The notes beneath the pieces were generated by a model that was not told the origin of the DNA, made no database searches, and saw only the letters and a list, made by a program, of their open reading frames with translations. From an uncultured SAR86 cluster bacterium (GTDB lineage: Bacteria > Pseudomonadota > Gammaproteobacteria > Magnimaribacterales > D2472), in contig CACPON010000006.1 in assembly GCA_902635645.1 (NCBI GenBank), positions 1-49,739 on the forward strand: a stretch of 49,739 bases of DNA. The letters are read 5' to 3'. Below, piece after piece: positions 1-49,739 of the stretch (within the stretch, counting starts at the first letter, position 1; the number at the start of each line of letters is the position of its first letter). The position numbers and the translations under genes were made by a program.

Positions 1-1596
1 AATGATAAATATTGCTCTGTTTCAGTTGATACCAAATTTATAAACAATTTAATTCAAAATATGACTTTAGAACAGAAGGTTGGGCAAATTATCATGCCTG
101 ATATTGATGAAGTTACGCCTGAGGACGCAAAGAAATATCAATTAGGAACCTTTTTAAATGGTGGTGGTAAATTTCCCAACAAAAATAAAAATAGTTCTGT
201 TGAGGATTGGAAAAAGTTAAGTGAAGATTTTTATAACGCATCTCCAGTTGTTAACGGTATTCTTATACCAATTCTATGGGGGACTGATGCTGTTCATGGA
301 CATAATAATGTAATTGGAGCAACGATCTTTCCCCACAATATTGGTCTTGGATCAACTATGAATCCAGATTTAATTGAGAGGATTGGTGAGGCTGTTGCAA
401 AAGAAGTGCTTTCAACAGGTATACCATGGACTTTTGCACCAACCATTGCTGTTCCACAAAATGATTTATGGGGAAGAACGTATGAGGGTTATTCTGAAAA
501 TCCCGAATTAGTTTCTTTGCTTGGAGAGGCAATGATTCTTGGTCTTCAGGGTGAGGGTGATAGCTTCTTGGATGACAACCATGTCTTAGCCACTGCAAAA
601 CATTTTCTTGGAGATGGCGGCACCAAAGACGGTATCGATCAGGGAAATACAATCATAAGCGAACAAGAACTAAGAGATATTCATGGAGAACCTTACTTTG
701 CTGCAATAGGTTCATGTATTCAAACTGTAATGGCAAGTTTTAATTCATGGAATGGAGAGAAAGCTCATGGTAGTGATTATCTTTTACAGAATATTTTAAG
801 AGAACAAATGGGTTTTGATGGATTGGTTGTTGGTGACTGGAACGGTCATGGACAAGTTCCAGGTTGTTCAAAAGAAAACTGCCCTCAATCATTTAATGCA
901 GGTGTTGATATTTTTATGGCACCAGATGAATGGAAACCTTTATATGAAAATACTCTAGATCAGGCAAGAAATGGAGAAATATCCATCAAGAGGCTTGATG
1001 AGGCTGTAAAAAATATATTGTCAGTTAAATATTTATTAGGCATGTTTGATGGAAGAAAGCCTCACCTGTATCCACACAACCATATCGGAGATAAAAAACA
1101 CAGAGCAATTGCAAGACAAGCTGTAAGAGAATCAATAGTCCTTCTTAAAAATAATAACAACACACTTCCTATTAAATCTGAAAAACATATTCTTGTTATT
1201 GGGGATTCCGCTAATAAAATTACAAAACATATGGGTGGGTGGACCATTACTTGGCAGGGGAGAGAAAATCAAAATAGTGAATTTCCAAATTCTAAAAGTA
1301 TTTATGAGGCTATCAAATTAAAGGCAGAAAATAATGGTGGCAGTGCTGAATTCTCAAACTCTTCTGACTATGAAAAAAAACCTGACGTAGTTATTTTTGT
1401 TTATGGTGAAGACCCTTATGCTGAAGGTGATGGGGATAGAAAGCATATATTTTATGAAAATCAGGATAAAAGATTCTTAAAATATATGAGAGAAATTGCA
1501 GATAAAAAAATTCCATCTGTTTCTTTATTTATCTCAGGAAGACCGCTGATTGTAAAATCTATTCCATTTAAATCAATAGCCTTAGCCTGTACTTGA
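1..1596 (+). CDS. Glycoside hydrolase family 3 beta-glucosidase / exo-1,3/1,4-glucanase-like, partial: 5' end lies outside the window, 3' end truncated
   Basis: The frame is open from position 1 upstream of the ATG at 61 (NDKYCSVSVDTKFINNLIQN-MTLEQKVGQI), and MTLEQKVGQ is normally internal to GH3. Motifs GTDAVHGHNNVIGATIFPHNIGLG, WGRTYEGYSENPE, KHFLGDGGT, GLVVGDWNGHGQVPGC, VRESIVLLKNN, FVYGEDPYAEGDGDR. Homology stops after FISGRPL at ~1548. Confidence 0.9.
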   Translation, partial: NDKYCSVSVDTKFINNLIQNMTLEQKVGQIIMPDIDEVTPEDAKKYQLGTFLNGGGKFPNKNKNSSVEDWKKLSEDFYNASPVVNGILIPILWGTDAVHGHNNVIGATIFPHNIGLGSTMNPDLIERIGEAVAKEVLSTGIPWTFAPTIAVPQNDLWGRTYEGYSENPELVSLLGEAMILGLQGEGDSFLDDNHVLATAKHFLGDGGTKDGIDQGNTIISEQELRDIHGEPYFAAIGSCIQTVMASFNSWNGEKAHGSDYLLQNILREQMGFDGLVVGDWNGHGQVPGCSKENCPQSFNAGVDIFMAPDEWKPLYENTLDQARNGEISIKRLDEAVKNILSVKYLLGMFDGRKPHLYPHNHIGDKKHRAIARQAVRESIVLLKNNNNTLPIKSEKHILVIGDSANKITKHMGGWTITWQGRENQNSEFPNSKSIYEAIKLKAENNGGSAEFSNSSDYEKKPDVVIFVYGEDPYAEGDGDRKHIFYENQDKRFLKYMREIADKKIPSVSLFISGRPLIVKSIPFKSIALACT

Positions 1597-3041
1597 TATC
1601 CTTGAATTAAGGCTGTCATGAAACATGCAAATCCAGAGATAAAGAAAACTATTCCCATTCTATGTATGAATGGTAATTCAGGATAAACAAAACTTAACAC
1701 TATTGATAATATTAAAGAAGATATTGCTGCTACCAATGTAGACAGAGTTGTAGCTTTATTCCAAAACAACGCAACTAAAAATATTACAACTATTCCTGGT
1801 GTGAAATATCCAGTAAAGTTTTGAATATGCTGAAAAATAGACTCAACGCTTCCTAGTAAAGGTTTTGCAACTATTACAGCTATTAATAATGAAAAGATAA
1901 CTGTATTTCTGCCAATACTAATTAACTTAGATTCTGAAATATTATTTCTTGAAAATTTTCTATATATATCCATGGTAAAAATAGTGCTTATGCTATTTGT
2001 CATTGAGGCAAGTGATGACACAATTGCAGCAATAAGGGCTGCAAAAGTTAAACCCAATAATCCATTAGGTAGTAAAGACATCATGGTTGGATATGCTTGA
2101 TCAGATTTCTCAATAACTGGGAAAAGGACTGCTGCACAAATACCAGGAAGAACTATAACAAAAGGCATTAATAGTTTTAGGTAAGCGGCAAACATAACGC
2201 CTTTCTGTGCTTCATTAACTGATTTTGCTGCAAGTGCTCTTTGGGTTATGTACTGACTAAATCCCCAATAAGAAATGTGGCCAATCCAAACCCCGGCACC
2301 AAGTAATATCCATATGCCAGGAAGATTTTCATATGAAGGATTATCTGGTGAAAGAATCATATCAAATTTTTCTGGGAGCTCTTGATAAACAATAGTCAAA
2401 CCACTGAGAACACCTGCATCATTAGAGATTGTATTCAATGCAATATAAGAAACTGCGAGACCTCCAAATATCAAAAGAACAACTTGGACAATGTCAGTCA
2501 TTGCAACAGCCTTAAGACCTCCAGACAAAGAGTATGCAAGCGATAATAGTGCTAATAAGATTAGACCATTTATTAAAGATAAGCCTGTCAGAGTATTTAT
2601 AGCTAATGAACCAAGCCATAAGACTGTTGTTAAATTAATAAAAATATATAAAGTTAGCCAAAATAAAGATAAGGTTAGACTTACTCTTCTATCAAATCTT
2701 TCCTCTAAAAACTGAGGCATGGTATAAATCTTTTTTTCTAAGAATAAAGGAATAAAGAATTTAGCTACTATTATTAAAGCAACGGCTGCAGTTAGTTCCC
2801 AAACTGCAATTGCCATTCCAACTACAAAGCCTTGTCCGGACATACCAATGATTTGTTCAGCTGAAATATTTGCTGCTATTAAAGATGCACCAATAGCCCA
2901 CCATGGAAGAGAGCGACCTGCTAAAAAATAATCCTCTGCAGTCCTTTCTTTGCCTATGGATGTTCTTGAAACATATGTTGCGAGAGAGATAATACCAATA
3001 CAATAAAGACCTACAATAATCCAATCTAATGTGTTAAACAT
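1461..3041 (-). CDS. Sodium:solute symporter (SSS, SGLT-like sugar/Na+ symporter); C-terminal tail probably non-native
   Basis: Multi-TM protein with SSS signatures (AEDYFLAGRSLPWWAIGASLIAANISAEQIIGMSGQGF, YTMPQFLEERFDRR, ITQRALAAKSVNEAQKGVMFAAYLK). The last ~30 residues are read antisense through GH3 coding sequence. Confidence 0.9.
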   Translation of the reverse strand: MFNTLDWIIVGLYCIGIISLATYVSRTSIGKERTAEDYFLAGRSLPWWAIGASLIAANISAEQIIGMSGQGFVVGMAIAVWELTAAVALIIVAKFFIPLFLEKKIYTMPQFLEERFDRRVSLTLSLFWLTLYIFINLTTVLWLGSLAINTLTGLSLINGLILLALLSLAYSLSGGLKAVAMTDIVQVVLLIFGGLAVSYIALNTISNDAGVLSGLTIVYQELPEKFDMILSPDNPSYENLPGIWILLGAGVWIGHISYWGFSQYITQRALAAKSVNEAQKGVMFAAYLKLLMPFVIVLPGICAAVLFPVIEKSDQAYPTMMSLLPNGLLGLTFAALIAAIVSSLASMTNSISTIFTMDIYRKFSRNNISESKLISIGRNTVIFSLLIAVIVAKPLLGSVESIFQHIQNFTGYFTPGIVVIFLVALFWNKATTLSTLVAAISSLILSIVLSFVYPELPFIHRMGIVFFISGFACFMTALIQGYQVQAKAIDLNGIDFTISGLPEINKETDGIFLSAISLIYFKNLLS

Positions 3042-3056
3042 TACCCTCTCCTTAGG

Positions 3057-3683
3057 TTAACTTTTAGTAATTAATTCTTTTGATTCTTTTAAATTATTTT
3101 TAATCTCAGACCATGATTTTGAATTAATCAAATCAGGTGATATTAAAGCTGATGCTCCAACAGCGATTACATTATCTAAAGCCAAATAACTTAATGCATT
3201 TCCATTTGTAATTCCACCTGTTGGAATAAATTTTATATCAGAAAATACTGATTTATAGGCTTTAAGTCTATCCACACCTCCTGAGAGCTCAGCTGGAAAA
3301 AATTTAAGAGTACTCAGACCGGCTTCATTAGCTTTCATAATTTCTGATGATGTCTGAACACCAGGTATTAAAGGGATATTCTTTTGTTTTGCGTAATTTA
3401 AAAGATTTTCAGAATAGCCAGGAGTAATTAAGAATGAAGCGCTTGCATTAACTGCAAGATCAATATGTGATTTAGATCTTATGGTGCCTACTCCTAAATA
3501 AACTTCAGGAAATTTATTAAATTCATCAATTATATCTAGAGTTCTCTTGTCTCTTAATGTAATTTCTATAAGCGGAATTGAAGCTTCAACCAAAACCTCA
3601 CACAAGGGTTCCACATCCTCTCTTGAAGTTATAGTTGTTAAAGGAATTAACTTAGTTTCATCAATAACATTGAATATACTCAT
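3057..3683 (-). CDS. eda: 2-dehydro-3-deoxyphosphogluconate (KDPG) aldolase
   Basis: KDPG aldolase motifs (PLIEITLRDKRTLDII, VGVGTIRSK-like, FFPAELSGGVDRLKAY, FIPTGGITNGNALSYL); adjacent to edd. Confidence 0.93.
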   Translation of the reverse strand: MSIFNVIDETKLIPLTTITSREDVEPLCEVLVEASIPLIEITLRDKRTLDIIDEFNKFPEVYLGVGTIRSKSHIDLAVNASASFLITPGYSENLLNYAKQKNIPLIPGVQTSSEIMKANEAGLSTLKFFPAELSGGVDRLKAYKSVFSDIKFIPTGGITNGNALSYLALDNVIAVGASALISPDLINSKSWSEIKNNLKESKELITKS

Positions 3684-5470
3684 GAGAAAATAGATGCTCC
3701 AGTTTCTACAGAACCAACTTTCTCCCTAAATGATTTAAAGAGCTCTCTGCCAATCCCTTGATGGCTATGATTAATTTCTGTATGAGTTCTTTTCTCAAGA
3801 ATATTATTCTCAACTAATAGCTTAAAGGTTCCTTTTTTAATATCTAATTCAATTAAATCGTCATTATGTATAAGACCAATAGCACCCAAGTTTTTTGCTT
3901 CTGGAGTAATATGAATCACAGCCGGGACACTTCCAGAGGCACCTGACATTCTTCCATCAGTAATAATAGCTATATCAAAGCCCTTTGATTGAAGAACATT
4001 TAATGGTGAGGTCAGCTTGTGAAGCTCTGGCATACCATTTGCTGATGGACCCTGGCCTCTTACTACAATTATTAAATCTTTATTTAATTCACCTTCATTA
4101 AATGATTTTAAAACGTCTTCCTGATCATCAAATACAACTGCAGGAGCTTTAATAACCTTATCAGGATTTTTTAATGCAGAGGTTTTAATGACTCCCTTGC
4201 CAATGTTTCCATTTATTAATTTCAGTCCACCAGTTTGTCTGAAAGGATTATTAATATCTCTAATAATACTTTGATCTAGAATTATTGATTTATCTTTCCA
4301 TATTAGACTTTCATCTTGAATCTCTAATTTATTTCTATATACACCCAACCCATAACCAAGAAGAGTTTGAACATCATCAAATAAATAACCACCATCAAGA
4401 AGAGAACCAATGAATGCTGCAACACCTCCTGAGTTATGGAATTCATTTACATCAGCTGTTCCATTGGGATATACATTTGCAATTATTGGTGTGATAGATG
4501 CTATCTCATCAATATCTTCTATAGTTATTTTGAAACCACCAGCCTCAGCCATAGCTATTATGTGAATTGCTAAATTTGTTGACCCGCCGCTAGCAATTAA
4601 ACCAACAATAGCATTGACCCAACTCTTTGAATCAAGCATTTCACCCATTTTTATATCTTTTTCTTTTAGGTCTAAAATGCATTCAACAGTTTTATCTATT
4701 AATAATTCTCTCTCTTTAGTGTTAGGTTGAAAAAATGATGCACTTGGTAGTTGAAGACCCATTACTTCCATTATTAACTGATTGGTATTAGCAGTTCCAT
4801 AGAAGGTACAAGTGCCTGAACTATGATATGCAGATTGTTCAGATGATATCAATGCAGACCTATCTATTTCTCCACTTGCATACTTTTTTCTGTTAGCTGA
4901 TTTTTCTTCATTTGAAATTCCAGTAGGCATAGGTCCAGCAGGAAGCATGGCTATTGGAAAGTGTCCAAATGATAGAGCACCTATAACTAATCCAGGTACA
5001 ATTTTGTCACACACACCTAGACATATACCAGCATCAAAAACATTATGTGAAAAAGCTACAGCAGTAGACAAGGCAATAACATCTCTGCTAAATAATGAAA
5101 GCTCCATCCCAGGCTCACCCTGAGTAATTCCATCGCACATTGCAGGAACACCACCAGCAACTCTTGCAATAGCATTTCTTTTTTCAGATGAATTTTTAAT
5201 CACATCTGGATAGTCCTTTAAGGGAGCATGAGCTGAAAGCATATCATTATATGCAGAAACTATGCCGATGACTGTACCACCATTAGCTCCTTGATCTTGT
5301 TGTGCTTTATCGCATGAAGCAAAGGCATGAGCGATATTACTACATCCCATATTATCTCTTGCAGATTTTGATTGCTCTGAAGAGAATTTTATTTTTTCTA
5401 AATAACTAGACCTTAAATCTTTACTTCTTTCTTCGATTCGATCTTTAATATTTATTAATTGTTTATTCAT
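3680..5470 (-). CDS. edd: Phosphogluconate dehydratase; start revised to the internal Met (MNKQLINIKDR)
   Basis: IlvD/Edd family: NMGCSNIAHAFASCDKAQQDQ, GIVSAYNDMLSAHAPL, AGGVPAMCDGITQGEPGMELSLFSRD, CTFYGTANTNQ, ITDGRMSGASGSVPAVIH. ATGA overlap with the zwf stop at 5467-5470 supports this start. Confidence 0.94.
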   Translation of the reverse strand: MNKQLINIKDRIEERSKDLRSSYLEKIKFSSEQSKSARDNMGCSNIAHAFASCDKAQQDQGANGGTVIGIVSAYNDMLSAHAPLKDYPDVIKNSSEKRNAIARVAGGVPAMCDGITQGEPGMELSLFSRDVIALSTAVAFSHNVFDAGICLGVCDKIVPGLVIGALSFGHFPIAMLPAGPMPTGISNEEKSANRKKYASGEIDRSALISSEQSAYHSSGTCTFYGTANTNQLIMEVMGLQLPSASFFQPNTKERELLIDKTVECILDLKEKDIKMGEMLDSKSWVNAIVGLIASGGSTNLAIHIIAMAEAGGFKITIEDIDEIASITPIIANVYPNGTADVNEFHNSGGVAAFIGSLLDGGYLFDDVQTLLGYGLGVYRNKLEIQDESLIWKDKSIILDQSIIRDINNPFRQTGGLKLINGNIGKGVIKTSALKNPDKVIKAPAVVFDDQEDVLKSFNEGELNKDLIIVVRGQGPSANGMPELHKLTSPLNVLQSKGFDIAIITDGRMSGASGSVPAVIHITPEAKNLGAIGLIHNDDLIELDIKKGTFKLLVENNILEKRTHTEINHSHQGIGRELFKSFREKVGSVETGASIFS

Positions 5471-6933
5471 TTTGATTTTTTTGATGATCCGTTTTTCCAA
5501 GATCTAAAATCTCTTTTTAGAAGTAAATCTGCATTTGATGGACCCCAACCTCCCGATATGTACTCTTCCATAGGGACATCTTGCGATTTCCATAGATTAA
5601 TAATGTTATCTATCCACTTCCATGATGCTTCAATTTCATCACGTCTTACAAACAATGATGGATTACCTCTGATAACATCTAAAAGCAATCTTTCATAACA
5701 ATCCTGATGACCTAATTCATGATAGTCATGTAGATTTAAATCCAATGGAAGTTCTTCTAAATCATATCCAGATACTCCAGGTTGTTTGGTATTAAGCTTT
5801 AAATCAATTCCTTCATCAGGGTGAATTCTTAAAACAAGCTGGTCTGGTTTTAATGCAGCTTCTTTTGAAAAAATATTATGAGGTACAGATTTATACCTCA
5901 CAACTATCTCAGATGATTTTGAGTTCATCCTTTTTCCTGTTCTTAAATAAAAAGGAACGCCTGACCATCTCCAATTATTAATTTCTAGTTTGAGAGCAAC
6001 AAAGGTTTCAGTATTATTTTTTGGATCAACACCATTCTCATCTAAATAGGCACATGCTGGCTCACCTTTTGAGATACCATCAAGATACTGTGCTCTAACT
6101 GAATTTAAAGCAATTGTCTCTTCTGTAAAAGGTGCTAAAGACTTAAGAACTTTTAGCTTCTCATCCCTTACTGATTCACTTTGAATCGATACAGGTGGTT
6201 CCATCGCAATTAAGCATAAAATCTGTAGTAAATGGTTTTGTACCATATCCCTTAAGGCACCAGTTTCATCATAATAGCCACCGCGATCTTCAACACCCAA
6301 ATCTTCTGCGACAGTAATTTGAATATGGTCTATAGCTGAATTTGACCAACTTTTTTCAAAAATAGTATTTGCAAATCTTAGCGCTAAAAGATTTTGCACC
6401 GCTTCTTTACCTAGGTAATGATCTATTCTATAGATTTGGGTTTCATTAAAACCAGCTGACAGTGAATTATTTATATCCTCTGCTGATTCGAGGTCTGTTC
6501 CAATAGGTTTTTCAACTACAACACGGCAATTATCTTGAATTAAGTTATTTTCTTTTAAACAGGTTGCTATTTGCTTATATAAATTTGGGGGAGTAGCCAA
6601 ATAATATACAACAGCTTTATTAGTTGGAATATTGTTAATATTTTTCCAATCTTCTTTTGAATTTATATCAATTTTTATATAACTCAATCTTTTAGAAAAC
6701 CTTTTCCAAGCATCATCATTTTCATTAAATCCTGGAAAGTGCTTTATTAATGATTCTTGAACCATAGAAGTATAGTCATCAACTGATATATCTCTTGATC
6801 CAAGACCTATAATTTCACTATCATTATTTATATTTCCAAGCGTTTCTTGTCTGAACATAGCAGGTATCAATTTTCTATTGGATAAATCTCCAGTTCCACC
6901 AAAAAGATATAAATTAAATGTATTAAGATCCAT
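5467..6933 (-). CDS. zwf: Glucose-6-phosphate 1-dehydrogenase
   Basis: FGGTGDLSNRKLIPA, VVEKPIGTDLESA, YRIDHYLGKEAVQNLLALRFAN, FYLRTGKRM. Confidence 0.96.
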   Translation of the reverse strand: MDLNTFNLYLFGGTGDLSNRKLIPAMFRQETLGNINNDSEIIGLGSRDISVDDYTSMVQESLIKHFPGFNENDDAWKRFSKRLSYIKIDINSKEDWKNINNIPTNKAVVYYLATPPNLYKQIATCLKENNLIQDNCRVVVEKPIGTDLESAEDINNSLSAGFNETQIYRIDHYLGKEAVQNLLALRFANTIFEKSWSNSAIDHIQITVAEDLGVEDRGGYYDETGALRDMVQNHLLQILCLIAMEPPVSIQSESVRDEKLKVLKSLAPFTEETIALNSVRAQYLDGISKGEPACAYLDENGVDPKNNTETFVALKLEINNWRWSGVPFYLRTGKRMNSKSSEIVVRYKSVPHNIFSKEAALKPDQLVLRIHPDEGIDLKLNTKQPGVSGYDLEELPLDLNLHDYHELGHQDCYERLLLDVIRGNPSLFVRRDEIEASWKWIDNIINLWKSQDVPMEEYISGGWGPSNADLLLKRDFRSWKNGSSKKSK

Positions 6934-8527
6934 TGAAAGATTCCTCTAAAGATTGAATTTGATTTAACTGTTTAGATAGCTCTGAAACAAATCTTGCTGC
7001 ATATGCTCCATTGATCACCCTGTGATCATAGGATAGTGAAACTGGTAAAAGCTTTTTATTAACGACTTTCTTATTATCTAAATAAAGGTTATCAAAGGGT
7101 TTTGATAAACCCAATATTGCAACTTCAGGTGGATTAATAATCGGTGTGAAGTATTTTCCACCAATGCCACTTAATGAGGATATTGTAAATGTTGCGCCTT
7201 TGAGCTGATCTACTTTAAGCTTTCTTTCTTTAGCCAGGTTAGCTAAGCTCATTACGTTGTCAGAAATCTCCAATATAGTCTTTTTATCAGCATCTTTGAT
7301 ATTTGGAACGATTAATCCTTCAGGAGTATCTACAGCAACACCAATATTAAAATAATCCTTTAAAACCACTGTATCTAAATTTTTATTTAAGGATGTGTTC
7401 ATCAAAGGATACAGTTTTAAGGTTTCTACTGTAGCTTTGATAATGTATGCTAATGGAGAAACTTTTGTTTTATGTTGCTTATTAAGATCTGCGCGCAATG
7501 CTAATAAATCTGTTATGTCAGCATCGTCGTGTTGAGTAACGTGAGGAATATTTACCCATGAGGTATGCAGATTTTTCGATGCTGTCTTTTGAAATTTTGA
7601 AAGTTTTTCAAAACTAACGCTTCCCCATTTTGAAAAATCTATATCTGGTTGAGAATGTTGAAAACCGACCTGAGTTGAACCACTATTTAATCTTTGTGAA
7701 ACAAATGCGTGAAGATCTTCTTTTAAGATTCTGCCTTTTGGACCAGAGCCTTTAACCTCTAATAAGTTTATTCCGAACTCTCTAGCAAGTTTTCTAGTTG
7801 CTGGTCCTGAATGAACTGATGAATTTTTATAGTTTATTGGTTGGATATTTTGGTTTACTTTTTGAGGTGTTTCTTCGACTTTATCTGATTTAGTCACATC
7901 AGTTTTAGTAACAATATTTTCAATTTTGTTAGTTTTTTTAGAAGCTTTTTTTATAGTTTCAATTTCTACGAAAGGCATTCCTTGTTTAACCATATCACCA
8001 ACATTAATGAGGATATTTTTAACCTCTCCGTTAACCGAAGCAGGTATTTCCATAGCTGCTTTGTCAGTTTCAAGAATCATAATTGAATCTTCAGACTCAA
8101 CTTTTTGACCCACCTCTACGCAAACTTCAATTACCTCTACCTCATCAACATCACCAAGGTCAGGAATCAAAGGTTTAGCTAAAGTTAGCTCATCACCAGA
8201 AGTATCATTTGTTATTTCTTCATTTGATTCAGTTAGATTATCTTCATCCTCATCTTCAGAAGTATCTATTTCCTCTGTTGATGTTTCAAAAACCTCTATC
8301 TCTACGAAAGGCATTCCTTGTTTAACCATATCACCAACATTAATGAGGATATTTTTAACCTCTCCGTTAACCGAAGCAGGTATTTCCATAGCTGCTTTGT
8401 CAGTTTCAAGAATCATAATTGAATCTTCAGACTCAACTTTTTGACCCACCTCTACGCAAACTTCAATTACCTCTACCTCATCAACATCACCAAGGTCAGG
8501 AATATTAATTTGGCTAATAGTGGACAT
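6923..8527 (-). CDS. aceF: Pyruvate dehydrogenase E2 (dihydrolipoamide acetyltransferase) with two lipoyl domains; start revised to MSTISQIN
   Basis: Two lipoyl motifs (ETDKAAMEIPA), E3-binding motif (SGPATRKLAREFGINLLEVKGSGPKGRILKEDL), catalytic motif SYDHRVINGAYAARF. TAATG junction with the aceE stop. Confidence 0.95.
   Translation of the reverse strand: MSTISQINIPDLGDVDEVEVIEVCVEVGQKVESEDSIMILETDKAAMEIPASVNGEVKNILINVGDMVKQGMPFVEIEVFETSTEEIDTSEDEDEDNLTESNEEITNDTSGDELTLAKPLIPDLGDVDEVEVIEVCVEVGQKVESEDSIMILETDKAAMEIPASVNGEVKNILINVGDMVKQGMPFVEIETIKKASKKTNKIENIVTKTDVTKSDKVEETPQKVNQNIQPINYKNSSVHSGPATRKLAREFGINLLEVKGSGPKGRILKEDLHAFVSQRLNSGSTQVGFQHSQPDIDFSKWGSVSFEKLSKFQKTASKNLHTSWVNIPHVTQHDDADITDLLALRADLNKQHKTKVSPLAYIIKATVETLKLYPLMNTSLNKNLDTVVLKDYFNIGVAVDTPEGLIVPNIKDADKKTILEISDNVMSLANLAKERKLKVDQLKGATFTISSLSGIGGKYFTPIINPPEVAILGLSKPFDNLYLDNKKVVNKKLLPVSLSYDHRVINGAYAARFVSELSKQLNQIQSLEESFNGS
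7965..8503. repeat. Perfect 203-bp direct repeat (7965-8167 and 8301-8503, period 336 bp = 112 codons) encoding the duplicated lipoyl domains
   Basis: The segment tctacgaaaggcattccttg...catcaccaaggtcaggaat is identical base for base at both positions; flanking bases differ. Confidence 0.97.
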
Positions 8528-11163
8528 TAAACTTCCCAAGGATTTGGCTTTAATGGGTCAACCTCAATATCATCATAAATCTTCTTAAGTTGTGTTTTAT
8601 CCATTATTTTATTTTTGTGAAGGGTATATGCAGCTGCTCGAACTATGCTATTCGCATCAATCTCAAAAAACTCTCTTAAGCTTTCTCGTGAATCACTTCT
8701 ACCAAAACCATCTGTACCTAAAACTGTGAAATCAGACTTAACATATGGTCGAATTTGTTCTGCATATGATCTCATATAGTCAGTTGATGCAACAACAGGT
8801 ATTGGATTATCTTCAAAACACTCTTCAACATATGTTTTTTGTTCTTTTTTGGTTGGATTTAACTGATTGACTCTTTCAATCTCCATTCCATTTTTACGAA
8901 GTAAGTTAAAACTTGTAACACTCCACACTTCAGATTCAATGCCGTAAGTACTTAGCAACTCTTTAGCTTTAATAGACTCATTAAGGATAGAACCTGAACC
9001 AAGAAGTCTTATAACTGGTTTTTTTGAAGGCAATAATTTATACATACCTTTAATTATTCCTTCTTCAGCTCCCTTTGGCATTGGCGGATGCTCATAGTTT
9101 TCATTCATTGTTGTGATGTAATAAAAATAATTTTTTTGTTCAACATACATTTTTTGAATACCATCTTTAATAATCACTGCGATTTCGTATGAAAAAGTAG
9201 GATCATAAGATAAACAATTAGGAATAGTTGATGAAAGGATATGACTATGTCCATCCTGGTGTTGAAGTCCTTCACCATTAAGTGTTGTTCTACCAGATGT
9301 TGCGCCAATTAAGAAACCTTTTGCCTGAGAATCTCCAGCTGCCCATGCCAAATCATGAATTCTTTGAAATCCAAACATTGAATAAAATAAATAAAATGGA
9401 ATCATTGGAAAGTCATAATTTGTGTATGCTGTTGCCAAAGCAGTCCATGCAGAAAAGGCTCCAGCTTCAGTAATACCCTCCTCAAGCATCACGCCTTCTT
9501 TAGATTCCTTATACCACATGACCTTATCTGCATCTTCAGGCTCATAATTTTGACCAGCAGACGAATAAATACCTACTTGTCTGAATAATGCCTCCATACC
9601 AAAAGTTCTAGCTTCATCAGGAACAATTGGGACGATTCTTTTACCTAATTCTTTATCTTTTAATAAATCTGTTATAACTCTGACAGTCGCCATTGTAGTT
9701 GAAATAGTTCTTCCTTCTGAACCCTGATAAAGTTTTGAAAATGACTTGTCATCTGGCATTTTTAAAACTTTAGAGTCTTTCCTTCTTCTAGGAATAGGTC
9801 CGCCAAGCTTAGCTCTAGTTTTCTTAAGATACTGCATTTCAGGTGAGTCTTCAGGCGGTCTTACATATGGTATTTGTTCAATATCCTCATCTGTAACAGG
9901 TATATTAAATTTATCTCTGAATGCTTTGATATTATCCAATGATAATTTTTTAACTTGATGAGTTGTATTGTCTGCCTCTCTTGAACCAACTCCATAACCT
10001 TTTGTTGTAAGAGCTAAAATTACTGTTGGAGCTCCTGATGAATTTACAGCTTTATGATATGCAGCATAAACTTTATAAGGATCATGACCACCTCTATTTA
10101 GCCTGTATATATCTTCATCAGTTAAATCTTCAACAATTTTTAAGACATCAGGGTCTTTAGCAAAGAAATTTTCTCTAGTGTATGCCCCACCTTTTGCCTT
10201 AAAGTTTTGCATTTCTCCATCAAGTACTGCATCCATAATATCTTGAAGCTTACCTTCTTTATCTTTAGCCATTATTGGGTCCCATTTTCTTCCCCAAACA
10301 ACTTTAATTACATTCCATCCGGCACCCCTAAATGATCCTTCTAATTCTTGAATAATTTTTCCATTTCCTCTTACAGGTCCATCAAGCCTCTGCAGATTAC
10401 AATTAATAACAAATATTAAATTCTCAAGACTTTCCCTTCCTGCAAGCGCAATTGCACCTTTTGACTCCGGCTCATCCATTTCACCATCACCACAAAAGAC
10501 CCATACTTTTCTATCATTTCTTGGTACAAGACCTCTTGCTGACATATATCTCATGATATGAGCTTGATAAATACCCATAATTGGGCCTAAACCCATTGAT
10601 ACTGTCGGGAATTGCCAATATTCTGGCATCAACCATGGATGAGGATATGAAGAAAGTCCTGGTTTTTTTACTTCTCTTCTAAAATTATCTAGATCCTCTT
10701 CATGCAAATAACCCTCAAGAAAGGATCTTGCATATATACCGGGAGAAGAATGTCCTTGGTAATATATTAAATCTTCAAGCTGACCTTCAGATCCTCTAAA
10801 AAAGTAATTAAAACCTACATCATATAAAGTAGCAGCAGACGAAAATGTTGAAATATGACCGCCTAAATCATCATCATTTTTATTTGCTCTTAAGACTAGA
10901 GCCAATGCGTTCCACCTTATAAGAGACCTAATTCTTCTTTCCATAAACAAATCACCAGGCATTTGAGCCTCATCTTTTACAGGAATAGAGTTTCTAAATG
11001 GTGTTGTTAAGTTATATGTTGGTATTGCGCCTTCTTCATTCAATCTTTTTGCTAGCTTTGTCATGAGGAAGGATGCTCTCTCAACCCCCTCCTCTTCAAT
11101 TACGCTATTAATTGCTTCTAACCATTCACTCGTTTCTATTGGATCTTTGTCTTCTGGATTCAT
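8527..11163 (-). CDS. aceE: Pyruvate dehydrogenase E1 component (homodimeric type)
   Basis: HISTFSSAATLYDVGFNYFFRG, YQGHSSPGIYARSFLEG, WVFCGDGEMDEPES, GLQHQDGHSHILSSTIPNC, TDGFGRSDSRESLREFFE. Confidence 0.97.
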   Translation of the reverse strand: MNPEDKDPIETSEWLEAINSVIEEEGVERASFLMTKLAKRLNEEGAIPTYNLTTPFRNSIPVKDEAQMPGDLFMERRIRSLIRWNALALVLRANKNDDDLGGHISTFSSAATLYDVGFNYFFRGSEGQLEDLIYYQGHSSPGIYARSFLEGYLHEEDLDNFRREVKKPGLSSYPHPWLMPEYWQFPTVSMGLGPIMGIYQAHIMRYMSARGLVPRNDRKVWVFCGDGEMDEPESKGAIALAGRESLENLIFVINCNLQRLDGPVRGNGKIIQELEGSFRGAGWNVIKVVWGRKWDPIMAKDKEGKLQDIMDAVLDGEMQNFKAKGGAYTRENFFAKDPDVLKIVEDLTDEDIYRLNRGGHDPYKVYAAYHKAVNSSGAPTVILALTTKGYGVGSREADNTTHQVKKLSLDNIKAFRDKFNIPVTDEDIEQIPYVRPPEDSPEMQYLKKTRAKLGGPIPRRRKDSKVLKMPDDKSFSKLYQGSEGRTISTTMATVRVITDLLKDKELGKRIVPIVPDEARTFGMEALFRQVGIYSSAGQNYEPEDADKVMWYKESKEGVMLEEGITEAGAFSAWTALATAYTNYDFPMIPFYLFYSMFGFQRIHDLAWAAGDSQAKGFLIGATSGRTTLNGEGLQHQDGHSHILSSTIPNCLSYDPTFSYEIAVIIKDGIQKMYVEQKNYFYYITTMNENYEHPPMPKGAEEGIIKGMYKLLPSKKPVIRLLGSGSILNESIKAKELLSTYGIESEVWSVTSFNLLRKNGMEIERVNQLNPTKKEQKTYVEECFEDNPIPVVASTDYMRSYAEQIRPYVKSDFTVLGTDGFGRSDSRESLREFFEIDANSIVRAAAYTLHKNKIMDKTQLKKIYDDIEVDPLKPNPWEV

Positions 11164-11242
11164 ATATATACTTTAAAATGTAAGCATAATTTTACGATAG
11201 ATTATGTTAAAAATATACAATATCGTGCATTTATCTTAAATA

Positions 11243-11270
11243 TTGTAAATAAATTACAAATCTATATAAT
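11243..11270 (+). promoter_or_regulatory. Predicted sigma70 promoter of hexR (TTGTAA-N16-TATAAT)
   Basis: -35 TTGTAA at 11243-11248 and -10 TATAAT at 11265-11270; the ATG at 11278 lies 7 nt after the -10 box. Confidence 0.6.
11244..11258. promoter_or_regulatory. Candidate HexR operator TGTAAATAAATTACA between aceE and hexR
   Basis: Near-palindromic 15-mer with TGTAA...TTACA arms, resembling the HexR-type motif recalled from Shewanella (TGTAAT-WWW-ATTACA), in the divergent hexR/aceE intergenic region. Confidence 0.72.
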
Positions 11271-11277
11271 TGTCAGA

Positions 11278-12108
11278 ATGATTCTAGACACATTAATAAA
11301 TGGAGAAGTTAAGTTAAGTAAATCTGAAAAATGGATAGCATTATCTGTTTTGAATAATCCAACTAAAGTAATTAATCAATCAATTACATCGCTTGCTGAA
11401 GAGGCTGGCGTAAGTTTACCTACTGTTAACAGGTTTTGTAAGAAATTGGGTTTTGATGGTTACCCTGCTTTCAAAATACAAATAGCCCAAGAAATTACTA
11501 ATACAAATGAACTTCTTGATAGATTTAATGTGGATAAGGATACTCCAGAAGTAGTAAAAAGAGTAATGTCTGATATTCAATCTACGATAGTTAATGTTGG
11601 TCAAAACTTAAACGCTGAATCAATAGATAAAGCTACTGATTTATTAGCAAATGCAAAAAGTATTACCTTCTTTGGATTGGGTGGATCTGGGCCTGTTGCA
11701 TTAGATGCTCAGCATAAATTTTTCAGATTCGGTGTGCCTGTAGTTGCTCATACTGACTATATTAATCAAAGAATGATAGTCTCAATGATGAAAGAAGGAG
11801 ACGTATTAGTACTTATTTCTTTCACAGGAAGAACTACTGAAATTGTTGAGACTGCCAAAATAGCTAAGAAAAATGGTGTAAAAACTATAGCACTAACTTC
11901 TGAAGACTCCCCTCTTGCTAGACTTTCCAATGTAGTACTTCATATTCATACTCATCTAGAAAATAACCTTCACATACCTATGACATCAAGATTGGCTCAT
12001 TTGGCTATTATTGATATTCTATCTGCTACTGTTCAAGCAAGGTTTGGTAAAGTTTTTGATAGCAGAAAGGATGAAGTTATTAAAAATATCGAAAAAACTA
12101 GAGTTTAA
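11278..12108 (+). CDS. hexR: RpiR-family transcriptional regulator, HexR (HTH + SIS domain)
   Basis: N-terminal HTH (SITSLAEEAGVSLPTVNRFCKKLGFDGYPAFKIQIAQE), SIS domain (ITFFGLGGSGPVALDAQHKFFRFG, ISFTGRTTEIVETAKIAKKNG); located beside ED genes. Confidence 0.92.
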   Translation: MILDTLINGEVKLSKSEKWIALSVLNNPTKVINQSITSLAEEAGVSLPTVNRFCKKLGFDGYPAFKIQIAQEITNTNELLDRFNVDKDTPEVVKRVMSDIQSTIVNVGQNLNAESIDKATDLLANAKSITFFGLGGSGPVALDAQHKFFRFGVPVVAHTDYINQRMIVSMMKEGDVLVLISFTGRTTEIVETAKIAKKNGVKTIALTSEDSPLARLSNVVLHIHTHLENNLHIPMTSRLAHLAIIDILSATVQARFGKVFDSRKDEVIKNIEKTRV

Positions 12109-12113
12109 TTTAA

Positions 12114-13112
12114 TTATCTATTTAAGTTTTTAAGTAAAAGTGTTCTTAACTCTTTTGCTAAATCATCATTTATTTCCTTATGTGAACCATTTAATTCCGC
12201 AGGTATATGATCAAAATTTTTATTATCAAAATTAAAGACATAGTGATTAAACATATTTATCCAATTTTGTTTTTGATGTTCAGGCAAGTCTCTCAATGAA
12301 ATAATAGAATGCATTAGTGCATCCATTGGGTTGCCCATATAACTTGGTATATCTCTCCACCAATAATTAATAAGAATATTTAAATCACCAAAACTTTCTA
12401 CCTGATGCCACCATAAACTTGGAATAAAAATACCATCTCCAGGCTCAAGAATAGCTTGCATTCCATGAGACTCGGCTTCTTTAAATTTTGGATATTTTTC
12501 ATAGTCAGGGTTTTCAATATCTACAAGACTAATAGGCTGTCCTGCTGGAGTGAGTTCTAAAGGTCCTATATACATATTTTTGAGTTGTGATGGAGGAAAA
12601 AGTGTAAATTTTCTTTTTCCTGAACATACAAAAGCAATATTATCTGGCACATCAAAATGTGGAGGAACAATAGTTTTATTACCAACCCAAATGCTTTTAA
12701 GCGGATTTACGTCTCCTATAAAAAAATTATTATCTTGATCAAATCCAGGCAATACATAGTCCAAAGTCGTTGAACCCATGTATATAGTTCCAGGGTTATT
12801 TATTTTTTGAGATTCTGATATTGTTTCTAAAACTAAATCTAGCGTGCTTTCTAGTTGTTCAAAACTCATTTGATTTTGATTATTGCCGTATGTAAACTTG
12901 TTACCCTTTTCTGGTTTGCTGGCAAAGGCAATAATTCTGTCACTTTCATAAAAATATAAAAGATATTCACAAATCTTTTCGATTGTATCATTAGATTTCT
13001 TTACGATTGGCCAATCAGATACTATCCCTCTTATAACAACTGGATTTTCTGATTGAAGAATGTCGAGAGAAAAATTACTAGCATTTATTTCATTTAAATT
13101 TTTATATTCCAT
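12114..13112 (-). CDS. Cupin-like / JmjC-type (cupin_8) putative Fe(II) oxygenase
   Basis: NPVVIRGIVSDWPIV N-terminus; metal-binding HFD (PPHFDVPDNIAFVCSGKRKFTLFPPSQ) and distal His in GDGIFIPSLWWHQVESFGDLNILINYWW. Confidence 0.85.
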   Translation of the reverse strand: MEYKNLNEINASNFSLDILQSENPVVIRGIVSDWPIVKKSNDTIEKICEYLLYFYESDRIIAFASKPEKGNKFTYGNNQNQMSFEQLESTLDLVLETISESQKINNPGTIYMGSTTLDYVLPGFDQDNNFFIGDVNPLKSIWVGNKTIVPPHFDVPDNIAFVCSGKRKFTLFPPSQLKNMYIGPLELTPAGQPISLVDIENPDYEKYPKFKEAESHGMQAILEPGDGIFIPSLWWHQVESFGDLNILINYWWRDIPSYMGNPMDALMHSIISLRDLPEHQKQNWINMFNHYVFNFDNKNFDHIPAELNGSHKEINDDLAKELRTLLLKNLNR

Positions 13113-13116
13113 TAGG

Positions 13117-13833
13117 TTATTTACTTCTTTTAAGAGATATTAATTTATTAACATTTCCAATTGAGGCTCCAATCATATAAATATGTTGTAAGTATTGATG
13201 AATATGCAGTTTGTATAAGTTTTCTTTATCTAGATTTTTAAGTTTTTCTTCATCAATAACATATAGACCTTTTAGCTCATGAGATTCATTTTCATTAAAA
13301 TCTATTTTTATGTCAGCAAGCTTTAGTAAATCAAGATTTGAGATTTCTTTGCAAAAAATATCTACAGCATTTGCTTCTTTATGAATTGTTGAAAGAATAT
13401 TATTGATGTAATTTAAATATTCAGAATTTCCTCCATGCTCAAGGAATATTTCATTTCCTTCAGATTCATTTATTCCAGGATGATCTAAGTCAATATGCAA
13501 GATTTTATTTTCACTCGGTATACCATTCACAACTTCTTTTTGAGATCCAATGTAAAAAGGTAGTCTTTGAATGCTTAAAGGAACATATCTTGAGATCCAA
13601 ACTCCTTTGCCTAAAAACAAATTTTCATTTTCTTTAAAACCAAGAAGAGCTATCGTTTGCCAAGTATCATTATCTTTATCTTTAGTAAAAAAAATTGGAT
13701 AGTCTGATTGCAAGGAAGTGTACTCGAGCGGATATACTGGACAAAAATTATAATCAAAACCACTATCAATTTTATAAACAGAATTTACTCTTAATTTTGC
13801 ATGCTGTTTATTATTTAATGCTTCTAATTTCAT
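13117..13833 (-). CDS. SapC family protein
   Basis: YPLEYTSLQSDYPIFFTKDKD..WQTIALLGFKENENLFL..WISRYVPLSIQRLPFYIG is SapC-like; sits between a TonB receptor and a cupin_8 gene, a common arrangement for this family. Confidence 0.82.
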   Translation of the reverse strand: MKLEALNNKQHAKLRVNSVYKIDSGFDYNFCPVYPLEYTSLQSDYPIFFTKDKDNDTWQTIALLGFKENENLFLGKGVWISRYVPLSIQRLPFYIGSQKEVVNGIPSENKILHIDLDHPGINESEGNEIFLEHGGNSEYLNYINNILSTIHKEANAVDIFCKEISNLDLLKLADIKIDFNENESHELKGLYVIDEEKLKNLDKENLYKLHIHQYLQHIYMIGASIGNVNKLISLKRSK

Positions 13834-13850
13834 AACCTATTATACAAAAA

Positions 13851-13881
13851 AAGGCTGCTTTTAATTAATAAAAGCAGCCTT
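13851..13881. terminator. Terminator hairpin between TonB receptor and sapC-like gene
   Basis: AAGGCTGCTTTTAATTAATAAAAGCAGCCTT, a long perfect stem flanked by A/T runs. Confidence 0.85.
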
Positions 13882-13911
13882 AAAAATTTAATTAAAGTGG
13901 GGAGACTCTAA

Positions 13912-16818
13912 TTAAAATTTATACCTAGCACCTACTATGTATGTAGTTCCATACTGTCCTAGTGATGATAATTGTTCTTTATATCTAATATAAGTTCTAA
14001 TTGTTTCACCAGTTAGGTTAAGGCCTTGGGCATATACTTCAAAGTTGTCATTAACATTATATGAAGCATTAAGATCCCACTGCTCATACTCTTCAGTATA
14101 AACAGGTGAAGAATGCTGATCGAATCCACCTAAGAATTCGTCTCTCCAGTTCCATGAAAGTCTGACTGAATATTTATCAGTTTCATAAAAACCTGAAAGG
14201 TTTGCAGAGTCATTCATACCAGTTAATGCAAACTGATAATCTAAAGCTTCTCTGTCAGCTTCTAAATCACCGTTAACAGTTGTGTAGTTTGCTGTAACAC
14301 CAAAACCATCTCCAAAGAGATGTTGTCCAGCAAATTCAAAACCGTAAAGTAATCCAGATTCTTCATTAACAGTTCTTGATATATTAAAGATAGCTAAAGG
14401 ATCATCTCCATCAGGAAGAAGGTCTGTACCACTAACTCCGCCTGAAAGACAGTTGTATACTTTTAAATCAGTATTTTCACCTGCAGCTCTACAAGCTTCA
14501 GCAGCTTGCCCAACGTATATATCACGAATACCATTTACACTTTCTTGTGTAATTCTTGTTTGAAGGAAATTGTCAACAATTTTTCTCCAATATCCAATGG
14601 CAAAGTAACTTCCATCAGCATAATAATTTTCATATGTTAAATCTAAATTATCAGCTACATATGGCATTAAACCTGGGTTACCAACAACAGCATTTCTTTG
14701 GTTAACCTGAGGATTACCAACAAAATCTGTAGTAGATCTTAGGTTTCCTATACCAGGTCTTGAGATGCTTCTGCTGTATGAAAATCTAACGACTTCATTA
14801 TCAGATATGCCAATTTTAGAATCAAAGCTTGGTAAGAAGAATTTATTTGAACCAGCTCCCTCAGTGAAACCTTTTTCACCTTCTACGTAACTAAATTCAT
14901 TTCCACCAACCCAAGCAATATTTGTTACTGGAGTTTCTAAACCAGAAGATGTTACATCAGTAGATTCGTATCTAAGTCCAGTAACAATATCAACAGGCAT
15001 TCCATTAAATTCAGTTTCAAAATTAAACTGGACATAATATGAATTTGTTTCCTCTTTTACTCTGGCGTCAGAGTCTATTGGACCTGGATTAATATTACCT
15101 GTTCCATCTGCATTTTTGTAATCTGCTCCCCATGAAACAACATTACAACAAGATATCCAATCATCAGGACCATTATTATTAAAACCTTCATAAAAACCAA
15201 TTAATTGGTTCCAAGTTGTTCCAAAATAATATGTTGGTCCTTGTCCGCTGTTTGCAGCATCACTTAGGATACTTCCAACATTTGCTCTGCTCCACATATC
15301 ATCGGGAGCATAATCAGCAGAAGATAACCACCAACCAGCTGGAAGCTGACCAGAATACCTATTTTGATTTAACCAGTCTTGCTCTGCTGTTGCATAACCA
15401 AACTTGATTGATTTAAGAGCGCTGTCTTCATCTGCATTTTCCCATAAAGCTGACAAATGCATCTGACTCATATCATTTTCACTATAATAGTCTGATGAAG
15501 CACCAAACAATGTTCCAATGTCGCTAGCTTCAAATTCTTCTTTACCAGCTACGTTAAAGTTGAAAATATGAACTCCTGAACTAGGATATGTAGCAGTTTT
15601 TGTTCCAATACATGCTGTACCACCAAAACAAGTGTTACCAGTAATTAAGAATGTATCACTTCCTACTTCTGGAGCACCTTTTCCTTCAGCTGTTGAGTCG
15701 TGTGCATCAAAAGTTACAGTTAGGTTATCAGAAGCATTCCACTCTAAGTTAAATCCTAAAGAATCATTAGTGTTAATTAGACCACCTCTAGACATGTTAC
15801 TAGCATAGTCACCACCAGATTCTGTTACAGTTGTAAAAGTACCATTTTCATTAGTGACAGCATTTACAACATTTCCACCACCAACAAACCATATGCCGAT
15901 AGATCTTCTATCTGCAAAAAAGTCTCTCTTTGAGTGTGTGTAGTCTACTGTTGCTCTTACGTCATCGCTAGCTTGCCATTGGATAGTAACCTGAGCATTA
16001 GTTCTCTCTGTTTGGTTATCTAACCATTGATAGTCAGCATCCTGTGGATACCAAGTTGTAGACTTAGTGCTATTATTTGTCCAAACTGCTGGATCAATTC
16101 CACCAGTATTGAAGTTTGGCAACCAAGTGTTAACCCTAGCTTTCTCTTCTCTATTATGTCTTTCTTGAGAAGAAGCAGATATAGATACACCGATAGTATC
16201 ATCAGCAAAAGTATTACTATAAATACCCATAATTTGAGGTGTAGTATCATCACCCATGACGCTATAAGCATCTACAAGTGAAGCATCAAGAACACCAACA
16301 AAACCAGGAGCATCAAGCGGTCTTGTAGTTACCATATTAACAGTAGAACCAATACCACCTGTTGGGATTGCAGCATTACCTGTTTTATAAACTTCAACAG
16401 CAGCAATTCCAAAAGGAGAAATATCAGCAAAATCAAAAGATCTACCGCCAACTGTTGGCATACTTCTTCCATTTAAAGTAACAAGGTTATATTCTGGTCC
16501 TAAACCACGAACAGTGACTCGAGAACCCTCTCCATTGAATCTATCGATAGATACACCAGATATTCTAGCTAAAGATTCAGCTAAGTTAGTATCAGGATAT
16601 TTACCAATATCTTCTGCTGTAATAGCGTCAACGACACCATCAGCATTTCTTTTTCTATCAAGCGCAGATTTTAAACTTTGCGCATAAGAACCCAGAACAA
16701 CAACTTCTTCGACAGACTCATCATCCGTTGATTGAGCTATTGCAGGGACAGAAGCTAAAGAAAGAGCTAATCCAGATAGGACTACATCTCTCCTTGAGCC
16801 TATTTTATTAGTGTACAT
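13912..16818 (-). CDS. TonB-dependent receptor (carbohydrate-type, TonB-Xanth-Caul-like); start revised to MYTNKIGSRR
   Basis: Plug domain (DAITAEDIGKYPDTNLAESLARISGVSIDR, SRVTVRGLGPEYNLVTLNGRSMP), C-terminal beta-barrel ending YIVGARYKF. SD-like GGGGGAAAC precedes the ATG at 16818. Confidence 0.93.
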   Translation of the reverse strand: MYTNKIGSRRDVVLSGLALSLASVPAIAQSTDDESVEEVVVLGSYAQSLKSALDRKRNADGVVDAITAEDIGKYPDTNLAESLARISGVSIDRFNGEGSRVTVRGLGPEYNLVTLNGRSMPTVGGRSFDFADISPFGIAAVEVYKTGNAAIPTGGIGSTVNMVTTRPLDAPGFVGVLDASLVDAYSVMGDDTTPQIMGIYSNTFADDTIGVSISASSQERHNREEKARVNTWLPNFNTGGIDPAVWTNNSTKSTTWYPQDADYQWLDNQTERTNAQVTIQWQASDDVRATVDYTHSKRDFFADRRSIGIWFVGGGNVVNAVTNENGTFTTVTESGGDYASNMSRGGLINTNDSLGFNLEWNASDNLTVTFDAHDSTAEGKGAPEVGSDTFLITGNTCFGGTACIGTKTATYPSSGVHIFNFNVAGKEEFEASDIGTLFGASSDYYSENDMSQMHLSALWENADEDSALKSIKFGYATAEQDWLNQNRYSGQLPAGWWLSSADYAPDDMWSRANVGSILSDAANSGQGPTYYFGTTWNQLIGFYEGFNNNGPDDWISCCNVVSWGADYKNADGTGNINPGPIDSDARVKEETNSYYVQFNFETEFNGMPVDIVTGLRYESTDVTSSGLETPVTNIAWVGGNEFSYVEGEKGFTEGAGSNKFFLPSFDSKIGISDNEVVRFSYSRSISRPGIGNLRSTTDFVGNPQVNQRNAVVGNPGLMPYVADNLDLTYENYYADGSYFAIGYWRKIVDNFLQTRITQESVNGIRDIYVGQAAEACRAAGENTDLKVYNCLSGGVSGTDLLPDGDDPLAIFNISRTVNEESGLLYGFEFAGQHLFGDGFGVTANYTTVNGDLEADREALDYQFALTGMNDSANLSGFYETDKYSVRLSWNWRDEFLGGFDQHSSPVYTEEYEQWDLNASYNVNDNFEVYAQGLNLTGETIRTYIRYKEQLSSLGQYGTTYIVGARYKF

Positions 16819-16933
16819 ATGTTTCCCCCATATATATTTAATGTTGTATACATTTAATTGATTTAAATGTATTGAAAATAACAATATACGATATGTAAAT
16901 TAATGCAAGTTTTTTATAAAAAATATATAAGAA

Positions 16934-16948
16934 TGTAAATAATTAACA
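16934..16948. promoter_or_regulatory. Possible HexR-like site TGTAAATAATTAACA upstream of the TonB receptor
   Basis: Differs from the 20821 site (TGTAAATTATTTACA) at two positions, one central; lies ~116 bp upstream of the revised receptor start. Confidence 0.45.
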
Positions 16949-17038
16949 AAATTAGAAGTATGAGTATAAAAAAAATATGTTTTAACGTGCTAAAACGTAT
17001 TAAATTTACGGAATGAAAAAAGGCTTTTTATATGTAAA

Positions 17039-17659
17039 CTAGAAATCTTTGATAATTTCTATATCAGCCTTATCTTGATTTAGAAGATAATATAGTGGTA
17101 AAGACTGATCAGATTTAGCTTGATTCAAAACTTGTAATTTTCTTTCACTAGATACGAGTAAGTAAATATTTTTTGATTCGAGAATCATTGAAAGATTCAT
17201 ACTTACTCTTTTGTGACATGGATTGCCCATAGGTTCTGAAAAAAAAATTTCTGCGTCTGATTCTAAGTCAAAGTATTCTGGATTGGTTTCAATTAGTCTT
17301 GGAAATAAAGATGCGAAATGCCCATCCTCCCCCATACCCAAAAGCATGACACCAAAAGGTCTTTTTAGATTAAGTAAATCCTTAGATTGTGTGCATATTG
17401 ATATGAAATTAGCATCCTTTGCCGCATCTTTAATTAATAAATCATTTACTAACTTTTCATTCGAATCATCATGTTTTATATCTACAACTCTATCATCGAC
17501 TAGCGATATAGTAATATCTGACCATTTGGTTTGCATCGCTGATAGGTCTTTAAATATTTGGACTGGACTGGAACCACCACTGACAATTAAAGTAGATTGT
17601 GCATTTTCATGAAGATCTTTTTCCAATTCATTAAAAATAGTTTGAGATATATTTTCCAT
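17039..17659 (-). CDS. pgl: 6-phosphogluconolactonase
   Basis: LIVSGGSSPVQIFKDLS, ITISLVDDRVV, LLGMGEDGHFASLFP typical of DevB/Pgl; in a run with gap and pyk. Confidence 0.9.
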   Translation of the reverse strand: MENISQTIFNELEKDLHENAQSTLIVSGGSSPVQIFKDLSAMQTKWSDITISLVDDRVVDIKHDDSNEKLVNDLLIKDAAKDANFISICTQSKDLLNLKRPFGVMLLGMGEDGHFASLFPRLIETNPEYFDLESDAEIFFSEPMGNPCHKRVSMNLSMILESKNIYLLVSSERKLQVLNQAKSDQSLPLYYLLNQDKADIEIIKDF

Positions 17660-17666
17660 AATTATG

Positions 17667-18299
17667 TTATTGATTTAAATTAAATGAGTTTATGATGCCA
17701 TCTATAACAAATTCAATTGCTAGCGCTCCCAATAAAAGACCAAATATCTTTTGAACAACAGTAATGACTGTTGGACCTAACTTAGATGAAAGTTTTGCAG
17801 AAAGCCACATAGCCATTGATGCAAATAAAACAGCTATCAATATGGGTAGATAAGAAATAAATCCATCAAGAACACCTATATATGTTTCTTTTGAAATTAA
17901 AAGACTGGTTGCCATTGCTCCAGGTCCTGCTATTAATGGTATGGACAATGGAAATATTGCTATCGATTGTATAGTTTCATCATCAATAGCTGTATCTACA
18001 GTAGATTGTCTTCTTGATTGTCTTTGATCAAAAACCATTTGAAATGCAATAACAATTAAAAATAATCCTCCAATAATCCTAAAAGAATCCATACTTATAT
18101 TCATAGAATCAAGGATTGCATTTCCAAACAACCAAAAAATAGAGAGAACTATTAGAGAAACAATTGATGCTCTAATATAAATAGTTTTAACTTGATGTTG
18201 GCTCAACCCAGAAGTAAGACCTGCAAAAATTGGTACTAATGAAATTGGATCAATAGCCACAAACATTAAGATTGTGCTTTCAATAAAAGTATCAAACAT
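17667..18299 (-). CDS. MarC family integral membrane protein
   Basis: FVAIDPISLVPIFAGLT, FGNAILDSMNISMDSFRIIGGLFLIVIAFQMVF, FPLSIPLIAGPGAMATSLLI. Confidence 0.88.
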   Translation of the reverse strand: MFDTFIESTILMFVAIDPISLVPIFAGLTSGLSQHQVKTIYIRASIVSLIVLSIFWLFGNAILDSMNISMDSFRIIGGLFLIVIAFQMVFDQRQSRRQSTVDTAIDDETIQSIAIFPLSIPLIAGPGAMATSLLISKETYIGVLDGFISYLPILIAVLFASMAMWLSAKLSSKLGPTVITVVQKIFGLLLGALAIEFVIDGIINSFNLNQ

Positions 18300-18300
18300 T

Positions 18301-19716
18301 TTAGAGATTAATTATTTGTATAGCTTCCGAGTGCTCTTCTGAGAAAATACTTGAGACCATTATAAATTTTAAATTTTCTTTACTATTGCCGTAGTATTTT
18401 CTGAGAATCTTTGAAACATTTATTAAAGTTTTATCATGATTAGATAAATTATATAGATAGAATGGAATGGTAGAGCCGACTAAAGAAAGTTGATTTAATG
18501 TCTTCTTATTTCCTGTGAATGTAAAAATAGGTATTCCATGCGGTTTTGAATTAGAAATATAGTTAGCTGTCTTACCTGTTCTTGTAATTGCAATAATTCC
18601 ATCGGCGGCTATTGATTCAGCTAAATTTTTTGCTGCTACTCCAATATGCTGCCAATCTGAGTTGGGCATAAAGTTATTTTCATAACCTAAAGTTCTAAAT
18701 TTTTCGGTTTTTTCAGCAATTGATTTAAGAAAGGTCACACATTCAAATGGATATTTTCCTATACTCGTTTCACCAGAAAGCATTATTGCATCTGCGCCCT
18801 CATATATCGCGTTGGCAATATCGGTAACTTCAGCCCTGGTTGGAGTTGGGTTTTCAATCATTGATTCAAGCAAATGAGTAGCAACAATTGATCTTCTTCC
18901 CCACTTAGCACAAGCATACATTATTCTTCTTTGTATATTAGGCAAATCAACTAGACTGGTTTCAATACCTAAATCTCCTCTGGCTACCATAACACCCCAT
19001 GATGCTCTGCTGATATCATGAATATTATCTAAGCCCTCTTGATTCTCAATCTTGGCTATAATTTTTGCTTTTGATTTTTTCTTATCAAGTATTTCTTGAA
19101 GCTTTTCTAAATCTTCTGTATTTCTTACAAAAGATAAGGCAATAAAATCAACTTTGTTTTTTATTCCAAAGGCAATATCATCAAGATCTTTAGATGTTAA
19201 TGATGGGAGGTTGACTCTAACACCTGGTAAATTCACATGCCTTTTTGATCCAAGCTTTCCTCCATCTAGAACCTTGCAGCGAAGCGTCTCTTCATCTTTG
19301 GATAGAACCATAAAGTTAATCAGCCCATTATCAACTGAGATTCTAGAACCCTCGCTCACACTATGAATTAAATCTTTATAATTAATTTTTATTGAAGAGG
19401 TCTCAACATCAACTTCATCACGAACTGTTAAAGTTACTTCCTCACCAACATTTAACTCTAATGGAAGCTCTGTATCACCTGTTCTAATCTCTGGGCCTTG
19501 AGTATCAAGCAGAATACCAATTTTTCCTGAGTTTAATTTTGATTCTTTATTTATTTTATTAATGCGATCAATTATTAATTGGGCTGATTTATGAGTTGCA
19601 TGAGACATGTTTATTCTCGCTACATTCATGCCATTATTATGAAGTTTTCTAAGCGCAGTTAGACTTTCAGTTGCAGGACCGATTGTGCAAATAATTTTTG
19701 TTCTTGTAAATTTCAT
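18301..19716 (-). CDS. pyk: Pyruvate kinase
   Basis: RTKIICTIGPATESL, MNVARINMSHA, LLDTQGPEIRTGD, IIAKIENQEGLDN, GVMVARGDLGIE, EVTDIANAIYEGADAIMLSGETSIGKYP. Confidence 0.96.
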   Translation of the reverse strand: MKFTRTKIICTIGPATESLTALRKLHNNGMNVARINMSHATHKSAQLIIDRINKINKESKLNSGKIGILLDTQGPEIRTGDTELPLELNVGEEVTLTVRDEVDVETSSIKINYKDLIHSVSEGSRISVDNGLINFMVLSKDEETLRCKVLDGGKLGSKRHVNLPGVRVNLPSLTSKDLDDIAFGIKNKVDFIALSFVRNTEDLEKLQEILDKKKSKAKIIAKIENQEGLDNIHDISRASWGVMVARGDLGIETSLVDLPNIQRRIMYACAKWGRRSIVATHLLESMIENPTPTRAEVTDIANAIYEGADAIMLSGETSIGKYPFECVTFLKSIAEKTEKFRTLGYENNFMPNSDWQHIGVAAKNLAESIAADGIIAITRTGKTANYISNSKPHGIPIFTFTGNKKTLNQLSLVGSTIPFYLYNLSNHDKTLINVSKILRKYYGNSKENLKFIMVSSIFSEEHSEAIQIINL

Positions 19717-19758
19717 AACAGCTCTCTGAAGCAGGAAGTATATACCTTTAGAGAAACT

Positions 19759-20796
19759 TTATGCTGTTTCTTTAAGAGAAATAGCAGCAATTTCTTTAAT
19801 ATATAGCGATAATTCTATCATTCTCTTTGAGAAACCCCATTCATTATCATACCAAGCAAGAATTTTAGTTTGATTTCCTATTTGATAGAGATGATTGCTA
19901 TCAAAAATAGATGATGAAGAGTTATGATTGAAATCAGTACTTACAAGAGGTAAATCGCAAACCGATAAGATTCCTTTGTATTCACCATTAGCTGCATTTC
20001 TAATTATCTCAATTAATTCATCAAGACCGAATGTTTTTTCAGTTTCAAAGGTGAAATCTAACATAGAAACATTTAATGTAGGCACTCTTGTTGCCATACC
20101 ATTAAGTTTTCCATCGAGCTCAGGAATTACCAAACCAATTGCTTTTGCAGCTCCTGTTTTAGATGGAATGATTGATGCTGATGCTGCTCTTGCTCTATAC
20201 AAATCAGCATGGGCTACGTCTAATAAACTCTGATCATTTGTACTCGCATGAACTGTATTAACAAGGCCACTTTTTATTATGTAATTTTCATGAATAATTT
20301 TAGCAAGTGGTGCTAAGCAGTTTGTAGTACATGAAGCATTAGAAATAATTAAATCGTCATCTGATAATTCATTATGGTTAACGCCAAATACAATGGTTTT
20401 GTCTGGATTTTGTGCAGGAGCTGAGATTAATACCTTCTTTGCTCCAGCCTTAATATGGCCTGAAGCAGCTTCTTTAGATGTAAATATTCCAGTACATTCA
20501 AAAACTATATCTATTTCAAGCTCTTCCCATGGCAAATCTGCTGGATTTCTTTCTGAGAAATATTTAATAGATGATTGATCTATTTTTATTTCATTATTTT
20601 CAGCTTTTATCTCATTGTTGATCGATCCATGAATAGAATCATATTTAAGTAAATGAGCATTTGATTCTATTTTTCCTAAGTCATTGATGGCAACTAACTC
20701 TAATTCACCACCTTGGTTTGAAAGATACCCAGCTTCAATTAGATGCCTGGTAATATTTTTACCTATTCTTCCAAAGCCGTTAATTGCAATTTTCAT
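19759..20796 (-). CDS. gap: Type I glyceraldehyde-3-phosphate dehydrogenase
   Basis: INGFGRIGKNITRHL, SNASCTTNCLAPLAKII, VHASTNDQSLLD, AWYDNEWGFSKRM. Confidence 0.96.
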   Translation of the reverse strand: MKIAINGFGRIGKNITRHLIEAGYLSNQGGELELVAINDLGKIESNAHLLKYDSIHGSINNEIKAENNEIKIDQSSIKYFSERNPADLPWEELEIDIVFECTGIFTSKEAASGHIKAGAKKVLISAPAQNPDKTIVFGVNHNELSDDDLIISNASCTTNCLAPLAKIIHENYIIKSGLVNTVHASTNDQSLLDVAHADLYRARAASASIIPSKTGAAKAIGLVIPELDGKLNGMATRVPTLNVSMLDFTFETEKTFGLDELIEIIRNAANGEYKGILSVCDLPLVSTDFNHNSSSSIFDSNHLYQIGNQTKILAWYDNEWGFSKRMIELSLYIKEIAAISLKETA

Positions 20797-20820
20797 AATT
20801 AAAAAAGGTTATTTTATAAA

Positions 20821-20835
20821 TGTAAATTATTTACA
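20821..20835. promoter_or_regulatory. Candidate HexR operator TGTAAATTATTTACA between gap and oadG
   Basis: Perfect odd-centred 15-bp palindrome, 25 bp upstream of the gap start codon. Confidence 0.7.
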
Positions 20836-20936
20836 ATATTTTAAATTAATATGATATATTGTATAATATTTTCATTAATATACAAAATTAACCTTAAATA
20901 CAAAAGTAGTTTTTTTAATAATACTTAACAATCTTT

Positions 20937-21170
20937 ATGAGCGAATTAATTTCTTCAGGAATAAATCTTATGCTTACCGGCATGATTACCGTATTTATTT
21001 TCTTGGCAATATTAATAATATTAATAAATACATCAGCCCTTCTCCTTAAAGATGATATTAAAACTGAAGAAGCAAATACCAATATGCCCTCTGGTAAAAA
21101 AACTAATGAAGTGCCTGAAGAGCATTTAAAAATAATAAATTTAATTAATAAGAGAATCTTTAATGGATAA
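20937..21170 (+). CDS. oadG: Oxaloacetate decarboxylase gamma subunit
   Basis: Short single-TM protein (SSGINLMLTGMITVFIFLAILIILI) directly upstream of and overlapping oadA. Confidence 0.85.
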   Translation: MSELISSGINLMLTGMITVFIFLAILIILINTSALLLKDDIKTEEANTNMPSGKKTNEVPEEHLKIINLINKRIFNG

Positions 21171-22920
21171 GAAAAAAATAGGTGTCACAGAAGTAGTGCT
21201 GAGAGATGGTCATCAATCATTGTTGGCCACAAGACTTAGATATGAAGATATGGAATCTATTCTATCTCATATGGACTCAATAGGGTTTTGGTCAGTTGAA
21301 TCATGGGGAGGAGCGATCTTTGACTCATGCATAAGATATCTTGGTGAAGATCCATGGGAAAGAATTAGAAATATAAAATCAAAAATGCCTAATACACCTC
21401 AGCAGATGCTTTTAAGAGGTCAAAATCTTCTTGGATACAAACATTACTCTGATGAAATTGTGTTTAAATTTATTGAAAAATCTAAAGAGAATGGTGTTGA
21501 TGTTTTTAGAATTTTTGATGCCTTAAATGATACAAGAAATATGGAAACTGCAATAAAAGCTACCATTGATTTAGATGGTCATGCTCAGGGCACTATGTCC
21601 TACACAACAAGCCCAGTTCATAATATGCAAACATGGCTAGATTTAGCTAATAAGCTCCAAGATCTTGGTTGTCATACACTTGCTATAAAAGACATGGCTG
21701 GACTTCTGGACCCATATGTTGGATATGAGCTTGTTTCTAAACTTAAAGAAAGCATTGAGATTCCTATTCATCTTCATAGCCATGCAACTACTGGAATGTC
21801 TACAACAACTGCAATTAAGTGTATTGAAGCAGGATTAGATAATGTTGATACTTCAATTTCATCAATGAGTATGACCTACGGGCATTCAGCAACTGAAACA
21901 GTAGTCGGTATATTAAAAGACACACAATATGAAACAGATATTAAGATAGATAACTTAGCACCAATTGCAAAGCACTTTAGAGAAGTTAGAAAAAAATATG
22001 CTGATTTTGAAGGATCTCTTAAAGGTGTTGATGCAAGAATAATTACCTCTCAAGTTCCTGGAGGAATGCTTACAAATCTTGAAAGTCAGCTCAAAGAACA
22101 AAATGCAGTTGATAAATTTGATGAAGTTATAGATGAGATTCCTAATGTTCGCTCTGATTTAGGATACATACCGCTTGTAACTCCAACATCACAAATTGTA
22201 GGAACGCAGGCAGTAATAAATGTGCTAAATAATGAAAGATATAAGGTTATAACAAAGGAAACTCAAGCCATTCTAAAAGGTGAATATGGTAAAACTCCTG
22301 CAGATGTTGATAAAAAATTACAGGATAAAGTTCTTGGTGATGAAGATCCAATAAGATGCCGTCCTGCAGATCTTATAGATGAGAATGAGTATAAACTCAC
22401 GAAAGAGAAGTATTTAAAATCACTAGAAGAAAATAATATTACCGTTGATGATACTGAAGAAAATATACTTATCTATACCCTCTTTCCTGAAATAGGATTA
22501 AAGTTCTTAGAAAATAAAGAAAACGAAGATTATTTCGAAAAATCTCCAACTCAGTTAAGTGAAGAAAAAAATGGATATTATAAAGTTGTAATAGATGAAA
22601 AAGATTATCTAGTTAAGTATTCACAAACTGATGAACCAGAAATAATAAACGGTAATTCAAATTCAGAACTTCAGTCAAATAATAATGAGCCCGTATCAGA
22701 TGAAACTGGTATGGTTGTAAATGCTCCACTAGCTGGAAATATTTTTAGAATTGAAAAAAATGTTGGGGATACTGTTGGTGATGATGAAACCATTATTGTT
22801 TTAGAGGCAATGAAGATGGAGACAACAATCAAAACACCAACTAGCGGAAAAATTAAACAAATCTTCATCAAAAATGGTGACAAAGTCCAATCAGGCGATC
22901 CTTTATTTGAGGTAGTTTAA
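21163..22920 (+). CDS. oadA: Oxaloacetate decarboxylase alpha subunit (carboxyltransferase + biotinyl domain)
   Basis: [45 protein letters not shown], biotin site [11 protein letters not shown]. Confidence 0.95.
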
Positions 22921-24206
22921 TGAACTTAATTGAATTTTTTTCAACTCTTGGAATATTTAGTATAACAATAGGGCAATCTATAATGATTCTTGTTGGATTG
23001 CTTTTGATATACCTGGCAATAAACAAGAAATTTGAACCACTACTGCTACTACCAATTGGATTTGGTGCTTTATTAACAAATATTCCTGAAATTGGTTTAT
23101 CTATGAGTCCAATAGAAAAACTTATTTATGCTAATAATCCCAGTGAAATAAGCACTGTTATTTCTGAACTATCTATCAGTGGATTAAATCTTTCTGAATT
23201 TTTAAAGAATGCATCATTTAGTGAACTTCAACTCTTAAATATTACTGCACAAAATTTAGGATATAGTCCTGGTATCTTGTATATATTTTATGAGACTGCT
23301 ATTGGATCAGGTATAGCTCCGTTATTAATTTTTATGGGTGTTGGTGCCATGACAGATTTTGGTCCACTTCTTGCAAACCCAAAGACATTAATATTGGGGG
23401 CTGCTGCTCAGTTTGGTATTTTTGCAACAGTTATGGGCGCCCTTCTATTAGATTATTATGGACTGATAGAATTCACTTTAAAACAAGCTGCTGCAACTGG
23501 CATAATTGGTGGTGCTGATGGTCCAACTGCTATATATGTTTCATCAATCCTTGCGCCTGAATTATTAGGTCCAATTGCCGTGGCTGCATACTCATATATG
23601 GCTTTAGTTCCATTAATCCAGCCACCAATTATGAAAGCTTTAACAACAGAAAATGAGAGAACTATTTCTATGGTTCAACTAAGGAATGTATCCCAAAAAG
23701 AAAAAATAGTGTTTCCAATCATGCTTTTTTTACTTGTTGGCTTATTGTTGCCTAGTGCTGCACCGCTATTAGGTATGTTATGTCTTGGGAATCTAATGAA
23801 AGAATCTTTAGTGGTAGATAGACTAAGTGATGTTGCTCAGAATTCTTTAATTAATATAGTCACAATATTTTTAGGTTTATCTGTCGGATCAAAACTAGCA
23901 GCAGATAAATTTTTATCACCTGAAACCTTGGGTATTTTAATTCTGGGTATGGTGGCATTTGCTATTGGAACTGCAGCTGGAGTTTTAGTAGCAAAACTCA
24001 TAAATGTATTTAGTAAAACTAAGATCAATCCATTAATTGGAGCAGCCGGTGTTTCAGCAGTACCGATGGCAGCAAGGGTTGTTAATAAAGTTGGACTTGA
24101 ATACAACTCACAAAATCATTTACTAATGCATGCAATGGGACCAAATATAGCCGGTGTTATAGGTTCTGCAGTAGCTGCAGGTGTAATGATTAAATTCTTA
24201 AGCTAA
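22920..24206 (+). CDS. oadB: Oxaloacetate decarboxylase beta subunit (Na+ pump)
   Basis: [18 protein letters not shown]-like, [71 protein letters not shown]. Confidence 0.95.
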
Positions 24207-24215
24207 ATTCCAGGC

Positions 24216-24438
24216 GAAAAAAAACAGAGACTAGCTCTGTTTCTTTAAGTTCGAGATCCTTAGGGGTCCTGAGTGAGATTCTCTCTGGCTCCTTGAGTTC
24301 TTTCTCTTGAACTCTTGGTGGGTTACTAAGCTCTTTTTTATCGTCGACTCTTAGCAACGCTTTCACCCTATGGGCTCTTCCTTCTTGACCTCTCTAACTC
24401 CCGTCTGCAGTTGATTGTTAGTCGGAATCAAGTTGGTC
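24216..24438 (-). ncRNA. Candidate structured small RNA of ~220 nt, family not recognised
   Basis: Non-coding gap with its own minus-strand promoter-like boxes (TTGACT 24471-24466, 16-bp spacer, TATATT 24449-24444), internal stems (24350-24358 with 24322-24330; 24295-24300 with 24309-24314) and a terminator hairpin followed by eight U. Noticeably more GC-rich than neighbouring spacers. Confidence 0.72.
24217..24242 (-). terminator. Rho-independent terminator (AAACAGAG-CTAGT-CTCTGTTT then U8 on the minus strand)
   Basis: 8-bp perfect stem 24222-24229 / 24235-24242; U-tract encoded by A(24217-24224). May also terminate oadB on the plus strand, more weakly. Confidence 0.82.
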
Positions 24439-24564
24439 TATTAAATATACTCTTCTTAAATTCTAAGTCAACACTTTATTTAAAAAAAATAATATTTTTT
24501 TATATTTATTTTTTAATTCTTAAAAATCAATACAATATATTTAATAATTATCAATAAAAAATAT

Positions 24565-25710
24565 ATGTTTTTACCAAAAATAGATCCATTAATTAACTAT
24601 AAAACTGAATCTAAATCGCTAGAAAGAATTACAGACATTGCATACCAACTACCTAAGCTATTATTAACAGGCAGGGTTCAAAGCACGATAAATAATTTAA
24701 AAACCAATGATCTTTCAGTACTGTCATTAATAAAGAATAATGACATGCGTGAAATAAGACTGGCTATGGTTCATTTAAGTTTTATATCACATGCTTATAT
24801 ATGGGGTGCCTCCACTCCATCAAAAACTCTTCCAGAAGTTCTTGCAAAACCGTGGGTAATTTTATCCAAAACTTTAGGAAGACCGCCCATATTAAGTTAT
24901 GCAAGTTATTGTCTTGATAATTGGTACAGGATAAATCCTAAAGAAAAAATTAGTTTAGAAAATGTTGGACTCATTACTAATTTTTTAGGAGGTGTTGATG
25001 AAGATTGGTTTGTAACAATTCATGTTTGCATAGAAAACGCTGCCACAGATGCTATTCATGCTGCATCAAAATTATCAAAATTAAATGAATCTGACCCTAT
25101 TTCAATATATTCAAAATACCTTGGAAAGATAATTACATCTTTAAGAGAAGTTAACTCCATATTTTCCAGGATGCCTGAAAAATGTGATCCATATGTTTAC
25201 TATCATAGAGTTAGGCCATTTATATTTGGTACAAAGGATAACCCAGATCTTAAAAAGGGATTGATATATAAAAATCAATATAACAATAAACCACAGTTTT
25301 TTAGAGGTGAAACAGGTGCGCAAAGCAGTATTATTCCATTTTTAGATGGATCTCTTGGCATCTATCATACTGAAGATCATTTAAGGCATTATTTAAATGA
25401 AATGAGAGATTATATGCCTCCACAACATAGAAAAATGATTGAGGATGTTGAATCAAGATCAAATGCTAAGTATTTCATCCATCAGTCTAAACGATTGACT
25501 AACCAATACAACAAATGTCTTGAGGAAATAAGAATATTTAGAGCACAACATTTAGAATTTGCTGCTACCTATATTCATAAACAATCTCAGATTAAAAACC
25601 CTTTTGGTAGAGGTGGTTCTACTATAACTGGAACTGGTGGTACTCCTTTTATGAAGTATCTAAAAAAACATAGGGATGAAACGCAAAAACAAAAAATTAA
25701 AAATCCTTAA
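24565..25710 (+). CDS. Indoleamine 2,3-dioxygenase (IDO) family heme protein
   Basis: FRGETGAQSSIIPFLDGSLGI, RAQHLEFAATYIHKQSQ and GTGGTPFMKYLKKHRDET match IDO/myoglobin-IDO family signatures. Confidence 0.85.
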   Translation: MFLPKIDPLINYKTESKSLERITDIAYQLPKLLLTGRVQSTINNLKTNDLSVLSLIKNNDMREIRLAMVHLSFISHAYIWGASTPSKTLPEVLAKPWVILSKTLGRPPILSYASYCLDNWYRINPKEKISLENVGLITNFLGGVDEDWFVTIHVCIENAATDAIHAASKLSKLNESDPISIYSKYLGKIITSLREVNSIFSRMPEKCDPYVYYHRVRPFIFGTKDNPDLKKGLIYKNQYNNKPQFFRGETGAQSSIIPFLDGSLGIYHTEDHLRHYLNEMRDYMPPQHRKMIEDVESRSNAKYFIHQSKRLTNQYNKCLEEIRIFRAQHLEFAATYIHKQSQIKNPFGRGGSTITGTGGTPFMKYLKKHRDETQKQKIKNP

Positions 25711-25729
25711 TACTAGTTTTCTATTTTCC

Positions 25730-25760
25730 AAAAAAAAGGGTTGCAAATGCAACCCTTTTT
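25730..25760. terminator. Bidirectional terminator (GGGTTGCAAATGCAACCC flanked by A and T runs)
   Basis: Perfect inverted repeat 25738-25755 between convergent IDO and TonB receptor genes. Confidence 0.88.
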
Positions 25761-25776
25761 AATTCTATTTAAAGAA

Positions 25777-28467
25777 TTATAGATCCCAACTAAATCCTAG
25801 AGTTGTTACCATTCCAAGATTGTTATGTATTAATCTATTGTACTCACCTGATGAATCAAGTGGTGGATCATTCTTCTCAAGGTTTCTAACAGTTAATGAT
25901 ATATTTAAACCATCAACTTGAGGAACAGAATAAACTGCTCTTAGGTTAACTTGAGTCCAATCACCAATTGAACCAATTGGCTCATATGTTGCTGAATAAT
26001 CATCAGCCATAGAATCAATAAATTCATACTGTAAAGTTAAATACAACTCAGGCATAGCTTGTAAAGTATGACCTACATCCATTGTATATCTATAGTCAGG
26101 TGTTGAAGTTAATCCTACAAAGTTGTAGACAGGACCGTTATAGAAAGCTTCGCCTTCATCTTTGTCCATGTCAATCATACTAAAGTTAACATCAAAGTCT
26201 CCTACTCCAGTCTCAAAAAGACCTGAATATTTAACATCCATACCTGAAGTAAGGATTGAATTACCATTAATAGGATTGTAGAAACACTCTTCAAGTTTTG
26301 AAGATGCACCAGCATCACCTCTTGTACAATAAGCACCTTGAGATGTTAGAACTGTTGCATAACTAGCACCTAATACAGTTGAGTCAATAATATCTTGAAC
26401 AGTAATTGCAGTAACAACTTTATCAATCTCTGTTTCAAAGAAATCAACTGCTATTGAATGGTTACCCCATTCATAAATGATACCAAAGTTAGTTGACTCA
26501 GACTCTTCTGGTCCTAAGTTTGGGTTAGAAGAAATATAGGTATTAACCTGCTCTTCATTACAGTCTGCTCTAGCAATTCCAACAGCATTACAGTAAACAT
26601 AGTCAGTATGATATTCAGCACTAAAAGTAGTATTAGCAACCAAATCACCTAAACCAGGAGCACGGAAACCAGTTCCCATTGATGCTCTTAGTGTTAAGCC
26701 TTCCATTACTTCAACTAAACCTTTAAGTGTGTATGAAGTGTTAGTACCAAAGTCACTATAGTCGTCATGTCTAACAGCTACTTGAACTTCACCACGTCCG
26801 TCCATAACAGCAGTTTTTGTTTCAACAAACATAGCAGTATATGATCTTGAACTACCGTCAGAGTTACCTGATGAACCACCAACGTTTCCAACTTCACTTT
26901 GTTTATCAAATAAGTTTTGATATCTATATTCAGCATCTTGAATACCAGCAACAAAGTCAGTATTAGGAATCATTTTTAATGGACCGCCAATAGTATATTC
27001 AAGGTTTCTGAATTGTGTATTAGCTGTTTGTGATGGACTTGCAGTGTAGTATGCAACTACATCAGGATGGAAAAGATCTGTTTGATCTTTAAAAGTTCCT
27101 GCGCCATCAGGTGAGAAAGCTGTAGCAGCTTCTGTATATTCTGGTTTTTGAAGATAACAACACTCATATGTATCATAATCAGTTTTATTAAACTGTAATG
27201 ATAAATCCCATGTGTATTCACCTAGGTTTCCTGTTAAACCAACAACAGCGTTTCCACCCCAGTCTGTTCTCCATGATGCTCTAGGTCCAATTTCAATAAA
27301 TCTTTTTCTTAATTGAACAGGGACATCAAGACCATAAATTACTTGCTCAGCAGTTCCATCTGATTGAGCAGGTACTCTAACATTTGCCAATCCAGCTGGA
27401 TATGGGTCGATGAAAGCAGCAGGAGGAGCATATCTACCAAATGTCTCATTTCTTGAAATAACAAATGATGTATATAGATTCATTCCGCCTTGAATATCTT
27501 TATCATAGTTTAATGTGAATGCATCAAAGTTCTTACCAGCATTTTCAGCCATGATTTGTGTATAGTCGAATGAACATACGTAGTCATTATCTAGACCACC
27601 GGCAGGAGCTGCACCCCATGTATAAGTTTTACCACCTTCTAAAAATCTCTCGTCACCTAAACATTCAGCAGCAGGCAAATATTGCCCTTTAACTAAATGA
27701 GGATATTTTGTAGATGTTTCTAATAGCTTGTAGTTCCAAGCATAAGAAGAGACGTTAAAGCCTGAGCTTAAATCTCCGTCTGTTGGAGGTGTTCCCATAG
27801 TATATGGTCTATCTGATAGATAGATGATATCTCTTTGTTGGTGCTCATAAGACCACATTATTCGAGAATCATCAGTTGATAGTCCTCCAACAATTGAGAA
27901 TGATTCCTCTTCACCACCAGGTAGATCAGGAGATGAAACAGTACCACTGATAGTAAGACCGTTGAAGTCTTTCTTTGTGATAATGTTTACAACACCACCG
28001 ATAGCATCAGAACCATAAACTGCAGATGCGCCATCTGCTAATATTTCAACACGCTCAATAGCAGCTGTTGGTAATAAGTTTAGGTTAGCTGATTCACCAC
28101 CTGTTTTTGGGTTAGCCGGAACTCTTCTACCATCAATAAGTACTAGAGTTCTAGAAGAACCTAAGCCTCTTAATGAGATTTCAGATGTACCACCAGCAGA
28201 ACTACCGGATCTTTCATAAAAAGAACCAGCTACGTTTATAGGCAACTCTCTTAAAACATCAGAGATTGTAAGCTCTGCAGTTCTTGCTATGACCTCTTGG
28301 TCAAGAACAACAACTGGCTGTGCTCCAGTAAATTCTGATGTTGCAATACGAGAACCTGTAACAACTACTTCTTCAACATCAGATTCTTCTTCTTGTGCTA
28401 CAACAGATGTAGTCATAAAAGAAAAACCCATTACCAAAGCAAGTAGGTATCTTTCTGTATTTAACAT
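25777..28467 (-). CDS. TonB-dependent receptor
   Basis: Signal peptide, TonB-box-like VEEVVVTGSRI, plug (ISLRGLGSSRTLVLIDGRRVP, AIERVEILADGASAVYGSDAIGGVVNIITKK), terminal beta-strand TTLGFSWDL. Confidence 0.93.
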   Translation of the reverse strand: MLNTERYLLALVMGFSFMTTSVVAQEEESDVEEVVVTGSRIATSEFTGAQPVVVLDQEVIARTAELTISDVLRELPINVAGSFYERSGSSAGGTSEISLRGLGSSRTLVLIDGRRVPANPKTGGESANLNLLPTAAIERVEILADGASAVYGSDAIGGVVNIITKKDFNGLTISGTVSSPDLPGGEEESFSIVGGLSTDDSRIMWSYEHQQRDIIYLSDRPYTMGTPPTDGDLSSGFNVSSYAWNYKLLETSTKYPHLVKGQYLPAAECLGDERFLEGGKTYTWGAAPAGGLDNDYVCSFDYTQIMAENAGKNFDAFTLNYDKDIQGGMNLYTSFVISRNETFGRYAPPAAFIDPYPAGLANVRVPAQSDGTAEQVIYGLDVPVQLRKRFIEIGPRASWRTDWGGNAVVGLTGNLGEYTWDLSLQFNKTDYDTYECCYLQKPEYTEAATAFSPDGAGTFKDQTDLFHPDVVAYYTASPSQTANTQFRNLEYTIGGPLKMIPNTDFVAGIQDAEYRYQNLFDKQSEVGNVGGSSGNSDGSSRSYTAMFVETKTAVMDGRGEVQVAVRHDDYSDFGTNTSYTLKGLVEVMEGLTLRASMGTGFRAPGLGDLVANTTFSAEYHTDYVYCNAVGIARADCNEEQVNTYISSNPNLGPEESESTNFGIIYEWGNHSIAVDFFETEIDKVVTAITVQDIIDSTVLGASYATVLTSQGAYCTRGDAGASSKLEECFYNPINGNSILTSGMDVKYSGLFETGVGDFDVNFSMIDMDKDEGEAFYNGPVYNFVGLTSTPDYRYTMDVGHTLQAMPELYLTLQYEFIDSMADDYSATYEPIGSIGDWTQVNLRAVYSVPQVDGLNISLTVRNLEKNDPPLDSSGEYNRLIHNNLGMVTTLGFSWDL

Positions 28468-28501
28468 AATTTCCCCTTTATATATAAAAGTAATCTAACG
28501 C

Positions 28502-28528
28502 ACATGTAACATGTACGTCACAATTGTG
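28502..28528. promoter_or_regulatory. Two adjacent palindromes (ACATGTAACATGT, CACAATTGTG) upstream of the TonB receptor
   Basis: 28502-28514 and 28519-28528 are perfect palindromes just upstream of the receptor start codon; function unknown. Confidence 0.35.
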
Positions 28529-28714
28529 TGAAGTATTGCATAAACGTATATGGATGTATATATATCTGAACAATTTATTTATTTTTATTATAGCTAATTA
28601 TAAGTATTACTTATGTATACAAAAAGCTCATTTAATAAACTTTAGTATTTAACACATCATTTATCTTCTATAATGGTAAATAAGTTAAATATTTGTAATA
28701 AATAAGGAATTACA

Positions 28715-29506
28715 ATGTTATTGAAAGATAAAAAGATACTCATCACTGGTCTGGCAAATAAATACTCTATAGCAGCTGGAATTGCATCAGCTATGCATAG
28801 AGAAGGAGCTGAATTAGCTTTTACCTATCAAAATGAAAGACTTTTAAAGAATCTTGAGCCTTTAGCAAAAGAATATGGATCAGAGATCTTAATAGAATGT
28901 GATGTTGCAAGTGATGAGTCTATAGAAAACTCATTTATAGAATTATCAAAAAAGTGGGATAAGTTTGATGGTTTTGTTCATTCAATAGGTTTTGCGCCCT
29001 CAGATCAACTAGAAGGTAATTTTGTAGATGTTACAACTCGCGAAGGCTTTAAAATTGCTCATGATATTAGTTCGTATAGCTTTACTGCGCTAGCAAAAGC
29101 ATGTAAGCCTATGCTGAATGATGGGTCTGCCCTACTTACTCTTACTTACTTAGGGGCAATACAAACTTTACCAAATTACAACGTCATGGGTCTTGCAAAA
29201 GCAAGTCTTGAAGCAAACACAAGATTTCTTGCAGCATCTATGGGTTCTGACAATGTTCGGGTAAATGCTATCTCAGCAGGACCAATAAAAACTCTTGCAG
29301 CCTCTGGAGTAAAAAACTTTAGAAAAATGCTTTCTCAACATTCATCTCGAGCTCCACTTGGAAGAACTGTAACTACTGAAGAGGTAGGCAATGCGGCTGC
29401 ATTTTTGTGCTCAGACTATGCCAGTGGTATAACAGGTGAGATTACCTATGTAGATGCTGGTTTTAATACTGCGGCTATGCCTCTTACTGACATTATAGAT
29501 AGTTAA
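28715..29506 (+). CDS. fabI: Enoyl-[acyl-carrier-protein] reductase (NADH)
   Basis: Strongly FabI-like: [91 protein letters not shown]. Confidence 0.96.
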
Positions 29507-29508
29507 TT

Positions 29509-30126
29509 TTGGATTTCTACGATAAATATATTCTTCCTAAATTTTTAAACTGTGCCTGTGGTACAAAACCTATTAATTATCAAAGAGATAAAATAGTTCC
29601 ATTAGCTAAAGGAATTGTCTTAGATATTGGTATTGGGTCTGGACTCAATATACCTTTTTATAACAAATCTAATATTGATCACTTGTATGGTCTAGATCCT
29701 TCTGAGGAACTCTTAAAAATAGCCAAACCTCTAGCAAAAAAAAATGAATTAGAGATTGAATTCCTTCAATGCGGCGCAGAAGCTATTCCCTTAACTGATC
29801 AGTCAATTGATACAGTTTTGATTACATACACTATGTGCACAATTCCAGATATTAAATTATCGAATTCTGAGATAATGAGAGTGTTGAAACCTGAGGGGCA
29901 ATTATTATTTTGCGAACATGGGTTGGCACCTGATAAAAATATTGCTAAGTGGCAAAGAAGAATTAACCCTATATGGAGAAAGATAGCTGGTGGTTGTAAT
30001 CTGAATCGAGACATTCCTAAATTAATTACTTCATCTGGTTTTAAAATTTCAAATATGGAAGAAATGTATCTTCCAAGCACACCTAAATTTGCAGGTTACA
30101 ATTACTGGGGAGTTGCTAAAAAATAA
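29509..30126 (+). CDS. Class I SAM-dependent methyltransferase (TTG start)
   Basis: Motif I VLDIGIGSGLNIPFY, YGLDPSEELLKIA, IMRVLKPEGQLLFCEHG. Confidence 0.85.
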   Translation: MDFYDKYILPKFLNCACGTKPINYQRDKIVPLAKGIVLDIGIGSGLNIPFYNKSNIDHLYGLDPSEELLKIAKPLAKKNELEIEFLQCGAEAIPLTDQSIDTVLITYTMCTIPDIKLSNSEIMRVLKPEGQLLFCEHGLAPDKNIAKWQRRINPIWRKIAGGCNLNRDIPKLITSSGFKISNMEEMYLPSTPKFAGYNYWGVAKK

Positions 30127-30143
30127 AAACATTAGGGGGAAAA

Positions 30144-31571
30144 ATGTTTAAAAAGTTTAATTTTTTAATTTTGGTGCTTTTTTTTGGATTAGCTCAAGAA
30201 GTTCGTTCTTCGCAAATTGATCAAAGTATTAATAATCATAAAAAACAGTTTTCAGACGTGGCTCTTGAAATATGGAATCATGCTGAGATGGGCTATCAAG
30301 AAACTAAGAGCTCAAATTTACTTGCTTCTGAACTTGAAAAAGAAGGTTTTAAAATAACTAAGAATGTGGCTGATATACCCACAGCATTTATAGCTGAATA
30401 CGGCTCAAGTGGTCCTGTTATTGGAATTTTAGGAGAGTTTGATGCTCTTCCAGGACTGGCACAATCAAAATCGCCTTTTAAAGAGGTTATAGATAATGGA
30501 ACTGGTGCTGGTCATGCCTGTGGTCATCATTTATTTGGTGCAGCATCAGCATGGGCTGCAGTTGTAGTAAAAGAATGGCTCGAGTTTAATGGTATAAAAG
30601 GAAGAGTAAGGTTTTATGGAACTCCTGCTGAAGAAGGTGGTTCTGGAAAAGTTTATATGGTTAGAGAAGGATTGTTTAATGATGTAGATATAGTACTTCA
30701 CTGGCACCCAGATGACGTTAATTCTGCAAATTCAAGAACATCAAATTCTAACAAATCAGCAAAATTTACTTTTAGTGGTATTTCTTCTCATGCAGCTGGC
30801 GCCCCTGAACAAGGCAGATCTGCATTAGATGGTGTTGAATCAATGAATATGATGGTTAATATGTTAAGAGAACATATTCCACAAGAATCTCGTATTCACT
30901 ATGTAATTACTAAGGGAGGTTTAGCACCAAATGTTGTGCCAGATTTGGCTGAAGTTTATTACTATGTAAGGCATCCTGAAATGCCTATGGTTGAAGAATT
31001 ATTTAATAGAGTCGTAAAAACTGCAGAAGGTGCAGCTATTGGAACAGATACTAAAATGACTTATGAGGTAATGCATGGCAATTATTCACTTCTACCAAAT
31101 GATGTAATTCAGAAAATAATGCATAAAAATCTAACTTCATTTGGGGGAATACAGTATTCAGACAAAGAGAATGATTATGCAAAAACTATTTATAAAACAT
31201 TCCTAGAACCAACAATGGAAATAGGCTCACAAGAATTTGTAAGTGACTATACAACTTCTCATAGTTATGGCTCTACAGATGTTGGTGACGTTAGTTGGGT
31301 AGTGCCTACTGCTGGAATAAGAACTGCGACATGGGTTCCAGGAACTGCTGCACATTCGTGGCAAGCTGTTGCAGCTGGTGGAACCAGCATTGGATTAAAA
31401 GGTACAGAATTAGCTGCTAAAACAATATCAGCAACTGCTATTGAGATTTTTAGTAATCCTGAAATTATTCAACAAGCTAAACAAGAACTTGAATCCAGAG
31501 TTGGAGAAAGTTTTAAATATAAAGCTTTATTGGGTGATAGAAAGCCGCCATTGAATTATAGAGTTAATTAG
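30144..31571 (+). CDS. Exported M20 family amidohydrolase (AbgB-like, p-aminobenzoyl-glutamate hydrolase subgroup)
   Basis: Signal peptide (MFKKFNFLILVLFFGLAQEVRS); GILGEFDALPGL, GAGHACGHHLFGAAS, YGTPAEEGGSGKVYMVREGLF, HAAGAPEQGRSALDGVE. Confidence 0.88.
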   Translation: MFKKFNFLILVLFFGLAQEVRSSQIDQSINNHKKQFSDVALEIWNHAEMGYQETKSSNLLASELEKEGFKITKNVADIPTAFIAEYGSSGPVIGILGEFDALPGLAQSKSPFKEVIDNGTGAGHACGHHLFGAASAWAAVVVKEWLEFNGIKGRVRFYGTPAEEGGSGKVYMVREGLFNDVDIVLHWHPDDVNSANSRTSNSNKSAKFTFSGISSHAAGAPEQGRSALDGVESMNMMVNMLREHIPQESRIHYVITKGGLAPNVVPDLAEVYYYVRHPEMPMVEELFNRVVKTAEGAAIGTDTKMTYEVMHGNYSLLPNDVIQKIMHKNLTSFGGIQYSDKENDYAKTIYKTFLEPTMEIGSQEFVSDYTTSHSYGSTDVGDVSWVVPTAGIRTATWVPGTAAHSWQAVAAGGTSIGLKGTELAAKTISATAIEIFSNPEIIQQAKQELESRVGESFKYKALLGDRKPPLNYRVN

Positions 31572-33312
31572 TTGTTTGCGCTGAAACAGAGGCATTAGGT
31601 CTTCTTAAATCAGCATAACCATATCTAACACCATCGACAATATGAATACTTTGTGTGCTTCCCATAGTTTTATTTGAAGATGTTTTATGCCCCATTCTGT
31701 TCAGACCTTTAACAATATCTGAACTTAAAGTTTTCTCATAATCTATGCCGGTGTATGGCCAGTCTTTATGAACTCTTGGAAGCATGGTGGCATCTCCAAT
31801 TGATAAATTAAAATCAATAACTCCAGTTAATACTCTCAAAATAGCACCAGGTATATAAGAGCCTCCAGGTGAGCCAGTTATAAGTGAAAGATTATTATTT
31901 TTATCAAATACCATTACAGGTGCCATGGTGCTCATTGGTCTTTTACCAGGTTTAAATCGATTTCCAGGACTAACTCCCCTGCCCTCAATAGCAACATTGC
32001 CAGATCTATACATTAAATTATTCATCTGATTATTCATTATAATGCCTGTACCAGGAATCGTTACTCCCGAACCAAAAGATGCACCTAGTGTATAAGTATT
32101 TGACACAGCATTTCCCTCTGAATCAATTATTGAGTAATGCGTTGTATCTCTGCTCTCGTTAGTTATAGATAAAGGCTTTATTGATGAAGCTTTACTTGCT
32201 TTATTATATTTTATTGATTTAACTAATTCTTTTGTTCTCTCTTTTGAAAGAAGCTTATCTACCGGCACATCATAGTAATCAGGATCACCAACTTCTGAAG
32301 ATCGATTATTATGCCCTCTTCTTAATGCTTCTGAAAATAAATGATATGTCGCAATTGAATTGCTTTTATATTTTTCTAATTCAAAAAAACTTAATATATT
32401 TAAAGCGGTTAATAACGTGATTCCACCTCCAGATGGAGGACCGGCTGTAAATACTTTGTTTCCTCTATATTCTGTTGATATTGGCGATCTAATTTCAGCT
32501 TTATACTGAGCAAAGTCTTCTAACTTCATTAAACCACCATTGTTATTCATTGCTTCTATGATCTTTTTAGCTGTCTCTCCTTTATAGAAACCATCTTTCC
32601 CATTTTTTGATATTAGGCTTAAAGTATTTGCAAGGTCTGGTAACATAAGAATAGAGTTTTCCTCTATTACTGAATCATTTTTATAATATAGGCGTCTTGA
32701 CTCTAAATCATCGTAAAGTCTTGGAGTGCTTTCAATTGCCTTATGAAGGTCATAACTAACCACAATACCGTTTTTGGCTTGAGCAATAACTGGAGCAAGA
32801 ACTTCACTCAACTTTAATCTACCAAAGTATGCATGAGCATCAAGTAAACCAGCAACTGTTCCTGGAACTGCAGATGCCTTATATCCTGTATCTAAAACAT
32901 CAAATTTATTAGTATCAAAATTTTTAGGAACAACTTGATATTTTTTACCATCACTGCTGGAAATATTGAATATATTCTCTAAGTTAGAATTCAGAGGCGA
33001 TTTGCTTCTATAGTCTATATAAAAAATTTCATCTTTTTCTTTCAAATAAACTAGCATAAAGCCACCGCCACCTAGATTTCCTGCTCTGGGCAAAGTAACT
33101 GCTAAAGAAAATCCAACAGCAACAGCTGCATCTATAGCATTTCCCCCTTTATTTAAAATCTCTATTCCTATATCTGATGATAAATAATTTTGACTAACAA
33201 CCATTCCATAATTACCCACAACAGGATGATATGGGGACTCATAATCTATATAACTTCTAGAATCAATTGAGCTAGAAAATAGAATTACAAAGGTTATAAA
33301 AATTTTCTGCAT
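31564..33312 (-). CDS. ggt: Gamma-glutamyltransferase (glutathione hydrolase)
   Basis: Signal peptide; GGNAIDAAVAVGFSLAVTLPRAGNLGGGGFMLV; autoprocessing site DTTHYSIIDSEGNAVSNTYTLGASFGSGV; GRGVSPGNRFKPGKRPMSTMAP. Confidence 0.95.
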   Translation of the reverse strand: MQKIFITFVILFSSSIDSRSYIDYESPYHPVVGNYGMVVSQNYLSSDIGIEILNKGGNAIDAAVAVGFSLAVTLPRAGNLGGGGFMLVYLKEKDEIFYIDYRSKSPLNSNLENIFNISSSDGKKYQVVPKNFDTNKFDVLDTGYKASAVPGTVAGLLDAHAYFGRLKLSEVLAPVIAQAKNGIVVSYDLHKAIESTPRLYDDLESRRLYYKNDSVIEENSILMLPDLANTLSLISKNGKDGFYKGETAKKIIEAMNNNGGLMKLEDFAQYKAEIRSPISTEYRGNKVFTAGPPSGGGITLLTALNILSFFELEKYKSNSIATYHLFSEALRRGHNNRSSEVGDPDYYDVPVDKLLSKERTKELVKSIKYNKASKASSIKPLSITNESRDTTHYSIIDSEGNAVSNTYTLGASFGSGVTIPGTGIIMNNQMNNLMYRSGNVAIEGRGVSPGNRFKPGKRPMSTMAPVMVFDKNNNLSLITGSPGGSYIPGAILRVLTGVIDFNLSIGDATMLPRVHKDWPYTGIDYEKTLSSDIVKGLNRMGHKTSSNKTMGSTQSIHIVDGVRYGYADLRRPNASVSAQTTN

Positions 33313-33314
33313 CT

Positions 33315-34751
33315 TTAAAAAATTTGCGGAGCTAAGAAATAAGCAAATATAGTTACAACAAATATGCCAATAATATTCAGCGCAAAGCCTGCTTTCATCA
33401 TTGTAGCTATTGTAAATTTACCTGAACCATAAACTATAGCATTTGGAGGTGTTGCAACAGGTAGCATAAAGGCACAGCTCGCAGCCAAACAAACTGGAAC
33501 TGTAAGTGATACAGGAAGCACTCCTATACCGATAGCTACTGCACCGAATACTGGTAAAAATGTTGAAGTCGTTGCTACATTAGAAGTAACTTCTGTTAAG
33601 AAAATAATTAAGGTTGCAACTGCAAGTATTAAGAAAATTGGAGGAACTTTACTCAATACACTTAATCCTTCACCAATCCAAATACCTAGGCCGCTTGAGT
33701 TTATTTGGGCTGCTATTGATAGCCCACCTCCAAAGAGAATTAATAAACCCCATGGCAATTTATCAGATTGACTCCAGTCAAGAAGCTCGCCTTTGTTTGT
33801 ACTTGAGGGAATCATAAATAATAAAATTGCTGATATTATTGCTATACCTGCATCGGTAAGACCTGAGAACATTTCAAAATTATCTAAAAAAGTTCGGAAT
33901 ATCCAAGCCAGAGCAGTCAAACCAAAAATTATAGAAATCTTCTTTTCATCTTTAGATAATGGGCCTTGATCTGTAAGCATATTTTTTAAATATAATTTAG
34001 TCTCATCAGACGTTATAAAAGATGTAGGGAAAACATACTTGGTCAAGATTACCCATGCCGAATAAAGCATAACAATTGCTAAAGGTACTCCAAGAGTCAT
34101 CCATTGAATCATAGAAATTTCTATACCATATGTTTCTTGCATGAATGCACTAAAAACAATATTTGGAGCAGTGCCAACAAGAGTGGACATACCACCAATT
34201 GTTGCTGCATATGCAATCCCTAACATCAAAGACGTATCAAAAAATTTCTTTTCTTTATCTGTAAGACCAGGGATTGTATTAGCTACAACTGAGCAGACAG
34301 CTAGACCTATAGGTAAAAGCATTAATGTTGTAGAGGTATTCATTACAAACATGCTTATTAATGCAGCAACTGTCATAAAGCCACCAATAAGTTTAGGTCC
34401 ACTAGAGCCAGCAGCGATAATCATATGCAATGCCATTCTTTTATGAAGACCTGATCTCTCAATTGCCAAGGCAAGCATAAAACCACCTAGAAATAAATAT
34501 ATATTTGGATTGGCATAAGGTAGTGCTGCTTCTTTAAATGAGGTCACTCCAACTAATGGGAATAAAGCTAAAGGAAGCAAAGCTGTCACTGGCACTGGTA
34601 TAGCTTCAGTTGCCCACCAAATCGCCATTAATGTAACAATTGCAGCAACTGACCATCCTGTTTCACTTAGTCCTGATGGTGCAGGCAAAATCATCATACT
34701 AATAAAAACAATAAGCCCAATTAAAAAACCTTTTTTCTTATATACATTCAT
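33315..34751 (-). CDS. SLC13/DASS family Na+-coupled anion (dicarboxylate/sulfate-like) symporter
   Basis: WWATEAIPVPVTALLPLALFPLVGV, NPNIYLFLGGFMLALAIERSGLHKRMAL, TEVTSNVATTSTFLPVFGAVA, LPVATPPNAIVYGSGKF. Confidence 0.92.
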   Translation of the reverse strand: MNVYKKKGFLIGLIVFISMMILPAPSGLSETGWSVAAIVTLMAIWWATEAIPVPVTALLPLALFPLVGVTSFKEAALPYANPNIYLFLGGFMLALAIERSGLHKRMALHMIIAAGSSGPKLIGGFMTVAALISMFVMNTSTTLMLLPIGLAVCSVVANTIPGLTDKEKKFFDTSLMLGIAYAATIGGMSTLVGTAPNIVFSAFMQETYGIEISMIQWMTLGVPLAIVMLYSAWVILTKYVFPTSFITSDETKLYLKNMLTDQGPLSKDEKKISIIFGLTALAWIFRTFLDNFEMFSGLTDAGIAIISAILLFMIPSSTNKGELLDWSQSDKLPWGLLILFGGGLSIAAQINSSGLGIWIGEGLSVLSKVPPIFLILAVATLIIFLTEVTSNVATTSTFLPVFGAVAIGIGVLPVSLTVPVCLAASCAFMLPVATPPNAIVYGSGKFTIATMMKAGFALNIIGIFVVTIFAYFLAPQIF

Positions 34752-34782
34752 AAGTAATTATTTAGATTAAATCATTATTCAT

Positions 34783-34808
34783 AAAAAAGGGAGTCGAAAC
34801 TCCCTTTT
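34783..34808. terminator. Terminator hairpin GGGAGTCGAAACTCCC downstream of TonB receptor
   Basis: 6-bp stem 34789-34804 with A-run and TTTT flanks. Confidence 0.82.
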
Positions 34809-34827
34809 AGATTTTTAGTTCAAAAAA

Positions 34828-37755
34828 TTAAAATGACATTTTGAAATCAAGATAAGTATTTCTACCATAATCTTGGTGTGCATCAGCAAAGAATCCATAG
34901 AATCTATCAGCTAATGGAGCTCTTTCATCTTCAATGTTTTTGACAGCAAATTTAATTCTTGCTTTATTGTCACCAACATTAAATTTGTAATATACAGAAA
35001 CATTCATTGTTGTCATTTCAGGTAAAACATACCTGGTACCATCAGATTTAGTTTCTTGTGAATGATAAAAATCACCCTTTGTTAAAGATGTGATTTGTAC
35101 ACCCCAATCACCAATCGTATAAGTACCTTTTATAGAAGTCTTCTCAACATAGTTTCCGTCCTGTTTAGCTAAGTCACCAAAGCCATTTAAAGCTATGCTA
35201 AGAGGGAAAGTTCCGCTATTTTGCGCTTCTTTTAGTTTTGTATAACCAGCAGTAGGCTCTTGAGTAAACTCATCTGTTTTAGAATAGTTTGCAGATAATC
35301 TAAATCTACCAAAGTTAGTATCTACATCATAGTAAACACCAATATCTTGTCCTGCTATTGTTCTTGTTGCAGCATTGGCATATGGATCATATACAATTTG
35401 AGCTTCACCTGCAGGGCAAATACCTGCATCTGTAAAGTTAGCTATTTCCGCATCTGTATAGCCTGGATTTTGATCTCTTAAAACATTTGGATTACTAAAT
35501 AATGAACAATTATTTGGTCCATGCTCTAGTCTCAAAACAAGATCTTCAACCAATCTGTTGTTTCTTCCAAGCAGAACAATAGTGTCTTCTTTTTCTATTT
35601 CCCAGTTATCATATGTAAGCGTCAAGCCCTCAACTATAGATGGAGAATAAACAAAACCAATCGAAGTATTTGTTGATGTTTCAGGCTTTAAATTTGGGTT
35701 TAGTAACCTAAAACTCTGCATTGAATATGAATCATCTAACGGATCATTGGCACCAACATATTTACCTACCGCATCAGTATTAGAACCCTGCCTTGGAACA
35801 AATGCCTGATTCTGTTGAATTAGGTTAGGAACTCTGAAAGAAGTTGATGCTGATGCTCTGATTAAGAGATCATCACTAACATCCCAACCAACAGCAAATT
35901 TACCCACTGTTGACTCATCAGTATCGTTAGGGTTTTCATGACGGACTGCAGCCTGTGCGTTTATATTTTCTGCAAGAGGCATAAGCATCTCAACAAACAT
36001 GGATAATGTTGACCTTCTTCCATATGTATCTACTGTTGGACTTGATCCCAATACATCAGATACAAAAGGAGGTCCGTATCCAGTTACTGCAGATGTGTAT
36101 TGTATAGTTCCATCAAGCCTTGGATCTCTATCCTCATCGTAAGTTTCCTTTCTGTATTCAACACCAACCAACATACCGACAGGTCCTGCAGGAAGCGTCA
36201 TAATCTCAGGATGACTAGCTTTAAAATCAATAGATCTTAATGTACTAGTATCATTTCTATAGACGCTGACAATAGCCGGCGCCAAAGCTGTTTTAACATC
36301 TGAAGAAAATATATTTATTGCATTTGCTGTTGAGTCGTTTAGACCAGCTTGCAATAAGGAATTTGATAATCTGTTATCAGTTACATCGTTTGTTTCAGCT
36401 TCAGAATATAGATATGCAGACTCCCAATCCCAACCTGAATCTGTAGTTCCTCTTATTCCAATAAGATATCTATATGTCTCTTTATCTACATTAATAACTC
36501 TTGGACCTATATCTGGTCTCCAGTTATCTATTCTTATTGCTTTATTTGATGAGGAATTATCAGCTGTTAGACCAATAGCATCAGAATAATAATAGTCTGG
36601 ACCTAACTGTAATAATGCGACACTAAAATCACCCGCAGGCTCTTTAAGTCTTGAATAATCAGAAGTATATCTTCCAATTTCAGCAAATAATTCTTTTCCA
36701 TTTGACATTTCGTGATTTACGAAGACAAACAAATTATCTCTTTCTAATTGACCTCTATAATCTCTAAATTGCCCAGGGTTTATATAATACTCCCCATTAG
36801 CCATTGATGTTGTATCAACTGCAAGACATGTTCCATAACCGGTATCTTTTGAGTCAGCTCTCGCACATCGCGGATCGCCACTTGGAATAATTTGGATTTC
36901 GCCTGCACTATCTGAGTAATAGGTCTTTCCTCTCATGTCTAATTGAGCCCATTTTCCTGAATATCTATTATTAAATGAGCTATCGTTCTCCCATAAAGAT
37001 CCGGCAGGAATTAATTTTCTATGATCTGAGTCACCCCATCTTGGATCCTCACTAGCTGCAATTGCATCTCTATCATAGTAGTCATACATAACTGAAATGT
37101 TAGTTGCCCCACCATTTAGATCAACACCATATTTAAGTGATAATCTATCATCCTCTGCTCCAAAATGATCATAGCTTTGTTGTCTATACGCTACATCCAA
37201 ACCTACAAAGTCTGAAGCAATAACATTATTAATAACACCAGCTACAGCATCAGCACCGTAAATAGCAGAAGCACCATCTTTTAGTAACTCAACTCTATCA
37301 AGACCCATAGTCGGGACTAAATTAGAATTAACTGACATTGTTGGCACATAGTCTCCACCAAGTAATTCAGTCTGGTAGCCAGCATTAGTTACAAGTCTTC
37401 TACCATTTAAAAGCGTAAGAGTATTACCAACACCCATATTTCTGATGTTATAAGCTCCAACGTCTCCTCTCGCAGAGTTTACACCCCCAGAATCTGATTC
37501 AGCCTCTGTAAAATAATTTAGTCCTTGTTCTGCAAGGTTTTCTAGTAACTCAGTTCCATCTTCTACACCTAATGCGTCAATATCATCTGATGTTAATATG
37601 GATACTGGCAAAGCTCCTGATATCTTTGCACCCTTTATCTGTGAACCTACAGTCACTACCTCTTCAACATCAGCTTCTGATGAAGTATCAGTGTCTTGAG
37701 ATATAAGAGTGGTAGATATAACCAATGGAAATACTAATAAAAGTTTTTTTAACAT
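34828..37755 (-). CDS. TonB-dependent receptor; start revised to MLKKLLLVFPL
   Basis: Signal peptide after internal Met, TonB-box-like VEEVVTVGS, plug (NIRNMGVGNTLTLLNGRRLV, LDRVELLKDGASAIYGADAVAGVINNVI), barrel ending NTYLDFKMSF. Confidence 0.92.
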   Translation of the reverse strand: MLKKLLLVFPLVISTTLISQDTDTSSEADVEEVVTVGSQIKGAKISGALPVSILTSDDIDALGVEDGTELLENLAEQGLNYFTEAESDSGGVNSARGDVGAYNIRNMGVGNTLTLLNGRRLVTNAGYQTELLGGDYVPTMSVNSNLVPTMGLDRVELLKDGASAIYGADAVAGVINNVIASDFVGLDVAYRQQSYDHFGAEDDRLSLKYGVDLNGGATNISVMYDYYDRDAIAASEDPRWGDSDHRKLIPAGSLWENDSSFNNRYSGKWAQLDMRGKTYYSDSAGEIQIIPSGDPRCARADSKDTGYGTCLAVDTTSMANGEYYINPGQFRDYRGQLERDNLFVFVNHEMSNGKELFAEIGRYTSDYSRLKEPAGDFSVALLQLGPDYYYSDAIGLTADNSSSNKAIRIDNWRPDIGPRVINVDKETYRYLIGIRGTTDSGWDWESAYLYSEAETNDVTDNRLSNSLLQAGLNDSTANAINIFSSDVKTALAPAIVSVYRNDTSTLRSIDFKASHPEIMTLPAGPVGMLVGVEYRKETYDEDRDPRLDGTIQYTSAVTGYGPPFVSDVLGSSPTVDTYGRRSTLSMFVEMLMPLAENINAQAAVRHENPNDTDESTVGKFAVGWDVSDDLLIRASASTSFRVPNLIQQNQAFVPRQGSNTDAVGKYVGANDPLDDSYSMQSFRLLNPNLKPETSTNTSIGFVYSPSIVEGLTLTYDNWEIEKEDTIVLLGRNNRLVEDLVLRLEHGPNNCSLFSNPNVLRDQNPGYTDAEIANFTDAGICPAGEAQIVYDPYANAATRTIAGQDIGVYYDVDTNFGRFRLSANYSKTDEFTQEPTAGYTKLKEAQNSGTFPLSIALNGFGDLAKQDGNYVEKTSIKGTYTIGDWGVQITSLTKGDFYHSQETKSDGTRYVLPEMTTMNVSVYYKFNVGDNKARIKFAVKNIEDERAPLADRFYGFFADAHQDYGRNTYLDFKMSF

Positions 37756-37835
37756 TATATAATCCCCTAATAAATTTAAAACTTCCTTCAAGTATATAGC
37801 TGTAAGACTTTTGTTGTCTACCATAAATACTATTT

Positions 37836-37855
37836 TTATATTAAGATAAATATAA
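37836..37855. promoter_or_regulatory. Inverted repeat TTATATT-N6-AATATAA in the LysR/TonB receptor divergent spacer
   Basis: 7-bp perfect arms between divergent genes, compatible with a LysR-type operator; AT-richness makes chance occurrence plausible. Confidence 0.4.
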
Positions 37856-37872
37856 CTAATGGTTATATATAA

Positions 37873-38751
37873 ATGTTATCAGCAAAGCAAATAGAAATTT
37901 TTTATGAGGTATATCGGCATGCGTCAATGACTGCTGCAGCTGAAAGTCTTAATATTTCTCAACCATCTATTAGCAAAACATTAAGAGTTATAGAAAAAAA
38001 TCTTAATTTTAAATTGTTTTTAAGACAAGGTAAGAAACTTATTCCAACACATGAAGCCGATGATTTATTTCAACATGCCTCTGTCGTTCATAGTCAGCTT
38101 AAAAGCTTCAATGCTATAGCTAATACCTACAAAACTAGATCAATTGACTACATCAATATTGGAACTACGCCCTCTCTTGCCGAAAGCATAATTCCAGTAA
38201 TTATAAAAAAATATAACGAAGTAAACCCTGAGGTTAAATTTAACCTTATCAATCTTAACAGTATTGATTTAATTGAAGATAGGTATAAGCCTGATATTGA
38301 TTTAACCATATGTTTTAATTCAAAAAACCAACCAAGCTCAAGGTCAACTGTTTTAAAAGAAGGTAAACACAGTTTAGTTTCGCCAATAGCTTTTAATATT
38401 GCAGATGAAGTTTACATTGATGATATAAAGCATTACCCCTCTGTTGAAATTACGAATTTATTATCATTTTATGAAGAATCAAGTATTACTAATTATCTTA
38501 AAAATCAATCAATAGTCATGAATACAATCGTAAAGACTGATTCATACAGTTCCGCTCTCTCAATAGTAACTGATGGCATGGCTGTTTCTATTCTTGACGA
38601 CAACAGCATTAAAAAGGCTGATTTAAAAAAGGTGAAAATCTCTAAAATTTTAGATAAGAAGTTCAGGTACAGAATTAGCGCTATTAAAAAAGATATAGTC
38701 AGATATGAATGTAATGAATTTTTTAATTATCTTTGTGAACAAAAGCTATAA
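37873..38751 (+). CDS. LysR-family transcriptional regulator
   Basis: N-terminal wHTH QIEIFYEVYRHASMTAAAESLNISQPSISKTLRVIEKNLNFKLFLRQGKKLIPT; divergent from TonB receptor. Confidence 0.92.
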   Translation: MLSAKQIEIFYEVYRHASMTAAAESLNISQPSISKTLRVIEKNLNFKLFLRQGKKLIPTHEADDLFQHASVVHSQLKSFNAIANTYKTRSIDYINIGTTPSLAESIIPVIIKKYNEVNPEVKFNLINLNSIDLIEDRYKPDIDLTICFNSKNQPSSRSTVLKEGKHSLVSPIAFNIADEVYIDDIKHYPSVEITNLLSFYEESSITNYLKNQSIVMNTIVKTDSYSSALSIVTDGMAVSILDDNSIKKADLKKVKISKILDKKFRYRISAIKKDIVRYECNEFFNYLCEQKL

Positions 38752-40138
38752 GAGCATCCAACCTTTCTATAACTTTTTCTTTACCAAATAAGTACAGAGT
38801 CGTTCCTAAAGATGGTGAATTAGTTGATCCAGTTAAAGCTATTCTAATTGGTTGATTAACCTTTGGGATCGATAATTCTTTTTCTTCTCGATATTCTAGG
38901 AGAATATTATCAAGAGAAGATTCATCCCATGTATTCATGTCAATAATTTTTTCTTTTATATCAACCAGTACTTTGTCTGAACTCCCAATAAACTTATCAA
39001 TAGCCCTTTGATCATAGTTTTCTATTTCTTTGAAATAACAGATTAGATTATTAGCTACTCCTTTAAGAGTGTTTGCTGAAGACCTCATGGATTCGATAAG
39101 AAGATCTTTTTTAGGGTGCTCATTAATGTTTATCTCAAGATTATCAAGGAATGGGTTGATAGCAATAATAAAATCATCATGTGATAAATTTGCCATATGT
39201 TGCGAATTAAGAAAATCTAATTTAGTAACATCAAAAATTGCTCCTGCCTTTTGAACCTCTGTAATATCAAAATCCTTAATTAGATCATCAAGATAAAATA
39301 CCTCCTTGTCTCCTTTTGACCATCCTAATCTTGCTAAAGTATTTAAAATAGCTGAATCAAGATAACCCTCATCTTTATATTCACCTAAGCTTGTAGCAGC
39401 ATGTCTTTTTGAAAGTCTTTTTTTGTCTGCTCCTAACACTAATGGTAAATGTGCATATTCAAGCTCTGGATATTCAAGAGCATTTTGAATATGTATTTGC
39501 CTAGGTGTATTACTGATGTGGTCTTCACCTCTTATGACTGTTGTAACGCCCTGTTCATAATCATCAACTACATTGCATAAATGATAGGTTGGACTTCCAT
39601 CACTTCTTAGAATAATTAAATCATCAAGCTCTGAATTATTAAAAACAATATCACCACGAACGAAATCTTTAACTACTATATCCCCATCAAGCGGTGTCTT
39701 TAGTCTAAGAACTGTATCACTAGATTTTTGCAGATTAAGATTCCTACATTTGCCATCATACTGAGGCTTTTGTCCATTAGCTTGTTGTTCAGATCTCATT
39801 TTTTCTAATCTTTCAACGGAGCAATTACAATAATAGGCTTGGCCACTATCTATAATTTTTTGGGCGGCAGCCTGGTATATATCTCCTCTCTCAGATTGAT
39901 TAATAGGATTCTCATCTGGTGACAGCCCAATAGAATCTAAACTATCAAGAATATTCTTCTCGAATTCTTTTGTAGATCGCTCTCTATCAGTATCTTCAAT
40001 TCGAACTAGAAATTTTCCAGAATGTTTTTTAGCGTAAACATAATTAAATAAAGCTGTCCTTACTCCACCAATATGTAAGGTGCCGGTAGGACTTGGAGCA
40101 AATCTTGTTATAACTTTTTTCAATGCACTTTTCTCCAA
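38723..40138 (-). CDS. gltX: Glutamyl-tRNA synthetase
   Basis: RFAPSPTGTLHIGGVRTALFNY (HIGH), YAHLPLVLGADKKRLSKRHAATSL (KMSKS). Confidence 0.96.
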   Translation of the reverse strand: MEKSALKKVITRFAPSPTGTLHIGGVRTALFNYVYAKKHSGKFLVRIEDTDRERSTKEFEKNILDSLDSIGLSPDENPINQSERGDIYQAAAQKIIDSGQAYYCNCSVERLEKMRSEQQANGQKPQYDGKCRNLNLQKSSDTVLRLKTPLDGDIVVKDFVRGDIVFNNSELDDLIILRSDGSPTYHLCNVVDDYEQGVTTVIRGEDHISNTPRQIHIQNALEYPELEYAHLPLVLGADKKRLSKRHAATSLGEYKDEGYLDSAILNTLARLGWSKGDKEVFYLDDLIKDFDITEVQKAGAIFDVTKLDFLNSQHMANLSHDDFIIAINPFLDNLEININEHPKKDLLIESMRSSANTLKGVANNLICYFKEIENYDQRAIDKFIGSSDKVLVDIKEKIIDMNTWDESSLDNILLEYREEKELSIPKVNQPIRIALTGSTNSPSLGTTLYLFGKEKVIERLDALIAFVHKDN

Positions 40139-40836
40139 ATTGTTTCCACAGCATTTCTTTTTTCAATATCCGTTAATCTAGACTCATGTTCTTCTAAATC
40201 ATTCTTATTTGCCATTATGGAAACTAATTCAATACCTTCTCTTGCCATAGTATTGTTTGAAGAAGTTTTTTCATTATCAGATAAATTTTTTGAATCGAAT
40301 TCGAATTTACTCTGCCCACCTGTAAGAGACATATAAACATCTGCTAAGATATTTGCATCCAGCAAAGCTCCGTGAAATGTTCTGTCATATCCAGAGATAT
40401 CAAAACGACTTGCTAATGCATCTAGTGAATTTCTTTGTCCAGGAAATTTATCTTTGGCAAGCGCTAAAGAGTCTTCTATCTCACATATATCTTCTAGCAT
40501 AGGATATTTTGACGAAGCTAGTTTAAGTTCATTATTTAAAAAACCTACATCAAAAGCTGCGTTATGAATAACCAAAGTGGAACCTTCAATGAATTCTAAA
40601 AATTCTTCTGCCACCTCTTCAAAATAGGGTTTATCTAATAGATCTTCGTTCATTATTCCATGAACCTTTGATGCCTCTTCATCAATTAATCTAGAGGGGT
40701 TAAGGTAGGTATGAAAATGTTCTTCGGATTTCTTTCTATCATTAAGTAGGACCGCTCCAATTTCAATGATTCTATGGCCCTGATGAACCTCTAGGCCTGT
40801 AGTTTCTGTATCTAAAATTATAAATTTTTTAGCCAT
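40120..40836 (-). CDS. dnaQ: DNA polymerase III epsilon subunit (3'-5' exonuclease)
   Basis: FIILDTETTGLEVHQGHRIIEIGAV, VIHNAAFDVGFLNNEL, HGALLDANILADVYMSLTGG. Confidence 0.94.
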   Translation of the reverse strand: MAKKFIILDTETTGLEVHQGHRIIEIGAVLLNDRKKSEEHFHTYLNPSRLIDEEASKVHGIMNEDLLDKPYFEEVAEEFLEFIEGSTLVIHNAAFDVGFLNNELKLASSKYPMLEDICEIEDSLALAKDKFPGQRNSLDALASRFDISGYDRTFHGALLDANILADVYMSLTGGQSKFEFDSKNLSDNEKTSSNNTMAREGIELVSIMANKNDLEEHESRLTDIEKRNAVETIWRKVH

Positions 40837-40843
40837 GGTTTAC

Positions 40844-41278
40844 TTATAAGGTATCTATTCCTTTGTTTGCAAGCTGGTCAGCTATTTCATTTTGTTCATG
40901 ACCAGAATGTCCTTTCACCCAAGACCATTTTACATCATGCAATTCAACATATTTATCTAACTCAACCCATAGATCTTTATTCTTGACATCTTTCTTAGAT
41001 GAATTTTTCCAATTGTTTTTTTTCCAATTATCAATCCAAGACGTTATACCCTGCATTACATATTTTGAGTCTGTAGTTAACTGAACAATACATGGCTCTT
41101 TTAACGCCTTTAAGCCCTCAATAGCAGCTTTAAGTTCCATTTGATTGTTTGTTGTGTTGAGCTCTCCACCAAAATATTCTTTTCTAGTATCTCCATACTC
41201 GATAAGCACACCCCAACCGCCAATACCTGGATTTCCTCTGCAAGCACCATCTGTATAAATATTTACTGTTTTCATCAA
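40844..41278 (-). CDS. rnhA: Ribonuclease HI
   Basis: [76 protein letters not shown]. Confidence 0.96.
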
Positions 41279-41291
41279 ATTAACTTAGAAT

Positions 41292-42062
41292 TTGCATATG
41301 ATTAATATAGAGCCTATTGAAGCATTTAGCGATAATTATATTTGGTTAGTAACAACTAATGAAGGGTCAATAGTAATTGATCCAGGAGAAAGTACTAATT
41401 TACTAAAAATTCTTAATCAAAGAAGTCTTAATTTAAAAGCTGTTCTAATAACTCACCACCATTTTGATCATACTGGTGGAATTGACAAAATTCTTTCTGA
41501 AAAATCTATTGATGTATATGGGCCTAATAATAATATCGATTCAATCAATATCAGAGTTAATAATGAATCTAAAATAAACTTATTAGGAATTGAATTTAAA
41601 ATTATAGAAATTCCAGGTCATACACTCGATCATATCGCCTATTATTCAGAAAACAATGGTCATCCTATTTTATTCTGCGGTGATACTTTATTTGCAGGCG
41701 GATGCGGAAGAGTTTTTGAGGGTACTTTTGAGCAAATGCATGACTCATTATCAATTTTAAAAAAACTCCCTATAAATACTAAGATTTATTGTGGTCATGA
41801 ATACACTGAATCTAATCTTAAGTTTGCAAAAAGCGTTGAGCCACTTAATCAAAGAATAATTTCACGATATAATGAGGTTATTGAATTAAGAAAACAAGGA
41901 ATACCCTCACTCCCATCAACTATAGAACTTGAATTAGAAACAAATCCTTTTTTAAGAGTGGGTTTAAAAGAAGTTCAACAAGAAATATCAAAAAAATTTA
42001 ATACATCCAATAATGATAAAGATATATTCACAGCAATGAGACAATGGAAAGACAATTTTTAA
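41292..42062 (+). CDS. gloB: Hydroxyacylglutathione hydrolase (glyoxalase II)
   Basis: AFSDNYIWLV, THHHFDHTGGI, GDTLFAGGCGRVFEGTFEQMHDSL, YCGHEYTESNLKFA. Confidence 0.94.
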   Translation: MHMINIEPIEAFSDNYIWLVTTNEGSIVIDPGESTNLLKILNQRSLNLKAVLITHHHFDHTGGIDKILSEKSIDVYGPNNNIDSINIRVNNESKINLLGIEFKIIEIPGHTLDHIAYYSENNGHPILFCGDTLFAGGCGRVFEGTFEQMHDSLSILKKLPINTKIYCGHEYTESNLKFAKSVEPLNQRIISRYNEVIELRKQGIPSLPSTIELELETNPFLRVGLKEVQQEISKKFNTSNNDKDIFTAMRQWKDNF

Positions 42063-43543
42063 TAGTATCTTTATTTTTCTTAATTGGACTTTCAAGTTGT
42101 CAATCTAATCAGACTATTGCTAGCGATATAGATTTTAAATGTGGTTCAGGATCTTTAAGCATAGGATGTATTAATGGAGTAACTCCTCCTATTGAAGTAC
42201 CAGAGCCAGTTGCTGAAAATGTATGGGATTATATGATCATCAATAGTAATTATGATCATGATATAACTTTTGATGAAAAAACTCTCAGCTATATTAATAA
42301 TCATTTAAAAGATGTTGATAAACTTAACGAATTCCTTAGTAAGTCATATTATTTTATTTACTATGTGATTCAAGAGCTTGAAGCTGCAGACCTACCTCCA
42401 GAACTAGCATTAATACCTTTTGTGGAAAGCAATTATGATCCTTTTTCAATATCTCCATCTGGAGCAGTTGGTCTTTGGCAATTTATGCCAAAAACCGGAA
42501 GGATGTTTAATCTTGAAAAGTCATGGTGGAGTGAAGACAGACATGATCCTTATAGATCTACGCATGCAGCTATAGGTTATTTTAAATATTTGCTTGAGAG
42601 ATTTGATAACGATCTATATCTTGCATTGGCTGCATATAATGCTGGACCCACATATTTAGATAGGCAAATAAATAAAAATAAAAGAAGAAATTTAGATTAT
42701 GATTTTTGGTCACTAGATTTAAATAAGCAAGTTACTGAATATATTCCAAAATATATTGCCATTAGAGAGATTGTATTTAACTCTAAAAAATATGGGATCG
42801 TTTTACCTGATATACCTCTTGAATCTGTTGTTAAAAGAATTGAAATACCTGGCCAAGTTGAAATATTAACATTAAGTGAATATTTAGAAATACCACCTGA
42901 ACTTATTTATAAACTTAATGCGGGATATACTAAATGGGCTTCAGCACCAAAAGATAAAAGTATTTTCTATGTTCCAATTGAAAAGACATATCTTTTAGAT
43001 AGTCCAGATAGTCCATTTGATAATGTGAATCAAATTAACTGGATTTCTCACATTGTTGAGCCTGGTGACAGCTTATGGAAGCTTGCTAATAAATACGATA
43101 CTGAGGTAAAAATTATTAAAAAAATTAACTACCTTGAGTCTGATTTATTATCATTAAAAGATACGCTATTAATACCTTTAAGTAGTTCAAAATCCAATAA
43201 TTTTATCCCTTACGAAATGCATATTGTGTCTGAGGGAGACACACTGTGGAGTATTTCAAGTAAATATAATATTGATATTAAAGATATAACTAGAATGAAC
43301 TCGTTAAATCAGAATTCTTTATTACAATTAGGGCAACAACTGACAATTGGTAATAAGAATATTCATAGAAATATTGAATCAAAGAAAAGAACAATTTTAT
43401 ATTCAGTGAAGCAAGGAGATAATTTATACAAAATCTCAGATATTTTTGATGTAAGTGTTGAAAGTATTAAACAGATAAATGATTTTGAATCTTCTGATTT
43501 GATGCCTGGACAAATAATAAAAATAGCTATTAGAGCTTTTTAA
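42044..43543 (+). CDS. mltD: Membrane-bound lytic murein transglycosylase D with LysM repeats
   Basis: Lipoprotein signal (FLIGLSSCQ); PFVESNYDPFSISPSGAVGLWQFMPKTGR; AAYNAGP; LysM-type repeats (VEPGDSLWKLANKY, VSEGDTLWSISSKY, VKQGDNLYKISDIF). Confidence 0.94.
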   Translation: MERQFLIVSLFFLIGLSSCQSNQTIASDIDFKCGSGSLSIGCINGVTPPIEVPEPVAENVWDYMIINSNYDHDITFDEKTLSYINNHLKDVDKLNEFLSKSYYFIYYVIQELEAADLPPELALIPFVESNYDPFSISPSGAVGLWQFMPKTGRMFNLEKSWWSEDRHDPYRSTHAAIGYFKYLLERFDNDLYLALAAYNAGPTYLDRQINKNKRRNLDYDFWSLDLNKQVTEYIPKYIAIREIVFNSKKYGIVLPDIPLESVVKRIEIPGQVEILTLSEYLEIPPELIYKLNAGYTKWASAPKDKSIFYVPIEKTYLLDSPDSPFDNVNQINWISHIVEPGDSLWKLANKYDTEVKIIKKINYLESDLLSLKDTLLIPLSSSKSNNFIPYEMHIVSEGDTLWSISSKYNIDIKDITRMNSLNQNSLLQLGQQLTIGNKNIHRNIESKKRTILYSVKQGDNLYKISDIFDVSVESIKQINDFESSDLMPGQIIKIAIRAF

Positions 43544-44394
43544 TTATCTGTAGTTTTTGGATCAAGAGCATCTCTTAGCCCATCACCAAAAAAATTTAAA
43601 GCAAAAAGAGTTATTGTGAAAGTAATGCCCGGGTAAATTAATAGCCAACTATACTCCTCCATAGATTCAACACCATCTTTTATTAAAGTACCCCAACTAC
43701 TCATGGGAGGTTGAATACCCAAACCTAAGAAACTTAAGAAACCCTCTAAAAGCATGACCTGAGGAATTGTTAATGTTGCATAAACTGCTATTGGTCCAAG
43801 GATATTTGGCAATAAATGCTTCCTAAACATTGAGAAATTACTTACTCCCATAGCTTTTGCAGCCATAACAAATTCTTGGTTTTTAAGACCCATAACTTGT
43901 CCCCTTACAATTCTCGCCATGGTAAGCCATTCAACAGCACCAATTGCTCCAAATAAAAGCCATAGGTTCCTGCCAAAAATTACCATTAATAAAATGATAA
44001 AAATTATGAAAGGAAGTCCATATAGAACATCAACTATTCTCATCATTATTGAATCTACTTTCCCGCCAGCATAGCCAGCAATAATCCCCCACGAGACACC
44101 TATAACTAGGGCAACTCCTGTTGCAACAAAACCCACTAGCAGAGAAATTCTAGCTCCATACAATATTCTACTTAGAAGATCTCTTCCTAAAACATCAGTA
44201 CCTAATATATGAGCTGCTGATGGTGGAGAAGCTCCTAATTCTAAATCTTGAAAAGAATAAGAGTAAGGTGCAATCCAAGGAGCAAGAGCTGCACATGCAA
44301 TCAAAATTAATAATATAAAAGCTCCAAACATAGCAGCTTTATTTCTAGTTAATCTGTATATTGCATCAGACCATAATGTGGAACTATTACTCAT
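43540..44394 (-). CDS. oppC: Peptide ABC transporter permease (OppC/DppC-like)
   Basis: AHILGTDVLGRDLLSRILYGARISLLVG; EAA-loop AKAMGVSNFSMFRKHLLPNILGPI. Confidence 0.9.
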   Translation of the reverse strand: MSNSSTLWSDAIYRLTRNKAAMFGAFILLILIACAALAPWIAPYSYSFQDLELGASPPSAAHILGTDVLGRDLLSRILYGARISLLVGFVATGVALVIGVSWGIIAGYAGGKVDSIMMRIVDVLYGLPFIIFIILLMVIFGRNLWLLFGAIGAVEWLTMARIVRGQVMGLKNQEFVMAAKAMGVSNFSMFRKHLLPNILGPIAVYATLTIPQVMLLEGFLSFLGLGIQPPMSSWGTLIKDGVESMEEYSWLLIYPGITFTITLFALNFFGDGLRDALDPKTTDN

Positions 44395-45314
44395 GAGATA
44401 TCTCTAGATCGTGGGTTTAGCCACATTGCTGCAAGGTCAGATAATAAATTAAAGAAAACTATCATTGCAGAGAAAAATATTGTTGTACCCAATATCATTG
44501 TGTAATCTCTATTAAAAGCTGCCTCAACATAAAATCTTCCAAGTCCTGGGATTTGAAAAATGGTCTCAACAACAAAAGATCCAGCCAATAAACCTGCGAT
44601 TGCAGGACCTAAAAATGAAACAACAGGAATCAGGCCTCCTTGCATTGCATGCTTTATGACAACATTCCTTTCAGTCAATCCTTTAGCTCGTGCAGTTCTT
44701 ATGAAATCTTGATTTAATACCTCTAACATACCTCCTCTGCTTAGTCTGGCTATATAAGCAGCGTAAGCAAAACCTAAAGTAATTGAAGGTAATATTTTAT
44801 CTCCTGGAAGTTGACCCCAGCCAGAAACAGGAAGAACCTCTAAATTGATACCAAAAATTAATACTAAAAGCGGTCCCATTAAAAACGTAGGGACACAAAT
44901 ACCTATCATTGCTATTGCCATAGGAATAAAATCAAGATAAGTATTTCGTTTGAGAGCTGCCAATACTCCAGAAGAGACTCCAATTAACAAAGCAATTAAT
45001 ATTGCATAAAAAGCTAATTCAAAGGTTACTGGTAGGCCTGTTGCAATCATTTCTGAGACTGATCTTCCAGGGAATCTAAAGGAAGGACCAAAGTCACCCC
45101 TAAGAATCCCAGACATGTAATCAACATACTGCTCCCATTCAGAAGCATCTAAGTTATAAGCTTCATTTAGATTTTTTAATACTTGAGGTGAAACAGCTTT
45201 GTCAGCATCAAATGGTCCACCTGGTGCTAATTTAATTAAGAAAAAGGTCAAACTAGCTACAGCCAATAAGACTGGGATAGCAAGTAATAATCTCCTAATA
45301 AAAATATTTAACAC
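44391..45314 (-). CDS. oppB: Peptide ABC transporter permease (OppB/DppB-like)
   Basis: N-terminal FIRRLLLAIPVLLAVASLTFFLIKLAPGGPFD; TARAKGLTERNVVIKHAMQGGLIPVVS. Confidence 0.9.
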   Translation of the reverse strand: MLNIFIRRLLLAIPVLLAVASLTFFLIKLAPGGPFDADKAVSPQVLKNLNEAYNLDASEWEQYVDYMSGILRGDFGPSFRFPGRSVSEMIATGLPVTFELAFYAILIALLIGVSSGVLAALKRNTYLDFIPMAIAMIGICVPTFLMGPLLVLIFGINLEVLPVSGWGQLPGDKILPSITLGFAYAAYIARLSRGGMLEVLNQDFIRTARAKGLTERNVVIKHAMQGGLIPVVSFLGPAIAGLLAGSFVVETIFQIPGLGRFYVEAAFNRDYTMILGTTIFFSAMIVFFNLLSDLAAMWLNPRSRDIS

Positions 45315-45320
45315 TAAATT

Positions 45321-46925
45321 CTAATCTCTTTCTAAATATATAAACTTAGGATGATGGTGATCTAAAATATGAGGGTTATATCCCTTTACATCAGGAGATA
45401 ATTGATATGATCTTACATAAGTATACAAAGGGATAATTGGCATATTCTCAATCAATATTTTTTCAGCCTCATCTAATAATTCATATCTCTCAGTCTGATT
45501 ATTGGTTGAATTAGCTTTTGCCATTAAGGAGTCATAAGATGCATCTTCCCAACCAGTCTTATTATTTCCTCTATTAGGCCTCATTAAATCTAGAAATGTA
45601 TTAGGATCTTCGTAATCACCAATCCAGCCTGCTCTTGAAACCTGAAAGTCGCCTACCATTTCGCGGCTTAAATAAACTTTCCAATCTTGATTGACTAACT
45701 CTACTTCTATACCCAAATTTTGTTGCCACATCTGTTGGATAGCTAAAGCAATTTTTCTATGGTCTTCATTAGTATTGAATAATATTTCTAACTTAGGAAA
45801 CTTATTTTCTGAATTGAAGCCTGCCTCAATAAGTAATTGTTTTGCTAAGTCTGGATCAAAAGGTATTGAAGTTGTTGGCTCATAACCATTTGACCCTGGA
45901 GGTGTAAAAGAATATGCAGGTATTTGTCCACATTTTGTGACTTTTTCTACCAACAGTTTTCTGTCGATTGAATATGCCAATGCTTTTCTAACCTTAACAT
46001 CACTTAAATACGGATTTGTTGTATTTAATCTATAAAAATATGTCCCCATATATGGGTCTATTCTTAAATCAGGGTTATTTTCTTCTAAATATACTGGGCA
46101 TTTTTGTGATGGCAGCGTACTTGTAACATGAAGCTGGCCTGCTCTAAACATTCTGTCTTCAGTCATTACATTTGAAACAGGATAGTAATGTATTTCATTT
46201 AATTTAACTGTTGAAGCATCCCAATACATAGGATTTTTTTCTACAACAATTTTATTGTTTAATTCCCATGACTTAAGATTGAATGCCCCATTACAGACAA
46301 AATTACCAGGCCTTGTCCACTCTCCGTTTCTATCATCAATAGACCCATGTTTTAGAACAGTTTCTTTGTGAACAGGCCAAGTACTATAGTGGCTCAAAAG
46401 GCCAGTAAAAAAAGGAGTTGGAGCTTTAAGTTTAACTTCAAGGGTGTAATTATCTAAAGCTTTAACTCCAACCGAACTAAAATCATCATTTAAGCCAGTA
46501 TGATATTCTTGAGCGCCTTCGAGATAATAAAGCATATCAGGGTATTGAGACCCTAAACTTGCAGTTAATATTCTTTGCCATGACCAAACAAAATCTTCAG
46601 CAGTAACTGGGTCCCCATTAGACCATTTACCATTCTTTCTTAATTTAAAAATATAGGTTTTTCCATCATCGCTAACTGACCAAGACTCTGCAGCTCCAGG
46701 TAAATTATCATCATCAAAAGCATTTGGAATAGTCAAACCCTCACATAGTGATATTAGGATGTGATGTTCTGGAACTCCAGTAACAATATGAGGATCTATG
46801 CCTTGTGGTTCTGAACCATTACCAAAATGAAATATCTGTTTATCAAGACCATCATCTACAGGCGACACATTAGATGAGCAACCAATGATTAAAAATAAAA
46901 TTAAAAAAATTGAATAATGTTTCAT
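45321..46925 (-). CDS. oppA: Peptide ABC transporter substrate-binding lipoprotein (OppA-like)
   Basis: Lipoprotein signal (LIIGCSSN), GSEPQGIDPHIVTGVPEHHILISLCEGL, WKVYLSREMVGDFQVSRAGWIGDYEDPNTFLDLM. Confidence 0.92.
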   Translation of the reverse strand: MKHYSIFLILFLIIGCSSNVSPVDDGLDKQIFHFGNGSEPQGIDPHIVTGVPEHHILISLCEGLTIPNAFDDDNLPGAAESWSVSDDGKTYIFKLRKNGKWSNGDPVTAEDFVWSWQRILTASLGSQYPDMLYYLEGAQEYHTGLNDDFSSVGVKALDNYTLEVKLKAPTPFFTGLLSHYSTWPVHKETVLKHGSIDDRNGEWTRPGNFVCNGAFNLKSWELNNKIVVEKNPMYWDASTVKLNEIHYYPVSNVMTEDRMFRAGQLHVTSTLPSQKCPVYLEENNPDLRIDPYMGTYFYRLNTTNPYLSDVKVRKALAYSIDRKLLVEKVTKCGQIPAYSFTPPGSNGYEPTTSIPFDPDLAKQLLIEAGFNSENKFPKLEILFNTNEDHRKIALAIQQMWQQNLGIEVELVNQDWKVYLSREMVGDFQVSRAGWIGDYEDPNTFLDLMRPNRGNNKTGWEDASYDSLMAKANSTNNQTERYELLDEAEKILIENMPIIPLYTYVRSYQLSPDVKGYNPHILDHHHPKFIYLERD

Positions 46926-46926
46926 A

Positions 46927-48798
46927 TTAAAAAACCAAATTATTTAAGTTAACTTTAGCTGATTCAAATATTTCTTGATTAATTACAGATGAAATACTCG
47001 ATGAGACTCTTTCTTCAGAAAAGTTATTGTATTGATCATAGAGCATATCAATTGATTCTGATGAAGGTTTATTAACATTAATTAAATCAACGATATAAAC
47101 ATCTCCTGATCTAGAATCAACAGTTATAGAATTCCCTGGTGCAATTTTAAAAACTTCTTGAATAACCTCTTGCGGCAATAGTGATGAATATCTTTTAACT
47201 TCAACAAAAGATTCTTCAGTAATAAAGTTATATGCCTCAAAAAAAGACTGCAAAGTATTTTCTGCTTTTGCCGTATCCAATTCTGCAACTAAAAGATTCT
47301 TTTTTTCAATCGTTTTAGATTCTGATAATAATTTATTAGCTTCACCAGATACGTCTTTATAATCTTGAAGCGTAGGCTCTTTAATTGAAGTAAGTGATAT
47401 TACTATTATTGAATCATCTAGATTGATGACTACTGGGGCAGCAATTTCAGAGTCAGGTGAAAAAATAAAATCTTTTACCCTAGAGTCATCAATAGAAAAA
47501 TTAAAGTTAGTTTCTTTTTTTCCGGTAACTTCAATTATTGGTTTAGATAATGATTCGCCTATGGATTCAATTGTCTCTTTAGAGAAAATCATTTCATCGA
47601 TTAAATCATATTCATCATTCATTAGTGCAAGTGATTCTGATGAAACTAAATTATCAATAATGCCATCTTGCATTTCTTCAATACTCATTACTTCAGCTTC
47701 ATTAAACTCTGTCATCTTTAAAATATGGAATGTTTCCTCAAGCTCTACAATACTGCTTACCTCATTAACACTTATGTCATCTAAGGCAATACCGAATTCT
47801 TCAGGAAATATATCTGCATCAAAGTATTCCAAATCTCCGCCGCTATCTTTAGAAACAATATCGTCACTATAGACCATAACCATTTCTTCAAAACTTGCCC
47901 CATTGCTCAATTCATCAGCAACTTTAGTAATTCTTTGAAATGCTTTCTCGGGTGAGTCGTAGTTAGCTTTTTCAATCATGATGTGAGAAAAACGAATTTC
48001 CGTTCTTTCATTAGTTCTTGATAAATAATCGTTATAAGCACTTTCAACGTAACCTTCTGGAATAATTACTGAATTTTTGTAATCTTCAGGCTTTAAAACT
48101 AAATATTTAAAAGACCTTTCTTCTTCAGAGTAAAAGAGAATTTGATTACTATCATAATAATCTTTAATTTCTTCTTCTGAATTTTCTATTTGTTGCTTGA
48201 GTATTTCTGAGTCTAATTTTATGAAATTAATATCAACTGATTGTTCTAAGATTTGTGCAAGTTCTTTTACTTCAGTTTCAGTAACAAAGGTTGATGAGGC
48301 TAAAGCAATTCTGTAAAGCTCTGATGCCATGATGTCAGTCATCATATCTATATATGAATCCTTAGTATAACCAGCAGCATTTACTTGAGCTCCATAGACA
48401 CCTTCATCAAAAACTCCATCAACCTGAAAAGCAGGATTTCTTATAATAGATTTTTTTGCTTGTTTGATAGTATCTTGATTAATAAAGCCTAACGATCTGG
48501 CTTCTGATAATAAAACTTTTTGAGATATTAATTCTTGTTTTATTGCGTCAAGCTGAATTGCTTCATCGAGTTCATTAAAATCAAAATCATCACCATAAAT
48601 ATTTTTAAACTTTTGAATGGTTATATTAGATGCGGCCTGCATATCTGCTTCTGAGATATTTTCTCCATTTATAGAGCCAAAAGAGGTCTGAAATGTAGAG
48701 CCAAGTGAAGATGTACCTAAGAAAACAAATGGCAATGCGCATGCTGCAATTACAATAAATAGCCTAGGCCCAGTTAAAAAATTTCGAAGTGATTCCAT
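46927..48798 (-). CDS. ppiD: Peptidyl-prolyl cis-trans isomerase D; start revised to MESLRNFLTGPRL
   Basis: N-terminal TM anchor, SurA_N-like region, parvulin domain (EIRFSHIMIEKANYDSPEKAFQRITKVADELSNGASFEEMVMVYSDD); lon-hupB-ppiD order. Confidence 0.87.
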   Translation of the reverse strand: MESLRNFLTGPRLFIVIAACALPFVFLGTSSLGSTFQTSFGSINGENISEADMQAASNITIQKFKNIYGDDFDFNELDEAIQLDAIKQELISQKVLLSEARSLGFINQDTIKQAKKSIIRNPAFQVDGVFDEGVYGAQVNAAGYTKDSYIDMMTDIMASELYRIALASSTFVTETEVKELAQILEQSVDINFIKLDSEILKQQIENSEEEIKDYYDSNQILFYSEEERSFKYLVLKPEDYKNSVIIPEGYVESAYNDYLSRTNERTEIRFSHIMIEKANYDSPEKAFQRITKVADELSNGASFEEMVMVYSDDIVSKDSGGDLEYFDADIFPEEFGIALDDISVNEVSSIVELEETFHILKMTEFNEAEVMSIEEMQDGIIDNLVSSESLALMNDEYDLIDEMIFSKETIESIGESLSKPIIEVTGKKETNFNFSIDDSRVKDFIFSPDSEIAAPVVINLDDSIIVISLTSIKEPTLQDYKDVSGEANKLLSESKTIEKKNLLVAELDTAKAENTLQSFFEAYNFITEESFVEVKRYSSLLPQEVIQEVFKIAPGNSITVDSRSGDVYIVDLINVNKPSSESIDMLYDQYNNFSEERVSSSISSVINQEIFESAKVNLNNLVF

Positions 48799-48819
48799 AA
48801 TGATGACATTATAAATAAA

Positions 48820-48846
48820 AAAAGGGTGCGGAAGCACCCTTTTTTA
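48820..48846 (-). terminator. Rho-independent terminator downstream of hupB (GGGTGC-GGAA-GCACCC, T-run)
   Basis: Perfect stem 48824-48839 flanked by A and T runs. Confidence 0.87.
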
Positions 48847-48859
48847 AAGTTAATAAAAG

Positions 48860-49138
48860 TTAGCCGTTTTTAACCTTATCTTTAAGGCCTTTACCAGCTT
48901 TAAAACCTGGAACTTTAGAAGCAGCAATATGCATTGATGCACCAGTTTGAGGATTTCTACCCTCTCTAGCAGCTCTGTGCCTTACTGAAAATGTTCCAAA
49001 ACCTACTAGTGATACAGAATCACCTTTACCTAAAGCATCACCAATTCCACCTAGAACTGCATCAACTGCTCTGCCAGCTGAAGCTTTAGAAATATCTGCG
49101 TCACTTGCGACCGCATCAATCAAATCTGATTTATTCAT
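48860..49138 (-). CDS. hupB: DNA-binding protein HU (beta-like)
   Basis: [67 protein letters not shown]. Confidence 0.96.
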
Positions 49139-49226
49139 ATTAAATACTCCTCTGTGTAAATTTATTTATATAAATACTCCTCTATGAAAAGCTTTTTGGC
49201 CCTAAAAGTCAAGTAAATAAAGGGTT

Positions 49227-49739
49227 TTAATGAGCCTGCTTATTTTCTGCTTTACCCTTTCTAGTCTTTTGTGTTTTTGTTTTTACTGAAGTTGAGGGCT
49301 TGTTCAAAGGAGTTGGCTCTTTAATTAAAGCATGAGAGATTACCTCATCAACCCATTCAACTGGAATAATATTAAGCGATTTAAGAATTTGTTCCGGTAT
49401 CTCTTGCAGGTCAGGTTCATTTTCTTTTGGAATAATTACATTCTCAATACCACCACGCTTAGCTGCTAATAGTTTTTCTTTTAAGCCACCAATTTTTAAT
49501 ATTTGACCTCTAAGGGTAATTTCACCAGTCATAGCAGTATCAGCTCTTACGGGTATTCCAGTAAAAATTGATATTAAAGAAATTGCCATTGCACCACCAG
49601 CGCTTGGACCATCTTTGGGTGTAGCACCCTCTGGTACGTGAATATGAACATCATATTTTTCATAAAAATTAGGTTTTATACCTAATGAATCTGCTCTTGA
49701 TCTAACTACAGTGAATGCAGCCTGAATTGATTCCTGCAT
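49227..49739 (-). CDS. lon: ATP-dependent protease Lon, C-terminal proteolytic domain (5' part outside the window)
   Basis: [25 protein letters not shown] (catalytic Ser), [37 protein letters not shown]; frame reaches the window end. Confidence 0.95.

Follow-up and report, generated by a model that had tools for sequence, protein, structure and literature searches.

Sequence analysis of an IMES-1 RNA gene of SAR86 bacteria predicts self-association through kissing loops

An intergenic RNA gene and its identity

The question raised by this locus was whether the gap at positions 24207-24564 of the window (the whole 49,739-nt stretch of DNA that we analysed) holds a genuine RNA gene and, if so, of what kind. 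The gap is flanked by genes for an OadB-type subunit and for indoleamine 2,3-dioxygenase. The initial annotation had seen no credible reading frame in it, and our ORF scan likewise found none of 60 aa or more. That annotation proposed instead an autonomous small RNA (sRNA) on the minus strand, running from ~24438 to ~24217, and regarded it as the best candidate for something undescribed.

A cmscan search of the whole window matched positions 24240-24432 of the minus strand to IMES-1 (RF02034) over the complete model (1-191 of 191), with 198.2 bits and an E-value of 4e-45. The gathering cut-off for this family is 81 bits, and this was the sole match in the window above a gathering score. It is nearly certain that the RNA belongs to this already catalogued family. 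The Rfam comparison, which had been suggested as a check, thus contradicts the reading as an undescribed RNA (198 bits for IMES-1) and leaves that of a real sRNA standing. The window copy has the same helices as RF02034, and the copy itself shows no difference from it. To our knowledge, no mechanism is known for IMES-1, an orphan RNA class that was reportedly found by Weinberg et al. in 2009 to be highly abundant in ocean RNA.

The elements of the transcription unit are as follows.

24466-24471, minus strand: -35 element TTGACT; TTGAC is kept in nearly all copies of the window's family
24444-24449, minus strand: -10 element TATATT, at a spacing of 16 from the -35 element; sigma-70-like promoter
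24240-24432, minus strand: IMES-1 RNA core, full-length RF02034 covariance match
24217-24241, minus strand: intrinsic terminator, hairpin followed by U8, from the sequence and a family terminator scan

Promoter, terminator stem and U8 (to 24217) all lie where they had first been described, and they recur among relatives. In what follows, f1 to f4 are codes for families of the order, and the window belongs to f1. A good promoter of the type TTGAC(N)-N16/17-TATATT preceded 95% of f1 copies vs 7.5% of shuffles (n = 78 copies with enough upstream sequence); the same scan gave no stand-out signal for f2 and f4 copies. Terminators were called downstream of 80/81 f1, 18/18 f2, and 16/16 f4 copies, and the lone f1 copy without a call has a run of N there. 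With promoter, terminator, and SAR86 hosts, the locus agrees with IMES-1 as a stand-alone gene in marine bacteria. Judged by these sequence features, it is a self-contained SAR86 gene for an IMES-1 RNA, equipped with a promoter and a terminator of its own. The proposal of an autonomous minus-strand sRNA is supported by these two elements together with the covarying fold described below.

A divergent 6S RNA, which would bind RNA polymerase, has to be considered here, as 6S RNA (RF00013) is likewise stand-alone and of similar length. However, its fold differs, and no 6S covariance match was obtained at the IMES-1 locus. A canonical 6S RNA lies elsewhere in the same genome (G000:C2:73245-73418, 60.7 bits), and a separate 6S RNA is present in 142 of 151 relatives. 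We give this explanation practically no credence, and the initial annotation was right not to recognise 6S RNA in this gene.

IMES-1 scored above the cut-off in 121 of the 203 genomes of the order, in families f1, f2, and f4; many order genomes without it are incomplete, and f3 gave weak matches only. Within a class sample of 274 genomes, no IMES-1 was found outside the order. In a pattern scan of named genomes, SAR86 cluster bacteria were the hosts of the copies bearing the IMES-1 context, and chance matches of the short pattern fell elsewhere. The weak matches of 26-27 bits in G070 and G124:C5 did not hold up once aligned. A link to phages was also rejected: one IMG/VR contig (L153, 1-143, minus strand) has IMES-1 fused inside a phage portal gene and is probably an assembly chimera.

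As a separate observation, the neighbouring gene for indoleamine 2,3-dioxygenase (PF01231, 287 bits; 24565-25710 of the window, plus strand) occurs here in a SAR86 genome, and many f1 genomes have it beside IMES-1 (cluster c0).

Covariation of the fold and of the P3 loop

The minus strand folds better than its shuffles (z = -2.64). When the Rfam structure was applied to 34 diverse copies, 86% of cells were paired, compared with 28-57% when it was slid by 1-3 columns, and changes on both sides were found in 30 of the 35 pairs in this alignment. The consensus helices of IMES-1 are thus backed by covariation, which is strong across the family copies. The helices and loops of the window copy are listed below.

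24394-24421, minus strand: P2 hairpin, 24421-24417 with 24398-24394; covariation
24405-24410, minus strand: P2-loop palindrome CUGCAG in the 10-nt loop AACUGCAGAC (24412-24403); palindromic in 146/147 IMES-1 and IMES-5 copies
24367-24372, minus strand: 5' strand of a junction helix, pairs with 24259-24264; covariation
24322-24358, minus strand: P3 hairpin, 24358-24350 with 24330-24322; 9/9 pairs changed on both sides, 95.6% of cells paired
24343-24348, minus strand: self-complementary hexamer GUCGAC of the P3 loop, with an A-rich stretch after it; 117/117 copies, 11 states; hold-out 26/26
24295-24314, minus strand: P4 hairpin, loop GAGA at 24306-24303; 99.4% of cells paired; loop proposed to kiss P5
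24268-24288, minus strand: P5 hairpin, loop UCUC at 24278-24275; covariation; compensatory AAGA/UCUU in one relative
24259-24264, minus strand: 3' strand of the junction helix; covariation

Two hairpins of the initial annotation are found in this structure, namely the 9-bp stem of GUUGCUAAG (24358-24350) with CUUAGUAAC (24330-24322) and the GAGUUC/GAACUC hairpin (24314-24295). Its CCC-AUA-GGG mini-hairpin is doubtful, since it competes with the covarying junction helix 24372-24367/24264-24259 of the Rfam structure. Pairing in the 34-copy alignment was weak for P1 (43% of cells) and reached 71% for P2, and RNAalifold on alignment A2 left the P2 hairpin out.

The P4 loop GAGA is complementary to the P5 loop UCUC; the relative G048 has AAGA and UCUU instead. 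The equivalent loops of the RNA family IMES-5, which is treated below, read GGGU and ACCC, or AGGU and ACCU in one copy. The P4/P5 loop contact is probably intramolecular.

In the P3 loop, the hexamer just 5' of the A-rich stretch was self-complementary in all 117 copies despite occurring in 11 sequence states: GUCGAC (42 copies), GCUAGC (18), GUCGAU (17), GUUAAC (10), GCAUGC (9), GUAUAC (8), GUCGGC (6), GUUGAC (3), GGUACC (2), GUGCAU (1), and GCCGGC (1). Seven states are Watson-Crick palindromes and four are self-complementary through G-U pairs; the 27 of 117 hexamers that need G-U pairs would make a weaker contact. Nine copies that the regular expression missed or misplaced were assigned by eye. 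Hexamers at shifted offsets in the same loop were self-complementary in 0-7% of copies, with 27% at one offset. Among 56 distinct contexts, the pairs 1-6, 2-5, and 3-4 were 100% paired and had a covariation score of 0.845 vs 0.345 in shuffles. Both sides had changed in 21 and 25 of the 56 rows of alignment A4 at the column pairs 12-15 and 13-14, respectively.

On a tree built with both hexamers (P2 and P3) masked, at least 22 changes of state were counted for the P3 hexamer. When columns were simulated on this tree as independent of one another, self-complementarity averaged 42% over 400 runs and never exceeded 95%. The hexamer was discovered by inspection, so the first 117 copies are no independent test; the 26 hold-out copies, for which the prediction was fixed beforehand, are such a test, although they are kin of the first set, and all 26 were self-complementary, including a new state, GUGCGC (G-U). 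Another 6-nt partner for the hexamer within the RNA was absent in 111 of the 117 copies. Since adjacent bases of a single chain cannot pair with each other and such a partner is mostly lacking, the hexamer is most simply read as pairing from one molecule to another. Genomes with two copies number 21, and in every one of them the P3 hexamer of one copy can also pair with that of the other.

IMES-5, the P2 loop and the CsrA hypothesis

Weak IMES-1 matches over the full model in G092 and G119 (f3) and G130 (f2), at 30-34 bits, proved to be IMES-5 (RF02995, 124-126 bits). Matches to IMES-5 were confined to f2 and f3, with none in the window and none in f1. In nine f2 genomes, IMES-1 and IMES-5 lie ~13-14 kb apart on one contig and face each other. 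Like IMES-1, IMES-5 has a 5' hairpin with a 10-nt loop and a palindrome (CUCGAG in IMES-5), the segment GGGUGAAA, two hairpins with complementary loops, and a CCCCUUC/CUUCG end; unlike IMES-1, it is ~150 nt long, its P3 lacks a palindrome, and it does not occur in the window's family. Rfam lists no clan for either. The common loop, GGGUGAAA, the hairpin layout, and the 3' end suggest homology between the two families. Regarding their transcription units, a recognisable terminator is absent in 11/15 f2 IMES-5 copies (e.g., L259, L265) and present in 15/15 f3 copies.

The P2-loop hexamers, taken at Rfam coordinates, read CUGCAG in 98/98 f1 and f4 copies and CUCGAG in 19/19 f2 IMES-1 copies and 29/30 IMES-5 copies; the one broken palindrome among the 147 is CUAGAG in an IMES-5 copy (L272, G115). 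The closing pair of the 10-nt loop was standard in 65/65 distinct contexts, with 17 double changes, and the palindrome held in 24/24 readable hold-out copies. Summed stacking energies were -11.8 and -11.2 kcal/mol for the P2 palindromes, close to the -12.1 kcal/mol of the HIV-1 loop GUGCAC. However, the palindrome switched state only once on the tree, so that the P2 loop is weak evidence by itself. All f2 copies have an alternative 6-nt partner for this loop inside the RNA when G-U pairs are allowed. Pairing of the P2 loop with the 3' tail was rejected, as the tail CUCGA stays constant while the loop becomes CUGCAG and the pairing is not kept.

The initial annotation had also raised, as a weak possibility, a role as a sponge for CsrA (RsmA), like CsrB/RsmZ, from three AAGGA motifs. 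These motifs are present, IMES-1 has several GGA-containing segments, and its sister RNA IMES-5 occurs in the same two families as CsrA. However, profile searches found CsrA in no f1 or f4 genome, although IMES-1 is present in both families; CsrA is encoded in 36 f2/f3 genomes. Only about three GGA-like segments survive in the Rfam consensus, and by eye the GGA motifs of IMES-1 are few and mostly in junctions. We consider a CsrA sponge highly improbable, and the idea fails for the window, in whose family no genome has a recognisable CsrA.

IMES-5 and CsrA share their distribution: both occur in f2 and f3, and the searches gave neither in f1 or f4. This co-occurrence may reflect one loss event or a functional link with IMES-5 as a CsrA partner.

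A predicted homo-oligomer and its alternatives

We predict that IMES-1 forms a homodimer or higher oligomer by loop-loop kissing, independently of Hfq, and regard this as likely. Two copies of the RNA would bind through a symmetric kissing contact between their P3 loops (GUCGAC in the window copy). The P2 loop (CUGCAG) would provide a second symmetric contact, of which we are less sure. The P4 and P5 loops would pair inside one molecule, and assembly would proceed without Hfq or ProQ. The self-complementary P3 and P2 loops are new here; neither they nor the P4/P5 loop contact appear in the Rfam structure line.

Related arrangements are known from other RNAs. Cryo-EM of OLE and GOLLD shows subunits touching at loops that alternate between palindromes, so that the switching there pointed to genuine contacts (PMC12286853). 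OLE, ROOL, and GOLLD resemble IMES-1 in their symmetric kissing loops, with palindromes that covary in OLE and GOLLD (PMC12286853); they differ in being much larger, in having other hosts, and in forming oligomers seen by cryo-EM, whereas IMES-1 is ~200 nt long and its oligomer is a prediction. IMES-1 nevertheless shares, at the sequence level, the feature of a homo-oligomeric RNA, namely symmetric loops with covarying self-complementarity. The apical loop of the HIV-1 dimerization initiation site carries a palindrome of six bases, which, as in IMES-1, is flanked by purines (PMC7357161). The RNA is unrelated, with GUGCAC there and CUGCAG or CUCGAG in the 10-nt loop of IMES-1. The term IMES is absent from PMC12286853, and IMES-1 was not named in the literature searched, a search that did not take in the founding papers.

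If IMES-1 were instead monomeric, the P3 and P2 hexamers would bind another RNA or a protein whose binding requires a palindrome; alternatively, the palindrome would be a site at the DNA level. The hexamers do sit in exposed loops, and the oligomer is itself a prediction. However, binding to an unchanging target or to a sequence-specific protein would keep the sequence constant, whereas P3 has changed repeatedly with its self-complementarity kept. We therefore consider a monomer unlikely.

A conventional antisense sRNA that acts in trans, pairing its single strands with mRNAs, would fit the many conserved unpaired stretches of IMES-1. However, conservation lies in a compact fold and its loop contacts and not in one seed, and profile searches for two chaperones detected Hfq in 0/25 and ProQ in 0/25 SAR86 genomes, 24 of which are at least 90% complete (the window's own incomplete genome was outside this set). 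We judge the antisense reading to be about as improbable as the monomer. The absence of both proteins from the 25 genomes is in itself unusual for gammaproteobacteria.

As for the function of the proposed homo-oligomer, we offer a tentative guess, which is rather less than an even bet: it may be a scaffold or sequestering RNA that shows invariant purine-rich strands to a protein or ribonucleoprotein partner. The single strands on show would be AAGGAAGAG, AAGGAGC, and AAGAGAAAG. More doubtful still is the idea that two self-complementary loops (P2 and P3) could yield open chains or networks, an RNA-only polymer in SAR86, and not closed dimers; duplicate genes, which are often identical, would raise its dosage in many genomes.

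If the oligomer is real, natural homo-oligomeric bacterial RNAs are not confined to giant ornate classes. The prediction of a loop-loop homodimer names its bases, so that a single short RNA would suffice for a direct test in vitro. For IMES-1 itself, the analysis adds its placement in SAR86, the link to IMES-5, and the exclusion of the 6S, CsrA, Hfq, and ProQ routes.

In the two-copy genomes G082, G060, and G090, the block common to both copies begins near the -35 element and ends at the U tract (256-280 bp, 98-100% identity); G021 and G089 share less. A base-by-base comparison was possible for 17 pairs of copies sharing a genome, and 10 of these pairs are identical or differ at a single base.

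Where two copies lay within 20 kb on one contig, they were on the same strand in 17/17 cases, spaced 0.3-14 kb apart (G021, G030, G032, G039, G040, G042, G047, G049, G052, G054, G060, G064, G066, G072, G082, G089, and G090). Sugar and central-carbon genes lie between or beside the paired copies, and contig ends often fall in IMES-1. Such paired sites may act as a recombination site for gene cargo.
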